Shown piece after piece: positions 1 to 48,169 of a stretch of 48,169 bases of DNA. Under the pieces are notes generated by a model. It made no database searches. It was not told the DNA's origin and was given only the letters and a program-made list of their open reading frames with translations. The stretch is taken from assembly GCA_027038275.1 (NCBI GenBank), contig JALVXC010000069.1, positions 1 to 48,169 on the forward strand. The letters are read 5' to 3'. A program made the translations under genes and the position numbers. Origin of the DNA: Campylobacteraceae bacterium (GTDB lineage Bacteria; Campylobacterota; Campylobacteria; Campylobacterales; Sulfurovaceae). Within the stretch, counting starts at the first letter, position 1. Each line of letters starts with the position of its first letter.

Positions 1-68
1 TTTTCAGCTTGTGAATATTTGGTGCCTAAGTGTAGGTCTGATATGAAGATAGATTTGTATTGTTTCAT
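1..68 (-). CDS. Metallophosphoesterase, LpxH/PlcP-like (N-terminus only; runs off the window)
   Basis: Reading leftward from the ATG at 66-68 gives MKQYKSIFISDLHLGTKYSQ followed by AE. The SDLHLG stretch is the first metal-binding motif (D-x-H) of calcineurin-like metallophosphoesterases and sits near the N-terminus, as in UDP-2,3-diacylglucosamine hydrolases and the PlcP phospholipases that recycle membrane phospholipid under phosphate starvation. Only 22 codons lie in the window, so the substrate cannot be decided. A Pho-type operator directly upstream, like those before pstS and the PhoB-like gene, favours a phosphate-starvation role and hence PlcP over LpxH; this is inference. No Shine-Dalgarno sequence is visible, and the predicted transcript start coincides with the ATG. 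Confidence 0.6.
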   Translation of the reverse strand, partial: MKQYKSIFISDLHLGTKYSQAE

Positions 69-74
69 GGGTTA

Positions 75-108
75 ATTTTATAGGAAGTTGGTTACAAAGC
101 AGTTACAG
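75..108 (-). promoter_or_regulatory. Putative Pho box and -10 of the metallophosphoesterase gene
   Basis: On the minus strand two half-sites 11 bp apart, CTGTAACTGCT (108-98) and TTGTAACCAAC (97-87), are followed after 6 nt by TAAAAT (80-75). The proximal half-site matches the pstS one (TTGTTATCAAC) at 9 of 11 positions, and the distance to the -10 is identical. PhoB-family regulators are known to bind 11-bp-spaced direct repeats. The predicted start (about 68) falls on the ATG. Confidence 0.5.
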
Positions 109-112
109 AAGA

Positions 113-250
113 CAACTCACCTATTACGATTCAAAGGTAGGTGAGTTGAGAAAATGTGAAAATTACAAGTGGAGTGGTGCATCTCCACATCTTAGCCCTA
201 TGCAGTCATAGGGCTAAAATGTAGTGAATAAGGGGGGGGATTAATTATTT
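113..250. repeat. Three-hairpin element, copy 1 (matches the pstS 3' flank)
   Basis: Three stems in a row: 113-123 with 138-148 (11 bp), 169-174 with 183-188 (6 bp) and 192-202 with 207-217 (11 bp, loop CAGT). From about 157 to 247 the sequence is nearly identical to 614-703, the 3' flank of pstS, including the bases of the pstS stop codon. The first stem differs in sequence between the copies but stays paired (distal CCTA/TAGG here, TTTCT/AGAAA in copy 2). It may be a terminator, a REP-like element or a structured RNA. No gene is seen in it. Confidence 0.6.
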
Positions 251-360
251 TCCCTCGTTCCACAACTCCAGTTGTGGAATGTCCATTAGAGCAACAAAAA
301 CATAATAAAATCATTTACTCCAATATGCATGACTAAGCTGGAGCTTCGTCACGAGGAAAA
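248..360. repeat. Palindromic, MITE-like element
   Basis: The segment starts with TTTTCCCTCGTT and ends with ACGAGGAAAA, imperfect terminal inverted repeats. Near its left end is a 9-bp hairpin (TTCCACAAC, loop TCCA, GTTGTGGAA) and near the right end the palindrome AAGCTGGAGCTT. The CTCGTTCC motif recurs in the palindrome at 34959-34987. It abuts copy 1 of the three-hairpin element at the point where pstS sequence would begin. No transposase is present. Confidence 0.4.
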
Positions 361-556
361 ACAGTATAACAATTTAGATAAAGAAGATGTTTTAGCCTTT
401 ATTGATGATATAGGAGTAATATAATGAATTTTGCACTAAGAATCCCTGATTATTATAAAAATGATATAGAACTGTTAAAAGGTGATGTTTCTATTAATCA
501 ATTTATTGGCTAATGCTCCGAGTGTTGAACCTAGAGAGAGTGATAGGTTGTAGAGT
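329..556 (+). pseudogene. Decayed two-gene remnant, possibly toxin-antitoxin (ribbon-helix-helix-like)
   Basis: A 31-codon ORF (329-424) whose first residues come from the palindromic repeat (MTKLELRHEE) ends in NLDKEDVLAFIDDIGVI. Its TAA overlaps the ATG of a second short ORF (424-513) beginning MNFALRIPDYYKNDIELLKG and ending in VSINQFIG. The pattern RIPDYY...SINQF resembles the start of ribbon-helix-helix antitoxins. After the stop a shifted frame continues with LANAPSVEPRESDRL and a stop at about 556, which suggests a frameshift. The one-base overlap is typical of a TA operon. The family call is tentative, and the rest of 361-566 shows nothing else. Confidence 0.35.
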
Positions 557-566
557 TTAAATAGGT

Positions 567-703
567 AACTCATTTCTATATTTTTAATTATAAAGGGAGA
601 AAAAGAAATGAGTTGAAAATTACATGTGGAGTGGTGCATCTCCACATCTTAACCCTATGTAATAATAGGGCTAAAATGTAGCGAATAAGGGGGGATTAAT
701 TAT
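567..703 (-). terminator. Three-hairpin element, copy 2, at the 3' end of pstS
   Basis: Stems at 567-577 with 604-614 (11 bp), 624-631 with 640-647 (8 bp) and 649-658 with 665-674 (10 bp). The last stem contains one pair that is a G-U wobble only when read on the minus strand and G-C in copy 1, which fits an RNA made in the pstS direction. The position just after the pstS stop suggests a terminator or 3'-end stabilising structure. Confidence 0.5.
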
Positions 704-1701
704 TTAATCCCTTTTGTTTCCCAGTATTTTCTAATAGCATCTTTAGTCTCTTTTGGAAGAGGTACATAACCTAAGTCAGATGCTGCTTTGTCTCCATTTG
801 TGTATGCCCAGTCAAAGAACTTTGTAACCTCTTTGTCTGTTTTTACTTTTTCTTTTGGAAGCAAGATAAATGTTGCCGCAACTATAGGGTAAGATGTATT
901 TCCATCAGGGTCACCAATAACAGCGTAGAAATCTTTGTCTGCTGTCCATGTTGCATATTTTGCTGCATCTTGGAATGACTCTAGTGTTGGATTAATAAAT
1001 TTACCCTCTTTGTTCTCTACTTGTGCAGCAGGAAGTCCTAGTTTCTCTTTGAAAGAGTACTCAATGTAACCAATAGAGTTTTTAATTTGTTGAATATTTG
1101 CAGATACACCAGAGTTTGACTTACCCGCAACAACCTTAGGTGCTTTCCATTTTGGTTTTTTACTTATTTTAAATTTATCATTAAGTTGATGTAAGAAGTA
1201 TGTAAAGTTAAAGGTTGTACCTGATTTGTCAGCTCTAACTGCAACTGTAATAGGAGCATGAGGAAGCTTTAAACCTTTGTTATCTTTAGCAATAACTTCA
1301 TCGTCCCAGTTAGTAGCTTCTCCACTAAAAATAGCAGCTATAGCAGCACGAGAAAGTTTTAACTCACCATCTTTAACACCATCAATATTGTAAGCCAATA
1401 CAATTGAACCTACAACAGCAGGGAACATGTAAAGTTTTTTCTTTTTAAGTGTTTTTGGCTTAAGAGGTTTATCTGAACCTGCAAAATCTACCATTCTTTT
1501 TGTAATAGATTTAATCCCATCACCTGAACCAGTTGGTGTGTAGTTAACTTGGTTTTTTGTTGCTTTAAAGTAGTCTGCTGTCCAAGCCTTATAAACAGGA
1601 CCAGGAAAAGATGCTCCTCTACCTTTTAGTTCATCTGCATGAACAGAAGTTAATGTAACAGTTGCTACAAGAGCTGTTGTTAATAGTTTCGATAGTCTCA
1701 T
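700..1701 (-). CDS. pstS: Phosphate ABC transporter periplasmic binding protein PstS
   Basis: This is the periplasmic high-affinity phosphate receptor that feeds the PstCAB importer. The ATG at 1701 is chosen because AAGGAG lies 6 nt upstream and the protein then opens with a clean signal peptide (MRLSKLLTTALVATVTLTSVHA). An earlier in-frame ATG at 1770 would add 23 residues with no ribosome site and would run through the promoter. The mature protein starts with the family motif GRGASFPGPVYKAW, followed by the phosphate-loop residues in GSGDGIKSI and DKSGTTFNFTYFL. The length of 333 aa is normal. No pstC, pstA or pstB lies in the window. The preceding gene on the same strand is a PhoB-like regulator, and a Pho-type operator separates the two. 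Phosphate-starvation control is therefore likely. Confidence 0.93.
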   Translation of the reverse strand: MRLSKLLTTALVATVTLTSVHADELKGRGASFPGPVYKAWTADYFKATKNQVNYTPTGSGDGIKSITKRMVDFAGSDKPLKPKTLKKKKLYMFPAVVGSIVLAYNIDGVKDGELKLSRAAIAAIFSGEATNWDDEVIAKDNKGLKLPHAPITVAVRADKSGTTFNFTYFLHQLNDKFKISKKPKWKAPKVVAGKSNSGVSANIQQIKNSIGYIEYSFKEKLGLPAAQVENKEGKFINPTLESFQDAAKYATWTADKDFYAVIGDPDGNTSYPIVAATFILLPKEKVKTDKEVTKFFDWAYTNGDKAASDLGYVPLPKETKDAIRKYWETKGIK

Positions 1702-1729
1702 TTTGACTCCTTGTTTTTGAATATATGAG

Positions 1730-1763
1730 AGTATAAGATAAGTTGATAACAAATTGATAACAA
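1730..1763 (-). promoter_or_regulatory. Putative Pho box and -10 of pstS
   Basis: On the minus strand TTGTTATCAAT (1763-1753) and TTGTTATCAAC (1752-1742) are near-perfect 11-bp direct repeats, followed after 6 nt by TATACT (1735-1730). The layout resembles the 11-bp periodic pho boxes described for PhoB and for Campylobacter PhosR. The predicted start near 1723 gives a leader of about 22 nt carrying the AAGGAG site. Confidence 0.7.
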
Positions 1764-1766
1764 ATA

Positions 1767-2450
1767 TCAACCCAGTTTATAACCCACTCCCCACACAGGA
1801 ATAAAGTACTCCTTCTCTCCTGTTGGGTCGATTTTCTTCTTTAGTCTATTTATAGTTACATTGATGGTTTTGTCATTAAAATTTGCACCATCTTCACCCC
1901 AAATTTCATCACGTAAGAAGTCTCTATCTAAGGTAATATTTGGATTTTTAATAAAAGTGTGTAGCAGTTTAAACTCTAAATTGGTAAGTTCTACAAGATT
2001 GTTTTCTATAGTAAGTGTACGATTTGGGATATCTAAGATTAAGTCCCTATATTTTATCTTCTCATTAGAAGTAATACCTGAACGACGAAGTAGTGCTTGA
2101 ACTCTTAAGACTAACTCTTTTGGTTTAAAAGGTTTAGTAATATAGTCATCACCACCTCTTACAAACCCCTCTTCAATATCTTCATCTCTATCTTTAGCAG
2201 TAAGAAATATAACAGGAATATTACACCCATATCTTCTAAGCTCTGCTACAAATTCACTACCTTCACATTCAGGTAGATTACGGTCAACAATCATTAGTGA
2301 AGGATTCTCTTCTTCTAAAAACTGTTCTACATTTTGAGTAGAGAGAAAGCCCATAGTTTCATATCCTGCTTTTTGCAAATGATACTCAACTAATTCTAAA
2401 ATATCCTCTTCATCTTCTATAATGACAATTTCTATAGGGTTAGTTTTCAT
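1767..2450 (-). CDS. OmpR/PhoB-family response regulator (PhoB/PhosR-like)
   Basis: A two-domain transcription factor of 227 aa. The receiver domain (about 1-120) has acidic residues E12/D13, the phosphoacceptor D56 in MIVDRNLP, the TAK threonine near 84 and the lysine of KPF near 106. A C-terminal winged-helix domain (about 130-227) ends with TINVTINRLKKKI and a VWGVGYKLG hairpin. It lies directly upstream of pstS on the same strand, and both genes carry the same type of operator, so it most likely controls phosphate uptake and its own synthesis. No histidine kinase is adjacent. No Shine-Dalgarno sequence precedes the ATG, and the predicted transcript start is one base upstream of it, so the mRNA may be leaderless. 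The exact name (PhoB or PhosR) is by context. Confidence 0.85.
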   Translation of the reverse strand: MKTNPIEIVIIEDEEDILELVEYHLQKAGYETMGFLSTQNVEQFLEEENPSLMIVDRNLPECEGSEFVAELRRYGCNIPVIFLTAKDRDEDIEEGFVRGGDDYITKPFKPKELVLRVQALLRRSGITSNEKIKYRDLILDIPNRTLTIENNLVELTNLEFKLLHTFIKNPNITLDRDFLRDEIWGEDGANFNDKTINVTINRLKKKIDPTGEKEYFIPVWGVGYKLG

Positions 2451-2457
2451 AAGAGTA

Positions 2458-2491
2458 AGTCTACTCTTAATTGATAACTAAATGGTAACAA
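2458..2491 (-). promoter_or_regulatory. Putative Pho box and -10 of the PhoB-like gene
   Basis: On the minus strand TTGTTACCATT (2491-2481) and TAGTTATCAAT (2480-2470) form 11-bp direct repeats, then TAGACT (2463-2458) at the same offset as in the pstS promoter. The predicted start (about 2451) is next to the ATG at 2450. This suggests autoregulation. Confidence 0.55.
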
Positions 2492-2501
2492 TTAATAATT
2501 A

Positions 2502-2897
2502 TTAACCATTAGGACAAGAGATTCCCGAACCCTCCAAACAAAAACTCTCTTTGCACTCTGCTCCCTCATAATCCTCACAGCATTTACAAATCTCCGACTC
2601 TACCAATGCTTCATCTTTTTCTAAATATTTAGAAAACTTATCTTTTACAGCAGAAAAAACAAAACTTGCAAAAGAGGTAGCCTCTGAGTTACTCTTTTCA
2701 TACATTCCCTCTAATGAAGTTAAGTTTGGTTTGACTATCTGGTTAACCTCTTCTCTAATCTTATTTTGAAGAGGATTAGACTCCTCTTTTTTTACTTTTG
2801 GTCGTGTAAAAATATTGATAAATATTTTTATAATATTTAAAAAGAGTATAACTCCAACAATACCACCAATGATATATAAGACTATTATATTATCCAT
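2502..2897 (-). CDS. Small membrane-anchored protein with cysteine-rich tail, unknown function
   Basis: 131 aa of no family I recognise. Residues 3-30 form one hydrophobic membrane segment (IIVLYIIGGIVGVILFLNII), followed by a charged region (about 33-95). The C-terminal 30 residues contain six cysteines, starting with CKCC. Such a tail could bind metal or form disulfides; this is only suggested by composition. The start codon overlaps the end of the PBP2 gene by 8 nt, so it is the last gene of the envelope operon running from lptA to here and is probably translationally coupled. Its C-terminal cysteines would face the cytoplasm or periplasm depending on an orientation I cannot determine. Confidence 0.6.
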   Translation of the reverse strand: MDNIIVLYIIGGIVGVILFLNIIKIFINIFTRPKVKKEESNPLQNKIREEVNQIVKPNLTSLEGMYEKSNSEATSFASFVFSAVKDKFSKYLEKDEALVESEICKCCEDYEGAECKESFCLEGSGISCPNG

Positions 2898-4821
2898 GTC
2901 GCTTATCCTTTTTTTTCTTCTCTTTTTTATCTTTTTTTAGATTTTTTAGTCGTATTTTACCTTTAAATTTCTTACCAAAGTAACCCTCATTTGCCATCCA
3001 TCTATATATTTCAGCGGCAATTGGACCAGAGGTACTTCCTCCGTGTCCTCCATGCTCTACCAAAACAGTTACTACATATTTTGGATTCCTATAGGGAGCA
3101 TAGGTTGTTAGCCATGCATGAGAACGACTGTAGTAGTCAAGTTGCGACTCTTTCATCCTCTTCTTTTCACCTTGAGGAATAGAAACAACCTGTGAAGTAC
3201 CTGTCTTTCCTGCAACAACAATAGGCAGATGTGACATTGTCCGTCTTGCTGTACCATGTGGGGAGTTACAAACATCGTACATACCTGAACGAATAGTATT
3301 TAAATCTTGCTTATTTACCTCAAACTCTTTATACTCTGGGGTAACTAATTTATCTACAATCTTATGGACAAAGTGTGGTGTAGGAAGTCGCTCTGTTGCT
3401 AAAAATGCTGTATATCTTGCTAGTTGTAGAGGGGTTACTAAGTTATAACCCTGACCAATTGCAGAGATAACAGTTTCACCCTTATACCAAGCCTGTTTAT
3501 AACGCTTCATTTTCCATGCTTTATCTGGAACTACTCCCGCTCTTTCATGAGGTAAATCAACACCAGTTTTGACACCCAATCCCATCTTTCTTAGATACTT
3601 TGCCATATTGTTAATACCTGTATTTAAAGCTTTATTATAGAAATAGACATCACAACTCTCTCTAATTGCTTTACGAAGCCCTACTCTACCATGCCCATAG
3701 TGAGACCAACATCTAAACTTATGTTTACTTTTTCCTAAAGTAATGTACCCTTTACAGAACTCTGAACGATTGACAGCCGTTCCTGATTTTGAGTAGGCAA
3801 GAGCCATTCCCATCTTAATTGTTGACCCAGGAGGGTAGACACCCGAGACAATTTTATTTGTAAATGGGTGATTAAAATCTGTAATCAATGCTTTCCAATC
3901 TTTTGATGAGATTCCTCCAACAAATAGATTTGGGTCATAAGATGGGTAAGATACAGCTGCTAAAATATCTCCATTGACATTCATAACAACTGCTACACCA
4001 GATTGACCTTCAAAAAGTTCATTAATTCTTTTTTGTAGTCCTAAATCAATATTTAAAATAAGGTTTTGATCTTCAAGAGGCTCTTTTATCTCTATCTCTG
4101 CTACCTCTTTATTGGTTGCAGAAACTTTCACCATTCTATAACCTAACCCTCCTTGTAAAATTTTATTATATTGTCTCTCTAACCCTGTCTTACCAACTAC
4201 CCCTACTGTCTCAACAACCCCTACAAGATTACCTCTATCGTTAGTTTCAATCGCATTCTTTTCTCTATCTTTGTCATTCTCTTCTTTATTAGAGCGTCCA
4301 ACATAACCAACTATATGTGTAGCTAAAGCTCCAGCTGGATACATTCTTTTTGTCTCTGATTCAATCTTTAAATTTTTATTAATACTAAGTTTAGGGTATG
4401 CTCCTATCATACCCTTATATGGAATAAAGTCAACTATAGGAATAAACCTATGATTATAAGGGGAATCTTTTTTAAGATATTTTTTAATTAATTTTGTCTT
4501 ATTTTGGTCTGGAAACTCCTTAACAATAGTATTAAGAAGTTTTTCTAACTTTTCATTTGGTTCTCTCTTTTTAGTCTCTCTATTATATTTAGTTAAATGT
4601 GGAGCTACTTTAATTGAAAAACCAATATCATTAACAGCTAAAAGTTTTTTATTTCTATCTAAAATCTCTCCTCTAACAGGCTTTATAAAATATTTTCTCT
4701 CCACATTCATATGTGCTAAATGTTCATAATAGTAATTAGACTTTATACTAATTTGATATATACGAGAAATCAATAAAATCCAAAATAGTACAAAGATAGT
4801 AATAACAATAATAAACCTCAT
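2890..4821 (-). CDS. mrdA: Penicillin-binding protein 2 (peptidoglycan D,D-transpeptidase)
   Basis: A class B transpeptidase that cross-links lateral-wall peptidoglycan in the elongation complex. It has one N-terminal membrane anchor (about 1-22), a PBP dimerisation region (about 40-240) beginning with RGEILDRN, and a transpeptidase domain (about 260-620). The three active-site motifs are present: S333-T-I-K336 (nucleophile S333), S389-C-D391 and K539-T-G-T. The length of 643 aa is normal for PBP2. The tail is very lysine-rich (KKDKKEKKKKDKRHG). It starts within the last bases of the MreD-like gene (ATGA overlap), and the gene order lptA, engB, membrane protein, PBP2 resembles that of Campylobacter jejuni, so this is a conserved envelope operon. 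Confidence 0.92.
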   Translation of the reverse strand: MRFIIVITIFVLFWILLISRIYQISIKSNYYYEHLAHMNVERKYFIKPVRGEILDRNKKLLAVNDIGFSIKVAPHLTKYNRETKKREPNEKLEKLLNTIVKEFPDQNKTKLIKKYLKKDSPYNHRFIPIVDFIPYKGMIGAYPKLSINKNLKIESETKRMYPAGALATHIVGYVGRSNKEENDKDREKNAIETNDRGNLVGVVETVGVVGKTGLERQYNKILQGGLGYRMVKVSATNKEVAEIEIKEPLEDQNLILNIDLGLQKRINELFEGQSGVAVVMNVNGDILAAVSYPSYDPNLFVGGISSKDWKALITDFNHPFTNKIVSGVYPPGSTIKMGMALAYSKSGTAVNRSEFCKGYITLGKSKHKFRCWSHYGHGRVGLRKAIRESCDVYFYNKALNTGINNMAKYLRKMGLGVKTGVDLPHERAGVVPDKAWKMKRYKQAWYKGETVISAIGQGYNLVTPLQLARYTAFLATERLPTPHFVHKIVDKLVTPEYKEFEVNKQDLNTIRSGMYDVCNSPHGTARRTMSHLPIVVAGKTGTSQVVSIPQGEKKRMKESQLDYYSRSHAWLTTYAPYRNPKYVVTVLVEHGGHGGSTSGPIAAEIYRWMANEGYFGKKFKGKIRLKNLKKDKKEKKKKDKRHG

Positions 4822-5288
4822 AACATTACCCCAACTAAAATATCTATAACAATGTAATAGACCAATAACATATCTCCAACAACTGTTGAAGTATTAAAGA
4901 TAAAATCATAAATAAAAAGAGTTAAATAATAAGAAAAATCAATAAGTACAATAAGTGTAAAGAGTAGACATACCCTACAACGAATTAAACGTTTTAATTT
5001 ACCATATATAAACATTAAAATCAAAATAGAAATAGTAGTAGATAAGAAAAGTGGAAGTGTCAAGTTCAAATCTAAATTTACTAAATAGAAAAAGGCACTT
5101 GCTGAATAGATTTTTTTTCTATCCATACTAATAATAAAGATGTACCCTGCTAGTCCAATTAAAGGAGGCAATACCGTATACATTGAAACAAACATAGGAT
5201 AGAAAAATACAAATAAAAATAGAAGTAGTTTCTTTATGAAACTTAACTCCTCTTCATCATCAAATTTTTTATAGTTACTTAGTGCCAT
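4818..5288 (-). CDS. Integral membrane protein, MreD-like
   Basis: 156 aa with four to five hydrophobic segments (about 18-36, 38-54, 62-95, 104-125 and 135-156) and short loops, a profile like MreD, the rod-shape membrane protein usually found beside PBP2. Sequence similarity is too weak to prove the family by eye; the call rests on topology, length and position. Its stop overlaps the PBP2 start by 4 nt, and it begins 1 nt after the acetyltransferase gene ends, so it is in the same transcript. A role in lateral-wall synthesis is inferred. Confidence 0.6.
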   Translation of the reverse strand: MALSNYKKFDDEEELSFIKKLLLFLFVFFYPMFVSMYTVLPPLIGLAGYIFIISMDRKKIYSASAFFYLVNLDLNLTLPLFLSTTISILILMFIYGKLKRLIRCRVCLLFTLIVLIDFSYYLTLFIYDFIFNTSTVVGDMLLVYYIVIDILVGVML

Positions 5289-5289
5289 T

Positions 5290-5757
5290 CTACCCTACCA
5301 ACTTATAAACCATAGATACCTCATTACAGACAGGAAAATGAATACACTTAATACAGTCTGTCCAAATTTTATGTTCAGGAATAGTCTCTTTTGCAATCTC
5401 TACAAAATTCATTTTTTTAAAAAATTCTGGCAGATAAGTTAAAACTAATACCTCCTCTTCAACTCCTAATACTCTTGCCTCTTCTAAAGCAAACTCAATA
5501 ATTTTTTTACCAATTTTTTTTCCTCTATGTTCCTCAGAGACAACAAAAGAACGAATTTCAGCTAAACGTGCAGAGTGAATATGTAACGCAGCATAACCTA
5601 CTACTTCATCTTCAATTTTAGCTAAGATATAGGAGCGAATATTGGTAGCAACTTCATCTTCATTACGTTCTAAAATAACTCCATTTTTTACCTCTTGTGC
5701 CACTATTTTTTGCATAAGAGAAATGTCTGCAAGTGTTGCTTTTACTAATTTGACCAT
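5290..5757 (-). CDS. argA: N-acetylglutamate synthase-like GNAT acetyltransferase (short ArgA type)
   Basis: A 155-aa stand-alone GNAT domain. The acetyl-CoA loop is seen as VVSEEHRGKKIGKKIIEFAL (about 72-91) after a beta-strand AEIRSFVV. The end pattern LPEFFKKMNFVEI, then HKIWTDCIKCIHFPVC, with paired cysteines and the KIW motif, is characteristic of the short ArgA family that makes N-acetylglutamate, the first step of arginine synthesis, in bacteria lacking the long kinase-like ArgA. The gene overlaps the preceding engB by 13 nt and is followed after 1 nt by the MreD-like gene, so it rides in the envelope operon. The exact substrate is inferred from family resemblance. Confidence 0.75.
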   Translation of the reverse strand: MVKLVKATLADISLMQKIVAQEVKNGVILERNEDEVATNIRSYILAKIEDEVVGYAALHIHSARLAEIRSFVVSEEHRGKKIGKKIIEFALEEARVLGVEEEVLVLTYLPEFFKKMNFVEIAKETIPEHKIWTDCIKCIHFPVCNEVSMVYKLVG

Positions 5758-6362
5758 TCATTAACCCCAAAAATATGTTCAAATATCTTCTGATGAATAC
5801 GCTCATAACCAATACGTTTAGAGTTTGAAATAGTTATACACCCTGGAAATTTTCTCTTAAGAGCTGTTTTCTCTTTCATATTTAACTTATCTATTTTTGT
5901 AAATACATTCAAGTAAAGTTGGTCACCACGAATAAATTTTTTAACATACTCATCAACATCTTTATCTATTTGAGCATTAGGGTGACGTGCATCACGGAGA
6001 TGAATAAAAACACGAATAGAGACTCTATGTTTTATAAACTCAACTAGGTTTTTCTGCCAAACTCCTTTAAGGTCTTTAGATACCTTTGCATAACCAAACC
6101 CTGGTAAGTCTACAAAACGTATATTCCAATCTTTTTCATCATAAATATAGCGAATATCAAAAAAGTTTATCAGCTGTGTCTTTCCTGGAGTCGATGAAGA
6201 CTTTGCTAAGTTTTTACGAGAAGTCAATCCATTAATGGTTGAGCTTTTGCCAACATTAGAACGACCTAAAAAAACAACTTCACTTACAGTATCATCTACC
6301 GAATCAGCTAACGCCTGAGCCGATTTCATAAAATGAGCCTCTACAAGTCTTGGTATTGCCAT
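5745..6362 (-). CDS. engB: Ribosome-biogenesis GTPase EngB/YsxC
   Basis: A small TRAFAC-class GTPase (205 aa) needed for assembly of the large ribosomal subunit. Seen in order: the P-loop GRSNVGKSS (33-41), a switch I region with STPGKTQLINFF, the G3 motif DLPGFGYA, the G4 motif TKIDK and a G5-like ISNSKRIG. The DLPGFGYA form is diagnostic of EngB. The start codon shares one base with the lptA stop, and the 3' end overlaps the acetyltransferase gene, so translation is probably coupled through this operon. Confidence 0.94.
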   Translation of the reverse strand: MAIPRLVEAHFMKSAQALADSVDDTVSEVVFLGRSNVGKSSTINGLTSRKNLAKSSSTPGKTQLINFFDIRYIYDEKDWNIRFVDLPGFGYAKVSKDLKGVWQKNLVEFIKHRVSIRVFIHLRDARHPNAQIDKDVDEYVKKFIRGDQLYLNVFTKIDKLNMKEKTALKRKFPGCITISNSKRIGYERIHQKIFEHIFGVNEWSN

Positions 6363-6826
6363 TATTTTCTGTCCTCAATTTCAAATCTAAAATGTACAGG
6401 CTTTTTAACACTCCCTTTAATATCTGCTAAACCTGTCTTTAGGTCTAAAGAGACACTATTTGCCTTTATAGTTCTATTATTTGTTAAATCTCTTAGTGTA
6501 ACATTCCCAATAAAATAGTACTTTGAGCCTATTGGTCTATAGGTAATCTTGTTTGCCACACCTCTGTAGTGAATCCCTTTTTCTGTTAAATCAAACCTTA
6601 CATTTCCATGAGCTTCATACTTTAAAGCTTTTCTTCTGTCATTAAAAAAAACAGTTACTTTAGAAGCATCTATCTCATTCTTGCCTTGCTTAATTCTTGC
6701 ATGTCCCTCAAAAAAAGCTTCATGATTAATATTATTTGCATAAAAATGGTCGGCTTTTATATCTACAATATCTGCAAAAAGATGTGAAGAGAAAGGTAAA
6801 ATAAAAAATATAAGTAGTCGTTTCAT
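6362..6826 (-). CDS. lptA: LptA-like periplasmic lipopolysaccharide transport protein
   Basis: 154 aa with a signal peptide (MKRLLIFFILPFSSHLFA) followed by an OstA-type beta-jellyroll: DIVDIKADHFYANNINHEAF, HARIKQGKNEIDASKVTVFF, then VRFDLTEKGIHYRGVANKITY. LptA polymers bridge LPS from the inner-membrane LptBFGC complex to LptDE in the outer membrane. The gene heads the leftward envelope operon, and its stop overlaps the engB start. The 135-bp gap to the divergent psd gene should contain its promoter. Length and strand pattern are normal for the Campylobacterota protein. Confidence 0.82.
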   Translation of the reverse strand: MKRLLIFFILPFSSHLFADIVDIKADHFYANNINHEAFFEGHARIKQGKNEIDASKVTVFFNDRRKALKYEAHGNVRFDLTEKGIHYRGVANKITYRPIGSKYYFIGNVTLRDLTNNRTIKANSVSLDLKTGLADIKGSVKKPVHFRFEIEDRK

Positions 6827-6922
6827 CTAAAATATCCCGTTTTTAGTGTTATTATAGCGTGTTAAAAAAAAATGATAAAGAGATTATATAGATTTTAGTT
6901 TAAAATACTAAAAAATAATTGC

Positions 6923-6928
6923 TATAAT
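6923..6928 (+). promoter_or_regulatory. Probable -10 element of psd
   Basis: TATAAT, preceded by an AT-rich stretch with no good -35, as is usual in Campylobacterota. AAGGAA at 6944-6949 is the likely ribosome site for the ATG at 6962. Confidence 0.5.
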
Positions 6929-6961
6929 GTCACCAATTATCATAAGGAAAAGCAACTTAAT

Positions 6962-7777
6962 ATGAAAAAACACTATACAGCTATTATATCTCGTACCTTT
7001 GGAAACTTTGCATCTAAAAGATTTCCTAGACCTTTTCAGAGACTTATAAACCATGGATATGTTAAACTTATGGGTTTAGATATGAGTGAATTTAAAAATC
7101 CATCTGACTATTTAACACTAAATGAGCTCTTTACAAGAGCATTTGTTACTCCTAGAGATATTAATGTAGATAAAAATATTATGATTTCACCTGTTGATGC
7201 TCTAGTAACTGACTATGGAGAGATTAAAGAGGGTAAAGCCTATCAGATTAAAGGTATGGAGTATGATATTGTCGAACTATTTGGTTCTTATCATAAAGAT
7301 GCTTCTACAGATGTAGATGGAGGAGAGTTTGTTAATCTTTACCTTTCACCAAAAGATTACCATCGTTACCATGCACCAGAAAGATTAACAGTTAAATCTA
7401 TAACACATATTCCAGGAAAACTATACCCTGTTAACTTTCCACTTCTTAGAAATAAAAAAGACCTTTTTATAGAGAATGAACGTGTTATTATTGAGTGTTT
7501 AGATAAAAGAGGAAAAACTTTTGTAATGGTTTTAGTAGGAGCTTTAAATGTAGGAAAGATGGTAATCACTTTTGAAGAGAAGATTCAGACTAACTCAAAA
7601 ATTAGAGAGCCTAGACACTATGCATATGAGAATGTAACTTTAGAAAAAGGTGAACTATTTGGTTGGTTTGAGATGGGGTCTACCATTCTACTATTCTCTC
7701 AAAAAGGCTCTTTTGCACCTCAAGTTAAGATTAACCAAAAGGTAAAATTTGCAGAACCAATAGGAGTGCTAAACTAA
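6962..7777 (+). CDS. psd: Phosphatidylserine decarboxylase
   Basis: It makes phosphatidylethanolamine from phosphatidylserine at the inner membrane. The protein (271 aa) carries the conserved blocks SPVDALVTDYGEI, VNLYLSPKDYHRYHAP (catalytic His region), THIPGKLYPVNF and NVGKM. The autocleavage site is MGST with S240, a variant of the LGST motif; S240 would become the pyruvoyl group, and the C-terminal 32 residues would be the alpha chain. Its stop and the HAD phosphatase start overlap (TAATG), and DUF445 follows, forming a three-gene operon read rightward. Divergent from lptA. Confidence 0.93.
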   Translation: MKKHYTAIISRTFGNFASKRFPRPFQRLINHGYVKLMGLDMSEFKNPSDYLTLNELFTRAFVTPRDINVDKNIMISPVDALVTDYGEIKEGKAYQIKGMEYDIVELFGSYHKDASTDVDGGEFVNLYLSPKDYHRYHAPERLTVKSITHIPGKLYPVNFPLLRNKKDLFIENERVIIECLDKRGKTFVMVLVGALNVGKMVITFEEKIQTNSKIREPRHYAYENVTLEKGELFGWFEMGSTILLFSQKGSFAPQVKINQKVKFAEPIGVLN

Positions 7778-8406
7778 TGAAAAGTTCAAAAAAGTTAGTT
7801 ATTTTTGATATGGATGGGACTCTTGTTGACAGCTCTCTTACTATTGTTAATGCAATTAACTATGTACGTTCTAAACTCTCTTTAGCTCCATTGACAAAAG
7901 AGGTTATCTTAAATAAAGTCAATGACCCAGAGCTAAACCCTGCTCTATTTTTCTATGAGACAGATGAATTTACACCTCAACAAGAGGAGTGGTTCTCTGA
8001 ATACTACACAAACAATCATGAGAGAGAGTTACAACTATATAATGGTATTGAAGAGCTACTAAAAGAGTTAAAAGCAAAAGGGTATCTTCTTGCTATAGCA
8101 ACAAACTCATATCGTAGCTCAACTCTTGAATCACTCGGTCACCTAAATGTTATTGATTACTTTTCAACTATTGCCTGTTATGATGATGTTGGACGAGGAA
8201 AACCTGCCCCAGATATGTTAGAGAAGAATCTAAAAGATACTAACTTAGAAGCCAAAGATGCTATCTTTGTAGGAGATAGCGAACGTGACCTTATGGCTGC
8301 AAATAGTTTAAATATGGACTATATTATGATAAATTGGGGCTTTTCAGACTATGAAGATGCCATTCACTCGATTGATAAATTAAAAGAGAAAATTTTGGAG
8401 TTATAG
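7777..8406 (+). CDS. HAD-family phosphatase, phosphoglycolate phosphatase-like
   Basis: A 209-aa haloacid-dehalogenase hydrolase with motif I DMDGTLVDS (nucleophile D11, acid D13), motif II in IATNSYRSS, motif III lysine in GRGKPAPDM and motif IV VGDSERDL. A helical cap lies between motifs I and II (about 20-80), as in Gph and PpaX proteins. The sequence does not identify the substrate; phosphoglycolate or pyrophosphate are the usual choices. It overlaps psd by one base and is followed immediately by the DUF445 gene, so it is co-transcribed with them. Confidence 0.82.
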   Translation: MKSSKKLVIFDMDGTLVDSSLTIVNAINYVRSKLSLAPLTKEVILNKVNDPELNPALFFYETDEFTPQQEEWFSEYYTNNHERELQLYNGIEELLKELKAKGYLLAIATNSYRSSTLESLGHLNVIDYFSTIACYDDVGRGKPAPDMLEKNLKDTNLEAKDAIFVGDSERDLMAANSLNMDYIMINWGFSDYEDAIHSIDKLKEKILEL

Positions 8407-9108
8407 ATGAAAATTTCAAAATCTACGTTAACAGATATTGTTTCAGTTGCACTAATAGGTATTGGTTTTGCATCTTATGTTGACCCTATACTATACACAG
8501 GACTCTTTGCATTTTCAGGAGCTATTACTAACCAACTTGCTATCTTTATGCTATTTAACAAAGTTCCATTTCTATATGGTTCAGGAGTTATTGAGGAGAA
8601 CTTTGAGAGTTTTAAAGCCTCTATTAAAGATATGATTATGAAACAGTTCTTTACAAAAGAGCAACTAACAGCCTTTTTTCAAGGAGAGGAGAAGAAGATT
8701 GACCTTGCTCCTTTAGTTGAGTCGGCAGACTTCTCCCCTGCATTTAATGCACTTAGTCAAAGTGTTATGGAATCAAAACTAGGAAATATGCTAAATATGT
8801 TTGGAGGAGAACAAGCCCTAGAGCCTCTAAGAGAACCTTTTGCAAGGAAACTAAAGTCTGCTGTAGTTGGTATTGTAAGTTCAGATACTTTCAAAGCACA
8901 AATTAACCACCATTTAGAACACTCTTCTCTAAACGATGATATTCTTAATACAATTGAAGAGCTTATTACAAAACGACTAAATGACTTAACACCAAGCATG
9001 GTAAGTGATTTGGTGCATGAGCTTATACACACTCATTTAGGTTGGCTAGTTGTCTGGGGTGGTGTCTTTGGTGGAGTTATTGGGTTTATCTCTTCATTTA
9101 TAGTCTAA
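8407..9108 (+). CDS. DUF445 family membrane protein
   Basis: 233 aa starting right after the HAD gene stop. The N-terminus has two hydrophobic segments (about 9-27 and 30-52) with the family pattern GAITNQLAIFMLFNKVPFLYGSGVI. A helical cytoplasmic or periplasmic region follows, and a final membrane segment (about 210-232) is rich in Gly (VVWGGVFGGVIGFISSFIV). DUF445 proteins are conserved but their function is not established. Operon position with Psd hints at a membrane role only. Confidence 0.8.
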   Translation: MKISKSTLTDIVSVALIGIGFASYVDPILYTGLFAFSGAITNQLAIFMLFNKVPFLYGSGVIEENFESFKASIKDMIMKQFFTKEQLTAFFQGEEKKIDLAPLVESADFSPAFNALSQSVMESKLGNMLNMFGGEQALEPLREPFARKLKSAVVGIVSSDTFKAQINHHLEHSSLNDDILNTIEELITKRLNDLTPSMVSDLVHELIHTHLGWLVVWGGVFGGVIGFISSFIV

Positions 9109-9153
9109 AAATAAAAGATACAATTTGAAACAAAGACTACTCTTTTTGAATTA

Positions 9154-9176
9154 AATAGTAACTTACTATTTTTTTT
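9154..9176 (+). terminator. Probable terminator after the psd operon
   Basis: AATAGTAA and TTACTATT form a short AT-rich hairpin ending in a run of eight T (9169-9176), 46 nt after the DUF445 stop. It is weak in GC, so only moderately convincing. Confidence 0.4.
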
Positions 9177-9217
9177 AATAGTATAGATTAAAATTTTTCA
9201 TTATACTTATTATAAAT

Positions 9218-9223
9218 TATACT
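9218..9223 (+). promoter_or_regulatory. Probable -10 element of the first carbonic anhydrase gene
   Basis: TATACT in an AT-rich stretch, 19 nt before the ATG at 9243; GGAGAG at 9229-9234 is the likely ribosome site. No clear -35 is seen. Confidence 0.35.
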
Positions 9224-9242
9224 AATACGGAGAGAAATAAAT

Positions 9243-9875
9243 ATGAAGCAAATTCACTTAAATGGGTACAAAAAGTTTAAAGAGGTCTATTTTAAAGACA
9301 ATAAAAAACTTTTTGATGAACTAGCAGTAGGACAAAAGCCTCACACAATGATTATTACATGTAGCGATAGTAGAGTATCTCCTACCCAAATATTATCTTC
9401 AACACCAGGAGAACTATTTATAGCACGAAATATAGGTAATATTGTACCTCCTTATGAGCAAACAAAAGGGGCGACACAATCTGCTATTGAGTATGCGGTA
9501 AACGCTCTAAAAATACCTCATTTAGTAATCTTAGGACATAGCTGTTGTGGTGCTTGTGCCCATCTATATCATGAAAAAGATGAAAATGAAAAAAGTGTTG
9601 AGTTGAGTCATGTAGATGAGTGGTTAACTCTTGCATATCCTGCTAAACAGAATGCTATCTTAGAGTGTATCCATAATCCAGAAAAAAATCGTGCAGAAGT
9701 TACAGAAAAAAATAATATACTACTTTCAATAGAGAGATTAATGACATATCCATACATAGTAAAAGCATTAGAAGAGAAAAAAATAGAGCTACATGGCTGG
9801 TGGTATGATGTAGGTACAGGCGATTTAGAAGCATACGATTATACTACTAAAACTTTTAAAAAAATAGAAGCTTAA
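9243..9875 (+). CDS. Beta-class carbonic anhydrase (first copy)
   Basis: It interconverts CO2 and bicarbonate, useful for carbon fixation and pH control. Zinc ligands are C40 and D42 in CSDSR, and H99 and C102 in GHSCCGAC; R44 pairs with D42. The 210-aa length is typical. There is no signal peptide, so it is cytoplasmic. A second beta carbonic anhydrase of similar length lies convergently downstream, with the same CSDSR, FIARNIGN and GGHS-type spacing, so the two are paralogues from a local duplication followed by inversion. The gene has its own promoter region and stands alone on its strand. Confidence 0.94.
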   Translation: MKQIHLNGYKKFKEVYFKDNKKLFDELAVGQKPHTMIITCSDSRVSPTQILSSTPGELFIARNIGNIVPPYEQTKGATQSAIEYAVNALKIPHLVILGHSCCGACAHLYHEKDENEKSVELSHVDEWLTLAYPAKQNAILECIHNPEKNRAEVTEKNNILLSIERLMTYPYIVKALEEKKIELHGWWYDVGTGDLEAYDYTTKTFKKIEA

Positions 9876-9883
9876 CTCTTGAG

Positions 9884-9907
9884 AACTAGAGTTTTCATAC
9901 TCTAGTT
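9884..9907. terminator. Bidirectional hairpin between the convergent carbonic anhydrase genes
   Basis: AACTAGAG (9884-9891) pairs with CTCTAGTT (9900-9907) around an 8-nt loop. The right arm includes the stop codon of the leftward gene. It probably ends transcription from both sides. Confidence 0.5.
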
Positions 9908-10549
9908 TACCTCTTCAACATCTGATTCAATAACAATTTCAAAATCTCGTGTATTAAAATTATAAATTTCAACCTTTCCACTTCCTATGTCATACCACCA
10001 ACCCTCTAAACTTATCTCATCTTTTACTAGACGATTTTGAATATATGGATACTCCATAAGTCTTTGCAAAGAACTAACTACATTGTGTTTTTCTGTTAAC
10101 TCAAAAATATTTTTATGCTTATTTGCTTGTAGCTCTAACATTGCTGCACTCTTAGCAGGAACTATATATTCAAGCCAATTATCTACATGAGGTAGAGATG
10201 GTTCATCTTCTGTTGGCTGATGGTACATATGTGCACATGCACCACAATTACTATGTCCTAAGATAACAATTTTAGGAATATTTAATGCGTTAACAGCATA
10301 CTCAATAGCAGCTTGTGTTGAGCCTTTTGCAGGAAGATATGGTGGTACGACATTACCTATATTTCGTGCTATAAATAACTCTCCTGGCTTTGCATTGAGT
10401 AACAGAGCAGGATTAATTCTACTATCGCTACATGTAATTATCATTGTATGTGGTTTTTGTTTTTTAGACAAGCTTGAAAATAACTCTTCATGTTCTTTAA
10501 AGTATTGATTTAAAAAAGCACTATAGCCATCTTTATGTAGTTTTTCCAT
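9902..10549 (-). CDS. Beta-class carbonic anhydrase (second copy)
   Basis: A 215-aa cytoplasmic beta carbonic anhydrase with zinc ligands C40, D42, H99 and C102 (CSDSR and GHSNCGAC), at the same positions as in the neighbouring paralogue. The two share long blocks (KPHTMIITCSDSR, GELFIARNIGN, AAIEYAVNAL) and the C-terminal EGWWYDIGSG pattern but differ throughout the rest, so the duplication is not recent. Two isoenzymes may serve different CO2 conditions. The ribosome site AAAAGGAAC lies before the ATG at 10549. Confidence 0.94.
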   Translation of the reverse strand: MEKLHKDGYSAFLNQYFKEHEELFSSLSKKQKPHTMIITCSDSRINPALLLNAKPGELFIARNIGNVVPPYLPAKGSTQAAIEYAVNALNIPKIVILGHSNCGACAHMYHQPTEDEPSLPHVDNWLEYIVPAKSAAMLELQANKHKNIFELTEKHNVVSSLQRLMEYPYIQNRLVKDEISLEGWWYDIGSGKVEIYNFNTRDFEIVIESDVEEVN

Positions 10550-10650
10550 ATTTTAGTTCCTTTTTTTTAATATCGTATTTTAAAATAATTAAACTTATTA
10601 AATAGTTAAAAACAGTTAATTTTTATTTAAGAACAATAAATATTAAAAAA

Positions 10651-11817
10651 TTACAACCTAATCAACTTCAATGGATTTATATTTTTATTATTTTTTGTCA
10701 CTTCAAACATTAAACTTTTCTCTACCTTTCCAATAACAGTTCCACGTGCAACTTTTTTTCCCACACGAATACCAGGAGCTAAACGAGAGAGTTTTACATA
10801 GATAGTATGAATAGCTCTACTGTGTTCTATAATAACAACCTTCCCCAACATACCACCTGAATTTTCAGCAAATACAATCTTACCTGCCAAGACAGAGCGT
10901 ACTTTAGCACCTGCATATGGAGCTTTTAATGTTATTGATTTATTAAAAATTTTAAACTTATAGATAGGGTCTATATATGTACCATATCTCTTAATAAGCC
11001 TTGCTCCTTTCAAAGGAGAAATAGTCTTGCTACCAGCATACTTAGCAGTTGAACTTGAGTTTTTTTTACTAGTTAATCTTTTATTTGCTCTTTGCTCTAC
11101 TACTTTTGCATTGTTATGTTTAATAATCTTTAATTTTGCTAACTTTTTCTCTAAATTTTTTCTACTCTCTTTAATTTTATTAAAACGTTTTTGATATAAC
11201 TCTCTATCTTTTAACAAATTTTTAACCAATATATCTTTCTTTGCCTTTTTCTCTTGAAACTCTTCTCGTTCAGCTATAAATTTTTTAAGTTGTTGAGATA
11301 TGTGTGACTGTTTTAGTTTTAATATAGATTTTTTATCTTTAAGTCCTTGTATATCCCGCTCTAACTTCTCTATATCTTTAGAATTCTCTTTAGCATAAAG
11401 TTTGTATGCCTCTTTCATCATAACAGAGTCAGGAGTTGGTTGCTTAAGCTCATCTAAAGCTAATGCTAAAGAAAAATTTTTAGCAACTAAATCAAGAAAT
11501 TTTTTCTCTTTTTTATTAATATCTCTACCAATAGAATTTAATTCAATTGTATACTTTTTCTCCTCTTTTTGTAATCTTAAAAATTCAGCCTCATTCTTTT
11601 TAATACTTTTTGCTAAACTAGTTAACTTTTTAGCTAAAGCCTTCTGCTCTTTTTTAGCAGCCAATATCTTTTTAGCTATCAAAGAGAGTTTTCTGTCCAT
11701 CTTTTTGTACTCAATCTTTTTGCTCTTTAACTGCTTTTTATTCTGATTAATTTTACTATCTAATGATGTAGAAAAAAGTAAAGAGATAGATAGAAGAAAT
11801 AGAAGAACTACTCTCAT
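10651..11817 (-). CDS. EnvC-like murein hydrolase activator (degenerate LytM domain)
   Basis: 388 aa with a signal peptide (about 1-18), a long lysine-rich coiled coil (about 20-250) and a C-terminal LytM/M23 fold (about 270-388). The zinc-site motifs of active M23 peptidases are missing: no HxxxD is seen, and the usual HLHFE is LMFEV. EnvC-type proteins are known to be inactive and to activate amidases under control of FtsEX. The gene follows ftsE and ftsX on the same strand, starting 1 nt after ftsX ends, which fits that partnership. Helicobacter has the same order (trmB, ftsE, ftsX, coiled-coil protein) as far as I recall. It acts in the periplasm at the septum. Confidence 0.8.
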   Translation of the reverse strand: MRVVLLFLLSISLLFSTSLDSKINQNKKQLKSKKIEYKKMDRKLSLIAKKILAAKKEQKALAKKLTSLAKSIKKNEAEFLRLQKEEKKYTIELNSIGRDINKKEKKFLDLVAKNFSLALALDELKQPTPDSVMMKEAYKLYAKENSKDIEKLERDIQGLKDKKSILKLKQSHISQQLKKFIAEREEFQEKKAKKDILVKNLLKDRELYQKRFNKIKESRKNLEKKLAKLKIIKHNNAKVVEQRANKRLTSKKNSSSTAKYAGSKTISPLKGARLIKRYGTYIDPIYKFKIFNKSITLKAPYAGAKVRSVLAGKIVFAENSGGMLGKVVIIEHSRAIHTIYVKLSRLAPGIRVGKKVARGTVIGKVEKSLMFEVTKNNKNINPLKLIRL

Positions 11818-12627
11818 CTACTCCTCCTTAACATTAATAACAACTAAAAAGACGGCTATAAGTACTACTGTTATGGCAGCAAAAAGTAAAATAAATATAT
11901 CACTAAATTTAAATACACCCTCAATATTGTCTTTTAAAATCTCCATCTGACTACCTTGAACCCATGAATTCTTAAAAAGGTAGAAGAGCCAAGAGGTAAG
12001 AATAGCAGAGATAATAGCATCTATTAACGCCATATTAATCAAAACTTTTGAACGCAAAAAGAGAGAAGCTCCAAAAATCTCCATAACTTTCATTCGTTGG
12101 GCATGTAGATAATTCCAAACCTCCATCTGTTTTACAATAAGAAAAAAACCAATAATAGTCATAAAAACAATAAAAGTTTGAAATGAAAATTTAATAAATG
12201 AAAATAGTTCATACTTAGATTGATAAGCAGACTGAAACGTCTCAATACTTATAATATTGCTACTCTTTTGAAGATTACTCTTTACAGCTTCTAGCTCATC
12301 TACTGTTAAATAATCATTTAATTTTAATGAATAAAAGTTAGGCAGAGAGACTTCAAATTTTTTCTGTTTAGCTTTATCTTTATTCATATTTAAACGTTTT
12401 AAAATCTTTGACTTTTCAAGCTCTTCTACATGTTCAATATGAGAATCCCATGCTTTAAAATCATCTATGCTCATCTCATCTTTTGAGACAACAATCATAC
12501 TGTAACCAGCTTGAAGACCCTTTTCAAAGCTATCTGTAGTACGGTCAAAGACAATAAAAAACTCTAAACCAAGTAAAATGGCAATCAGTGGAAAAATAAG
12601 TGATATATGACCTTTAATGAACTTCAT
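11818..12627 (-). CDS. ftsX: Cell-division permease-like protein FtsX
   Basis: Inner-membrane partner of FtsE. The protein has an N-terminal membrane segment (about 8-25), an extracytoplasmic domain (about 30-150) and three further membrane segments near 155-180, 205-228 and 245-265, the FtsX topology. The ATG at 12627 (MKFIKGHISL) is preferred because GGGAG lies 5 nt upstream; an ATG at 12648 has no ribosome site and would only add MMRMGAF. It overlaps ftsE by 14 nt and is followed 1 nt later by the EnvC-like gene. FtsEX is thought to transmit ATP hydrolysis through the membrane to EnvC. Confidence 0.82.
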   Translation of the reverse strand: MKFIKGHISLIFPLIAILLGLEFFIVFDRTTDSFEKGLQAGYSMIVVSKDEMSIDDFKAWDSHIEHVEELEKSKILKRLNMNKDKAKQKKFEVSLPNFYSLKLNDYLTVDELEAVKSNLQKSSNIISIETFQSAYQSKYELFSFIKFSFQTFIVFMTIIGFFLIVKQMEVWNYLHAQRMKVMEIFGASLFLRSKVLINMALIDAIISAILTSWLFYLFKNSWVQGSQMEILKDNIEGVFKFSDIFILLFAAITVVLIAVFLVVINVKEE

Positions 12628-13288
12628 AAATGCTCCCATTCTCATCAATGGTAAAGTGTCTGTATGGAATATTAAACACCATTGGAATTCGGTGAGTTAC
12701 CACCACTACAGTTGTATCTAGTTGATGACAAGCATTCTCCATCAAGTCCCAAATAACATTAGAGGAGTACTCATCAAGGTTTCCTGTTGGTTCATCTGCT
12801 AAGATTAGAAATGGGTTTTTTGACAAAGCACGAGCTACCCCTACTCTTTGTTGCTCACCACCAGAGAGTTCCAAGGGGTACTTATGCTCTTTTCCTGTCA
12901 ACTTAACATGATGTAAAAGTCGCTTAGCTTGTGTCTCTTGTACCTCTGTTGAGTAGCCAGAAATCCACAAGGGTAAGACAACATTCTTCTCTACAGTCCA
13001 CTCATTTATGAGCTTATAGTCTTGAAAAACTATACCCAAATGTGTTCTTAGCTCTTGCAGATTTTTTTTGTTGATACCTACCATATCTAAACCACCAACA
13101 ACTAAAGAGCCAGACCTAGGAGCAAGATTTCCATAAAAAGATTTTAGAAGTGTCGATTTACCTGACCCACTAGGACCTGTAATAAAGACAAAATCTCCTT
13201 TTTTTATGGAGAAGGTAGCATTTTTAATAATCTCTTCATCACTCTCGTAGCCAAGTGTAAGATTGTTGGCTGTAATAACATTAGGCAT
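12614..13288 (-). CDS. ftsE: Cell-division ATP-binding protein FtsE
   Basis: An ABC ATPase of 224 aa with Walker A GPSGSGKST, Q-loop VFQDYKL, signature LSGGEQQRV, Walker B LILADEPTGNLD and the switch histidine in VVTHR. The first half (NLTLGYESDEEIIKNATFSI) is the usual A-loop region. With FtsX it regulates septal peptidoglycan hydrolysis at the inner face of the membrane. The gene overlaps the end of trmB by 8 nt and ftsX by 14 nt, so trmB, ftsE, ftsX and the EnvC-like gene form one operon. Confidence 0.92.
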   Translation of the reverse strand: MPNVITANNLTLGYESDEEIIKNATFSIKKGDFVFITGPSGSGKSTLLKSFYGNLAPRSGSLVVGGLDMVGINKKNLQELRTHLGIVFQDYKLINEWTVEKNVVLPLWISGYSTEVQETQAKRLLHHVKLTGKEHKYPLELSGGEQQRVGVARALSKNPFLILADEPTGNLDEYSSNVIWDLMENACHQLDTTVVVVTHRIPMVFNIPYRHFTIDENGSIYEVH

Positions 13289-14459
13289 TTAAATACTCCA
13301 TAATTTTTAAGTGTGTTTTATAGTTGGTTACTGTTTTTACAGGGTTTGAATGAAAATAGTAAGCTTTCTCTTGGTCAAGATAGATATATTTATGTTCTGG
13401 TCTGTCAAAACTACCAAATGCCAACTTAATTAAAATTGCATCATTAGAAATATGAAACAATCGCTCAAAATGTATAAAAAAACCATCAAACAGTTGAGGC
13501 TTATAAGATATTTTATCTAAAATCTCTTTTTTATATACCACACCTTTAAAGGAGAAGTCAAAATTAATTAGACGCTCTTTGGACTCCTCTAAGCAAGTTA
13601 CATAGACATCATAAATATCTTTTTGCTGTTTAAGCCAACGTGCTTCATACTTGCTTGTAATCTCTAAAGCTTCATTTTTACGAACCTCTACAGATGTTTT
13701 CGCAACACTCTCTCCTAAAAAAGTATCTAATGAATACCAAAAGTACTTATAGGAGTCAGTTCTAAGTTCAAGTCTACCACCCTTTTTAAGTACACGCATA
13801 GACTCCTCTAAAAATGAGGTAGATATAACTCTACGTTGTGGTTTCTTGTCCCAAGGTACAGGAAAATGGACAAAGATTTGATGACAAGAGTTTGAGGGAA
13901 TCATCTCTAAAAGCAATCTTGCATCATAGTTAATAACCCAAATATTTTTTAACCCTTTTAGTTCAATCTGCTTTAAAACTTGTGTTGCAGATGGTGTATG
14001 AATCTCTATACCAATAAATAATCTATCTGGATACTTTTCTGCCTGATATAAAAGATGTTTTCCTGAACCAAAGCCCACTTCTATGGAAACTGATTTAAAA
14101 GGGAACTCTATATCTACAAAATCTTCTATCTTCTTCTCATACTCCGATGACTTAACCTCTCGTGCAGGGTGAATAGCAACGTTTGAGCCCAAAATATCTA
14201 ACTCTAATCCATCTGCTAAGTCAGTAATAGCTTGTTTTACCAAATTTACTTTAAGTGGTCGTGTAACTTTATCATACTTTAATAGCCATGAGTTCTCATT
14301 TTTTTTAGTATGAAGAAGAAATGACTCATCTTTATGTAGTACACCCAATAACTCATCTTTTGAGAAGCTATCTTTAGCTCTAAAAAGTACCTCTGTCTCT
14401 CCATACTTCTCTTTTTTAACTAAAGAGGTATCAAACGGCTTAACCGTAATATGTGGCAT
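13281..14459 (-). CDS. trmB: tRNA (guanine-N7-)-methyltransferase, long Campylobacterota form
   Basis: It methylates G46 of tRNA using S-adenosylmethionine. The Rossmann core lies in the middle of the 392-aa protein: VEVGFGSGKHLLYQAEKYP (SAM loop), FIGIEIHTPS, then IFVHFPVPWDKKPQRRV, which matches the TrmB PDPWxKKRHxKRR motif. Bacterial TrmB is usually about 210-240 aa; here there is a long N-terminal region (about 1-125) and a C-terminal extension, a form typical of Helicobacter and Campylobacter. It sits 8 nt after the lipoprotein gene and overlaps ftsE. Confidence 0.88.
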   Translation of the reverse strand: MPHITVKPFDTSLVKKEKYGETEVLFRAKDSFSKDELLGVLHKDESFLLHTKKNENSWLLKYDKVTRPLKVNLVKQAITDLADGLELDILGSNVAIHPAREVKSSEYEKKIEDFVDIEFPFKSVSIEVGFGSGKHLLYQAEKYPDRLFIGIEIHTPSATQVLKQIELKGLKNIWVINYDARLLLEMIPSNSCHQIFVHFPVPWDKKPQRRVISTSFLEESMRVLKKGGRLELRTDSYKYFWYSLDTFLGESVAKTSVEVRKNEALEITSKYEARWLKQQKDIYDVYVTCLEESKERLINFDFSFKGVVYKKEILDKISYKPQLFDGFFIHFERLFHISNDAILIKLAFGSFDRPEHKYIYLDQEKAYYFHSNPVKTVTNYKTHLKIMEYLNA

Positions 14460-14467
14460 TGACTAAT

Positions 14468-15157
14468 CTACCTCGCTAAGATAACTACATTTGCACTTGG
14501 TTTAGATACACTATCGTCAAACCCTACAGCTGTTACACGATAAGTATAGCTATTTCCAGGAGCAATAGAGCTATCAATATACTCAGACATCATTCGGTGC
14601 TTAGCAATACCTATCCATTTCCATTTACTACCATTGGTACTTCTTTCTATCTTATACATTTTTATACGCATATCAGTGTGTGGTCTCCAAAGTAGTTTAA
14701 TGGTATTGATAGATTTTTGATACCCCTTAACAAAAGTTACAGGAGGAAATGGAGGTAGTGTTTTAATAGAAATTATCTTTCCATGAGGAGACTCAAAACC
14801 ACCTCTTAGGGTTGTAAAAGTATAGGTATAGGTACTATTTTGTTGTAATCCTGTATCGACATAGTGTGAAGCAAAAGGGTTGCGTATAGATGCAATCTTT
14901 TCGAGCTCTTTAGTGGGGCTATTGACATATTGATTGGTTTTTGTTCTATAGATATTATAACCCTGAATCCCTTTTCTAGTCATTGGTTGCCACTCAAAAG
15001 CAACATAGGTATTGCTAGGAATTGCTCTTACACTATTTAATTTAGGTAGACTCGGGTCTAATGGCTCATTACCCATATTTGCTAATGCAGAGGGGTTACA
15101 TCCGTTTAGTAATAGTAGTAAAATAGCTGTCAATGATATTTGCATTAATTTTTTCAT
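14468..15157 (-). CDS. Lipoprotein with two fibronectin type III domains
   Basis: 229 aa. The signal peptide ends in the lipobox LLNGC, with C20 as the lipidated cysteine. Two FN3-like domains follow: about 40-130 (VAFEWQPMTRKGIQGYNIYR, YVDTGLQQNSTYTYTFTT) and about 140-229 (IKLLWRPHTDMRIKMYKIER, YIDSSIAPGNSYTYRVTAV). It is probably an outer-membrane or periplasmic lipoprotein with a binding role that cannot be named. The first 20 codons, the whole signal peptide, overlap the rluD gene in another frame (62 nt). AAGGAG just before the ATG makes this start convincing. Conserved neighbours (rluD, trmB, ftsE) suggest an old Campylobacterota gene. Confidence 0.82.
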   Translation of the reverse strand: MKKLMQISLTAILLLLLNGCNPSALANMGNEPLDPSLPKLNSVRAIPSNTYVAFEWQPMTRKGIQGYNIYRTKTNQYVNSPTKELEKIASIRNPFASHYVDTGLQQNSTYTYTFTTLRGGFESPHGKIISIKTLPPFPPVTFVKGYQKSINTIKLLWRPHTDMRIKMYKIERSTNGSKWKWIGIAKHRMMSEYIDSSIAPGNSYTYRVTAVGFDDSVSKPSANVVILAR

Positions 15158-16067
15158 TAACCTCTCCTTTGTTAAAATTTTTAGTTATATACTTTTGCAT
15201 ATCAGGAAAGAGTGGAGCTACAAACTCCATCTTCTCTTTTGTTGTTGGGTGAAACAGATATAATTTATATGCGTGTAAAAATACTCTATCTATTGTATCT
15301 TTTTTGCTCTTAAATCCATATAAAGCATCACCGAGTATATGTCTTCCTAAACTTGCTAAATGAACGCGAATCTGATGAGTTCTACCTGTAAAAAGTTTAA
15401 CTGCTATAAGCTCTTGTTTTTTCTCATTCTCAACCAATTTACAAAAAGCAGACTTTGCCTCTTTCCCATTGGGAACTACGTCCATCTTTAGTCGATTGTT
15501 TGGATTTCGTCCTATTGGTCTCTCTACAACTCCACTATCTTTTAGAGAATAGTCTATCAACGCTAGATAGTAACGCCCCATACTTTTGTCTCTAAGTTGT
15601 TCACTTAACTTTTGATGAGCCTCATTAGTTTTAGCTACTACTAATGCTCCTGTAGTATCTCTATCTATTCTATGAACAATACCATGCCTCTCCTCTCCTG
15701 CAATAGTCGAAAGAGAGATACCCCTTTGAATAAGCCAATCAACCAATGTTGCCCCTTTAACAGATGGTGCAGGGTGAACAACCAATCCAGATGGTTTATT
15801 GACCACCATCATTACCTCATCTTCATAAAGTATCTCTACATCAAAATCAACAACTATAGGCTCTTTTGGAGTAGCCTTTTTAAAAGAGTATTCAACTCTA
15901 TCACCAACAACCAATTTTTTACCTGTTTTTAAAATGACTTGCCCATTAACTTTTACTAAACCCTCTTTAATAAGCTGTTCAACTTGATTGCGACTTTTAC
16001 CTAAAATATCTGTTAAAACCTTATCTAAGCGTCCTGCTAATTTAACTTCAAATGATTTTAAATTCAT
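15096..16067 (-). CDS. rluD: RluD-family 23S rRNA pseudouridine synthase
   Basis: 323 aa. An N-terminal S4 RNA-binding domain (about 8-65, RLDKVLTDILGKSRNQVEQL) precedes the catalytic domain. The active-site motif is HRIDRDTTGALVVAK, with the aspartate of RIDRDT as nucleophile; LFTGRTHQIRVHLASLGRHILGD is the conserved second block. It isomerises uridines of helix 69 in the large rRNA if it is a true RluD. The C-terminal 20 residues (after NKGEVNEK) are encoded in the stretch that also codes for the lipoprotein signal peptide, so this tail may be shaped by the overlap rather than by function. Confidence 0.9.
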   Translation of the reverse strand: MNLKSFEVKLAGRLDKVLTDILGKSRNQVEQLIKEGLVKVNGQVILKTGKKLVVGDRVEYSFKKATPKEPIVVDFDVEILYEDEVMMVVNKPSGLVVHPAPSVKGATLVDWLIQRGISLSTIAGEERHGIVHRIDRDTTGALVVAKTNEAHQKLSEQLRDKSMGRYYLALIDYSLKDSGVVERPIGRNPNNRLKMDVVPNGKEAKSAFCKLVENEKKQELIAVKLFTGRTHQIRVHLASLGRHILGDALYGFKSKKDTIDRVFLHAYKLYLFHPTTKEKMEFVAPLFPDMQKYITKNFNKGEVNEKINANIIDSYFTTITKRM

Positions 16068-16097
16068 ATTACTCTTTTTTAAGAAATTATAGCCAAA

Positions 16098-17027
16098 TTA
16101 TTTATGAGTATTAAAATAGATACCTAAATTTAAAAATACTCTATAGGAGTTTTCATAATCATTAGCTTCACGCTTTAACAGATAAGTAGAGACCTCATAA
16201 TACATCCAATCTTTATGAAAAAGATGAAAAAATGAGCTATGTAGATTTACATTGTCTATCTTGCTTCTACCAAAGTTTTTTATGGCATCTGTTACACCAA
16301 CCCCCAAAGAAATCTCTTTTTTTTCATCTAGTTTATAGAGAAAAGAGTAATCTGTGTCAAAAATTTCTATAGGAGTTTCATCATAACGAAATATATTTCT
16401 CCAAACTCCTCTTAGAGAGTTATTAAAATTGTATAGTGTATTGAAACTAAGATAATCTTCAAGTCCACCATCTGTATAAAGACGAAAATTATTTGATATA
16501 CCTGATTTAAACTTTGTATCTTCATACAGTTTATAGTTACTATGATAGTTAGCATAAGGAACTAAAGTGTGTGAGCGAATACGTACCCCTCCACTAAGTC
16601 TATTTGTAAGCCCTTTTATATCAAACTTTAAAAACTCCAAACGTACATAATAACGCTTATTTTGCATATTGTCTTGTAGTTTATCTTTTTGCAGTTGTGT
16701 CTCATTATATAAGATATTATCACTATCTTCATCTTCTATATAGAGTTTGAGATGTTTTTGAACTTTTGGAAGGTTGACTCTTATTTTGAAACGTATATCC
16801 TCTTCTAAATCTAAACGACTCTCTTTTGCTATAGATGTACTAAGCTCTGCATGTGTGTTATTATGAGATGTTTCATTGGAGTCAACAAAAAAGTTATCAA
16901 TACTGCTCATAGTATCTACCAATAGATTTGAAAAGTGATTTCGATACTCATCAATAAAAAAGTCATTATCTCCAAAAAGTAGATTTATTAAGAGAGATAA
17001 GATAATTGTATATTTTTTAATTTCCAT
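16098..17027 (-). CDS. Probable outer-membrane beta-barrel protein, unknown function
   Basis: 309 aa that I do not recognise. A signal peptide (about 1-20, ending LLFGDN) is followed by an Asn- and Asp-rich linker (about 25-85). From about 120 the sequence alternates polar and aromatic residues in strands ending in Y, F or W (YYVRLEFLKFDIKGL, LSGGVRIRSHTLVPYANYHS, WMYYEVSTYLL), and the last residues form a strand, FLNLGIYFNTHK. This pattern suggests an outer-membrane barrel of about 8-12 strands. It stands between rluD and tRNA-Ser and has no obvious partner. Confidence 0.55.
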   Translation of the reverse strand: MEIKKYTIILSLLINLLFGDNDFFIDEYRNHFSNLLVDTMSSIDNFFVDSNETSHNNTHAELSTSIAKESRLDLEEDIRFKIRVNLPKVQKHLKLYIEDEDSDNILYNETQLQKDKLQDNMQNKRYYVRLEFLKFDIKGLTNRLSGGVRIRSHTLVPYANYHSNYKLYEDTKFKSGISNNFRLYTDGGLEDYLSFNTLYNFNNSLRGVWRNIFRYDETPIEIFDTDYSFLYKLDEKKEISLGVGVTDAIKNFGRSKIDNVNLHSSFFHLFHKDWMYYEVSTYLLKREANDYENSYRVFLNLGIYFNTHK

Positions 17028-17062
17028 GATTTTATTATAGGGTAAGTTTGATTAGAGGTTTA

Positions 17063-17153
17063 TGGCGGACAGTGAGGGATTCGAACCCTCGGTACAGTTA
17101 CCCGTACGCATCCTTAGCAGGGATGTGGTTTCAGCCAGCTCACCCAACTGTCC
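17063..17153 (-). tRNA. tRNA-Ser(GCU)
   Basis: Read on the minus strand: acceptor arm GGACAGT pairs with ACTGTCC, followed by discriminator G and an encoded CCA. The anticodon stem CATCC/GGATG encloses loop CTGCTAA with anticodon GCT, reading AGC/AGU. A long variable arm (CGTACGGGTAACTGTACC region) is typical of class II serine tRNA. The T arm is GAGGGTTCGAATCCCTC. Length 91 nt including CCA. Confidence 0.97.
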
Positions 17154-17222
17154 AACTGTTTGTGGAGTGAGATTATAGGGAAAGAGAGCTTAAACAAATA
17201 TAAAATTGAGCTATATTATTAA

Positions 17223-18059
17223 CTATTTTTTTATTTCTTGTTTAGCTTCACATTTAACTTGAACAATTATTGGCTCATCTAAATCCAGTCTTGCTGCTGT
17301 TAATGCTCTGCCCCAAAGACAACCTGTATCGAGTGCTAAGACATTTGAGTCCTGATAGTAACCCAATGTTGACCAGTGTCCAAAAACTATCTTAAGTGTA
17401 GTAGAGCGTCGCGTAGGACAAGCAAACCAAGGCTTTAGCCCCTTTTTAAAGACCTTGTATTCAGTAGGAGCACCTTTTTGTTTAAAATCTAGCCGTCCAT
17501 CATCTTCACAAAAACGCATAGCTGTAAATGCACTTAAGATATATTTGTCTATATCCATAGAGGAGGCTTTGGGGCTAAATTTATTTGAACTAACTTTATA
17601 CATGTGCTTTAGCCACGCTTTATAGTTCTGACCTTGTAACTTCTTCTCAATGCGTGAAGCATAACGAATTGCCATACCTAAGTCAAATTGAGGTGAGATA
17701 CCTGCATGAGCCATACAGTAGCCTAGTTTAAAATCCCAATGTAAAAAGGATTGATGACGTAACCAATCAATTAACTCATCAACATTAGGTGCATCTAAAA
17801 TAGGTTGAATAGTCTCATTAGACTTTTTAACACCTGCATAGGCTGCAATAAGTGCTACATCATGATTTCCTAAAACAACTTTAATTGAGTCTCTAATAGA
17901 GTATAAGTAGTTAAGTGTCTCTAGCGACTTGTCCCCACGATTAACTAAATCACCTGCTACCCAAAGCTCATCTACTTTAGGGTCAAACTTTATCTTTGCT
18001 AACAACTCTTGAAATGAATCAAAACAGCCCTGAATATCCCCTACTGCCCAAACTGCCAT
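17223..18059 (-). CDS. apaH: Diadenosine tetraphosphatase, symmetrical (ApaH)
   Basis: A metallophosphatase splitting Ap4A into two ADP, and able to remove Np4 caps from RNA in other bacteria. Motifs: GDIQGC near residue 7, GDLVNRGDKS near 40, GNHD near 65 and AHAGI near 115, then the late GHWSTLGY and LDTGCLWG blocks specific for ApaH. The length of 278 aa is normal. Its start overlaps the stop of the glycosylase gene (one shared base), so the two form a small leftward operon between tRNA-Ser and the denitrification genes. Confidence 0.93.
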   Translation of the reverse strand: MAVWAVGDIQGCFDSFQELLAKIKFDPKVDELWVAGDLVNRGDKSLETLNYLYSIRDSIKVVLGNHDVALIAAYAGVKKSNETIQPILDAPNVDELIDWLRHQSFLHWDFKLGYCMAHAGISPQFDLGMAIRYASRIEKKLQGQNYKAWLKHMYKVSSNKFSPKASSMDIDKYILSAFTAMRFCEDDGRLDFKQKGAPTEYKVFKKGLKPWFACPTRRSTTLKIVFGHWSTLGYYQDSNVLALDTGCLWGRALTAARLDLDEPIIVQVKCEAKQEIKK

Positions 18060-18547
18060 TATAACTCCAATAATTTTTTATATATTTCAACTTTCTGCTC
18101 AAAGCTCATCTTTGCATAAGCAGAAGATGGTGAAGGTAGATATATAGTCTCTATCTCTAAATAACTAAAGTGCATCTTAAAAAGTCTCTCAGCCAAACGA
18201 CCTGTAAATGCCACTTTGTCAATAGATGGATGCTCCTCTAAAAATTGAGCAATATCATTAACCTCTATCTCTTCAAGAGAGCTATCTAGTGAATTATCTC
18301 TTTGACATGACTTAACCATATCCCAAAGTGCTATTTTTGTCTCTTTTAACAGCCATATCTTTTGGTCTTGGTTATTGATAGGATACCCAGATATAATCGA
18401 GAGTATTTTCCAAAACTGATTGCGTGGGTGTGCATAGTAGAAACTTTTGTTAAAAGAGTCTATACTTGGAAATGAACCTAAAATTAGAGTTTTACTATCT
18501 TTAAATATTATTGGTTGAAATGGGTGTTTTAGATGTTTATTTTTCAT
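18059..18547 (-). CDS. DNA-deoxyinosine glycosylase (uracil-DNA glycosylase superfamily)
   Basis: 162 aa. The pattern LILGSFPSIDSF, then FYYAHPRNQFWKIL, belongs to the Mug-like hypoxanthine-DNA glycosylases, which excise deaminated adenine (deoxyinosine) and in some cases uracil. The second conserved block is seen as VAFTGRLAERLF and the last as YLPSPSSAYAKMSFEQK. Deaminated bases arise from nitrosative chemistry, and the gene lies just beside the denitrification island, though on the other strand; a functional link is only a suggestion. Co-directional and overlapping with apaH. Confidence 0.8.
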   Translation of the reverse strand: MKNKHLKHPFQPIIFKDSKTLILGSFPSIDSFNKSFYYAHPRNQFWKILSIISGYPINNQDQKIWLLKETKIALWDMVKSCQRDNSLDSSLEEIEVNDIAQFLEEHPSIDKVAFTGRLAERLFKMHFSYLEIETIYLPSPSSAYAKMSFEQKVEIYKKLLEL

Positions 18548-18570
18548 ATTTCGGAAGTATAACTAAATAA

Positions 18571-18612
18571 TTGCTCTAAATCAATTTTAGATAAACTAAA
18601 TAGTGTTATTAT
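18571..18612 (+). promoter_or_regulatory. FNR/NNR-type operator and -10 for the cytochrome c-nirJ-SUMT operon
   Basis: TTGCTCTAAATCAA (18571-18584) matches TTGAT-N4-ATCAA at 9 of 10 defined bases. Its centre (18577.5) lies 29.5 bp before the start of TATTAT (18607-18612), the class II geometry (-41.5). Start of transcription about 18619; leader 19 nt with AAGGA. Confidence 0.6.
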
Positions 18613-18637
18613 CATAATTAAAAATAAGGATTTACTT

Positions 18638-19039
18638 ATGAACAGAGCTATTACATCTCTCTTTTTACTTATAATAATCTCCTCTTTGGTCTCTGCTGAA
18701 AATGGCAAAAAAGTATTTGAAAGCTACTGTTGGGGGTGTCACCACCAAACAGCTACAGCATTTGGACCCTCTTTTAAAGAGATAGCATCAAAAAGAACTG
18801 CCCAAGAGATAAAAGCGATGATTACTGACCCAGAGGGTGTCTCTAAAGAGTTTGGTTATAAACGTAATGCTATGCCAAAACTCAATCTTAAAGCAGATGA
18901 ACTTAATGCCATAACCGAGTATATTTTATCATATAAAGAGATAGATAGTAAAAATGACAACAATGAAAGTAAAGAGCAAAATAAAACTATTATAAAAAAC
19001 CCATACCCAACTATAGCTATCTCTGAGGAGAAAAATTAA
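18638..19039 (+). CDS. Periplasmic monoheme cytochrome c (nir-associated)
   Basis: 133 aa with a signal peptide (MNRAITSLFLLIIISSLVSA) and a class I c-type cytochrome fold: heme-binding CWGCHH near residue 30, a central PSFKEIASKR helix, and the distal methionine probably in NAMPKL near 87 before the last helix (LNAITEYILSY). A charged Lys/Glu/Asn-rich tail (about 105-133) is unusual and may be a flexible linker. It is the first gene of the operon with NirJ and the uroporphyrinogen methyltransferase and overlaps nirJ by one base. It probably donates electrons to the cd1 nitrite reductase or serves a NirC-like role in heme d1 synthesis. That assignment is from context. Confidence 0.82.
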   Translation: MNRAITSLFLLIIISSLVSAENGKKVFESYCWGCHHQTATAFGPSFKEIASKRTAQEIKAMITDPEGVSKEFGYKRNAMPKLNLKADELNAITEYILSYKEIDSKNDNNESKEQNKTIIKNPYPTIAISEEKN

Positions 19040-20169
19040 TGTTTAGACTATCTAACCTACTAAACTCTGTAGTTGAGGGCAAATCTTCACGAGTGCTTAA
19101 CGGAAGCATTGCTATTTGGAACTTTACCAATCGTTGTAACCTCTCTTGTTTGCACTGCTACTCTAAAGCTACACTTGACTCAACAGATACATTAACAACA
19201 GAAGATATTATGGCTACCCTACCAAAGCTTAAAGCAAATGGGGTAAAGTTTATTATATTTTCTGGGGGTGAACCACTTACTAGAAAAGATATTTATCTCA
19301 TAGCACAACACTGTAAAGAGTTAGGCATTATAACTTATCTCTCAACTAATGGTTTGTATGTAAAGCACTCCAATGCCAAACAGATTTTAGATACCTTTAA
19401 CTATATTGGGATAAGCATCGATGGAAGCGAAGATGTTCATGACAGATTTCGTGGACTTAAAGGCTCATTTAGAGCCTCTATGGAGGCTGTAGATTTGCTA
19501 AACAGTTACAATCTAACTAAAGTCGGAATACGTTTTACCATTACAAAAGATACTTATGATGATTTAGAGTTTATTTTTGAGTTAGCAGAGAAACACAATA
19601 TTCCTAAAGTCTATATCTCCCATCTAGTCTATTCAGGTAGAGGGCTAGAGAACTTAGAGATGGACTTAACTAAAGAGCAACGTATAACTGCTGTAAACTA
19701 TATCTTAGATAAAGCCTTTGAGTACCATGAGAGTGGACAAGACATAGAGATAGTTACAGGAAATATGGAGATGGACTCTATTTTATTCTATAATAGATTT
19801 GTAGAAAAATATCCTCAACACGCATCAGAGATGAAAAAACGTCTTATAGCTTGGGGTGGAAATAGTGCAGGAAGAAAACTACTCAATATCGACTCAGAGG
19901 GCAATGTAAAACCTGACCCATTTTTCCCTTTTACCATAGGCAATATTTTAAAAGATGATTTTAGTGATATTTGGACAAATAACCCTACAGAGACATTAGA
20001 GAAGTTAAGAGTTCACCCTCGTAAACTAGGTGGAAAGTGTGAGAGCTGTCAATATTTAGAAATTTGTAATGGAGGCTCAAGAAGTCGTGCCTATGCTATA
20101 TATGATGATTTGTGGGCTCAAGACCCATCGTGTTATCTAACAGACAAAGAGATTAAGGAGACAATATAG
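19039..20169 (+). CDS. nirJ: Heme d1 biosynthesis radical SAM protein NirJ
   Basis: 376 aa. The radical SAM cluster motif is C33-NLS-C37-LH-C40, followed by FSGGEPL (SAM-binding GGE motif). The C-terminal part has a cysteine-rich SPASM-like segment CESCQYLEICNGGSRSRA plus a later Cys, for an auxiliary iron-sulfur cluster. NirJ is known to remove propionate side chains from didecarboxysiroheme on the way to heme d1. All partner enzymes are in the neighbourhood: SUMT downstream, siroheme decarboxylase, siroheme dehydrogenase and NirF. The gene shares one base with the cytochrome before it and with the SUMT gene after it. Confidence 0.9.
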   Translation: MFRLSNLLNSVVEGKSSRVLNGSIAIWNFTNRCNLSCLHCYSKATLDSTDTLTTEDIMATLPKLKANGVKFIIFSGGEPLTRKDIYLIAQHCKELGIITYLSTNGLYVKHSNAKQILDTFNYIGISIDGSEDVHDRFRGLKGSFRASMEAVDLLNSYNLTKVGIRFTITKDTYDDLEFIFELAEKHNIPKVYISHLVYSGRGLENLEMDLTKEQRITAVNYILDKAFEYHESGQDIEIVTGNMEMDSILFYNRFVEKYPQHASEMKKRLIAWGGNSAGRKLLNIDSEGNVKPDPFFPFTIGNILKDDFSDIWTNNPTETLEKLRVHPRKLGGKCESCQYLEICNGGSRSRAYAIYDDLWAQDPSCYLTDKEIKETI

Positions 20170-20900
20170 TGGGAACAGTCTATTTAACAGGAGCAGGACC
20201 TGGAGACATTGATTTACTAACAGTAAAGGCACTGCGTATTATTAAAAGAGCAGATATAATTATCTATGATAGATTAGCAAATCCAGATATTTTAGAAGAG
20301 GCAAAAGATGGTTGTGAGTTTCTCTATGTAGGTAAGGAGGATTCTCACCACACTCTACCCCAAGAGGAGATAAATGAACTCATCTATCAATCGGCTCTAA
20401 AGTATGAGACTGTAGTGCGTCTTAAGGGTGGTGACCCTTTTGTCTTTGGACGAGGTGGTGAAGAGGGAATCTACCTATATGAACGAAACATTAAGTTTGA
20501 GTTTATTCCAGGAGTTAGCTCTGCTATTGCTGTTCCAGAGTATGCAGGAATACCTGTAACACATAGAGGTTTAACTGTCTCTTTTAGAGTAGTTACAGGG
20601 CATGAAGCTAAAAAATCAAAATCACAAATTGATTGGGAGAGCTTTAAGAGCGATGAGACAATAGTCTTTTTAATGGGTCTACACAATCTTGATAAAATCA
20701 CCAAAAAGCTTATAGAGATAGGAAAACCAAAAGAGTACCCTATTGCAGTTATTAGTCGAGGTACAAGAGCTGATGAGAAAACCGTTATTGGTACACTTGA
20801 AGATATCTATAAAAAAGCAAAAGATTTACCAACTCCTGCACTTATTGTTGTTGGTAGAGTAGTAAATCTACAGAGCCAATTAAAGTGGTTTGAAAAGTGA
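20169..20900 (+). CDS. cobA: Uroporphyrinogen-III C-methyltransferase (NirE/CobA type)
   Basis: 243 aa with a GTG start that shares its G with the nirJ stop. SAM-dependent methyltransferase of the SUMT family: GTVYLTGAGPGDIDLLTVKAL (first SAM loop), VRLKGGDPFVFGRGGEE (substrate loop), then IPGVSSAIAVPEYAGIPVTHRG and LMGLHNLDKI. It makes precorrin-2, the branch-point precursor of siroheme and heme d1. Within a nir operon it is functionally NirE; whether it is also the only enzyme for siroheme and cobalamin cannot be judged. The stop codon is part of a hairpin that probably ends the operon. Confidence 0.92.
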   Translation: MGTVYLTGAGPGDIDLLTVKALRIIKRADIIIYDRLANPDILEEAKDGCEFLYVGKEDSHHTLPQEEINELIYQSALKYETVVRLKGGDPFVFGRGGEEGIYLYERNIKFEFIPGVSSAIAVPEYAGIPVTHRGLTVSFRVVTGHEAKKSKSQIDWESFKSDETIVFLMGLHNLDKITKKLIEIGKPKEYPIAVISRGTRADEKTVIGTLEDIYKKAKDLPTPALIVVGRVVNLQSQLKWFEK

Positions 20901-20920
20901 AGTTTATTTTCACTTTTCAA
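20890..20920 (+). terminator. Hairpin terminator overlapping the SUMT stop codon
   Basis: TTGAAAAGTGA (20890-20900) pairs with TCACTTTTCAA (20910-20920), 11 bp around a 9-nt loop. Its left arm contains the last codons and TGA of the SUMT gene. No strong T run follows, so partial read-through into the regulator gene is possible. Confidence 0.5.
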
Positions 20921-20937
20921 GTAAATCATTTTTATGC

Positions 20938-20943
20938 TATAAT
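20938..20943 (+). promoter_or_regulatory. -10 element of the CRP/FNR regulator gene, predicted leaderless
   Basis: TATAAT placed so that the expected start (about 20950) is the A of the ATG. No Shine-Dalgarno sequence is seen. TTTTCA 18 bp upstream could serve as a weak -35 but lies in the terminator hairpin. No FNR-type palindrome is nearby. Confidence 0.5.
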
Positions 20944-20949
20944 ACTTTT

Positions 20950-21651
20950 ATGATTGATTTAAAAGATATACCGCTATTCTCTTCATTAGCTAAAGAGCAT
21001 ATAGAAGAGTTAAAAGATACTATACATATTAGACGATATAAAAAAAAGAGTATTCTTTTTTATGAAGGTGACCATGGTGAATACATATATATTTTACTAG
21101 AGGGAAAGGTAAAACTATATAAGACCTCACCCAAAGGGACACAGATTCAGATAAATCGTCTCTTAGCTCCTAGTCTTATTGGTGAGTTTGCCTGTTTTGA
21201 GAAAGAAAATTTCCCTGCAACCTGTGAGTTTATAACTGATGGAGCTGTAGGTTTACTACATTTTGATAAACTCTATGAGTATCTTAACAATGCTACATTC
21301 TCTTTAGAGATTATTAAGTCGCTTACAAGAAAGGTTTTACTACTCTCCTCTTTGGTACATCAAGAGACTATACTCTCTTCAGAAGCAAAAGTGGCAGATT
21401 TACTTATAAAAAAAGAGTCTATTTTTAATCGTCTTAAGAAGAATGAAATTGCCTCTATTTTAAATATCTCTCCTGAGACCTTTTCTCGTATCTTATCAAA
21501 ATTTAAAAAAGAGGCTATTGTTAGCATAGAGAACAATAAACTAGAACTCCTTAACAGAGATGCTCTATTTTATATTATTGAGACAAATAAGATTAAAGAG
21601 TGTAATAACTGTATTGCTAATTTTAAGAGGGAGATTGGGTATGAGAGTTAA
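20950..21651 (+). CDS. CRP/FNR-family transcription regulator, NNR/NssR/DNR-like
   Basis: 233 aa from the ATG at 20950; an earlier in-frame ATG at 20890 lies inside the SUMT gene and adds residues not resembling the family. The cyclic-nucleotide-type beta-barrel (about 5-125, SILFYEGDHGEYIYILLEGKVKLYK) is followed by a long dimer helix and a C-terminal HTH with LKKNEIASILNISPETFSRILSKF (about 173-196). It lacks the N-terminal cysteine cluster of oxygen-sensing FNR, so an NO- or nitrosative-stress sensor of the DNR/NNR/NssR group is more likely. Two cysteines (ECNNC) lie in the last 20 residues. It sits inside the denitrification island, where six FNR-type palindromes were found. Its 3' end overlaps the convergent nirDLGH gene by 29 nt. 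Confidence 0.83.
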   Translation: MIDLKDIPLFSSLAKEHIEELKDTIHIRRYKKKSILFYEGDHGEYIYILLEGKVKLYKTSPKGTQIQINRLLAPSLIGEFACFEKENFPATCEFITDGAVGLLHFDKLYEYLNNATFSLEIIKSLTRKVLLLSSLVHQETILSSEAKVADLLIKKESIFNRLKKNEIASILNISPETFSRILSKFKKEAIVSIENNKLELLNRDALFYIIETNKIKECNNCIANFKREIGYES

Positions 21652-22657
21652 CCTCTTCCCACTCTCTAAAAGCATCATCAAAATAGACAAGTCTCTGCTT
21701 TTTAAACTCTACAGTTGAGTAGAGTTTTCCATACTCTTTTAGTCCTGTCTGCTTTGCCATCTCCTCTATAAGGCTATCACACTCCTCTTGGGTTTTGGCA
21801 TGAACCATAGCAAAGAGATTATATGACCAGTTTGGGTAAATAGGTCTAAGGTAGCAGTGACTTACAGCTGAAAACTCTGCTAACTCTCTACCAATCTCTT
21901 CTGCTCTATCTTCTGGTACTGCCCATACAGACATGGCATTTGCCCCAAATCCTGCTCTTCTATGGTTGAGTATGGTAGCAAAACGACGCATTACCCCACT
22001 CTCTTTTAACTCATGAGCCAACTCAAAAAATCTTTGACTACTCATATTTAGTCTCTCAATAGACTTTTTAAAAGGTTCAGGTATAACCTCTATATCTTTC
22101 TGAAGCTCTTTAATAACAGCTATATGTTCAGAAGTAAGCTCAATATTTCTGTTAGCAACTTTTTTAAGTTTCTCTTTTTTTGCTCGTTTTCCTGTAGTGT
22201 CCATCTTAACAGAGATTTTAAACATCTTTAGTGTTGGAAGCACAATGGCATCTTTAGCATTAGTACGCTCTTTAAGTATCTCTATAGTTTTTTCAAGTCC
22301 TAGTTTAGAATCAGGTGCTACTGCCATAGTAAACCAAATATTATAGTCATGGTTTCTTAAGTAGTTATGACTTACCCCAGGGTGTGCATTGATAATCTTT
22401 GCAACCTCATCTACTCTATCTTTATCTACTTTAAAAGCAACCAAAGAAGATTTATAGCCCAAACGTTTAGTATCAAAAATTGCAGAGGTCTGACGAATAA
22501 TCTTCTCCTCTTTTAGCTTACGTACTGTATTAAGTACCTCTTCTTGGGTAACACCTAATTTTTCAGCAATAGATTCAAAAGGCTTTTCAACCATTGGAAA
22601 GCTATTTTGCATCTCATAAAGTAGTTCATTTTCTGTTTTTTTATCTAATATTTTCAT
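21623..22657 (-). CDS. Siroheme decarboxylase, fused two-domain NirD/L/G/H type
   Basis: 344 aa made of two AsnC/Lrp-like halves: about 1-150 (HTH-like ENELLYEMQNSF..., then SHNYLRNHDYNIWFTMAV) and about 170-335 (HIAVIKELQKDIE..., then SHCYLRPIYPNWSYNLFAMVH). The paired SHxYLR motifs contain the histidines and arginine needed for siroheme decarboxylation to didecarboxysiroheme in heme d1 synthesis. Other denitrifiers use NirD, L, G and H as separate or NirDL-fused proteins; here one fused gene appears to do the whole job. It is divergent from the siroheme dehydrogenase gene, with a shared FNR-type operator. A perfect TATAAT places transcription start one base before the ATG, and no ribosome site is visible, so it may be leaderless. 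Confidence 0.87.
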   Translation of the reverse strand: MKILDKKTENELLYEMQNSFPMVEKPFESIAEKLGVTQEEVLNTVRKLKEEKIIRQTSAIFDTKRLGYKSSLVAFKVDKDRVDEVAKIINAHPGVSHNYLRNHDYNIWFTMAVAPDSKLGLEKTIEILKERTNAKDAIVLPTLKMFKISVKMDTTGKRAKKEKLKKVANRNIELTSEHIAVIKELQKDIEVIPEPFKKSIERLNMSSQRFFELAHELKESGVMRRFATILNHRRAGFGANAMSVWAVPEDRAEEIGRELAEFSAVSHCYLRPIYPNWSYNLFAMVHAKTQEECDSLIEEMAKQTGLKEYGKLYSTVEFKKQRLVYFDDAFREWEEVNSHTQSPS

Positions 22658-22664
22658 AAAGCAA

Positions 22665-22734
22665 ATTATAAAAGAAACAAAAGAGATAAAAGTTGATATA
22701 TATCAAAACCATTATAATAAACTTCTGCTAAATT
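22665..22734. promoter_or_regulatory. Divergent FNR/NNR-type promoter: nirDLGH (left) and siroheme dehydrogenase (right)
   Basis: Perfect palindrome TTGATATATATCAA at 22693-22706 (centre 22699.5). Leftward, TATAAT (22670-22665) begins 29.5 bp from the centre; rightward, TAAATT (22729-22734) begins 29.5 bp from it. One bound dimer could therefore activate both genes from -41.5. Confidence 0.7.
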
Positions 22735-22752
22735 AGATAAAAAAGGATTTTT

Positions 22753-23322
22753 ATGGCATATTTCCCAATGCTAATAGATATAACTAATTTAAAAATACTA
22801 GTTATTGGTGGTGGTACTATTGCTACAGAGAAGCTAGAAAAACTTATAGATTTTACTACAAACATCACAGTAATAAGCATAGAAGTAGAAAAAAGAGCAA
22901 AAGAGCTTATAGAAAAGTATGAACTAAACTTAGAGAAAAGAGCTTATACTAAAGGAGATATAGATAACTTTGATATTGTCATTGTAGCAACAGATACAAT
23001 AGAGTTACATAAAGCAATATATGAGGAGAGTAGAGATTCTAAAACACTTGTAAACTCTGTAGATGACACTAAATATTGTGACTTTATCTTCCCCTCATAC
23101 ATAAAAAGAGATGATTTGACTATTTCCTTTTCAACAGGAGGTGCATCACCTGCTTTTGCAAAACAGCTACGACAATATATTGAGAAGATTATTCCTCAAA
23201 ATGTAGGTGAGTTCTTAAAAGAGATGAAAGCTCTACGCAAGAGTATGCCAAAAGGCAAAGAGCGTATGGAGTATTTTGAGAGAGTTGTAAAAGAGTATTT
23301 TTTAAGCGAATTTAAGAAATAA
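22753..23322 (+). CDS. Precorrin-2 dehydrogenase (siroheme synthase N-terminal domain type)
   Basis: 189 aa. An N-terminal NAD-binding fold has VIGGGTIATEKLEKL (about 17-31), then the family segment SVDDTKYCDFIFPSYIKRDDLTISFSTGGASPAFAKQLRQYIE (about 100-140), and a short helical tail. It oxidises precorrin-2 to sirohydrochlorin; some members also insert iron, but this short form may need a separate chelatase not seen here. With the SUMT, NirDLGH, NirJ and NirF genes of this window it completes the path to heme d1. It is driven by the shared FNR-type operator. The 3' end overlaps a convergent small membrane-protein gene by 21 nt. Confidence 0.87.
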   Translation: MAYFPMLIDITNLKILVIGGGTIATEKLEKLIDFTTNITVISIEVEKRAKELIEKYELNLEKRAYTKGDIDNFDIVIVATDTIELHKAIYEESRDSKTLVNSVDDTKYCDFIFPSYIKRDDLTISFSTGGASPAFAKQLRQYIEKIIPQNVGEFLKEMKALRKSMPKGKERMEYFERVVKEYFLSEFKK

Positions 23323-23490
23323 CCCAACAGCTAAAGAGAGGAGTATGGTTATTAATATTTGTAAGATATTGTGCAACCTCTCTGAAATAGGTGTTATTTT
23401 CCCTATAGCCTCTACAATCTTCATAGCAGGAAATGCCATAAATACAAGCATGACAATAGAAAAAACAAGTGTTAAAACTATCTCTTGCAT
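23302..23490 (-). CDS. Small two-helix membrane protein, unknown function
   Basis: 62 aa with two membrane segments (about 4-22 and 42-60) joined by a short polar loop (EAIGKITPISERLHN). It begins 2 nt after the end of the preceding 128-aa gene, so both are co-transcribed from the promoter at 23908, which carries an FNR-type site. I do not recognise a family. The operon position suggests a role in the membrane part of N-oxide respiration or NO protection, but nothing in the sequence proves it. The coding end overlaps the convergent dehydrogenase gene. Confidence 0.6.
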   Translation of the reverse strand: MQEIVLTLVFSIVMLVFMAFPAMKIVEAIGKITPISERLHNILQILITILLSLAVGLFLKFA

Positions 23491-23492
23491 AA

Positions 23493-23879
23493 CTACTTTA
23501 CCCCATAATAGCGTTGAATAAAGCCAATCTCTTCTTTGTCATGAAGTGGTAAAGTTGCTTGGGTACTTCCATTGTTGTCAAGTATAAGTAGTGTACTTTT
23601 GTCTATCTTGAGGTGTCTTTTACCCCACTCTCTCTCTAAACGTTCAAACTCTTTAAAAAAGTTCATATTGTCAGGCTTCTCTTTAAAGGAGCTATCCTCT
23701 TTGCTCATAATCTGTAGACCACCAAAACGCTTTTCTATATAAAAAGGGCTATACTCCTTTACTACTTTATATACTCTTTCATTTTTACTACTTGGTTTAC
23801 TCTCTAAAAAAGCATTTAATCCAAAAAGAAAAAATCCTAAAAAGAGAGCAGGAAGTAAATATTTTCTTATCTTATTCAT
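23493..23879 (-). CDS. Membrane-anchored hypothetical protein of the N-oxide regulon
   Basis: 128 aa. One N-terminal hydrophobic segment (about 7-24, YLLPALFLGFFLFGLNAF) is followed by a polar, probably periplasmic domain (25-128) with the pattern YSPFYIEKRFGGLQIM and a strand-rich end (LLILDNNGSTQATLPLHD). No cysteines or heme motifs. AGGA lies 7 nt before the ATG. It shares a divergent FNR-type operator with the 121-aa gene at 24002, and TATACT is exactly in place for it. Family unknown to me. Confidence 0.65.
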   Translation of the reverse strand: MNKIRKYLLPALFLGFFLFGLNAFLESKPSSKNERVYKVVKEYSPFYIEKRFGGLQIMSKEDSSFKEKPDNMNFFKEFERLEREWGKRHLKIDKSTLLILDNNGSTQATLPLHDKEEIGFIQRYYGVK

Positions 23880-23907
23880 ACAAAATCCTATATATTAAAT
23901 ATTGGTA

Positions 23908-23977
23908 AGTATAGAGCTTTTTTGTTAAAAAAATATTGATAAGTGTCAATATAAATAGAGTATATCTCTGCTAACAT
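23908..23977. promoter_or_regulatory. Divergent FNR/NNR-type promoter of two hypothetical genes
   Basis: TTGATAAGTGTCAA (23936-23949) matches TTGAT-N4-ATCAA at 9 of 10 bases. TATACT (23913-23908, leftward) and TAACAT (23972-23977, rightward) both begin 29.5 bp from its centre, giving leaders of about 22 and 18 nt. Confidence 0.6.
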
Positions 23978-24001
23978 TATAAAAAATTAGGAATATAGAC
24001 A

Positions 24002-24367
24002 ATGAAAAACTTTTTTTATTTAGAAGGTGCATATTTAATACTTGGTGGAATCATTTTGCTTATAACACTTTTTGTAACTACAAGATCTTTTATGTCAAAA
24101 GGTGCAGTTAAACGAGGGGTATTTTGGGTAACTATAGTACTTGCCATTTTTATTGGGGCACACTACAAGATAACTACTGATAGAATGGTAGAGGTTAGAG
24201 ATGCTTTTGAAAATGGTAAAACTATTATTTGTGAAAATAGAATGCAACGAAAAGTAGCACAGAGTGTTAATATTCAAAAATCAAATGATTGGATTTTAGA
24301 AAATAATAACTTTGTCTCTCCTAACTATTCTAGACCTTTTTTTATCGCTAGATGTATTGTAAAATAA
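24002..24367 (+). CDS. Two-helix membrane protein, unknown, upstream of nor genes
   Basis: 121 aa with membrane segments at about 9-27 and 38-53, then a polar tail (54-121) that includes two cysteines (IICENRM and ARCIVK). The ribosome site TAGGAA lies 9 nt before the ATG. It is driven by the FNR-type operator at 23936 and lies just before the nor operon, which has its own operator. I recognise no family; association with NO reductase is from position and shared regulation. Confidence 0.65.
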   Translation: MKNFFYLEGAYLILGGIILLITLFVTTRSFMSKGAVKRGVFWVTIVLAIFIGAHYKITTDRMVEVRDAFENGKTIICENRMQRKVAQSVNIQKSNDWILENNNFVSPNYSRPFFIARCIVK

Positions 24368-24408
24368 TATTTTATTATTACTACTATTTATTATTTTTAT
24401 CTGTTTTC

Positions 24409-24450
24409 TTGATATATATCAATACTTAATGTGTAAAAAAGTGCCATAAT
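24409..24450 (+). promoter_or_regulatory. FNR/NNR-type operator and -10 of the nor operon
   Basis: Perfect palindrome TTGATATATATCAA (24409-24422), identical in all 14 bases to the one at 22693. CATAAT (24445-24450) begins 29.5 bp from the centre. Predicted start about 24457, leader about 53 nt before the gene at 24510. Confidence 0.7.
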
Positions 24451-24509
24451 TCTTTCATGCTCTAAGGTTTTGATCCTTTTAGTAAATAGATAGTTTTAGG
24501 AAGCCATAT

Positions 24510-24857
24510 ATGGAAAAATTGATAGTTCGTCCAGAAATAGCAATTGATAACTTTTTACCTATTTTTGTAGAGTCAACACTAGTACTTGTTTTTGGAGTAG
24601 CGTATGCGGCAGTCATAACACTTTCAAAAATGGGTTACTTTTCTAAAAAGTGGACTCCTATAGGCTATCTATTTTGGGCATTACAAACATACTTTCTTTA
24701 TGATTTTGCCACATTGATACAGAGTAACCACTTTACTATGAAAGTATTGATGGTAACTATGGTAGCTTATCTTTTTATACCTCACCTCTATTATATGTTA
24801 ATAACATCAGGAGAGGAAAGATATGAAAAGAGTGATAAAATCATAGAAAATACATAA
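24510..24857 (+). CDS. Three-helix membrane protein of the nor operon
   Basis: 115 aa, first gene after the nor promoter and 14 nt before norC. Membrane segments at about 13-38, 48-68 and 78-98, with a charged tail (SGEERYEKSDKIIENT). No heme or metal motif is visible. Its place suggests an assembly or accessory subunit of the NorCB complex, comparable in position to small Nor accessory proteins elsewhere, but I cannot assign it to a named family. The ribosome site is TAGGAAG. Confidence 0.7.
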   Translation: MEKLIVRPEIAIDNFLPIFVESTLVLVFGVAYAAVITLSKMGYFSKKWTPIGYLFWALQTYFLYDFATLIQSNHFTMKVLMVTMVAYLFIPHLYYMLITSGEERYEKSDKIIENT

Positions 24858-24871
24858 TAAAGGAAGAATAC

Positions 24872-25549
24872 ATGGCTAATGAAAATGTTTCGGTTTGGAC
24901 CAGCATACCATTTTGGCGACGTTCAGCGGCATGGGTAACAGGATTTGCAACTATTTTGCTTATCTGGCTTACTTTTGATACGATTGGACAGATTTCGATG
25001 GGAACTGATGCAGACCTAAAAAATGGGGTAACAAAAAGAGTACCTGCTCCAACAGTAATCAACTATAAGATTGGTTATGAGATGAGCAAAAAAAGAGGAC
25101 ATGAAGTACCAACTATTGGTGAAAAACAACCATTTTTTGGAAAAGAATGGAGTCCAAAAGAAGCTGCTAATTTATTGCACCTTGGTAAACTAACCTCTCA
25201 GGCTAAAAACTGTATGGATTGTCATACACTATTAGGAAATGGAGCATACTATGCACCAGACCTTACAAAAGCATGGTTAGACCCAGCATGGAATTCTATG
25301 ATACCGATGATTGGTGGTATGATTGGAAAAGAGTTAACAAGAGAAGAAGCAATGGCAGAGTTCTTACAACACCCTTCAAGATATCCTACTCATGCTAGAA
25401 AAATGCCAGACCTTGGTATTACAGCAAGGGAAGCAAAAGGGTTGGTAGCTTTCCTTAAACACATGAGTTCTATCGACACAAATGGTTTCCCAAGAAACTT
25501 CTCAAAAACAGTTGATCAATTCAAGGCAGGAGGCACAAATGCTCACTAG
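24872..25549 (+). CDS. norC: Nitric oxide reductase subunit C (membrane-bound cytochrome c)
   Basis: 225 aa. One N-terminal membrane anchor (about 18-36) and a periplasmic cytochrome c domain with C114-MD-C117-H118, followed by TLLGNGAYYAPDLTKAW, the NorC family pattern. The distal heme ligand is probably the methionine in HARKMPDLGI near 182. NorC receives electrons from soluble cytochromes and passes them to NorB. It is longer than the usual 150 aa because of an extended region between anchor and heme (about 45-100). The stop lies 11 nt inside norB. Confidence 0.92.
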   Translation: MANENVSVWTSIPFWRRSAAWVTGFATILLIWLTFDTIGQISMGTDADLKNGVTKRVPAPTVINYKIGYEMSKKRGHEVPTIGEKQPFFGKEWSPKEAANLLHLGKLTSQAKNCMDCHTLLGNGAYYAPDLTKAWLDPAWNSMIPMIGGMIGKELTREEAMAEFLQHPSRYPTHARKMPDLGITAREAKGLVAFLKHMSSIDTNGFPRNFSKTVDQFKAGGTNAH

Positions 25550-26981
25550 TATTAAAACAAATTCATTTGAAGGCAATAAAGGTAAAGAGCTTGGAATGAT
25601 GTACTTTAGAGTAGCTATTATACTCTTTGGAGCTCAACTTCTTATGGGACTTATTGCTGCTATACAATTTATAGTTCCAGGATTCCTCTTTGAAACATTT
25701 GACTTTAGTGTTGCAAGAATGGTACATATTAATGCCTTAGTAGTTTGGATGCTCTATGCTATGATTGGTTCAGTTTACTTTATGCTTACAGATGAGACAG
25801 AACATGAAGGTGTTGCTATTGGTCTTGGAAAACTAGCATTTTGGGTACTTACAGCTGCTGTAACTGTTGTTGTTCTTGTATTTATATTTGTTCAAGTAGG
25901 TTCAGGTACAGAGGCTAGTATTTGGTTCATTAATGAAGGTAGAGAGTATCTTGAAGCACCTAGATGGGCAGATATTGGCATTGTTGTAGTAGTACTTATT
26001 TTCTACTTTAATGTATTTGCTACCTACATGAAAGGTAAAAAAACAGGTATTATGACTGTTATGGTTGCTAACCTTATGGCACTAGCAGGTCTCTACTTGG
26101 CAGGTATGTTCTTTACAGACAATATCTCTATGGACCAATACTGGTGGTGGTGGGTAATCCACTTATGGGTTGAAGCAACTTGGGAAGTATTTGTAGGTAC
26201 ATTGGCTGCTTATGCACTTATTAAAATTATTGGTGCAAAAAGAGAAGTAGTTGAGATGTGGCTATGGATTGAAGTGCTTATGCTCTTTGGTTCTGGTATA
26301 CTTGGTTTGGGTCACCACTACTTCTGGATTGGTACACCTGAATACTGGTGGGAAATTGGAGCATTATTCTCAGCACTAGAGCCAGTTCCACTTATTGCGA
26401 TGTTTGTTCATGTACTCTATGATTGGGGTAAAGAGCAAGGTATTGCAAAAGCACAAGGTCAAACAGGAACAGTTGCAAACAATACACCCGCTCTATCTTG
26501 GATTGTTACCAATGCATTTGGAAACTTCTTAGGTGCAGGTATTTGGGGATTCTTCCATACATTACCTCAAGTAAACATCTATACACACGGTTCACAGTTT
26601 ACAGCTGCTCATGGTCACTTAGCATTCTTTGGAGCTTATGCAACTATTCTAATTGGAATGTTCTATATGGGTGTTCAATATGCTTATGGTGTAGAGAGAC
26701 TAAAGTCTACATTTAAATCTAAAATGGCAATCTTCCTAATAACATTTGGTGTAGTAGGAATGACTGTTGCCTTAACAATAGCAGGATATGAACAAGTACT
26801 TGTAGAACGTGCAGAGCTTGGTGCTGGTTGGAATGCATTCTTTGTAGCTCAAAACTTACCTTGGTATGTCCAAGCACAACTATGGAGAGCAATTATGGGT
26901 GTAGTTACATTTGCAGGGTTTGTCTTCCTTGTGTTGGATTTACTAACCATTGGTAAAGAAGCAAAAGAGGCACAAGCATAA
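25539..26981 (+). CDS. norB: Nitric oxide reductase subunit B (cNOR catalytic subunit)
   Basis: 480 aa, twelve membrane segments. The ATG at 25539 is chosen because GGAGG lies just upstream and the norC overlap is then 11 nt; an ATG at 25482 has no such site. Ligands as in cNOR: low-spin heme His in MVHINALVVW, non-heme iron His and Glu in VIHLWVEATWE, two His in GLGHHYFWIG, and the heme b3 and b His pair in AAHGHLAFFG. It reduces 2 NO to N2O at the inner membrane without proton pumping. The complete set of ligands separates it from the second, atypical heme-copper pair at 35-37 kb. Confidence 0.95.
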   Translation: MLTSIKTNSFEGNKGKELGMMYFRVAIILFGAQLLMGLIAAIQFIVPGFLFETFDFSVARMVHINALVVWMLYAMIGSVYFMLTDETEHEGVAIGLGKLAFWVLTAAVTVVVLVFIFVQVGSGTEASIWFINEGREYLEAPRWADIGIVVVVLIFYFNVFATYMKGKKTGIMTVMVANLMALAGLYLAGMFFTDNISMDQYWWWWVIHLWVEATWEVFVGTLAAYALIKIIGAKREVVEMWLWIEVLMLFGSGILGLGHHYFWIGTPEYWWEIGALFSALEPVPLIAMFVHVLYDWGKEQGIAKAQGQTGTVANNTPALSWIVTNAFGNFLGAGIWGFFHTLPQVNIYTHGSQFTAAHGHLAFFGAYATILIGMFYMGVQYAYGVERLKSTFKSKMAIFLITFGVVGMTVALTIAGYEQVLVERAELGAGWNAFFVAQNLPWYVQAQLWRAIMGVVTFAGFVFLVLDLLTIGKEAKEAQA

Positions 26982-26995
26982 TATTTGCCTTGTAG

Positions 26996-27017
26996 GGGTA
27001 GACCAATGTGTCTACCC
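26996..27017. repeat. REP-like hairpin between norB and the 49-aa gene
   Basis: GGGTAGAC (26996-27003) pairs with GTCTACCC (27010-27017) around CAATGT. The TGTAGGGGTAGACC form resembles the widespread TGTAGGGGC... palindromes found as dispersed repeats in many bacteria. Its position could also attenuate transcription or protect the norB mRNA end. Confidence 0.45.
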
Positions 27018-27044
27018 GAAACATAATTATAAAGGAGAAAAAAA

Positions 27045-27194
27045 ATGATTGAACCATTTACAGATGTTGTACCAAGTTTTTTTGGTATGCTAAATCAAGG
27101 ACCTTTGACACTAACTATCTTTTTACATACGATAATTATTTTACCTATGTTTTGGATATATAAGCAAGAGAAGGAAAAACTTAATAAAAAATAA
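27045..27194 (+). CDS. 49-aa single-span membrane protein at the end of the nor operon
   Basis: AAAGGAG lies upstream of an ATG that opens a 49-codon frame ending at TAA 27192-27194. The protein begins MIEPFTDVVPSFFGMLNQGP, has one membrane helix (about 21-39, LTLTIFLHTIIILPMFWIY) and a lysine-rich end. Size and shape recall small subunits of heme-copper oxidases (CcoQ-like), so it may stabilise NorCB. The ribosome site and codon pattern support a real gene; the function is inferred from position. Confidence 0.65.
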   Translation: MIEPFTDVVPSFFGMLNQGPLTLTIFLHTIIILPMFWIYKQEKEKLNKK

Positions 27195-27343
27195 AAATTA
27201 TCACTTTAAATGATGATAATCATATATTTTACTTAAGTAAATAGATGTTACACTTATAAGCAATTTTTAAAAATTGATAAAGTGAAAAGATTAGAGATGA
27301 GGACTTTGCAGAGTCCTCAAAAATGTGTATAAGAGGAGAAAAA
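27195..27343 (+). promoter_or_regulatory. Leader region of nirS: palindromes and a hairpin
   Basis: Three items: a weak FNR-like site ATGATGATAATCAT (27210-27223, 8 of 10 bases) without a good -10 in register; a perfect palindrome TTTACTTAAGTAAA (27228-27241); and a hairpin GAGGACT/AGTCCTC (27299-27305 with 27312-27318) just before the ribosome site AGGAGA. The promoter is not clear, and nirS could also be read from the nor promoter. Confidence 0.35.
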
Positions 27344-29086
27344 ATGAAGTTAAATAAACTATTAAGTTTAGCGGCAGCAACAAGTTTAGTTACAACTATG
27401 GCAATAGCAGGAACATCAAGCATGGACTTTGCAAAAATTTATGAAAAAGAGTGTCAAGGGTGTCATGGTCCAATTCACCAAGGTGGTGTTGGTAGTGACC
27501 TTAGACCTAAAGCACTTAAAAAGAAAAACAGAGAGATGTTAGCTGAAACTATTTTAAATGGTAGAGAAAATACAGCTATGCCTTCATGGAGTTCAAAGTT
27601 TTCTAAAGATGATGCAACAGGCATGATTGACTGGCTAATGGACTGGAAAAATACAGTTGAATTAAAATTAGACTTAGATAAAGTTAAAAAAACATATACA
27701 AAGTTAGCAGATGTTGATGCTTTAGCTAAAAAATATCCTGTTGGTAAAGATGGTAGCTTAAAGTATAAAGGTGCAGAGGTTAAAAATGTTAAAGATATTA
27801 CATTTGCAACAGAAAGAGATGCCTCTTTAGTTGACTTTATTGACTCAACTACAGGAAAAGTTCTTAGCCGTCATAAAGCTGGATTTGCTGTACACGTTAC
27901 AGTAACAAACAAAGCAAATCCTAGATATGCTTACTCTATTAGCCGTTCAGGAAGATTAACAATGTTTGATATAGGGGCTCCTGGACAACCAGCTGTTGCT
28001 TCTGTACAAGTGGGTCAAGAGTCTCGTGGTCTAGCTGTATCTCCAGATGGAAAATATGTAATGGCAGGAAACTACAACCCAGGTGGTGCAGTACTTTGTG
28101 ATGCTCACACTTTAGAACCACTAAAAGCTTATGATACTAGTCGTGTAATCAATACTGAAGGACAAATTGAGCCTAGCCGTGTAGCTTATATTGCAGATAC
28201 TCCTTATGGACCTTATTTCTCATTTGCACTTAAAGATGCAGGTCATGTATATGTTGTAGACTACTCTAAACCAAACTTCCCTATTGTTGGTGATATTCCA
28301 AATATTGGTAAAGTACTACATGATGCATTCTTAAATGAAAATAAGGGTGAAGATTATGGTCGATATGTACAAGTAGCTTCTCAAGGAAGTGACTTAATGG
28401 GTATTGTTGACCTAAAAACTAAAAAATTAGCTGCAAAAGTTATGACTGGTAAAAAATCTAAACCACACCCAGGTCAAGGTTCTTCTTGGTTCAACAAAAA
28501 AATGGGTAAACAACTAAATGCAACACAAAGTATGAACTTTGGTCAAGTTGTTATTTGGGACTCTCCAAGCTGGAAAGTTGTTAAAAAAGTCAAAACTGCT
28601 GGTGGTGGTTTATTTGTAGGAACAGGAGAAGACACTCCTTGGATTTGGTCTGACTGTGTACTTGGTAAACCTGCTAACTACAACAAAGTTTACTTAATTA
28701 ACAAAGAGACTTTAGAGACAGATAGAATTATTGAAGTTGGTAAGAAAAAAGGAAGACTTATTGACGCTAAAACTAAAAAAGTTCTTCAAGAGTGGGATGC
28801 AACTCAGCATGAAAAAGTACCTGTAAATGAAAAAGCATTTGGTAAAGAGAAAATTATGCCAATGCCAGACCATATAGGTAAAGCTGTAAAAAATCCTGTT
28901 CAACCAAGACTACTTCATGCAGAACCTGCTAACCATGGTAAATGGACTATGATTTCAGAGTGGACTACAGGTAGAATTGGTATCTATGAGTCTGAAACTG
29001 GTAAGTTTATTAAATATATTGAAAACTTAACTACACCTACATTTACATACTCAGTTGAACACAGACAACACGTTCCTGGTGCGTAA
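27344..29086 (+). CDS. nirS: Cytochrome cd1 nitrite reductase (NO-forming)
   Basis: 580 aa from the ATG at 27344, chosen for its AGGAG site and the signal peptide that follows (MKLNKLLSLAAATSLVTTMAIA). The N-terminal cytochrome c domain has C37-QG-C40-H41. The eight-bladed heme d1 propeller contains the proximal heme d1 ligand H184 (GFAVHV) and the two distal catalytic histidines H326 (KVLHDAF) and H375 (KPHPGQG), matching H182, H327 and H369 of the Pseudomonas enzyme. After H375 the sequence diverges from the classical enzyme (FNKKMGKQLNATQSMNFG), and an insertion-like lysine-rich segment lies near 470-520. It reduces nitrite to NO in the periplasm. NirF and heme d1 genes are adjacent. Confidence 0.9.
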   Translation: MKLNKLLSLAAATSLVTTMAIAGTSSMDFAKIYEKECQGCHGPIHQGGVGSDLRPKALKKKNREMLAETILNGRENTAMPSWSSKFSKDDATGMIDWLMDWKNTVELKLDLDKVKKTYTKLADVDALAKKYPVGKDGSLKYKGAEVKNVKDITFATERDASLVDFIDSTTGKVLSRHKAGFAVHVTVTNKANPRYAYSISRSGRLTMFDIGAPGQPAVASVQVGQESRGLAVSPDGKYVMAGNYNPGGAVLCDAHTLEPLKAYDTSRVINTEGQIEPSRVAYIADTPYGPYFSFALKDAGHVYVVDYSKPNFPIVGDIPNIGKVLHDAFLNENKGEDYGRYVQVASQGSDLMGIVDLKTKKLAAKVMTGKKSKPHPGQGSSWFNKKMGKQLNATQSMNFGQVVIWDSPSWKVVKKVKTAGGGLFVGTGEDTPWIWSDCVLGKPANYNKVYLINKETLETDRIIEVGKKKGRLIDAKTKKVLQEWDATQHEKVPVNEKAFGKEKIMPMPDHIGKAVKNPVQPRLLHAEPANHGKWTMISEWTTGRIGIYESETGKFIKYIENLTTPTFTYSVEHRQHVPGA

Positions 29087-29096
29087 TTGAATTTTT

Positions 29097-29125
29097 ATAC
29101 CTCCCTCTTATTTGGAGGAGGTATA
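29097..29125 (+). terminator. Hairpin after nirS
   Basis: TATACCTCC (29097-29105) pairs with GGAGGTATA (29117-29125), 9 bp with an 11-nt loop. No T run follows, so it may stabilise the nirS mRNA end or only attenuate read-through to the pentaheme gene at 29193. Confidence 0.45.
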
Positions 29126-29192
29126 ACTATTAGTAGAATCTATCTTAAAAAAATAGATTGTTCTAATTGTTATAAACTTTCAGGAGTATATT

Positions 29193-30308
29193 ATGAAACA
29201 ATTTCTCTTTCTTATCTTACTTTTTTCATCACTTATTTATGCTAAATCTAAATATTTAGACAATCACTCCTGCAAAGAATGCCATGAAAAAATATATGAA
29301 GAGTATCAAACATCAGCACACTCAAAAGGGTATTTTAATGATGAGCTTCATAGAAAAGTAGCCAACAAAGCAAATCCTAAGAAATATGAATGTGCTACTT
29401 GTCACATGCCAATGGCAAATAATTTAAAAGATTTAATTGAAGGTAAAGCTAGACCAGATAAAAATAACAAAACCCATACAGATGCAATATCTTGTTACTT
29501 TTGTCATACTATTGCCTATGTTAAAAAGGCTCATAAATATAACATTAATGTAAAAGCACGACAAGCCCAAAATTATAAACCTACCCTCTATGGACGATTG
29601 CTTAAGCCTGACGATAGCGACAAGCACTCATCTAGTAAAAATCCAATTTATGGTCAAAAGGTTTGTATGGGTTGTCACTCACATAAACTCAATGACAACA
29701 ATGTAACTATTTTTAGAGCCATGAGCGATAAACAAAATAGCATTAAGTGTATAGAGTGCCATATGCCAGAGGTTGAGGGTGGAGCAGAAAAGATGGATAA
29801 ATGCTCTCGTGGACAACATGCTAGTCATAAGTTTTTAGGTATACATGACAAAGAGTTTAGAAAAAAGGGAGTAGATATTAATGCTACTATTAATGACAAA
29901 GAGTTAAAAATAACTTTAACAAATAAGATGGCTCACCCTTTGATTATACAACCTGCAAGAGCAAAATTCTTAAAGATAGAGGTAAAAAGAGATAGTAAAA
30001 CTATTTGGCAAAATTATAAAAAGAATCCAAGTGAAGATAAAAAAGCCTATTTTGCATATAGTTTTAAAAGAGATGGTAAAAAGGTCATAGTACCTGCTAC
30101 AGCAACAGAGGGTAGTGCCAATAACCTAGATACAAAAGAGAGTAAAACTTTAACTTATACTATACCTAATTTAAAAAAAGGGGATAAAATAGTAATCTCT
30201 TTTTATGTTCAATTAGCAAAAAGTGATTGTACAAAAGCAATAGAGTTAGAAGAGAAAAGTTTACTAAAACCAATACTAATAAAGAGTATAATACTATCTA
30301 AATTATAA
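29193..30308 (+). CDS. Pentaheme c-type cytochrome, periplasmic (nir-linked)
   Basis: 371 aa with a signal peptide (about 1-17) and five CxxCH motifs: CKECH, CATCH, CYFCH, CMGCH and CIECH, all in the first 210 residues. Several more histidines (SAHSKG, HSHK, HASH) could be distal ligands. The C-terminal third has no heme and looks beta-rich (LKITLTNKMAHPLIIQPARA). It belongs to the cytochrome c554-like multiheme group by heme spacing; the electron partner is unknown. A paralogue with the same architecture lies at 37529. It sits between nirS and nirF, so electron delivery in nitrite or NO reduction is plausible. Confidence 0.85.
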   Translation: MKQFLFLILLFSSLIYAKSKYLDNHSCKECHEKIYEEYQTSAHSKGYFNDELHRKVANKANPKKYECATCHMPMANNLKDLIEGKARPDKNNKTHTDAISCYFCHTIAYVKKAHKYNINVKARQAQNYKPTLYGRLLKPDDSDKHSSSKNPIYGQKVCMGCHSHKLNDNNVTIFRAMSDKQNSIKCIECHMPEVEGGAEKMDKCSRGQHASHKFLGIHDKEFRKKGVDINATINDKELKITLTNKMAHPLIIQPARAKFLKIEVKRDSKTIWQNYKKNPSEDKKAYFAYSFKRDGKKVIVPATATEGSANNLDTKESKTLTYTIPNLKKGDKIVISFYVQLAKSDCTKAIELEEKSLLKPILIKSIILSKL

Positions 30309-30319
30309 AAAGGATAAAT

Positions 30320-31417
30320 ATGAAATTTCTATTAGCAGTGCTATTTATAGCTTCACTTTTTACAACTACTCTTAGTGCAAAAGAGAAGTATTTTGTAGTT
30401 GAAAGAGAGTCAGAGTCAGTAGCCATTATAGAAGATGGCTTAGCCAAAAGACACATGAAAAACATGCACAATATGAACCATGGTGTTATAAAGTTTGATG
30501 GTGACGATGGTTACCTAATTAGTCGTGATGGATATGTAGTAAAATTTGACCCTAAAACAGAGAAGAAATTAGCAGAGTATAAAACAAGTAAGTCTGCTAT
30601 TGGCTTTGTTATTGGCAAAAACTATGTAGCTGTTGCAAACTACGATGACAAGAGTGTAGATATTTTAACAAGAGAGCTAAAGCCTCTTCAAAAGATAAAA
30701 ACAGGCTCTAAAAATGTAGGTATTAAAATCTATAATGACAAACTTATCTTTGCACAGATGGATAACGATAAAGTTAGTATCTATAAAGATGAAAATGATG
30801 GCAAATCAACACCTAAATTTAAACTAGAAAAAGAGTTTGATGTTGGAAAAATGCCATTTGATGCCATGATACAAGGCAATACATATATTGTTGGCTTCTT
30901 TTTAACCAAAGGTTTTGGAGTTATTGACCTAGATAAGATGAGCTATAAACTTATTTCCGTAACAGGAGATGGTAATAAACCTGTACTTAAAATACCACAT
31001 TTTGGATTTTGGTCACTAAGCCATGACAAAACATTTATACCTGCTGTTGGAAATAATGAAGTTATGGTCTACGATAAAAAATTTAACTTCTTAAAAAATA
31101 TAAAAGTACAAGGTCTACCTGTATTTACCTCTTTAAGTCCAGACCAAAAATATATAGCTGTTACATTTAGTGGTAAAGATTTTCCTTATATTCAAATAAT
31201 AGATACAAAAACTCTAAAAGTTATTAAAACATTTAAATTTAAAGCTAAAGTTCTGCATGTTAGATGGTCAAATGAAGAGTCTGCTCTTTATGTGTCAGTT
31301 AATGGAGCAGATGAAATTGATGTCATAGATACAAAAAAGTGGTTTGTAGAGCGTGAGATATATCAAGTAGAACGTCCTTCAGGGATTTTTCTTTACCAAA
31401 TGCCAAATAAGAAGTAA
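30320..31417 (+). CDS. nirF: Heme d1 biosynthesis protein NirF
   Basis: 365 aa with a signal peptide (about 1-20, ending TLSA) and a heme d1-type beta-propeller. The conserved histidine region is MNHGVIKFDGDDGYLISRDGYVVKFD, comparable to the NirF segment with H41. No CxxCH motif, so it is not NirN or NirS. Propeller repeats are seen as KNYVAVANYDDKSVDIL, QKYIAVTFSGKD and SALYVSVNGADEIDVID. NirF is needed for a late step of heme d1 synthesis in the periplasm. It is 11 nt after the pentaheme gene and is followed 5 nt later by the thioredoxin-like gene. Confidence 0.85.
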   Translation: MKFLLAVLFIASLFTTTLSAKEKYFVVERESESVAIIEDGLAKRHMKNMHNMNHGVIKFDGDDGYLISRDGYVVKFDPKTEKKLAEYKTSKSAIGFVIGKNYVAVANYDDKSVDILTRELKPLQKIKTGSKNVGIKIYNDKLIFAQMDNDKVSIYKDENDGKSTPKFKLEKEFDVGKMPFDAMIQGNTYIVGFFLTKGFGVIDLDKMSYKLISVTGDGNKPVLKIPHFGFWSLSHDKTFIPAVGNNEVMVYDKKFNFLKNIKVQGLPVFTSLSPDQKYIAVTFSGKDFPYIQIIDTKTLKVIKTFKFKAKVLHVRWSNEESALYVSVNGADEIDVIDTKKWFVEREIYQVERPSGIFLYQMPNKK

Positions 31418-31422
31418 ATGCT

Positions 31423-31815
31423 ATGAAACAGTTAAAATACCTTTTGATATTTTGGCTGTTACCTATCTCTCTTCTAGCCAACTATATACATTGGCTAGGA
31501 GACTACAACACTGCTTTAGAGTTAGCTAAAAAAGAGCATAAGCCTCTTTTGGTTTTAGTTGTTAAAAAAGATGACAATAGTTCATCTAAAATTATTGCAA
31601 ACTCTTTTATGAATCAGCCATATATTGATGATGTTAACAAAAAGAGAGTTTCTGTCATAGTCACCTATGAAGGTAAATCTTCCTACCCTATTGAGATGTA
31701 CTATACAATAGTTTTTCCTACTCTCTTTTTAGTAGATACCAAAACAGAGACATTTATAAAAGAGCCATTGTATGGTGAGCAGATAACTCCAAAAGCCCTA
31801 CTTGAGTACTTTTAA
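31423..31815 (+). CDS. Thioredoxin-like protein lacking CXXC
   Basis: 130 aa with a signal peptide (MKQLKYLLIFWLLPISLLA) and a thioredoxin-like fold: WLGDYNTALELAKKEHKPLLVLVVKKDD, FMNQPYIDDVNKKRVSVIVTYEG and the cis-proline strand VFPTLFLVD. At the usual redox position the sequence is DDNSSSKII, with no cysteine at all in the mature protein, so it cannot act as a disulfide exchanger. It might be a chaperone for the nir system or bind another partner. It is last in the nirS-nirF run and overlaps the convergent Uma2-like gene by 4 nt. Confidence 0.7.
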   Translation: MKQLKYLLIFWLLPISLLANYIHWLGDYNTALELAKKEHKPLLVLVVKKDDNSSSKIIANSFMNQPYIDDVNKKRVSVIVTYEGKSSYPIEMYYTIVFPTLFLVDTKTETFIKEPLYGEQITPKALLEYF

Positions 31816-32351
31816 TGTCTAACTCTCCAAATTTTAGAAAAATCAAAATCTATATTGCACTCTTTCATATCAAAATTATAAACCTCATCTGAAAAATCAT
31901 CTACTTTTATATATCGTCCCTCTTTTAGTCTATATACTTTAGCAATCTTTTTTTTAGGATAGACAATAGTATAGTAAGCAACCCCCTCATTTTGATAAAG
32001 TTCAAACTTCAGTGTCTCATCTCGTTTTACAGTTGAGGGAGAGGCAATCTCAAAAATAAGTTCAGGTTTTTTGGTAAGTTTTTCATCAGGTTCATAGCAA
32101 ATAACAAGTGTATCTGGCTTAACAACAGTATCACTTGATATTTCCCAATCTATCTCAAAAAGAGCTTGACACTTTTGACAGTTATCAAGTTTTTCACTTA
32201 ATTGTCTTGCTATTTTCATATTTACATTTTGATGTGTAACCATAGGAGATGGAGCCATAGCATAAGGGAAGCCATAAATCAGTTCCCACTCTCCTTCCCA
32301 ATGTTGATAATCTTCAACGGTATAGTAATCTGCATATTTTTGTACTAACAT
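31812..32351 (-). CDS. Uma2 family (DUF820) putative PD-(D/E)XK nuclease
   Basis: 179 aa with the family order EDYQHWEGEWELIYGFPYAM, then VVKPDTLVICYE (catalytic Asp), then PELIFEIASPSTVKRDETLKFELY (E-x-xSPS and lysine). Uma2 proteins belong to the PD-(D/E)XK nuclease superfamily; their biological job is not established, though they are abundant in some bacteria and often sit alone, as here. It faces the nir genes tail to tail with a 4-nt overlap. It may be an acquired gene, but base composition matches the neighbours. Confidence 0.85.
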   Translation of the reverse strand: MLVQKYADYYTVEDYQHWEGEWELIYGFPYAMAPSPMVTHQNVNMKIARQLSEKLDNCQKCQALFEIDWEISSDTVVKPDTLVICYEPDEKLTKKPELIFEIASPSTVKRDETLKFELYQNEGVAYYTIVYPKKKIAKVYRLKEGRYIKVDDFSDEVYNFDMKECNIDFDFSKIWRVRH

Positions 32352-32415
32352 AGATTATCCTTTTTTATATATTATAACTACCAAACCCTAAATTCTCTCT
32401 TCTTTATAGTTGTCA

Positions 32416-33429
32416 TTAAAAATCATCTAAATCAATACTAGACTTAGCATAGTTAGAGACATTTGACTCAAAGAAGTTACTCTTGACCTCATTCATATTT
32501 AGATGTTTAGTTACCAATTTTTGCAGATAGGTTGTACTACTCTCCTCAAAAATTGGGTCAAGTCCTATCTTTTTAAGTCTATCGTTTGCATAGTTATATA
32601 CAGTCTGTCTCATAAGCTCTGGTGTTACACCCATAATAGGATACTGCTCTAACAAATACTCCCCATACTCCAACTCAATCTTTACTGCATCTTCTATCAT
32701 CTCATAGGCAGAGTCTATTGTACTAGCTTGTATTTTGTTTTCTTTATTTATAGTCTTAAAGATATTTGCAAAAAGTGGTAAGTGAGTATTTAGCTCATCA
32801 CGTGCTATAAATTTTATCATATCTCTAGCCCCTGGTACTTTGTCTCCAAGTAGGTAAATGTAAGAGAAGCCTAAAAGAAAGTAGATACCCTCTAAGTTTA
32901 CAGATGCCATAGCCGAAAGCAACATCTTATCTGCTGAACCACCATCTATATAACGTGCAAACTGCTCTGCAATCTTCTGATTTTTTTGGTTTAACATGTG
33001 ATTGTGTTTATATAGGTTAAAGACCTCTTCAGAGTTACCACAAGCATCAAGTAAAACAGCGTAACTTTTAGAATGGTTTACCTCTTGCATAATCTGTAAA
33101 GATAGAACTGCTTTAACTAAACGATTGTTTGCTAGTCGTCTAAAGTCACTAAGGTACTCCTCTTGAGCTGAATCATTAAAGCTTAGTTGAGCAAAGGTCA
33201 TTTTATAGATAGCTTGTTCATTCTCTGTTAGATGTTCAAAATTTTTCTTCTCTGAACTTGTATTTACTTCACTTGGAAACCATGTATTTGCATTCATCAA
33301 ATCATAGATATTACTATCCCAACGATACCTAGAACGGTTAAAGTCTACAAAACCTGTAGGGCTTCCTCCAAAAATTTTCTCGTCTAGTATCTCTTCTCCG
33401 TTAGGATTATAGTAGTGATTTACATTCAT
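32416..33429 (-). CDS. nrdB: Ribonucleotide reductase class I, beta subunit
   Basis: 337 aa. The diiron radical site is seen as E116-VN-H119-SKS-Y123, the usual ExxHSxxY with the tyrosyl radical at Y123. Later ligands lie in the region of LEGIYFLLGF (Glu) and DELNTHLPLF (E and H). The subunit generates the radical used by NrdA to make deoxyribonucleotides. nrdA is not next to it, as is common in Campylobacterota. The ribosome site AAGGAG precedes the ATG at 33429. The C-terminal end (SSIDLDDF) fits the NrdA-binding tail. Confidence 0.93.
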   Translation of the reverse strand: MNVNHYYNPNGEEILDEKIFGGSPTGFVDFNRSRYRWDSNIYDLMNANTWFPSEVNTSSEKKNFEHLTENEQAIYKMTFAQLSFNDSAQEEYLSDFRRLANNRLVKAVLSLQIMQEVNHSKSYAVLLDACGNSEEVFNLYKHNHMLNQKNQKIAEQFARYIDGGSADKMLLSAMASVNLEGIYFLLGFSYIYLLGDKVPGARDMIKFIARDELNTHLPLFANIFKTINKENKIQASTIDSAYEMIEDAVKIELEYGEYLLEQYPIMGVTPELMRQTVYNYANDRLKKIGLDPIFEESSTTYLQKLVTKHLNMNEVKSNFFESNVSNYAKSSIDLDDF

Positions 33430-33509
33430 AAAGTTACTCCTTCTATTTTAAAACTAATAGAGGATTGTATCAATATCTATATTTTTTTTAGTTGATAGAT
33501 ATTATTTTT

Positions 33510-33692
33510 TTATTTTATTTCTATTTCAATATCTAAACTATCACAAACTTCAAGTAAAAAGACAAACGAATAAGAGCCTCTATTTACTTTGGTTCTAATT
33601 GTATTGTCACTATCAATATACCCTTTCTCTTTCATCTTTTGAGACAAGATACTATAGGTAAGATTTCTCGTTTTTAATATATCTTTAATAAA
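33510..33692 (-). pseudogene. DUF6471-like fragment, N-terminus lost
   Basis: On the minus strand an open frame reads FIKDILKTRNLTYSILSQKM, then KEKGYIDSDNTIRTKV and NRGSYSFVFLLEVCD, ending IEIEIK. This matches my recollection of the DUF6471 HTH-like domain (Leu-Thr-Tyr...Lys-Glu-Lys-Gly...Ser-Arg-Gly-Ser-Phe). No start codon lies upstream in frame; an in-frame TGA is two codons before. A neighbouring frame supplies KNDIYDL at the right place, pointing to a frameshift. It is probably a decayed gene or one with a sequencing error. Confidence 0.45.
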
Positions 33693-33745
33693 TCATAAAT
33701 ATCATTTTTACAGGGTATTTCTGTCGGGATAGTAATAAAAGAGCC

Positions 33746-33835
33746 TTATTCATCCTCTTTATCCATTACAAAGCCTATAACAAGTAAAGCTACAACAAAG
33801 AGTGACACCATACCAATATAAAAGTAATGTAACAT
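33746..33835 (-). CDS. 29-aa single-span membrane peptide, translationally coupled
   Basis: ATG at 33835 overlaps the stop of the upstream YcxB-like gene (TAATG), with GGAGG 8 nt before. The product, MLHYFYIGMVSLFVVALLVI followed by GFVMDKEDE, is one membrane helix with an acidic end, like small regulatory or oxidase-associated peptides. Coupling and a strong ribosome site favour a real gene. Function unknown. Confidence 0.5.
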   Translation of the reverse strand: MLHYFYIGMVSLFVVALLVIGFVMDKEDE

Positions 33836-34335
33836 TATTTTAACCTCCCATACTTTTTAGCCATAGATTTAAATTGGCTCTTCTCTTCAAGTGACTTAAA
33901 TCCTGAAGATGGAATATAGTGAAAGTTTGGATATTTGTAGAGCATAATATCATCACCCAAGCTTACCACTTCGTCTATCTCTTCCCAACTCCAATGCTCT
34001 TTTTTAGGAGCAATAAGCTCAAAACCATCTTCATCAATAGTTAGTCTAATCTCTTTATCTTTAAATTCAGACTCTTCAAATGACTTTATGGCACGTCTTT
34101 GTGCTATCCACTTTTTACCATAGTACCAATAGAAAAGCACAATAGTTGTAAAGAGCAAAATAGCAAATACCTCTTTTTTAAGAGCTACTACAATACCATA
34201 CTGCAATAGAGCAATAAAAAACCACCCAATATAGCGTCTACTTGAGTGTTCAAACTGATACTTGTAAGAGGCTTCAAAGAGCTTCTCTACATTTTCTCTG
34301 TTCCAAATATAACTTACTTCAATACTTTTAGACAT
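33835..34335 (-). CDS. YcxB-like membrane protein
   Basis: 166 aa from the ATG at 34335 (MSKSIEVSYIW); an ATG six codons earlier is inside the upstream gene. Two adjacent membrane segments (about 34-50 and 53-70) are followed by a cytoplasmic beta-rich domain with IRLTIDEDGFELIAPKKEHWSWEEIDEVVSLGDDIMLY, the PH-like pattern of YcxB family proteins. The function of this family is not established. It overlaps the preceding hypothetical gene by 8 nt, and the 29-aa peptide follows, forming a three-gene unit. Confidence 0.65.
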   Translation of the reverse strand: MSKSIEVSYIWNRENVEKLFEASYKYQFEHSSRRYIGWFFIALLQYGIVVALKKEVFAILLFTTIVLFYWYYGKKWIAQRRAIKSFEESEFKDKEIRLTIDEDGFELIAPKKEHWSWEEIDEVVSLGDDIMLYKYPNFHYIPSSGFKSLEEKSQFKSMAKKYGRLK

Positions 34336-34933
34336 GCTCTTCACACGTTGCAATAATCAAATCTGATTTTTTAATGCATCCTCTCTTTTCAAGTTTCTCT
34401 ATCATCTCTAATGTTTTAATATATTTTTCTTTAAATATTTTACTATTTATGGCATATTTTTTTTGCTCTTTTTTAGCATACCAATAGGCTAAGGCAATAG
34501 ATGAAGCAAAAAGAGAGTAGATAAGGATTTGCCACTCTTTTAAGTTTAATAAGACAATAAAATATTGTACTGAAAAGAGAACAAAAAACTCAATAGAGAA
34601 GATAATAACTAGAGTTGAACTTTGTTCAAAATCTAGTGTATACTTCTCTATATCTCTTAAGTGAGCTAAATTTTGGTTAATCTCTTCAGCCTCTTTTTTA
34701 CATGAATCATCTATTTTAGACAAATCTATGTCTTTAATATGAATATTGCTAAGGTTATACTCTATATTTATCTGTTCATAATCTTCTAAAATTTGAGGGT
34801 TTGTCTTTATGATTTCTAAGATTTGGTCTTCGGTTGGATTGTTTGTTCCTGCTATCTTTTGAACATCTTGTAAAACTAAATCGTACAAACCAATGTTTTT
34901 TATTTCATTTGCAACGCGTTCTAGGTGTATCAA
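34328..34933 (-). CDS. Two-helix membrane protein, unknown function
   Basis: 201 aa if it starts at the TTG at 34933, which has AAAAGGA just upstream. An ATG at 34999 is also open, but the 22 residues it adds (MKFFLVPTEMVGTSGT...) are the translation of a palindromic repeat and are unlikely to be original protein. The N-terminal part (about 1-100) is acidic and helical; two membrane segments lie at about 107-127 and 132-148; the C-terminus is a lysine-rich coiled helix ending in two cysteines. No family recognised. It overlaps the YcxB-like gene and is probably co-expressed with it. Confidence 0.55.
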   Translation of the reverse strand: MIHLERVANEIKNIGLYDLVLQDVQKIAGTNNPTEDQILEIIKTNPQILEDYEQINIEYNLSNIHIKDIDLSKIDDSCKKEAEEINQNLAHLRDIEKYTLDFEQSSTLVIIFSIEFFVLFSVQYFIVLLNLKEWQILIYSLFASSIALAYWYAKKEQKKYAINSKIFKEKYIKTLEMIEKLEKRGCIKKSDLIIATCEEHV

Positions 34934-34958
34934 GTTTTTCCTTTTATTTAATGTTCCA

Positions 34959-34987
34959 CTCGTTCCTACCATCTCGGTGGGAACGAG
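34959..34987. repeat. Palindromic repeat (CTCGTTCC type)
   Basis: CTCGTTCCTACC (34959-34970) and GGTGGGAACGAG (34976-34987) form a 12-bp stem with one G-T pair and a 5-nt loop. The CTCGTTCC arm is shared with the element at 248-360. It lies at the 5' end of the hypothetical gene and is translated if the ATG at 34999 is used. Confidence 0.55.
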
Positions 34988-34997
34988 AAAAAATTTC

Positions 34998-35025
34998 ATA
35001 TGGTGCGATTGCTATTGCACCATAT
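34998..35025 (-). terminator. Terminator of the gNOR-like operon
   Basis: On the minus strand ATATGGTGC and GCACCATAT form a 9-bp stem (35025-35017 with 35006-34998), followed by a T-rich run (34996-34988). It starts 3 nt after the end of the subunit I gene. Confidence 0.6.
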
Positions 35026-35027
35026 AA

Positions 35028-36695
35028 TTATACTTTATGATTCTCAGCCACAGTTTCAGGCTCAATACCATAAGAAGCTGTTTTATCTTCAGCTGGTAAG
35101 AAGATTCCAATAAGTCCTTTAATTCCAACACTCATAACAATGTTAAATAGGAACAAGAACCATGCTACAAGAACCATTGTTCCACAAATAGCAGCGAGTA
35201 CCATAAGTGTATTAAATTCTCCATTTACATAGAGGTGACGGCGAAGCATTCCATCGAGTCCTGCCATACCTGCAAAAGCACCCATACCTACACCACCTAC
35301 AAGGTAGAGCCAAAAGTGTGTCCATGTAAGTTTTTTTGAAAACATTTTAGTATTGTTAGTAACAATTGGCCATAGTACATAAACAGCAGAGTATAGAGTC
35401 ATATAAAGCCCTACAATAAGTGCAATATGAACATGAGCAAAAATAATCCATTGTGTATTGTGTAAGATTCTGTTCATTCCCATATCTGCTTGAATAATAG
35501 CAGCAGGAACGGCAAGACCAAATCCAACTAATCCACCTAAAAGATAAGCTAACTCTGGAGTTATTTTAAGTGGTCTAGCTTTCCATAGTGTTACTAAAGT
35601 AATAAAGAGTGCTAAACCTTGTGTTAATAATTCAAATGCTGTTACCATTTCTCCTGAGATAAGTTTCATCATCTCTGGTTGTCCTTGGTCAGCTAAAAGG
35701 TGGTGAGACCATACCATCCATGAGACAAGAAGTTCCAACATCAACGCTGCACGAGCTACGTTCTCCATAAAGAGTTTTTGTCCTGTAATGAGTGTAGCAA
35801 GTAAATACCAAGAACCAGCAACATAGATAAGTACTAAACCATCAGCTACAAGGTCAAGACCCCACCAGAAGTAGTTTTTATAAAGAAGAGCATCAATAGC
35901 TCCTACATTTAAAGGGTGTCCAGTTGCATCAAATAGTAGGTAAACTAAAACTAAAATACCAGCACCTAAAATAACAATTGCATCTAAAAAGGTATCTACT
36001 GTACCACGGAATATAGCAACGACAGGAAGTGCTAACGCAGGTTCTTTAGTATATGGTGGTTTCCCTCGAAGTTTATTCCAAAGGTTAAGCATACCATCAA
36101 TACCAAATCCACTAATAAGAAGCTCTTTGGTTGTTTTATCTTTATGTACACCAACTCTTTGGAATATAGTTGCATAGATATTGTAGATAAATCCTAATGT
36201 TCCCACCATAATTAAAGCTACACCAACAATAAATACAATACCACCAAATACAGAGAATTGTGTAGTATCAGCAGGTAAAGGCCAATATAGTGTATAGAGT
36301 GGAGCATAACCTGTAAAGAATGCAGATAACCATGCTAAAGCAGTACCAATAGTAATTAGTAACCAAACTGCATTAGCTAATTTAATGCTATATAGAGGTT
36401 TTTTAGTCAAAAATGGTACTAAAAACATAAACGCAGCAAAAACTAACTGATAGGTTGAACCAAAAATCCCTACAATAGGGTGTACCGTCATAATAGAAAA
36501 GTAGTGTTCAGGGTGATAAAACATATGAGGAATAGGTGCATGAGCCTGTACAAGTCTCATAATCATCCCTTCAATCGCAACTAAACCAAAAAAGAGAAAA
36601 CTCATGACCACTGCTCTTAGTGTTACCTTTTGTAAAGCATTTAAGCTTTTATGGTCAAAATTTGTACCATTGATTAAATTATTCATTATACTCAT
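35028..36695 (-). CDS. Atypical heme-copper reductase subunit I, gNOR-like (putative NO reductase)
   Basis: 555 aa, about 14 membrane segments. Heme ligands are present: H72 (TVHPIVG) and the pair H421/H423 (FAHVHIAL). The CuB pair H331-H332 is present (WSHHLLAD), but the third CuB ligand, the helix VI histidine (HPEVY in oxidases, HLWVE in NorB), is D281 in WGLDLVADG. The active-site tyrosine of oxidases is also absent. An Asp replacing this His is, as I recall, the mark of the proposed gNOR family of NO reductases. The partner gene upstream lacks a CuA site. A shared FNR-type operator with the nir/nor genes supports NO reduction. It overlaps the subunit II gene by one base. No activity can be proved from sequence. 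Confidence 0.72.
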   Translation of the reverse strand: MSIMNNLINGTNFDHKSLNALQKVTLRAVVMSFLFFGLVAIEGMIMRLVQAHAPIPHMFYHPEHYFSIMTVHPIVGIFGSTYQLVFAAFMFLVPFLTKKPLYSIKLANAVWLLITIGTALAWLSAFFTGYAPLYTLYWPLPADTTQFSVFGGIVFIVGVALIMVGTLGFIYNIYATIFQRVGVHKDKTTKELLISGFGIDGMLNLWNKLRGKPPYTKEPALALPVVAIFRGTVDTFLDAIVILGAGILVLVYLLFDATGHPLNVGAIDALLYKNYFWWGLDLVADGLVLIYVAGSWYLLATLITGQKLFMENVARAALMLELLVSWMVWSHHLLADQGQPEMMKLISGEMVTAFELLTQGLALFITLVTLWKARPLKITPELAYLLGGLVGFGLAVPAAIIQADMGMNRILHNTQWIIFAHVHIALIVGLYMTLYSAVYVLWPIVTNNTKMFSKKLTWTHFWLYLVGGVGMGAFAGMAGLDGMLRRHLYVNGEFNTLMVLAAICGTMVLVAWFLFLFNIVMSVGIKGLIGIFLPAEDKTASYGIEPETVAENHKV

Positions 36696-37315
36696 TATTT
36701 TTTACCTCCATCTTCTTTACATCCGACAACAGTAAGCCATTTTTTAACTTTCATTAAGTCTTCTCCTGTTTCAGGGTCATACTCAGCAGGTCCAGAGTAC
36801 TCTGTACTTACTACATCAAATACTCCATTATGGTTAAATGTCCATAAAATATCATTAGAGTCTAAGATACCATTAACATCTGTTCCTGGGTTAACTTGCA
36901 TCTGCATTGCCATAGTTCCATCTTGTCTAAATAATCCAAAACCATAAACTAAGTCTCTACTTTTTACATCAAATTCAATAGTTTGTCCACATTGTACGGT
37001 TACATGTTTTGGCATATTAATCCATTTATGTTTAGCTACTTCAAATTTATAACTTGCATCAGGTTTTATCTCGTGTCTCATAATATCTTGTGATACCCAA
37101 GGGATTGTGTTGTAGGTAAATATATGGTGTCCTACTCCCATAGCCACTAAAAATCCAATATAGCCATAGAATGGTATACGTACTTTTGATGGTACTTTCT
37201 CTTTACGTGTTAGGTTATATCCAAACCACGCGATGATTGAGATAATCATAAAAGCATATATAGTATATGCTACATTATGAAAAGCCAATAACTCTAATGA
37301 GCTTGAAAAGGTCAT
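36695..37315 (-). CDS. Subunit II of the gNOR-like reductase, CuA ligands lost
   Basis: 206 aa with two membrane segments (about 15-33 and 48-66) and a cupredoxin-like periplasmic domain (about 95-205). In cytochrome oxidase subunit II the CuA site is CxExCxxxH; here the aligned stretch is S170-T-E172-Y-S174-G-P-A-E178, so both cysteines and the histidine are replaced (Ser, Ser, Glu), and the upstream His is Tyr124 in DLVYGFGLF. It therefore cannot hold the dinuclear copper, and electrons must enter by another route. The gene leads the operon behind an FNR-type promoter, with GGAGAAAAG before the ATG. Confidence 0.75.
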   Translation of the reverse strand: MTFSSSLELLAFHNVAYTIYAFMIISIIAWFGYNLTRKEKVPSKVRIPFYGYIGFLVAMGVGHHIFTYNTIPWVSQDIMRHEIKPDASYKFEVAKHKWINMPKHVTVQCGQTIEFDVKSRDLVYGFGLFRQDGTMAMQMQVNPGTDVNGILDSNDILWTFNHNGVFDVVSTEYSGPAEYDPETGEDLMKVKKWLTVVGCKEDGGKK

Positions 37316-37351
37316 CTTTTCTCCTTTTTTTTGATTGCATTAATAGATAAC

Positions 37352-37393
37352 ATTTTATTGTTTTTTTTACTAAAAAAAATTGATTTATATCAA
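37352..37393 (-). promoter_or_regulatory. FNR/NNR-type operator and -10 of the gNOR-like operon
   Basis: Perfect half-sites TTGATTTATATCAA (37380-37393), centre 37386.5. On the minus strand TAAAAT (37357-37352) begins 29.5 bp from the centre. Predicted start about 37345, leader 30 nt. Confidence 0.65.
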
Positions 37394-37466
37394 TTCATAT
37401 TCAATTAAATGAGTTTAATTGATTAAAAAATATACAATTTTATTTAAATAGTGATTATTTTATCAT

Positions 37467-37508
37467 TTGATATAGGTCAAATTATTATTATTTTGAATAA
37501 GCTATAAT
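37467..37508 (+). promoter_or_regulatory. FNR/NNR-type operator and -10 of the second pentaheme cytochrome gene
   Basis: TTGATATAGGTCAA (37467-37480) matches at 9 of 10 defined bases. A perfect TATAAT (37503-37508) begins 29.5 bp from the centre. Predicted start about 37515, leader about 14 nt with AAAGG. The rest of 37316-37528 is AT-rich with no gene. Confidence 0.65.
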
Positions 37509-37528
37509 TTCAAAAAAAGGTATCAATT

Positions 37529-38671
37529 ATGAGCTTTAAACTCTCTTCTCTTGCGTTACTGTTGCTTTTTCCATTATATGGAAACACAATACTAGAGAAT
37601 GCTACTTGTAAAAAATGTCATTCCACTATTTTTGCTGAGTATCAAAACTCTATTCATGCAAAATCATCTACTTTTAAAGACCCTGTCCATAAAGCCGTAT
37701 GGGACAAACACCCTGCTAAATTAAAGGGCAACTATAAGTGTGCTAAATGCCATACTCCATCTGACCATGATTTAATTTTAGGTAAAACTAAACTCTCTAA
37801 AAATACTATTCAAGAGAGTGAACCTATCTCTTGTCAAGCGTGTCATACTATAGAGAGTATAGAGGAGCATAAAAAGATAAATAAAAATATATTTACCAAA
37901 AATAGAAAGCTGTTCTTCTCTGCCGATAAACAAAGAGAGGGTAAAATAGTTAAGTTTAAAGAGGAGAGTTCATTTTTTGGGCTTGTTACTAAAACAACAG
38001 GTTCACCATATCATGATATAAACTACAGCAATAGAAATTTTTATAATGGAGATATGTGTCTAGGGTGTCACGACCATAAACAGAATGGCAAAGGGTTTGC
38101 AGTTTGTGATATGCAGATTAAAAAAGGTAACTCAAAAGAGACCTGCATCTCTTGTCATATGCCAAAGTTACAAGGAAGCTTTGTAAATCTTAAAGATACA
38201 AAAAAACATGCTTTTCATGGTATCTCTATTCATACTACAGATGTTTCTCTCCTTTCAAAATATATCAAGCTATCTATTAATAGAATATCAAAAGGGTTTG
38301 AGGTAACTATAAAAAATGAAGCTACCCACACTCTTTTTGCTCAACCTCTAAGACTAAATCAACTTCGTGTAACAATAGAGAGAGATGGTAAAAATATATC
38401 ACTTAAGAAAAAGAATTTTTTACGTATTATAGGTAAAGATGGTAAACCTGCTATGCCGTGGGTAGCAGATAGTGAACTTAAAAATACCCTTATTAAGGCT
38501 CATGAGGTACGAAAAGTAACTTACGATACACCTTTAAAAAAGGGAGATAGTGTAGTTTTAGAGTTTGGTTACTATCTTGTTAATCCTAAGAGTGCTAAAA
38601 AGCTAGGCATTACAGATAAGAGTGTGATGAAGTTTATAATATTAACGAAGAAGAGGGTTAAAATCTTGTAG
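37529..38671 (+). CDS. Pentaheme c-type cytochrome, periplasmic (gNOR-linked paralogue)
   Basis: 380 aa with a signal peptide (about 1-18) and five CxxCH motifs: CKKCH, CAKCH, CQACH, CLGCH and CISCH. Heme order, the EYQNSIHAKS segment, the CHDHK motif and a heme-free beta-rich C-terminus (FEVTIKNEATHTLFAQPLRL) match the cytochrome at 29193, so they are paralogues. It is transcribed divergently from the CuA-less reductase and has its own FNR-type promoter, so it is a good candidate electron donor for that enzyme. The specific partner is inferred. Confidence 0.85.
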   Translation: MSFKLSSLALLLLFPLYGNTILENATCKKCHSTIFAEYQNSIHAKSSTFKDPVHKAVWDKHPAKLKGNYKCAKCHTPSDHDLILGKTKLSKNTIQESEPISCQACHTIESIEEHKKINKNIFTKNRKLFFSADKQREGKIVKFKEESSFFGLVTKTTGSPYHDINYSNRNFYNGDMCLGCHDHKQNGKGFAVCDMQIKKGNSKETCISCHMPKLQGSFVNLKDTKKHAFHGISIHTTDVSLLSKYIKLSINRISKGFEVTIKNEATHTLFAQPLRLNQLRVTIERDGKNISLKKKNFLRIIGKDGKPAMPWVADSELKNTLIKAHEVRKVTYDTPLKKGDSVVLEFGYYLVNPKSAKKLGITDKSVMKFIILTKKRVKIL

Positions 38672-38685
38672 GTTTAAAATAGTAT

Positions 38686-38708
38686 GGATTTGTTAAGCTA
38701 ACAAATCC
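38686..38708. terminator. Hairpin between the pentaheme gene and hypE
   Basis: GGATTTGTTA (38686-38695) pairs with TAACAAATCC (38699-38708) around AGC, a 10-bp stem. It contains the hypE stop codon and lies 15 nt after the cytochrome stop, so it can serve both convergent genes. Confidence 0.5.
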
Positions 38709-39690
38709 TAGGCAACAACTCCCCAGTAGGTAAATCCAAAAACCTCTTAGTCCCCCAAGAACTCTTTAAAATCACTCTTCCCTCATACTCTCTACTTACC
38801 ATGGCAATCACAGCCGAACTCTTATGAGTGCGTTGTAGTACCTCTAAAGCTCTTGCTTCATCTTCCTTTGTTACAGCTAAAAGATACGTTCCCTCATTAG
38901 CAAGGTCAAGAGCTTCAAAACCCAACATCTCACAAATACCTCTAACTTCTTCTTGTACAGGGATAGCCTCTTCTTCTACCTCAATACAGACATTAGAAGC
39001 TTTTGCCCACTCATTAAGAACGGCACTTACTCCACCTCTTGTTGCATCTCGCAGGGCTACTATATTTATCTTGGCATCTATAAGAGCTTGGATTTGTGGG
39101 TATAAAGAGGCACAATCACTCTCAAGGTTACTATCTAGTGAGATACCCTCTCGTGCAGAGAAGATAGTCGCTCCGTGTCTTCCAATGTCTCGACTAACTA
39201 AAATGCTTATGCCCTCTTTTAGAGCCGAAGCAGAAATGCCACTCTGTTTAACCTCTCCTATACCTGTGGTGTTGATGAAGAGTTTGTCTACTGCACCTTT
39301 TGGTACAACTTTGGTATCGCCACTTACAACCACAGCTCCATTTACCTCTAGCTCCTTTTTCATAGAGCGAATAATCTTCTCTAGCTCTCGTGTGGGAAAC
39401 CCCTCTTCTATAATGACCGAACAGGTCAGATATTTAGGTTTAGCTCCCATCATAGCAAGGTCATTACACGTACCACAAATGGCAAGTTTACCGATGTCTC
39501 CACCATTAAAAAAGAGAGGGCTTACAGTAAAGCTATCGGTACTCATGACCAATTTTCCATCTTCTATAAGGGCTGAGTCTTCACTCTTTTCTAAGATGTC
39601 GTTTTTGAAGTGTTTGTAGAAAATCTTTGTAATAAGCTCATTGTTCTCTTCGCCACCGTTTCCGTGGGCTAGGGTTATTGTTTTTGTCAT
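38698..39690 (-). CDS. hypE: Hydrogenase maturation protein HypE
   Basis: 330 aa of the PurM/AIR-synthase fold. It dehydrates the thiocarbamoyl group on its own C-terminal cysteine to a thiocyanate that supplies the CN ligands of the NiFe site. The C-terminus PRIC with the final Cys is intact. Other conserved blocks: LAHGNGGEE, STDSFTVSPLFFNGGDIGKLAICGT, VVSGDTKVV and DATRGGVSAVLNE. It is the last gene of the leftward hyp cluster. The gap to hypD (107 nt) holds an inverted heptamer array, so hypE may be expressed less tightly with hypD. Confidence 0.95.
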   Translation of the reverse strand: MTKTITLAHGNGGEENNELITKIFYKHFKNDILEKSEDSALIEDGKLVMSTDSFTVSPLFFNGGDIGKLAICGTCNDLAMMGAKPKYLTCSVIIEEGFPTRELEKIIRSMKKELEVNGAVVVSGDTKVVPKGAVDKLFINTTGIGEVKQSGISASALKEGISILVSRDIGRHGATIFSAREGISLDSNLESDCASLYPQIQALIDAKINIVALRDATRGGVSAVLNEWAKASNVCIEVEEEAIPVQEEVRGICEMLGFEALDLANEGTYLLAVTKEDEARALEVLQRTHKSSAVIAMVSREYEGRVILKSSWGTKRFLDLPTGELLPRIC

Positions 39691-39708
39691 ATTTTTCCTA
39701 TTCTTTTT

Positions 39709-39797
39709 AGAGTTAAGAGTTAAGAATTAAGAGTTAAGAATTGAGGGGAGTATTTAAGTTTTTTTAACTCTTAATTCTTAACTCTTCCTTCTTAACT
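39709..39797. repeat. Inverted heptamer array between hypE and hypD
   Basis: Units of GAGTTAA/GAATTAA on the left (39709-39742) face TTAACTC/TTAATTC units on the right (39764-39797) around a short core (GAGGGGAGTATTTAAG). The arms can form a large hairpin. The same units occur at 41249, 42134 and inside hypF. Not a CRISPR array: units are 7 bp with no spacers. Confidence 0.8.
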
Positions 39798-40943
39798 CTA
39801 CAAAATATTCCCATACTTATAATAAGCCGAACAAGCCCCCTCACTACTTACCATACAAGAGCCAATAGGAGAGGTAGGCTTACACGCTGTTCCAAAAATA
39901 GTACACTCTTGTGGTTTTGCCATGCCTCGTAAGATGTCTCCACAGATACAGAGCTTGTGGTCTTCTATCTCGGCTATTGGTAAAACATCTTTGTAGACTA
40001 TTTCGGCATTGTACTCTGAAAACTCATCTCGAAGTTTTAAACCACTATTAGGAACATTGCCAAGTCCTCGCCATCTAAAGAGGCTAACCTTTTCAAAGTA
40101 TCTATCTATAAGAGCTTGTGCCTTTAGGTTTCCCTCACGGCTTACTACACGTTTGTACTGAATCTCTAGTTCACATCGCTCATCTACAAACTGCTCTACT
40201 ATCATGCTAATTCCCTGCATCATATCTACAGGCTCAAAGCCTGTTACAACAACAGGTCTGCCATACTCTTTTGGGAACTTCTCATAAATCTTAGAACCTG
40301 CTATTACGCTTACATGGCTAGGGCCTAAAAAAGCGTCAATTCGGTTATTGTAAGAGTCTACATGCTCATCTCTACTATCTATAAGCTCTACCATAACTTC
40401 AGGAACTGTTACATGGTTAATGTGAAAGAGAATATTGGGTACTTTTTGTTTAATAACCTGCTCAACCAACACAGCTGTCATAGGTGTTGTGGTCTCAAAC
40501 CCAATAGCAAAAAAGACCACCTTTTTAGTAGGGTTTTCAGAGGCAATTTTTAGGCACTCCATAGGAGAGTAGACAAAACGAACATCAGCCCCTTTAGCTC
40601 GTGCATCTTGTAGACTTCCATTGCTCCCTGGAACTTTTATCATATCGCCAAGGGTTACCAAAATAACATCCTCTTGCATTGCCAAAACATAGGCATGGTC
40701 AATTCGCTCTTTTGGCATAATGCAGACAGGACAACCAGGTCCATGAATAAAGTTTATGTTGTTTGGCAATAGTTGAGGTAGTCCATACTTCATAATAGTA
40801 TGCGTATGACCTCCACACACCTCCATAATATTAATTGGCTTTTTTAGCTTTTTGGCATTTTCATTAATGATTTTTGCATAGGCTTTTATGGTCTTGCCAT
40901 CACGAAAATCATCATATAGATTTTTAAGTTCTAAATCACTCAT
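39798..40943 (-). CDS. hypD: Hydrogenase maturation protein HypD
   Basis: 381 aa. An iron-sulfur protein that, with HypC, holds the Fe(CN)2CO group during assembly. Family motifs are intact: CGGHTHTIMKYG, FIHGPGCPVCIMP, FAIGFETTTP, then the C-terminal cluster cysteines in CICGDILRGMAKP and CKPTSPIGSCMVSSEGACSAYY. The start overlaps the hypC stop by 4 nt (ATGA), so the two are translationally coupled. Confidence 0.95.
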   Translation of the reverse strand: MSDLELKNLYDDFRDGKTIKAYAKIINENAKKLKKPINIMEVCGGHTHTIMKYGLPQLLPNNINFIHGPGCPVCIMPKERIDHAYVLAMQEDVILVTLGDMIKVPGSNGSLQDARAKGADVRFVYSPMECLKIASENPTKKVVFFAIGFETTTPMTAVLVEQVIKQKVPNILFHINHVTVPEVMVELIDSRDEHVDSYNNRIDAFLGPSHVSVIAGSKIYEKFPKEYGRPVVVTGFEPVDMMQGISMIVEQFVDERCELEIQYKRVVSREGNLKAQALIDRYFEKVSLFRWRGLGNVPNSGLKLRDEFSEYNAEIVYKDVLPIAEIEDHKLCICGDILRGMAKPQECTIFGTACKPTSPIGSCMVSSEGACSAYYKYGNIL

Positions 40944-41224
40944 CGCTTTTCACAGTTGTCATCATCTATAATAGCTCGACGACGCTCCTCTTCGTCCATT
41001 GCTTCTAGTATCTCTTTGTAGGTCTCAATAGAGGCTAATGCCTCCTTTTCATCTATTTTGTTCATCACAAAACCAATGTGTAAAAGGACATAATCACCCA
41101 CTTGCACATCTCCCTCTTCCATCATCATTAGGTTTGCATCTCTTTGTACGCCTAAAGTATCAACCGTACACATTGTCTGGTCTTCACTTACTTTTATTAC
41201 TTTGCTTGGAATTGACAAACACAC
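40940..41224 (-). CDS. hypC: Hydrogenase maturation chaperone HypC
   Basis: 94 aa with the essential N-terminal MCLSIPSKV, where Cys2 binds the iron centre and HypD after removal of Met1. The rest fits the OB-like HypC fold (VGDYVLLHIGFVMNKIDEKEA), with a charged tail. It chaperones the hydrogenase large subunit. It follows hypB after a 90-nt gap that is filled by a heptamer repeat copy. Confidence 0.93.
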   Translation of the reverse strand: MCLSIPSKVIKVSEDQTMCTVDTLGVQRDANLMMMEEGDVQVGDYVLLHIGFVMNKIDEKEALASIETYKEILEAMDEEERRRAIIDDDNCEKR

Positions 41225-41248
41225 CTTTTTTTCTCCTTACAGTCGAAA

Positions 41249-41306
41249 AGTTAAGAGTTGAAAAACTCCAAATTCTCCATAATTCTTAACTCTTACTTCT
41301 TAACTC
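41249..41306. repeat. 58-bp inverted repeat flanking hypB, copy A
   Basis: Heptamer units on both sides of a core (AAAAACTCCAAATTCTCCAT). Its reverse complement matches 42134-42191 at 56 of 58 positions. It lies between hypC and hypB. Confidence 0.85.
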
Positions 41307-41314
41307 AAAAAATG

Positions 41315-42106
41315 CTAACGCATTTTTCTCTTAAACTCTATCCACTCAGCTACTGCTTTAACCGAATCAATATCATTCACATTAACCTCTAAAATATCTA
41401 CATTAGGTTTAATACGTCTAGCATCTGCTTTCTCTTGTGCTATATCATATTTAAAATAAGGCAACAAATCGGTCTTGGTAATTAAGATTAAATCTGCTTG
41501 ACGAAACATTACAGGATATTTTGCTATTTTGTCCCCACCCTCTGGTACAGAGACCAAGACAATATTTAGGTGTGTTCCTACATCATAACTTGCAGGACAG
41601 ACTAAGTTACCTACATTCTCTACAAAACAGACATCTATCTCTTCAAGTGGTATATGGTGTAGCCCCTTATGTACCATAAAAGCATCTAAGTGACAAGCTG
41701 TTCCTGTCTGAATCTGTTCAGCATAAATACCCTTGTCTCTTAAACGGTTAGCATCTCGTTCAGTCTCTAAATCACCCTCAATCACAGCAAATTTAAAGTT
41801 AGCAACATCTGCAAGATACTCCAAAAGTGTAGTCTTTCCTGCCCCTGGGCTAGACATAAGGTTTATGCCCAAAACACCATGTTTTTCTAAATGGCTTCGG
41901 TTATGGTTAGCCTCGTGGTCATTTTTATCTAAAATCTTCTGAATAACTGAAATGGTCTTTGCATCATTTAATTGAGGGTTATGGTGTAGATGTTCATGAG
42001 CCTTTTGATGTTCATGTGAGTGGTCATGGTCGTGTGAATGACTATGACCCTCATGACTATGTTCATGTTCAGCTCCTACAATACTACACCCACAATCTGT
42101 ACACAT
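41315..42106 (-). CDS. hypB: Hydrogenase nickel incorporation GTPase HypB
   Basis: 263 aa. The N-terminal CTDCGC motif (high-affinity nickel site) is followed by a histidine-rich stretch (about 14-44, HEHSHEGHSHSHDHDHSHEH), a nickel store. The GTPase domain has P-loop SSPGAGKTT, the nickel-zinc switch region with TGTACHLDA, G3-like ENVGNLVCP and TKTDLL (G4). It loads nickel into the hydrogenase large subunit with HypA, which is not in the window. The gene is enclosed by 58-bp inverted repeats. Confidence 0.95.
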   Translation of the reverse strand: MCTDCGCSIVGAEHEHSHEGHSHSHDHDHSHEHQKAHEHLHHNPQLNDAKTISVIQKILDKNDHEANHNRSHLEKHGVLGINLMSSPGAGKTTLLEYLADVANFKFAVIEGDLETERDANRLRDKGIYAEQIQTGTACHLDAFMVHKGLHHIPLEEIDVCFVENVGNLVCPASYDVGTHLNIVLVSVPEGGDKIAKYPVMFRQADLILITKTDLLPYFKYDIAQEKADARRIKPNVDILEVNVNDIDSVKAVAEWIEFKRKMR

Positions 42107-42133
42107 TATAAACTCCTATGTCATTTAAATTAA

Positions 42134-42191
42134 GAATTAAGAAGTAAGAGTTAAGAATTATGGAGAATTTAGAGTTTTTCAACTCTTAACT
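42134..42191. repeat. 58-bp inverted repeat flanking hypB, copy B
   Basis: Reverse-complement partner of 41249-41306 with two mismatches. More heptamer units follow to about 42211, abutting the nickel permease gene. Confidence 0.85.
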
Positions 42192-42206
42192 CTTAATTCT
42201 TAACTC

Positions 42207-42848
42207 TTAACTTAATAAGATGTTTGTTCCAACCAACAAAGAGACAACTCCTGCTACGGTAAAAGCTCGTCTTACATTACTAAGTGAGCCAAGGAAATGA
42301 TTGTTAAAATAGAGCAATACTAGACCAAATCCTATAAAAACCAACATAACACCAGCAGTAAATGCTCCTACCATTGTAAAGTCAACATTTCCACTTCCTA
42401 CAGCACCTAAAGTAACAAGCATACCACGGACACCACCTGCACCCATAAGTAACCCCATAGTAAAAGAGGAGCTTTTGGCAATAGTGTCATCGTGACTGTG
42501 TGACTTTCCAAACCAAATATGGGTATGCTCTTCTCCATTATGTAAATGCTTTTTCAACTGAATACGATTTGTAGCTACCATAAAAAGCAAATAGAGTCCC
42601 ATTCCTATAATTACTGTTGCAGAGATTATATCACCATAAGCTAATATCTCTTCTGAAATCTGAACTGATTGTAAAAGTTTAGCAAAAAGAAACAGACTAA
42701 AACCATGTCCAATAGCAAACAGAATAGTAATAAGTAGTGTTTTTTTCTTATTTTTTCCAATAGAAAAATCTGCAATAGCCGTTAAATGGTCAGGTCCAAA
42801 GGCATGAAGAATCCCATACCAAAAAACAATCAATAGTGACAACTCCAT
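42207..42848 (-). CDS. Nickel/cobalt permease (HupE/UreH/NiCoT-like)
   Basis: 213 aa with about six membrane segments. The first helix carries HAFGPDHLTAI, the HX4DH nickel-binding signature of NiCoT-type transporters, and the second GHGFSLFLF, a second histidine motif. A cytoplasmic or periplasmic loop is His-rich (NGEEHTHIWFGKSHSHDD, about 104-121). Position between hypB and hypF argues for nickel supply to hydrogenase. The stop codon sits inside the heptamer array. A 14-bp palindrome lies upstream of the start. Confidence 0.8.
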   Translation of the reverse strand: MELSLLIVFWYGILHAFGPDHLTAIADFSIGKNKKKTLLITILFAIGHGFSLFLFAKLLQSVQISEEILAYGDIISATVIIGMGLYLLFMVATNRIQLKKHLHNGEEHTHIWFGKSHSHDDTIAKSSSFTMGLLMGAGGVRGMLVTLGAVGSGNVDFTMVGAFTAGVMLVFIGFGLVLLYFNNHFLGSLSNVRRAFTVAGVVSLLVGTNILLS

Positions 42849-42867
42849 ACTCTCTCCTTAAAAACTG

Positions 42868-42881
42868 AATGAATATTCATT
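42868..42881. promoter_or_regulatory. Palindrome upstream of the nickel permease gene, possible operator
   Basis: AATGAATATTCATT is a perfect 14-bp palindrome, 20 nt upstream of the permease ATG in the gap to hypF. Such a site suits a dimeric repressor (TetR-, Fur- or NikR-like). Which regulator cannot be told. Confidence 0.35.
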
Positions 42882-42910
42882 ATAATAATCAGTTGTTGGT
42901 TAATTTTGAA

Positions 42911-45187
42911 TTAAAATGAAGATTTTCCTGCCACAACCTGCCCTAAAGCAATCCCACCATCATTTGGAGGTATTTTATTGCCAATAACAGCATTTGGAAA
43001 TCGCTCAAACAAAAGCTCCAAAAGTACCCTATTTTGAAATACACCACCACTAAGTACCAAAGGCAAATCATAAGGCTCATAAACAGCTTCAACAATAGCT
43101 ACTAGAGTATGAAAAAACTTGCTAATAGCTACTTCTTGGCTACTCTCTTTGACTATCTCTTCTATCATAGGTAAAATATCTACTACCCCATTCTTATAGC
43201 CAAAAGAGTAAACTCCCTCGACAGAGTCACTATACAACTCCTCTAACCTCATACCACTCTCACCCTCAAAGCTCATCACTTGACAAACATCTGTAAGAGA
43301 AGCCACAGCATCAAAGAGCCGTCCAACCGAAGAGCTTAGAGGAGCATTGAGTCCTTTTTTCCACATAATGTATTGAGTCTTTAACTCTTGTTGAGTAAAG
43401 GCTTTAATAGTGGGGGTCTCTAACTCAAACACCTCATCACCATAACACTCAAAAAGCAAACTCAATGCCACACGTTTTGGCTCTTTTATAGCTTTTGCTC
43501 CTCCTAAAAGTTTAAAGTAGTTTAGATGTGCTACTCTCTCATAACCCTCATAGTCACAAACCATAAACTCCCCACCCCAAAGATTGCCATCATCTCCATA
43601 ACCAGTTCCATCAAAAGCAACACCAAAGACTTTACCTTGTATCTTTTTCTCTGCCATTACCCCCAAAATATGAGCATAGTGATGTTGAACTTTTTGAGTT
43701 AAGAGGGAAGAGTTAAGAGTTAAGAGTTGATTTGCTACTTTTGTGCTTTCGTAATTTGGGTGTTTGTCGTATGCTATTACCTCTGGCTCAAACCCATAAA
43801 TACGTTTTAGGCTCTCTATATTTTTCTTATAATACTCAACAGAGCTAATGCTATCTAAATCTCCAATATGAGGTGATAAAATAACTTGATTGTCAAACCC
43901 AATAGCAATGGTACTCTTTTGGTTTGCCCCCATTGCCAAGACCTTTTTGTTTAGTTTAAAAGGCAACTCTACCTTAACAGGAGCATAACCCCTAGCACGT
44001 CTTAACATAATGGTTTGCCCCTTTACCACCATTGATATAGAGTCATCACAACCATTGACTATCTCTCTGTTATGGTCAAGTAGAAAGTCATAGACACTAC
44101 TTAGCTTTTCAATGCTCTCTCTGTTCGTTGCTAGTGGTTCATCAGTTATATTCGCCGAAGTTGCTACTAAAGGGCGATTTAGTTTGGTTAAGAGGAGTAG
44201 ATGTAGAGGTGTGTAAGGTAAAAATAGCCCAATACGCGAAAGGTTTGGAGCAACTTGAGAGTTAAGAGTTAGGAGTGAAGAGTTAAGAATTACTATTGGG
44301 CGTTCTTTTGATAGGAGGAGAGCTTCCTCTTTTTTTGAAATATTTGCTAGTTCTTTAGCCATATCTATATCTCTAACCATTACAGCAAAAGGTTTAGTAG
44401 GTCTCTGTTTTCTCTCTCGTAACTTTAAAACAGCCTCTTCATTAGTAGCATCACAAACTAAATGATACCCACCCACACCTTTTATGGCTAAAATTTTCCC
44501 TTGTTTTATAAGCTCAACAGCCCCATCAACAACCCCACACCTATCAACTCTTAACTCTTCCTTCTTAACTCTTAACTCCCCAAGCTCTTCACTCCCAACT
44601 CTTAACTCTTCACTCTTAACTCTTAACTCTAAACTCGCCCCACACTCCCAACACCCAATAGGTTGAGCATGATAGCGTCTATCCAATGGATTGGTATACT
44701 CCTCTTCACAAGCTTTACACATCTTAAAAAACTTCATAGAGGTATTGCCCCTATCATAAGGCAAATCATAGATAATTGAGTAGCGTACTCCACAATGGGT
44801 ACAGGTAATAAAAGGGTAACCATAGCGACGATTGGAGGGGTCAAATAGCTCTTTTTCACAAGCTTTACAAATGCTTATGTCAGGAGGGATATTAACTGTT
44901 TTTTCTCCACTACTATCGGTTTGTATAATCTGAAAATCATTAAACTCTTTAGCTTCAATCTGCTCTATGCTAAGTCTATCTATAGAGGCTAAAGGAGGAA
45001 GTTCATTTTTGATGGCTTCTATAAACTCTTCAAGTTTATCTTTAGAGGCATTGACTACTACCTCTACCCCTTGTGTTCCATTAAGAACTATTCCTTTGAG
45101 ATGAAATCTTGTTGCAAGTTGGTAGATAAAGGGACGAAAGCCTACGCCTTGGACTGTGCCTTTTATGGTTAGTTTATGGGTTTGCAT
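42911..45187 (-). CDS. hypF: Hydrogenase maturation carbamoyltransferase HypF, with heptamer-encoded insertions
   Basis: 758 aa. It makes the carbamoyl group that becomes the CN ligands. Domains: acylphosphatase (about 1-90, GTVQGVGFRPFIYQLA), two zinc fingers (CKAC...CTHC at 107-132, CKAC...CWEC at 157-182), YrdC-like (about 215-405) and Kae1-like (about 410-758) with the metal site H502-H503-Y-A-H506 and SGGVFQN. Three in-frame insertions are translations of the GAGTTAA repeat: about 185-214 (ELRVKSEELRVGSEELG...), 301-311 (LNSSLLTLNSQ) and 487-498 (QLLTLNSSLLTQ). All catalytic motifs survive. The start overlaps the end of the TOPRIM-like gene by 14 nt. Confidence 0.93.
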   Translation of the reverse strand: MQTHKLTIKGTVQGVGFRPFIYQLATRFHLKGIVLNGTQGVEVVVNASKDKLEEFIEAIKNELPPLASIDRLSIEQIEAKEFNDFQIIQTDSSGEKTVNIPPDISICKACEKELFDPSNRRYGYPFITCTHCGVRYSIIYDLPYDRGNTSMKFFKMCKACEEEYTNPLDRRYHAQPIGCWECGASLELRVKSEELRVGSEELGELRVKKEELRVDRCGVVDGAVELIKQGKILAIKGVGGYHLVCDATNEEAVLKLRERKQRPTKPFAVMVRDIDMAKELANISKKEEALLLSKERPIVILNSSLLTLNSQVAPNLSRIGLFLPYTPLHLLLLTKLNRPLVATSANITDEPLATNRESIEKLSSVYDFLLDHNREIVNGCDDSISMVVKGQTIMLRRARGYAPVKVELPFKLNKKVLAMGANQKSTIAIGFDNQVILSPHIGDLDSISSVEYYKKNIESLKRIYGFEPEVIAYDKHPNYESTKVANQLLTLNSSLLTQKVQHHYAHILGVMAEKKIQGKVFGVAFDGTGYGDDGNLWGGEFMVCDYEGYERVAHLNYFKLLGGAKAIKEPKRVALSLLFECYGDEVFELETPTIKAFTQQELKTQYIMWKKGLNAPLSSSVGRLFDAVASLTDVCQVMSFEGESGMRLEELYSDSVEGVYSFGYKNGVVDILPMIEEIVKESSQEVAISKFFHTLVAIVEAVYEPYDLPLVLSGGVFQNRVLLELLFERFPNAVIGNKIPPNDGGIALGQVVAGKSSF
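43696..43730. repeat. Heptamer insertion 3 inside hypF
   Basis: GAGTTAA units; translated on the minus strand as LLTLNSSLLT, just before the Kae1-like metal site. The expected in-frame stop TAA is altered to TCC. Confidence 0.8.
44257..44291. repeat. Heptamer insertion 2 inside hypF
   Basis: GAGTTAA-type units, translated as LNSSLLTLNS within the YrdC-like domain after ERPIVI. The in-frame stop TAA is altered to TCA. Confidence 0.8.
44544..44636. repeat. Heptamer insertion 1 inside hypF
   Basis: About 12 units, in the opposite orientation to insertions 2 and 3 relative to the gene. Read as ELRVKSEELRVGSEELG... just after the second zinc finger. Units in the stop-forming phase read GAGTGAA or a variant in place of GAGTTAA, giving GAA for TAA. 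Confidence 0.85.
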
Positions 45188-45773
45188 TATACTCTTGAAG
45201 TTTTTCTATAAAGTATTGCAAAGAGCTATTTTTACTAAAGTCTAACTCATAAGTTCCACTCTTTAACTCTTTTATCATCTTCTGAACAATTTGAGGTTCA
45301 CTATTGACTTTTAAAAGCTTCATTAGCTCTTTTTTGTGGTCTTGGTGAACACTATTTGTATCTTTATCTATAGTCAAAAACCAACTCTCTATCTCATTAC
45401 AAACAACAAATAGATAGAATTGATTTTTTAATGCTTTGTCTATTTTATATTTAGGAAAATACTCATTTTTAAGCTCAACTAGACAAGTATGAGTATTTTC
45501 ACTTGTAAAACATTTTGTTTTTAAATCTATCATTAGAAAAACAGCTTTATAACCCTCTTTTTTTATAGCTCTCTCAACTCGTTTATTTATCTTTCCAAAG
45601 TTAGTAATTTTACACTTGTTCCCTGCTCCTGATGACTCACACTTAATAGAAATTTTATACTTTTTTAAAAGATAGTCATTAAAATATTGTCGAAAAAAAT
45701 CTACCTCAGAGTTTTCGACAATTAAAAGAATATCAGCCTTTTTATGTGGTGTTTTTCTCTTTTTTACTCTCAT
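45174..45773 (-). CDS. TOPRIM/RloB-like protein, partner of the adjacent ATPase
   Basis: 199 aa. The N-terminus ADILLIVENSEVDFFRQYF has the glutamate pair of a TOPRIM/RloB start (E20, E23), followed by a strand with Asp (AVFLMIDLKTK) and the RloB-like LFVVCNEIESWFLTID (usual form NPCFELWLL). The second acidic residue of the DxD motif seems to be Lys, so catalysis is uncertain. Such proteins pair with ABC-type ATPases in restriction-linked and anti-phage modules (RloAB, PARIS, OLD relatives). It overlaps the ATPase gene by 4 nt and hypF by 14 nt. The exact family needs profile searches. Confidence 0.6.
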   Translation of the reverse strand: MRVKKRKTPHKKADILLIVENSEVDFFRQYFNDYLLKKYKISIKCESSGAGNKCKITNFGKINKRVERAIKKEGYKAVFLMIDLKTKCFTSENTHTCLVELKNEYFPKYKIDKALKNQFYLFVVCNEIESWFLTIDKDTNSVHQDHKKELMKLLKVNSEPQIVQKMIKELKSGTYELDFSKNSSLQYFIEKLQEYNANP

Positions 45774-46723
45774 CTAAAATCTCCAATAACACCATCAGCA
45801 ATAAGTTCATCAAGCGTTAAATCTCTCTCATAAGAGAGTTCTTTTAACATATCTTTTAAACCATCTATTTTATTGGCTCTAATAGATTGTGTATCTCCAT
45901 CACTATCTCGATAGATAAAAACTATCTCATCTAAGTTGGCATATTTTAAAATCTCGGTTGAGTGTGTGGTAATAAGTATCTGTTTTTCACTTGCTCTAAA
46001 GCTCTCTAGCAGATAATTTACTGCTTTTAAATGTAAGTATCGTTCAGGCTCATCAAAGGCTAGTAGTATGCTTTTATCATCTTCTTGATTTAGTGCAGTT
46101 ATGGTTGCTAAAACATTAATAGTTCCATCAGATACATCATCTATACCTATTATTCTATTTTTCTCTTTAAAGCCAATAAGATACCTTCCAAAAACCTCTT
46201 TGACATCAACTCCATCTATCTCGTTAACAATGCCTATCATTGAGTTTGAGATAATCTCAAACTTTTCAGGGTTATTACTCTTTATATAAAAGAGATTCTC
46301 TCCTAAGTTTCTACCATCTTTTTGTAAAGCAATATCTAATTTTTCATGAGATTTACTTCTAATAGTCTCTGTATTAAAAGCATAGGTTTTAGCTATTTCA
46401 GAATAAGTTATGGTTGATTGATACCATAATTTCTCTTCTACAGTTAATTGAATTTTTTGTAAATCTTTTTTATTCTCTAACTCAAACTCTATAATTATTT
46501 TATCTTCTTGTGAGTTGTAATTAATAATTTTATCCCACCCACCTTTATCTACAACAGCACTATGAACATCTTTTGTTAAAGCAATATCAATAAACTCCAA
46601 AACATCAATCAAATTACTCTTACCACTATTGTTCTCCCCCACAACAATATTCATCTTATCAAGTTCAATAGTGGTATCATAAAAGCTTTTATAGTTATGA
46701 ATATAGAGTTTAGTTAGTTTCAT
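45770..46723 (-). CDS. AAA/ABC-type ATPase, RloA/AAA15-like
   Basis: 317 aa. Seen: a start KLYIHNYKSFYDTTIEL typical of SMC/RecF/OLD-like ATPases, Walker A GENNSGKS (29-36), a signature-like VSDGT (197-201), Walker B ILLAFDEPE with D224-E225, and switch H254 in ITTHSTEIL. No coiled coil long enough for SMC. It is followed with a 4-nt overlap by the TOPRIM-like gene. Two-gene pairs of this make-up are common in phage-defence islands, but here the pair sits between hydrogenase-maturation genes and runs in the same direction. A defence role is a suggestion. Confidence 0.75.
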   Translation of the reverse strand: MKLTKLYIHNYKSFYDTTIELDKMNIVVGENNSGKSNLIDVLEFIDIALTKDVHSAVVDKGGWDKIINYNSQEDKIIIEFELENKKDLQKIQLTVEEKLWYQSTITYSEIAKTYAFNTETIRSKSHEKLDIALQKDGRNLGENLFYIKSNNPEKFEIISNSMIGIVNEIDGVDVKEVFGRYLIGFKEKNRIIGIDDVSDGTINVLATITALNQEDDKSILLAFDEPERYLHLKAVNYLLESFRASEKQILITTHSTEILKYANLDEIVFIYRDSDGDTQSIRANKIDGLKDMLKELSYERDLTLDELIADGVIGDFR

Positions 46724-46764
46724 ATTGGTTATCCTATGAATTTAATAGCACATATTATAACACA

Positions 46765-48169
46765 CTATAAATACAATCCACCATATACAGCACTCTCCTT
46801 ACCAATAGGCAAATTAATATTCATCAAAGGCTTATAAATTCCCAAAGTTCTATTTATTCTAGCATAGAGCGACTGATTTGCAAATGTTTCACCTGTTAAA
46901 ACTACAGTTTTGGTCTTGACCTTGTTGATAAGTTGAGGTACTATCTCACCTATATAATCTCCAAAAGACTCATAGATACTATAACACATATAAGGGTTCT
47001 CAACACCCCCTAACTGATAGCTCATAATAGAGCTTAAAAAGGCGTAGTTGTCAAATCGGTTGTCTTTTACTCTTGTGTCTATTTGTATGCCACCTTTGCC
47101 TAAAAAGCTTAGAGCCTCGGCAGAGATTCCCTCTAAACTCTCATCTTCTAAACCTAGAGCTATGGCTGTTACTTTAAAAATATCTATATTGCCCTCTAGT
47201 CTATCTAACCTCTCCCACACATCTGGGTAGGCTTTTTTGTAGTTTTCAACCAATCGGTCTGAACCCTCTCTTAGGGTAGCTATCTTCTCCCAAAGGTTGT
47301 CCGATTCAAAAGGAATTGGTGGTACAGCATCTATTACACTCTTACCGTTATAGTACAAAAAGTGCAAATTGGTATCAAAATGCACCCCAATCGCCTTTTT
47401 CCCTACGCTGTTATGTTCAGCTAAAACCGAAAGCATAGAGGCTTCATACTGTTTAAAGCGTACCTCGTTAGAGTGTCCACTCTCAAACTCTTCACTCTCT
47501 AACACATAGAACTCATCAGTAGTCACTTTATCAAAAAGCTCTACAGAGTCTACTATCTTTTTACCCTCAACCTCTACACAAGCCAAATCGTGTGCTAGGG
47601 TTACTCTATTTTTAGGTTGGTAGGCTTTGGTTGGGTAGCAGATTCTCTCACCTGAGATAAAAAACTTTCTATCTTGATTTATAAAGAGTTTGGTATCTTT
47701 TTGTCTATTGATAGGAACATCAAAGTCCACTAAAAAATCAGCCTCTTCATCGCTGTTGCACTCCACATAGGCAACGTACTCCAACCCTGCACTAAGTATC
47801 TCTTTGGCTAAAAGCATGGTCATACCATCATCAGGATATTTTACCAATACCGAAGAGCCATAAAGCTCTTTTAGCTCATCGGACTTAGTAGCTACACGAA
47901 GCATAGGTCGCTCAATACTAAGAAGAGCGTTAAACTCCTGCTCTATCATCATAAGGTGTTTGTTAAAGCCATTTGCCGAAGCCATAAGCAGTATGTTTGA
48001 GGTAGATTTTTTTGCTTTAAAGAACTTTCTATAGCCGTGCATGGTCTTCATAAGCACACTTTTACCTGAAGCTATGGCTCGTCCACTCACCTCAAAGAGT
48101 TTACGATACTCACCCTTATTGGTTGCCATGCGTTCACTCTTTTTACCAACCATTCTTAGCTTAATCCCA
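46765..48169 (-). CDS. Divergent HypF-like protein without acylphosphatase and zinc-finger domains (5' end may be outside)
   Basis: At least 462 aa. From an ATG at 48153 the frame is open to the window edge with no stop and no ribosome site, so the true start may lie beyond. Compared with HypF of this window: RFKQYEASMLSVLAEH (232-247) aligns with the HypF metal-site segment KVQHHYAHILGVMAEK, AIGVHFD with FGVAFDG, VVLTGETFANQSLYARI with LVLSGGVFQNRVLLELL, and LPIGKESAVYGGLYL with the HypF end. The three metal histidines are Q235, Y236 and S239, so the Kae1-like site is lost. The N-terminal half may be a remnant YrdC-like fold. It leads the leftward hyp cluster. Role unknown; perhaps a scaffold. 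Confidence 0.6.
   Translation of the reverse strand, partial: GIKLRMVGKKSERMATNKGEYRKLFEVSGRAIASGKSVLMKTMHGYRKFFKAKKSTSNILLMASANGFNKHLMMIEQEFNALLSIERPMLRVATKSDELKELYGSSVLVKYPDDGMTMLLAKEILSAGLEYVAYVECNSDEEADFLVDFDVPINRQKDTKLFINQDRKFFISGERICYPTKAYQPKNRVTLAHDLACVEVEGKKIVDSVELFDKVTTDEFYVLESEEFESGHSNEVRFKQYEASMLSVLAEHNSVGKKAIGVHFDTNLHFLYYNGKSVIDAVPPIPFESDNLWEKIATLREGSDRLVENYKKAYPDVWERLDRLEGNIDIFKVTAIALGLEDESLEGISAEALSFLGKGGIQIDTRVKDNRFDNYAFLSSIMSYQLGGVENPYMCYSIYESFGDYIGEIVPQLINKVKTKTVVLTGETFANQSLYARINRTLGIYKPLMNINLPIGKESAVYGGLYL

Follow-up and report, generated by a model that had tools for sequence, protein, structure and literature searches.

A pair of genes from a sulfur-vent type bacterium encodes subunits I and II of a heme-copper superfamily enzyme in which one metal-site histidine and the CuA ligands are replaced, and the question is which reaction such an enzyme would carry out. 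The genes lie on contig G000:C69 (48 kb) of a 2.54 Mb genome with a completeness estimate of 97%; the window referred to below is the whole stretch of DNA analysed, 48,169 nucleotides. A sequence-only reading had proposed an NO reductase of the gNOR kind at 35028-37315. An open reading frame check found both genes there, on the reverse strand and with a stop/start overlap, and the subunit II gene adjoins the subunit I gene in nearly all gNOR loci. The conserved gNOR locus is longer than that reading had it, extending to 33835 with two further genes past subunit I (Table 1).

Table 1. Features of the gNOR locus and of the nir/nor region in the window.
Feature	Position	Strand	Details
CRP/FNR-family regulator	20950..21651	+	recognition helix ETFSR is FNR-like; the FNR cysteine cluster at the N-terminus is missing
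Fused siroheme decarboxylase	21623..22657	-	
cNOR	24872..26981	+	norC 24872-25549, norB 25482-26981; helix VI motif HLWVEA, which contains the His and the Glu
nirS, cytochrome cd1 nitrite reductase	27344..29086	+	presumed NO source
Pentaheme c-type cytochrome	29193..30308	+	beside nirS
gNOR-linked small membrane protein	33835..34353	-	YcxB-like in most relatives
gNOR-linked membrane protein	34328..34999	-	core of about 201 aa; helical domain and two probable membrane helices
Two RNA hairpins	34925..35035	-	z -5.7
gNOR subunit I, catalytic, norGH type	35028..36695	-	555 aa; Pfam COX1, alignments, 111-sequence invariance
Subunit I residues	subunit I	-	heme ligands H72, H421, H423; metal-site H331, H332, D281; oxidase Tyr position D285; from alignments
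gNOR subunit II	36695..37315	-	206 aa; N-terminal membrane helices and a putative cupredoxin-like domain with CuA ligands replaced
FNR/NNR-type box TTGATATAAATCAA	37380..37393	-	about 65-78 bp upstream of subunit II start codon
Second FNR-type box	37467..37480	+	1 mismatch; about 49-62 bp upstream of divergent pentaheme cytochrome gene
Pentaheme c-type cytochrome	37529..38671	+	divergent from gNOR

Subunit I matched Pfam COX1 with an E-value of 2.8e-49, and NCBIfam returned only CtaD/SoxB matches far below the cut-off. Searched against the PDB on its own, the sequence found no match and a profile was required; this gNOR profile (A2), built from 16 relatives, had the Thermus ba3 oxidase as its best PDB match (E 1.5e-11). 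In that alignment the histidine of the ba3 motif GHPIVY falls opposite D281 and its tyrosine opposite D285. We compared 35 aligned sequences comprising gNOR, A-, B- and C-type oxidases, cNOR, qNOR and one eNOR-like sequence. The D281 column holds His in every non-gNOR sequence, and the D285 column holds Tyr in the A and B types, Ala in the C type, Glu in cNOR and qNOR and Gln in the eNOR-like sequence. Helix VI of the present enzyme reads FWWGLDLVADG, so that the HxWVE motif of cNOR and qNOR, with its His and Glu, is absent, as is the cross-linked tyrosine found in A- and B-type oxidases four residues past the helix VI histidine; D281 and D285 stand there instead.

Across 111 distinct sequences the residues H72, H331, H332, H421, H423, D281 and D285 are all invariant (111/111), hence the pattern of the two aspartates is neither a sequencing error nor a product of chance. 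The invariance of both aspartates together with all the remaining ligands points to a working, selected site. These data bear out the earlier proposals that D281 occupies the helix VI histidine position, with no other histidine in its place, and that the heme histidines and the CuB histidine pair are kept. That reading was also right about the missing cross-linked tyrosine, and overlooked the Asp285 at the tyrosine position, which is the residue that defines gNOR in the literature.

The predicted structure of subunit I has the superfamily fold, and its comparison with oxidases and with a cNOR gave Z of about 32-35. Foldseek and VIA-align were rejected as type classifiers, as they report the general heme-copper fold only, with cbb3, aa3 and cNOR all near Z 32-35. 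At the active site the model has low confidence, with a pLDDT of about 54-57 across residues 271-290 (helix VI), and the metal geometry cannot be confirmed from it.

Subunit II gave a weak match (E 0.0078) to the CuA subunit II domain of Thermus, with the segment STEYSG opposite the CuA loop. Among 111 distinct subunit II sequences, the CuA histidine is replaced by Y124 in all 111, the first cysteine by S170 in 109, and the second cysteine, at S174, by Ser in 100 and Ala in 11. Glu172 is retained throughout (111/111) and the position of the last CuA histidine is variable. The CuA site is thus erased, as the sequence-only reading had stated, and because its ligands are replaced across so many distinct sequences the loss is a family trait rather than local decay. 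In the same subunit Cys199 is conserved in every sequence (111/111) and Cys109 in most (87/111); these cysteines possibly form a disulfide, or a feature that took the place of the lost CuA.

The gNOR kind has reportedly been known from sequence since 2008, through Sievert et al. and Hemp and Gennis in that year and later through Murali et al. in 2024, and the present finding confirms this known family. An Asp at the oxidase tyrosine position is the published mark of gNOR, listed for Sulfurimonas, Sulfurovum and Persephonella (PMC8756737 Table A4). PMC3475470, with reference to Hemp & Gennis 2008 and to Sievert et al. 2008, states that in certain NORs one metal histidine is replaced by Asp. The genes are named norGH and the donor is described as quinone (‘quinone-oxidizing’; PMC8906906), and gNOR is counted as an NOR proposed by phylogenomics and not characterised (PMC11388526). 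Accounts of its energy conservation conflict, being non-electrogenic in one (PMC8906906) and with predicted proton translocation in another (PMC6349771). Our protein shares with gNOR the Asp at the tyrosine position, the exchange of a metal His for Asp, a subunit II that is putatively of the cupredoxin type, the lack of a c-type heme subunit and a host of the Sulfurimonas/Sulfurovum type. No tested feature differs from published gNOR, and the two linked membrane-protein genes described below are absent from the cited gNOR literature. The earlier assignment to gNOR is upheld on these grounds: Asp at Tyr, metal His to Asp, CuA loss and the expected host group.

With cNOR (NorBC) the enzyme shares the presumed reaction and the heme and metal histidines except the one replaced in gNOR; unlike gNOR, cNOR has three metal histidines and a cytochrome c subunit, and Glu takes the place of D285. 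The other non-canonical NORs (bNOR, eNOR and sNOR) have been related to B-family oxidases (PMC11388526). In these B-family NORs (sNOR, eNOR, bNOR/CuANOR) the tyrosine is replaced too, but by Asn or Gln (PMC8756737), and bNOR and sNOR carry CuA (PMC3475470). The ba3 oxidase, although it tops the PDB matches of the gNOR profile, differs from gNOR in having both the tyrosine and CuA. In our tree all 12 gNOR rows group together (support 100/100, stem 1.77) in a clade apart from cNOR, qNOR and the A, B and C types; the rows are without a published reference gNOR (e.g. that of S. denitrificans), though the same protein is present in records under the names Sulfurimonas and Sulfurovum. Approximately unbiased tests allowed gNOR to be placed with the B type (p-AU 0.33) and with cNOR/qNOR (p-AU 0.20). 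The gNOR profile scored A/B oxidases at up to 87 bits and cNOR/qNOR below 2 bits, and so does not recognise cNOR; an A-type sequence gave the highest score in the comparison set. Clustering with O2 reductases, which would have counted against gNOR, is thus seen in part: the profile scores lie nearer the A/B oxidases, but a link to B-family oxidases has been described for bNOR, eNOR and sNOR as well.

The genomic surroundings point to nitrogen oxides. Also encoded on the contig are norC, norB and nirS, nirJ-like and nirF-like genes, a fused siroheme decarboxylase and a regulator of the CRP/FNR type, so that gNOR is present beside a normal cNOR, as had been noted before. The siroheme decarboxylase joins the alpha and beta parts (AhbA/AhbB, NirDLGH kind) in one protein. 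The window further encodes two pentaheme c-type cytochromes that are related to each other and resemble cytochrome c554; one gene lies next to nirS and the other is divergent from gNOR. The latter was rejected as a fixed gNOR partner, since it adjoins gNOR in only 5/85 loci. Three perfect copies of TTGAT-N4-ATCAA occur in the window, against 0.15 expected, and they precede the heme d1 genes (22693), the norCB run (24409) and gNOR (37380). Among 105 gNOR loci, 51 have a perfect box in the 300 bp that precede subunit II, mostly near -70, whereas shuffled upstream regions gave a mean of 0.1 and coding controls 0/102. These shared FNR-type boxes support the proposed co-regulation with the nir/nor genes, and the predicted sites suggest that gNOR and nir/nor are under a common FNR/NNR-type regulator. 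The CRP/FNR-family protein encoded in the window is a candidate reader of the boxes, judging by the DNA specificity expected of its recognition helix.

The relatives with the same protein that the genome collection yielded are Campylobacterota, with record names including Sulfurovum, Sulfurimonas and Nitratifractor. At an identity of at least 58%, fragments included, gNOR was counted in 47 of 397 phylum genomes. Using a cut-off of about 650 bits, cNOR was found in 41 of these 47 and in 74 of the 397 overall, a co-occurrence well above expectation (hypergeometric 5.5e-29, with kinship ignored in the counts). A NirS match (E 1e-40) was present in 34 of the 47, two of them at only 31% identity. 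The other 13 had no NirS match at this cut-off, hence gNOR is not tied to NirS denitrification. In two draft genomes (G177 and G399) NirS and gNOR are present and no cNOR or qNOR was found, and for this reason gNOR may be their NO reductase.

An O2-reducing function has to be weighed against NO reduction, since the gNOR profile is nearest to A/B oxidases and not to cNOR/qNOR, and searches of the host genome (97% complete) for cbb3, aa3 and bd oxidases found none. On such a reading the protein would be a divergent terminal O2 reductase that has lost the tyrosine and one metal histidine by chance. We consider this very unlikely, because the helix VI metal histidine is kept in all oxidases compared, with the tyrosine four residues on in the A and B types, and because the location and the FNR-type box point to nitrogen oxides. 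In C-type oxidases the tyrosine sits on another helix. The idea that the host lacks all O2 reductases was itself discarded: a near relative (G003), whose gNOR is 99% identical, has a cbb3 oxidase, so the absence in the host is probably an assembly gap. The loss of the metal histidine and of CuA could instead mark a catalytically dead or NO-sensing paralogue, which we find more improbable still, given the full invariance of both aspartates and all remaining ligands in 111 sequences.

A role in NO detoxification, rather than in respiration, would leave the chemistry of gNOR unchanged, with low-flux removal of NO by gNOR and denitrification carried by cNOR. This would suit the gNOR genomes that have no NirS match, four of which (G058, G191, G272 and G315) also lack a cNOR match. 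The FNR-type boxes common to nir/nor and the strong co-occurrence with cNOR speak against it, and we regard an exclusive detoxifying role as possible but rather doubtful; both roles may be true.

In our judgement the enzyme is very probably a gNOR, that is, a two-subunit heme-copper membrane enzyme most likely catalysing 2 NO + 2 H+ + 2 e- -> N2O + H2O. NO reduction is assigned by family, since the cited literature describes no biochemical characterisation of any gNOR. The sequence shows a low-spin heme site (H72 and H423), an active-site heme (H421) and a second metal site made up of H331, H332 and, where the third histidine would be, Asp281, with Asp285 at the position of the cross-linked tyrosine. 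The cofactors are likely to be two b-type hemes and a non-heme metal, either copper or iron, with two His and one Asp as ligands. Two NO would couple at the heme and the Asp/His/His metal site, and D285 may serve in proton delivery or hydrogen bonding, as the Glu of cNOR does. Because CuA is absent from subunit II, we infer that electrons come from quinol (menaquinol), which would reduce the low-spin heme directly. Beside cNOR, gNOR would then provide a second NO sink under denitrifying conditions, fed by the quinone pool and not by cytochrome c. That the two enzymes divide their work by different NO levels is a guess.

Our new observation is that two small membrane-protein genes, both in the same direction as gNOR, are linked to it. 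Of 397 phylum genomes, 39 have the larger gene, which is adjacent to subunit I; every one of the 39 also has gNOR, and in nearly all the two adjoin. The smaller was found in 18 of 397, again all 18 with gNOR. Among 85 gNOR loci the larger gene is present in 74 and the smaller in 63. The larger gene is not universal with gNOR, because it has no match in the gNOR branch nearest L024 (G058, G104, G268, G322, G372 and G430); in some genomes (L047, L165) it is tandemly duplicated. Its true start, judged by orthologues, is probably the TTG at 34933. The product has no convincing Pfam or NCBIfam match, and its model (pLDDT 81) shows two long helices compatible with membrane spans; a fold search gave no Foldseek match with E <0.8 and no Z >7. 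In the family of the smaller protein, Pfam YcxB is matched by 8 of 10 members. Two strong RNA hairpins separate subunit I from the larger gene, which makes co-transcription uncertain. The first is followed by a T run and resembles an intrinsic terminator; the second (CGTTCCCACCGAGATGGTAGGAACG) is REP-like, with four other sites in the genome at 1-2 mismatches. Both proteins are most likely gNOR assembly factors or accessory subunits. More tentatively, and with the balance against it, the larger protein could be a dedicated third partner of gNOR, doing a CuA-like job (quinol docking or electron entry) or building the Asp/His/His site.

Within the heme-copper superfamily a metal site with Asp for His is unusual, and gNOR belongs to those NO reductases whose function has been put forward from sequence. 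The locus offers testable material, namely a gNOR with fixed gene partners and a clear control box, and the two undescribed downstream genes may be required for a working enzyme. In G177 and G399 gNOR is the sole NO reductase found beside NirS, and in Campylobacterota of sulfidic habitats N2O output may depend on gNOR.
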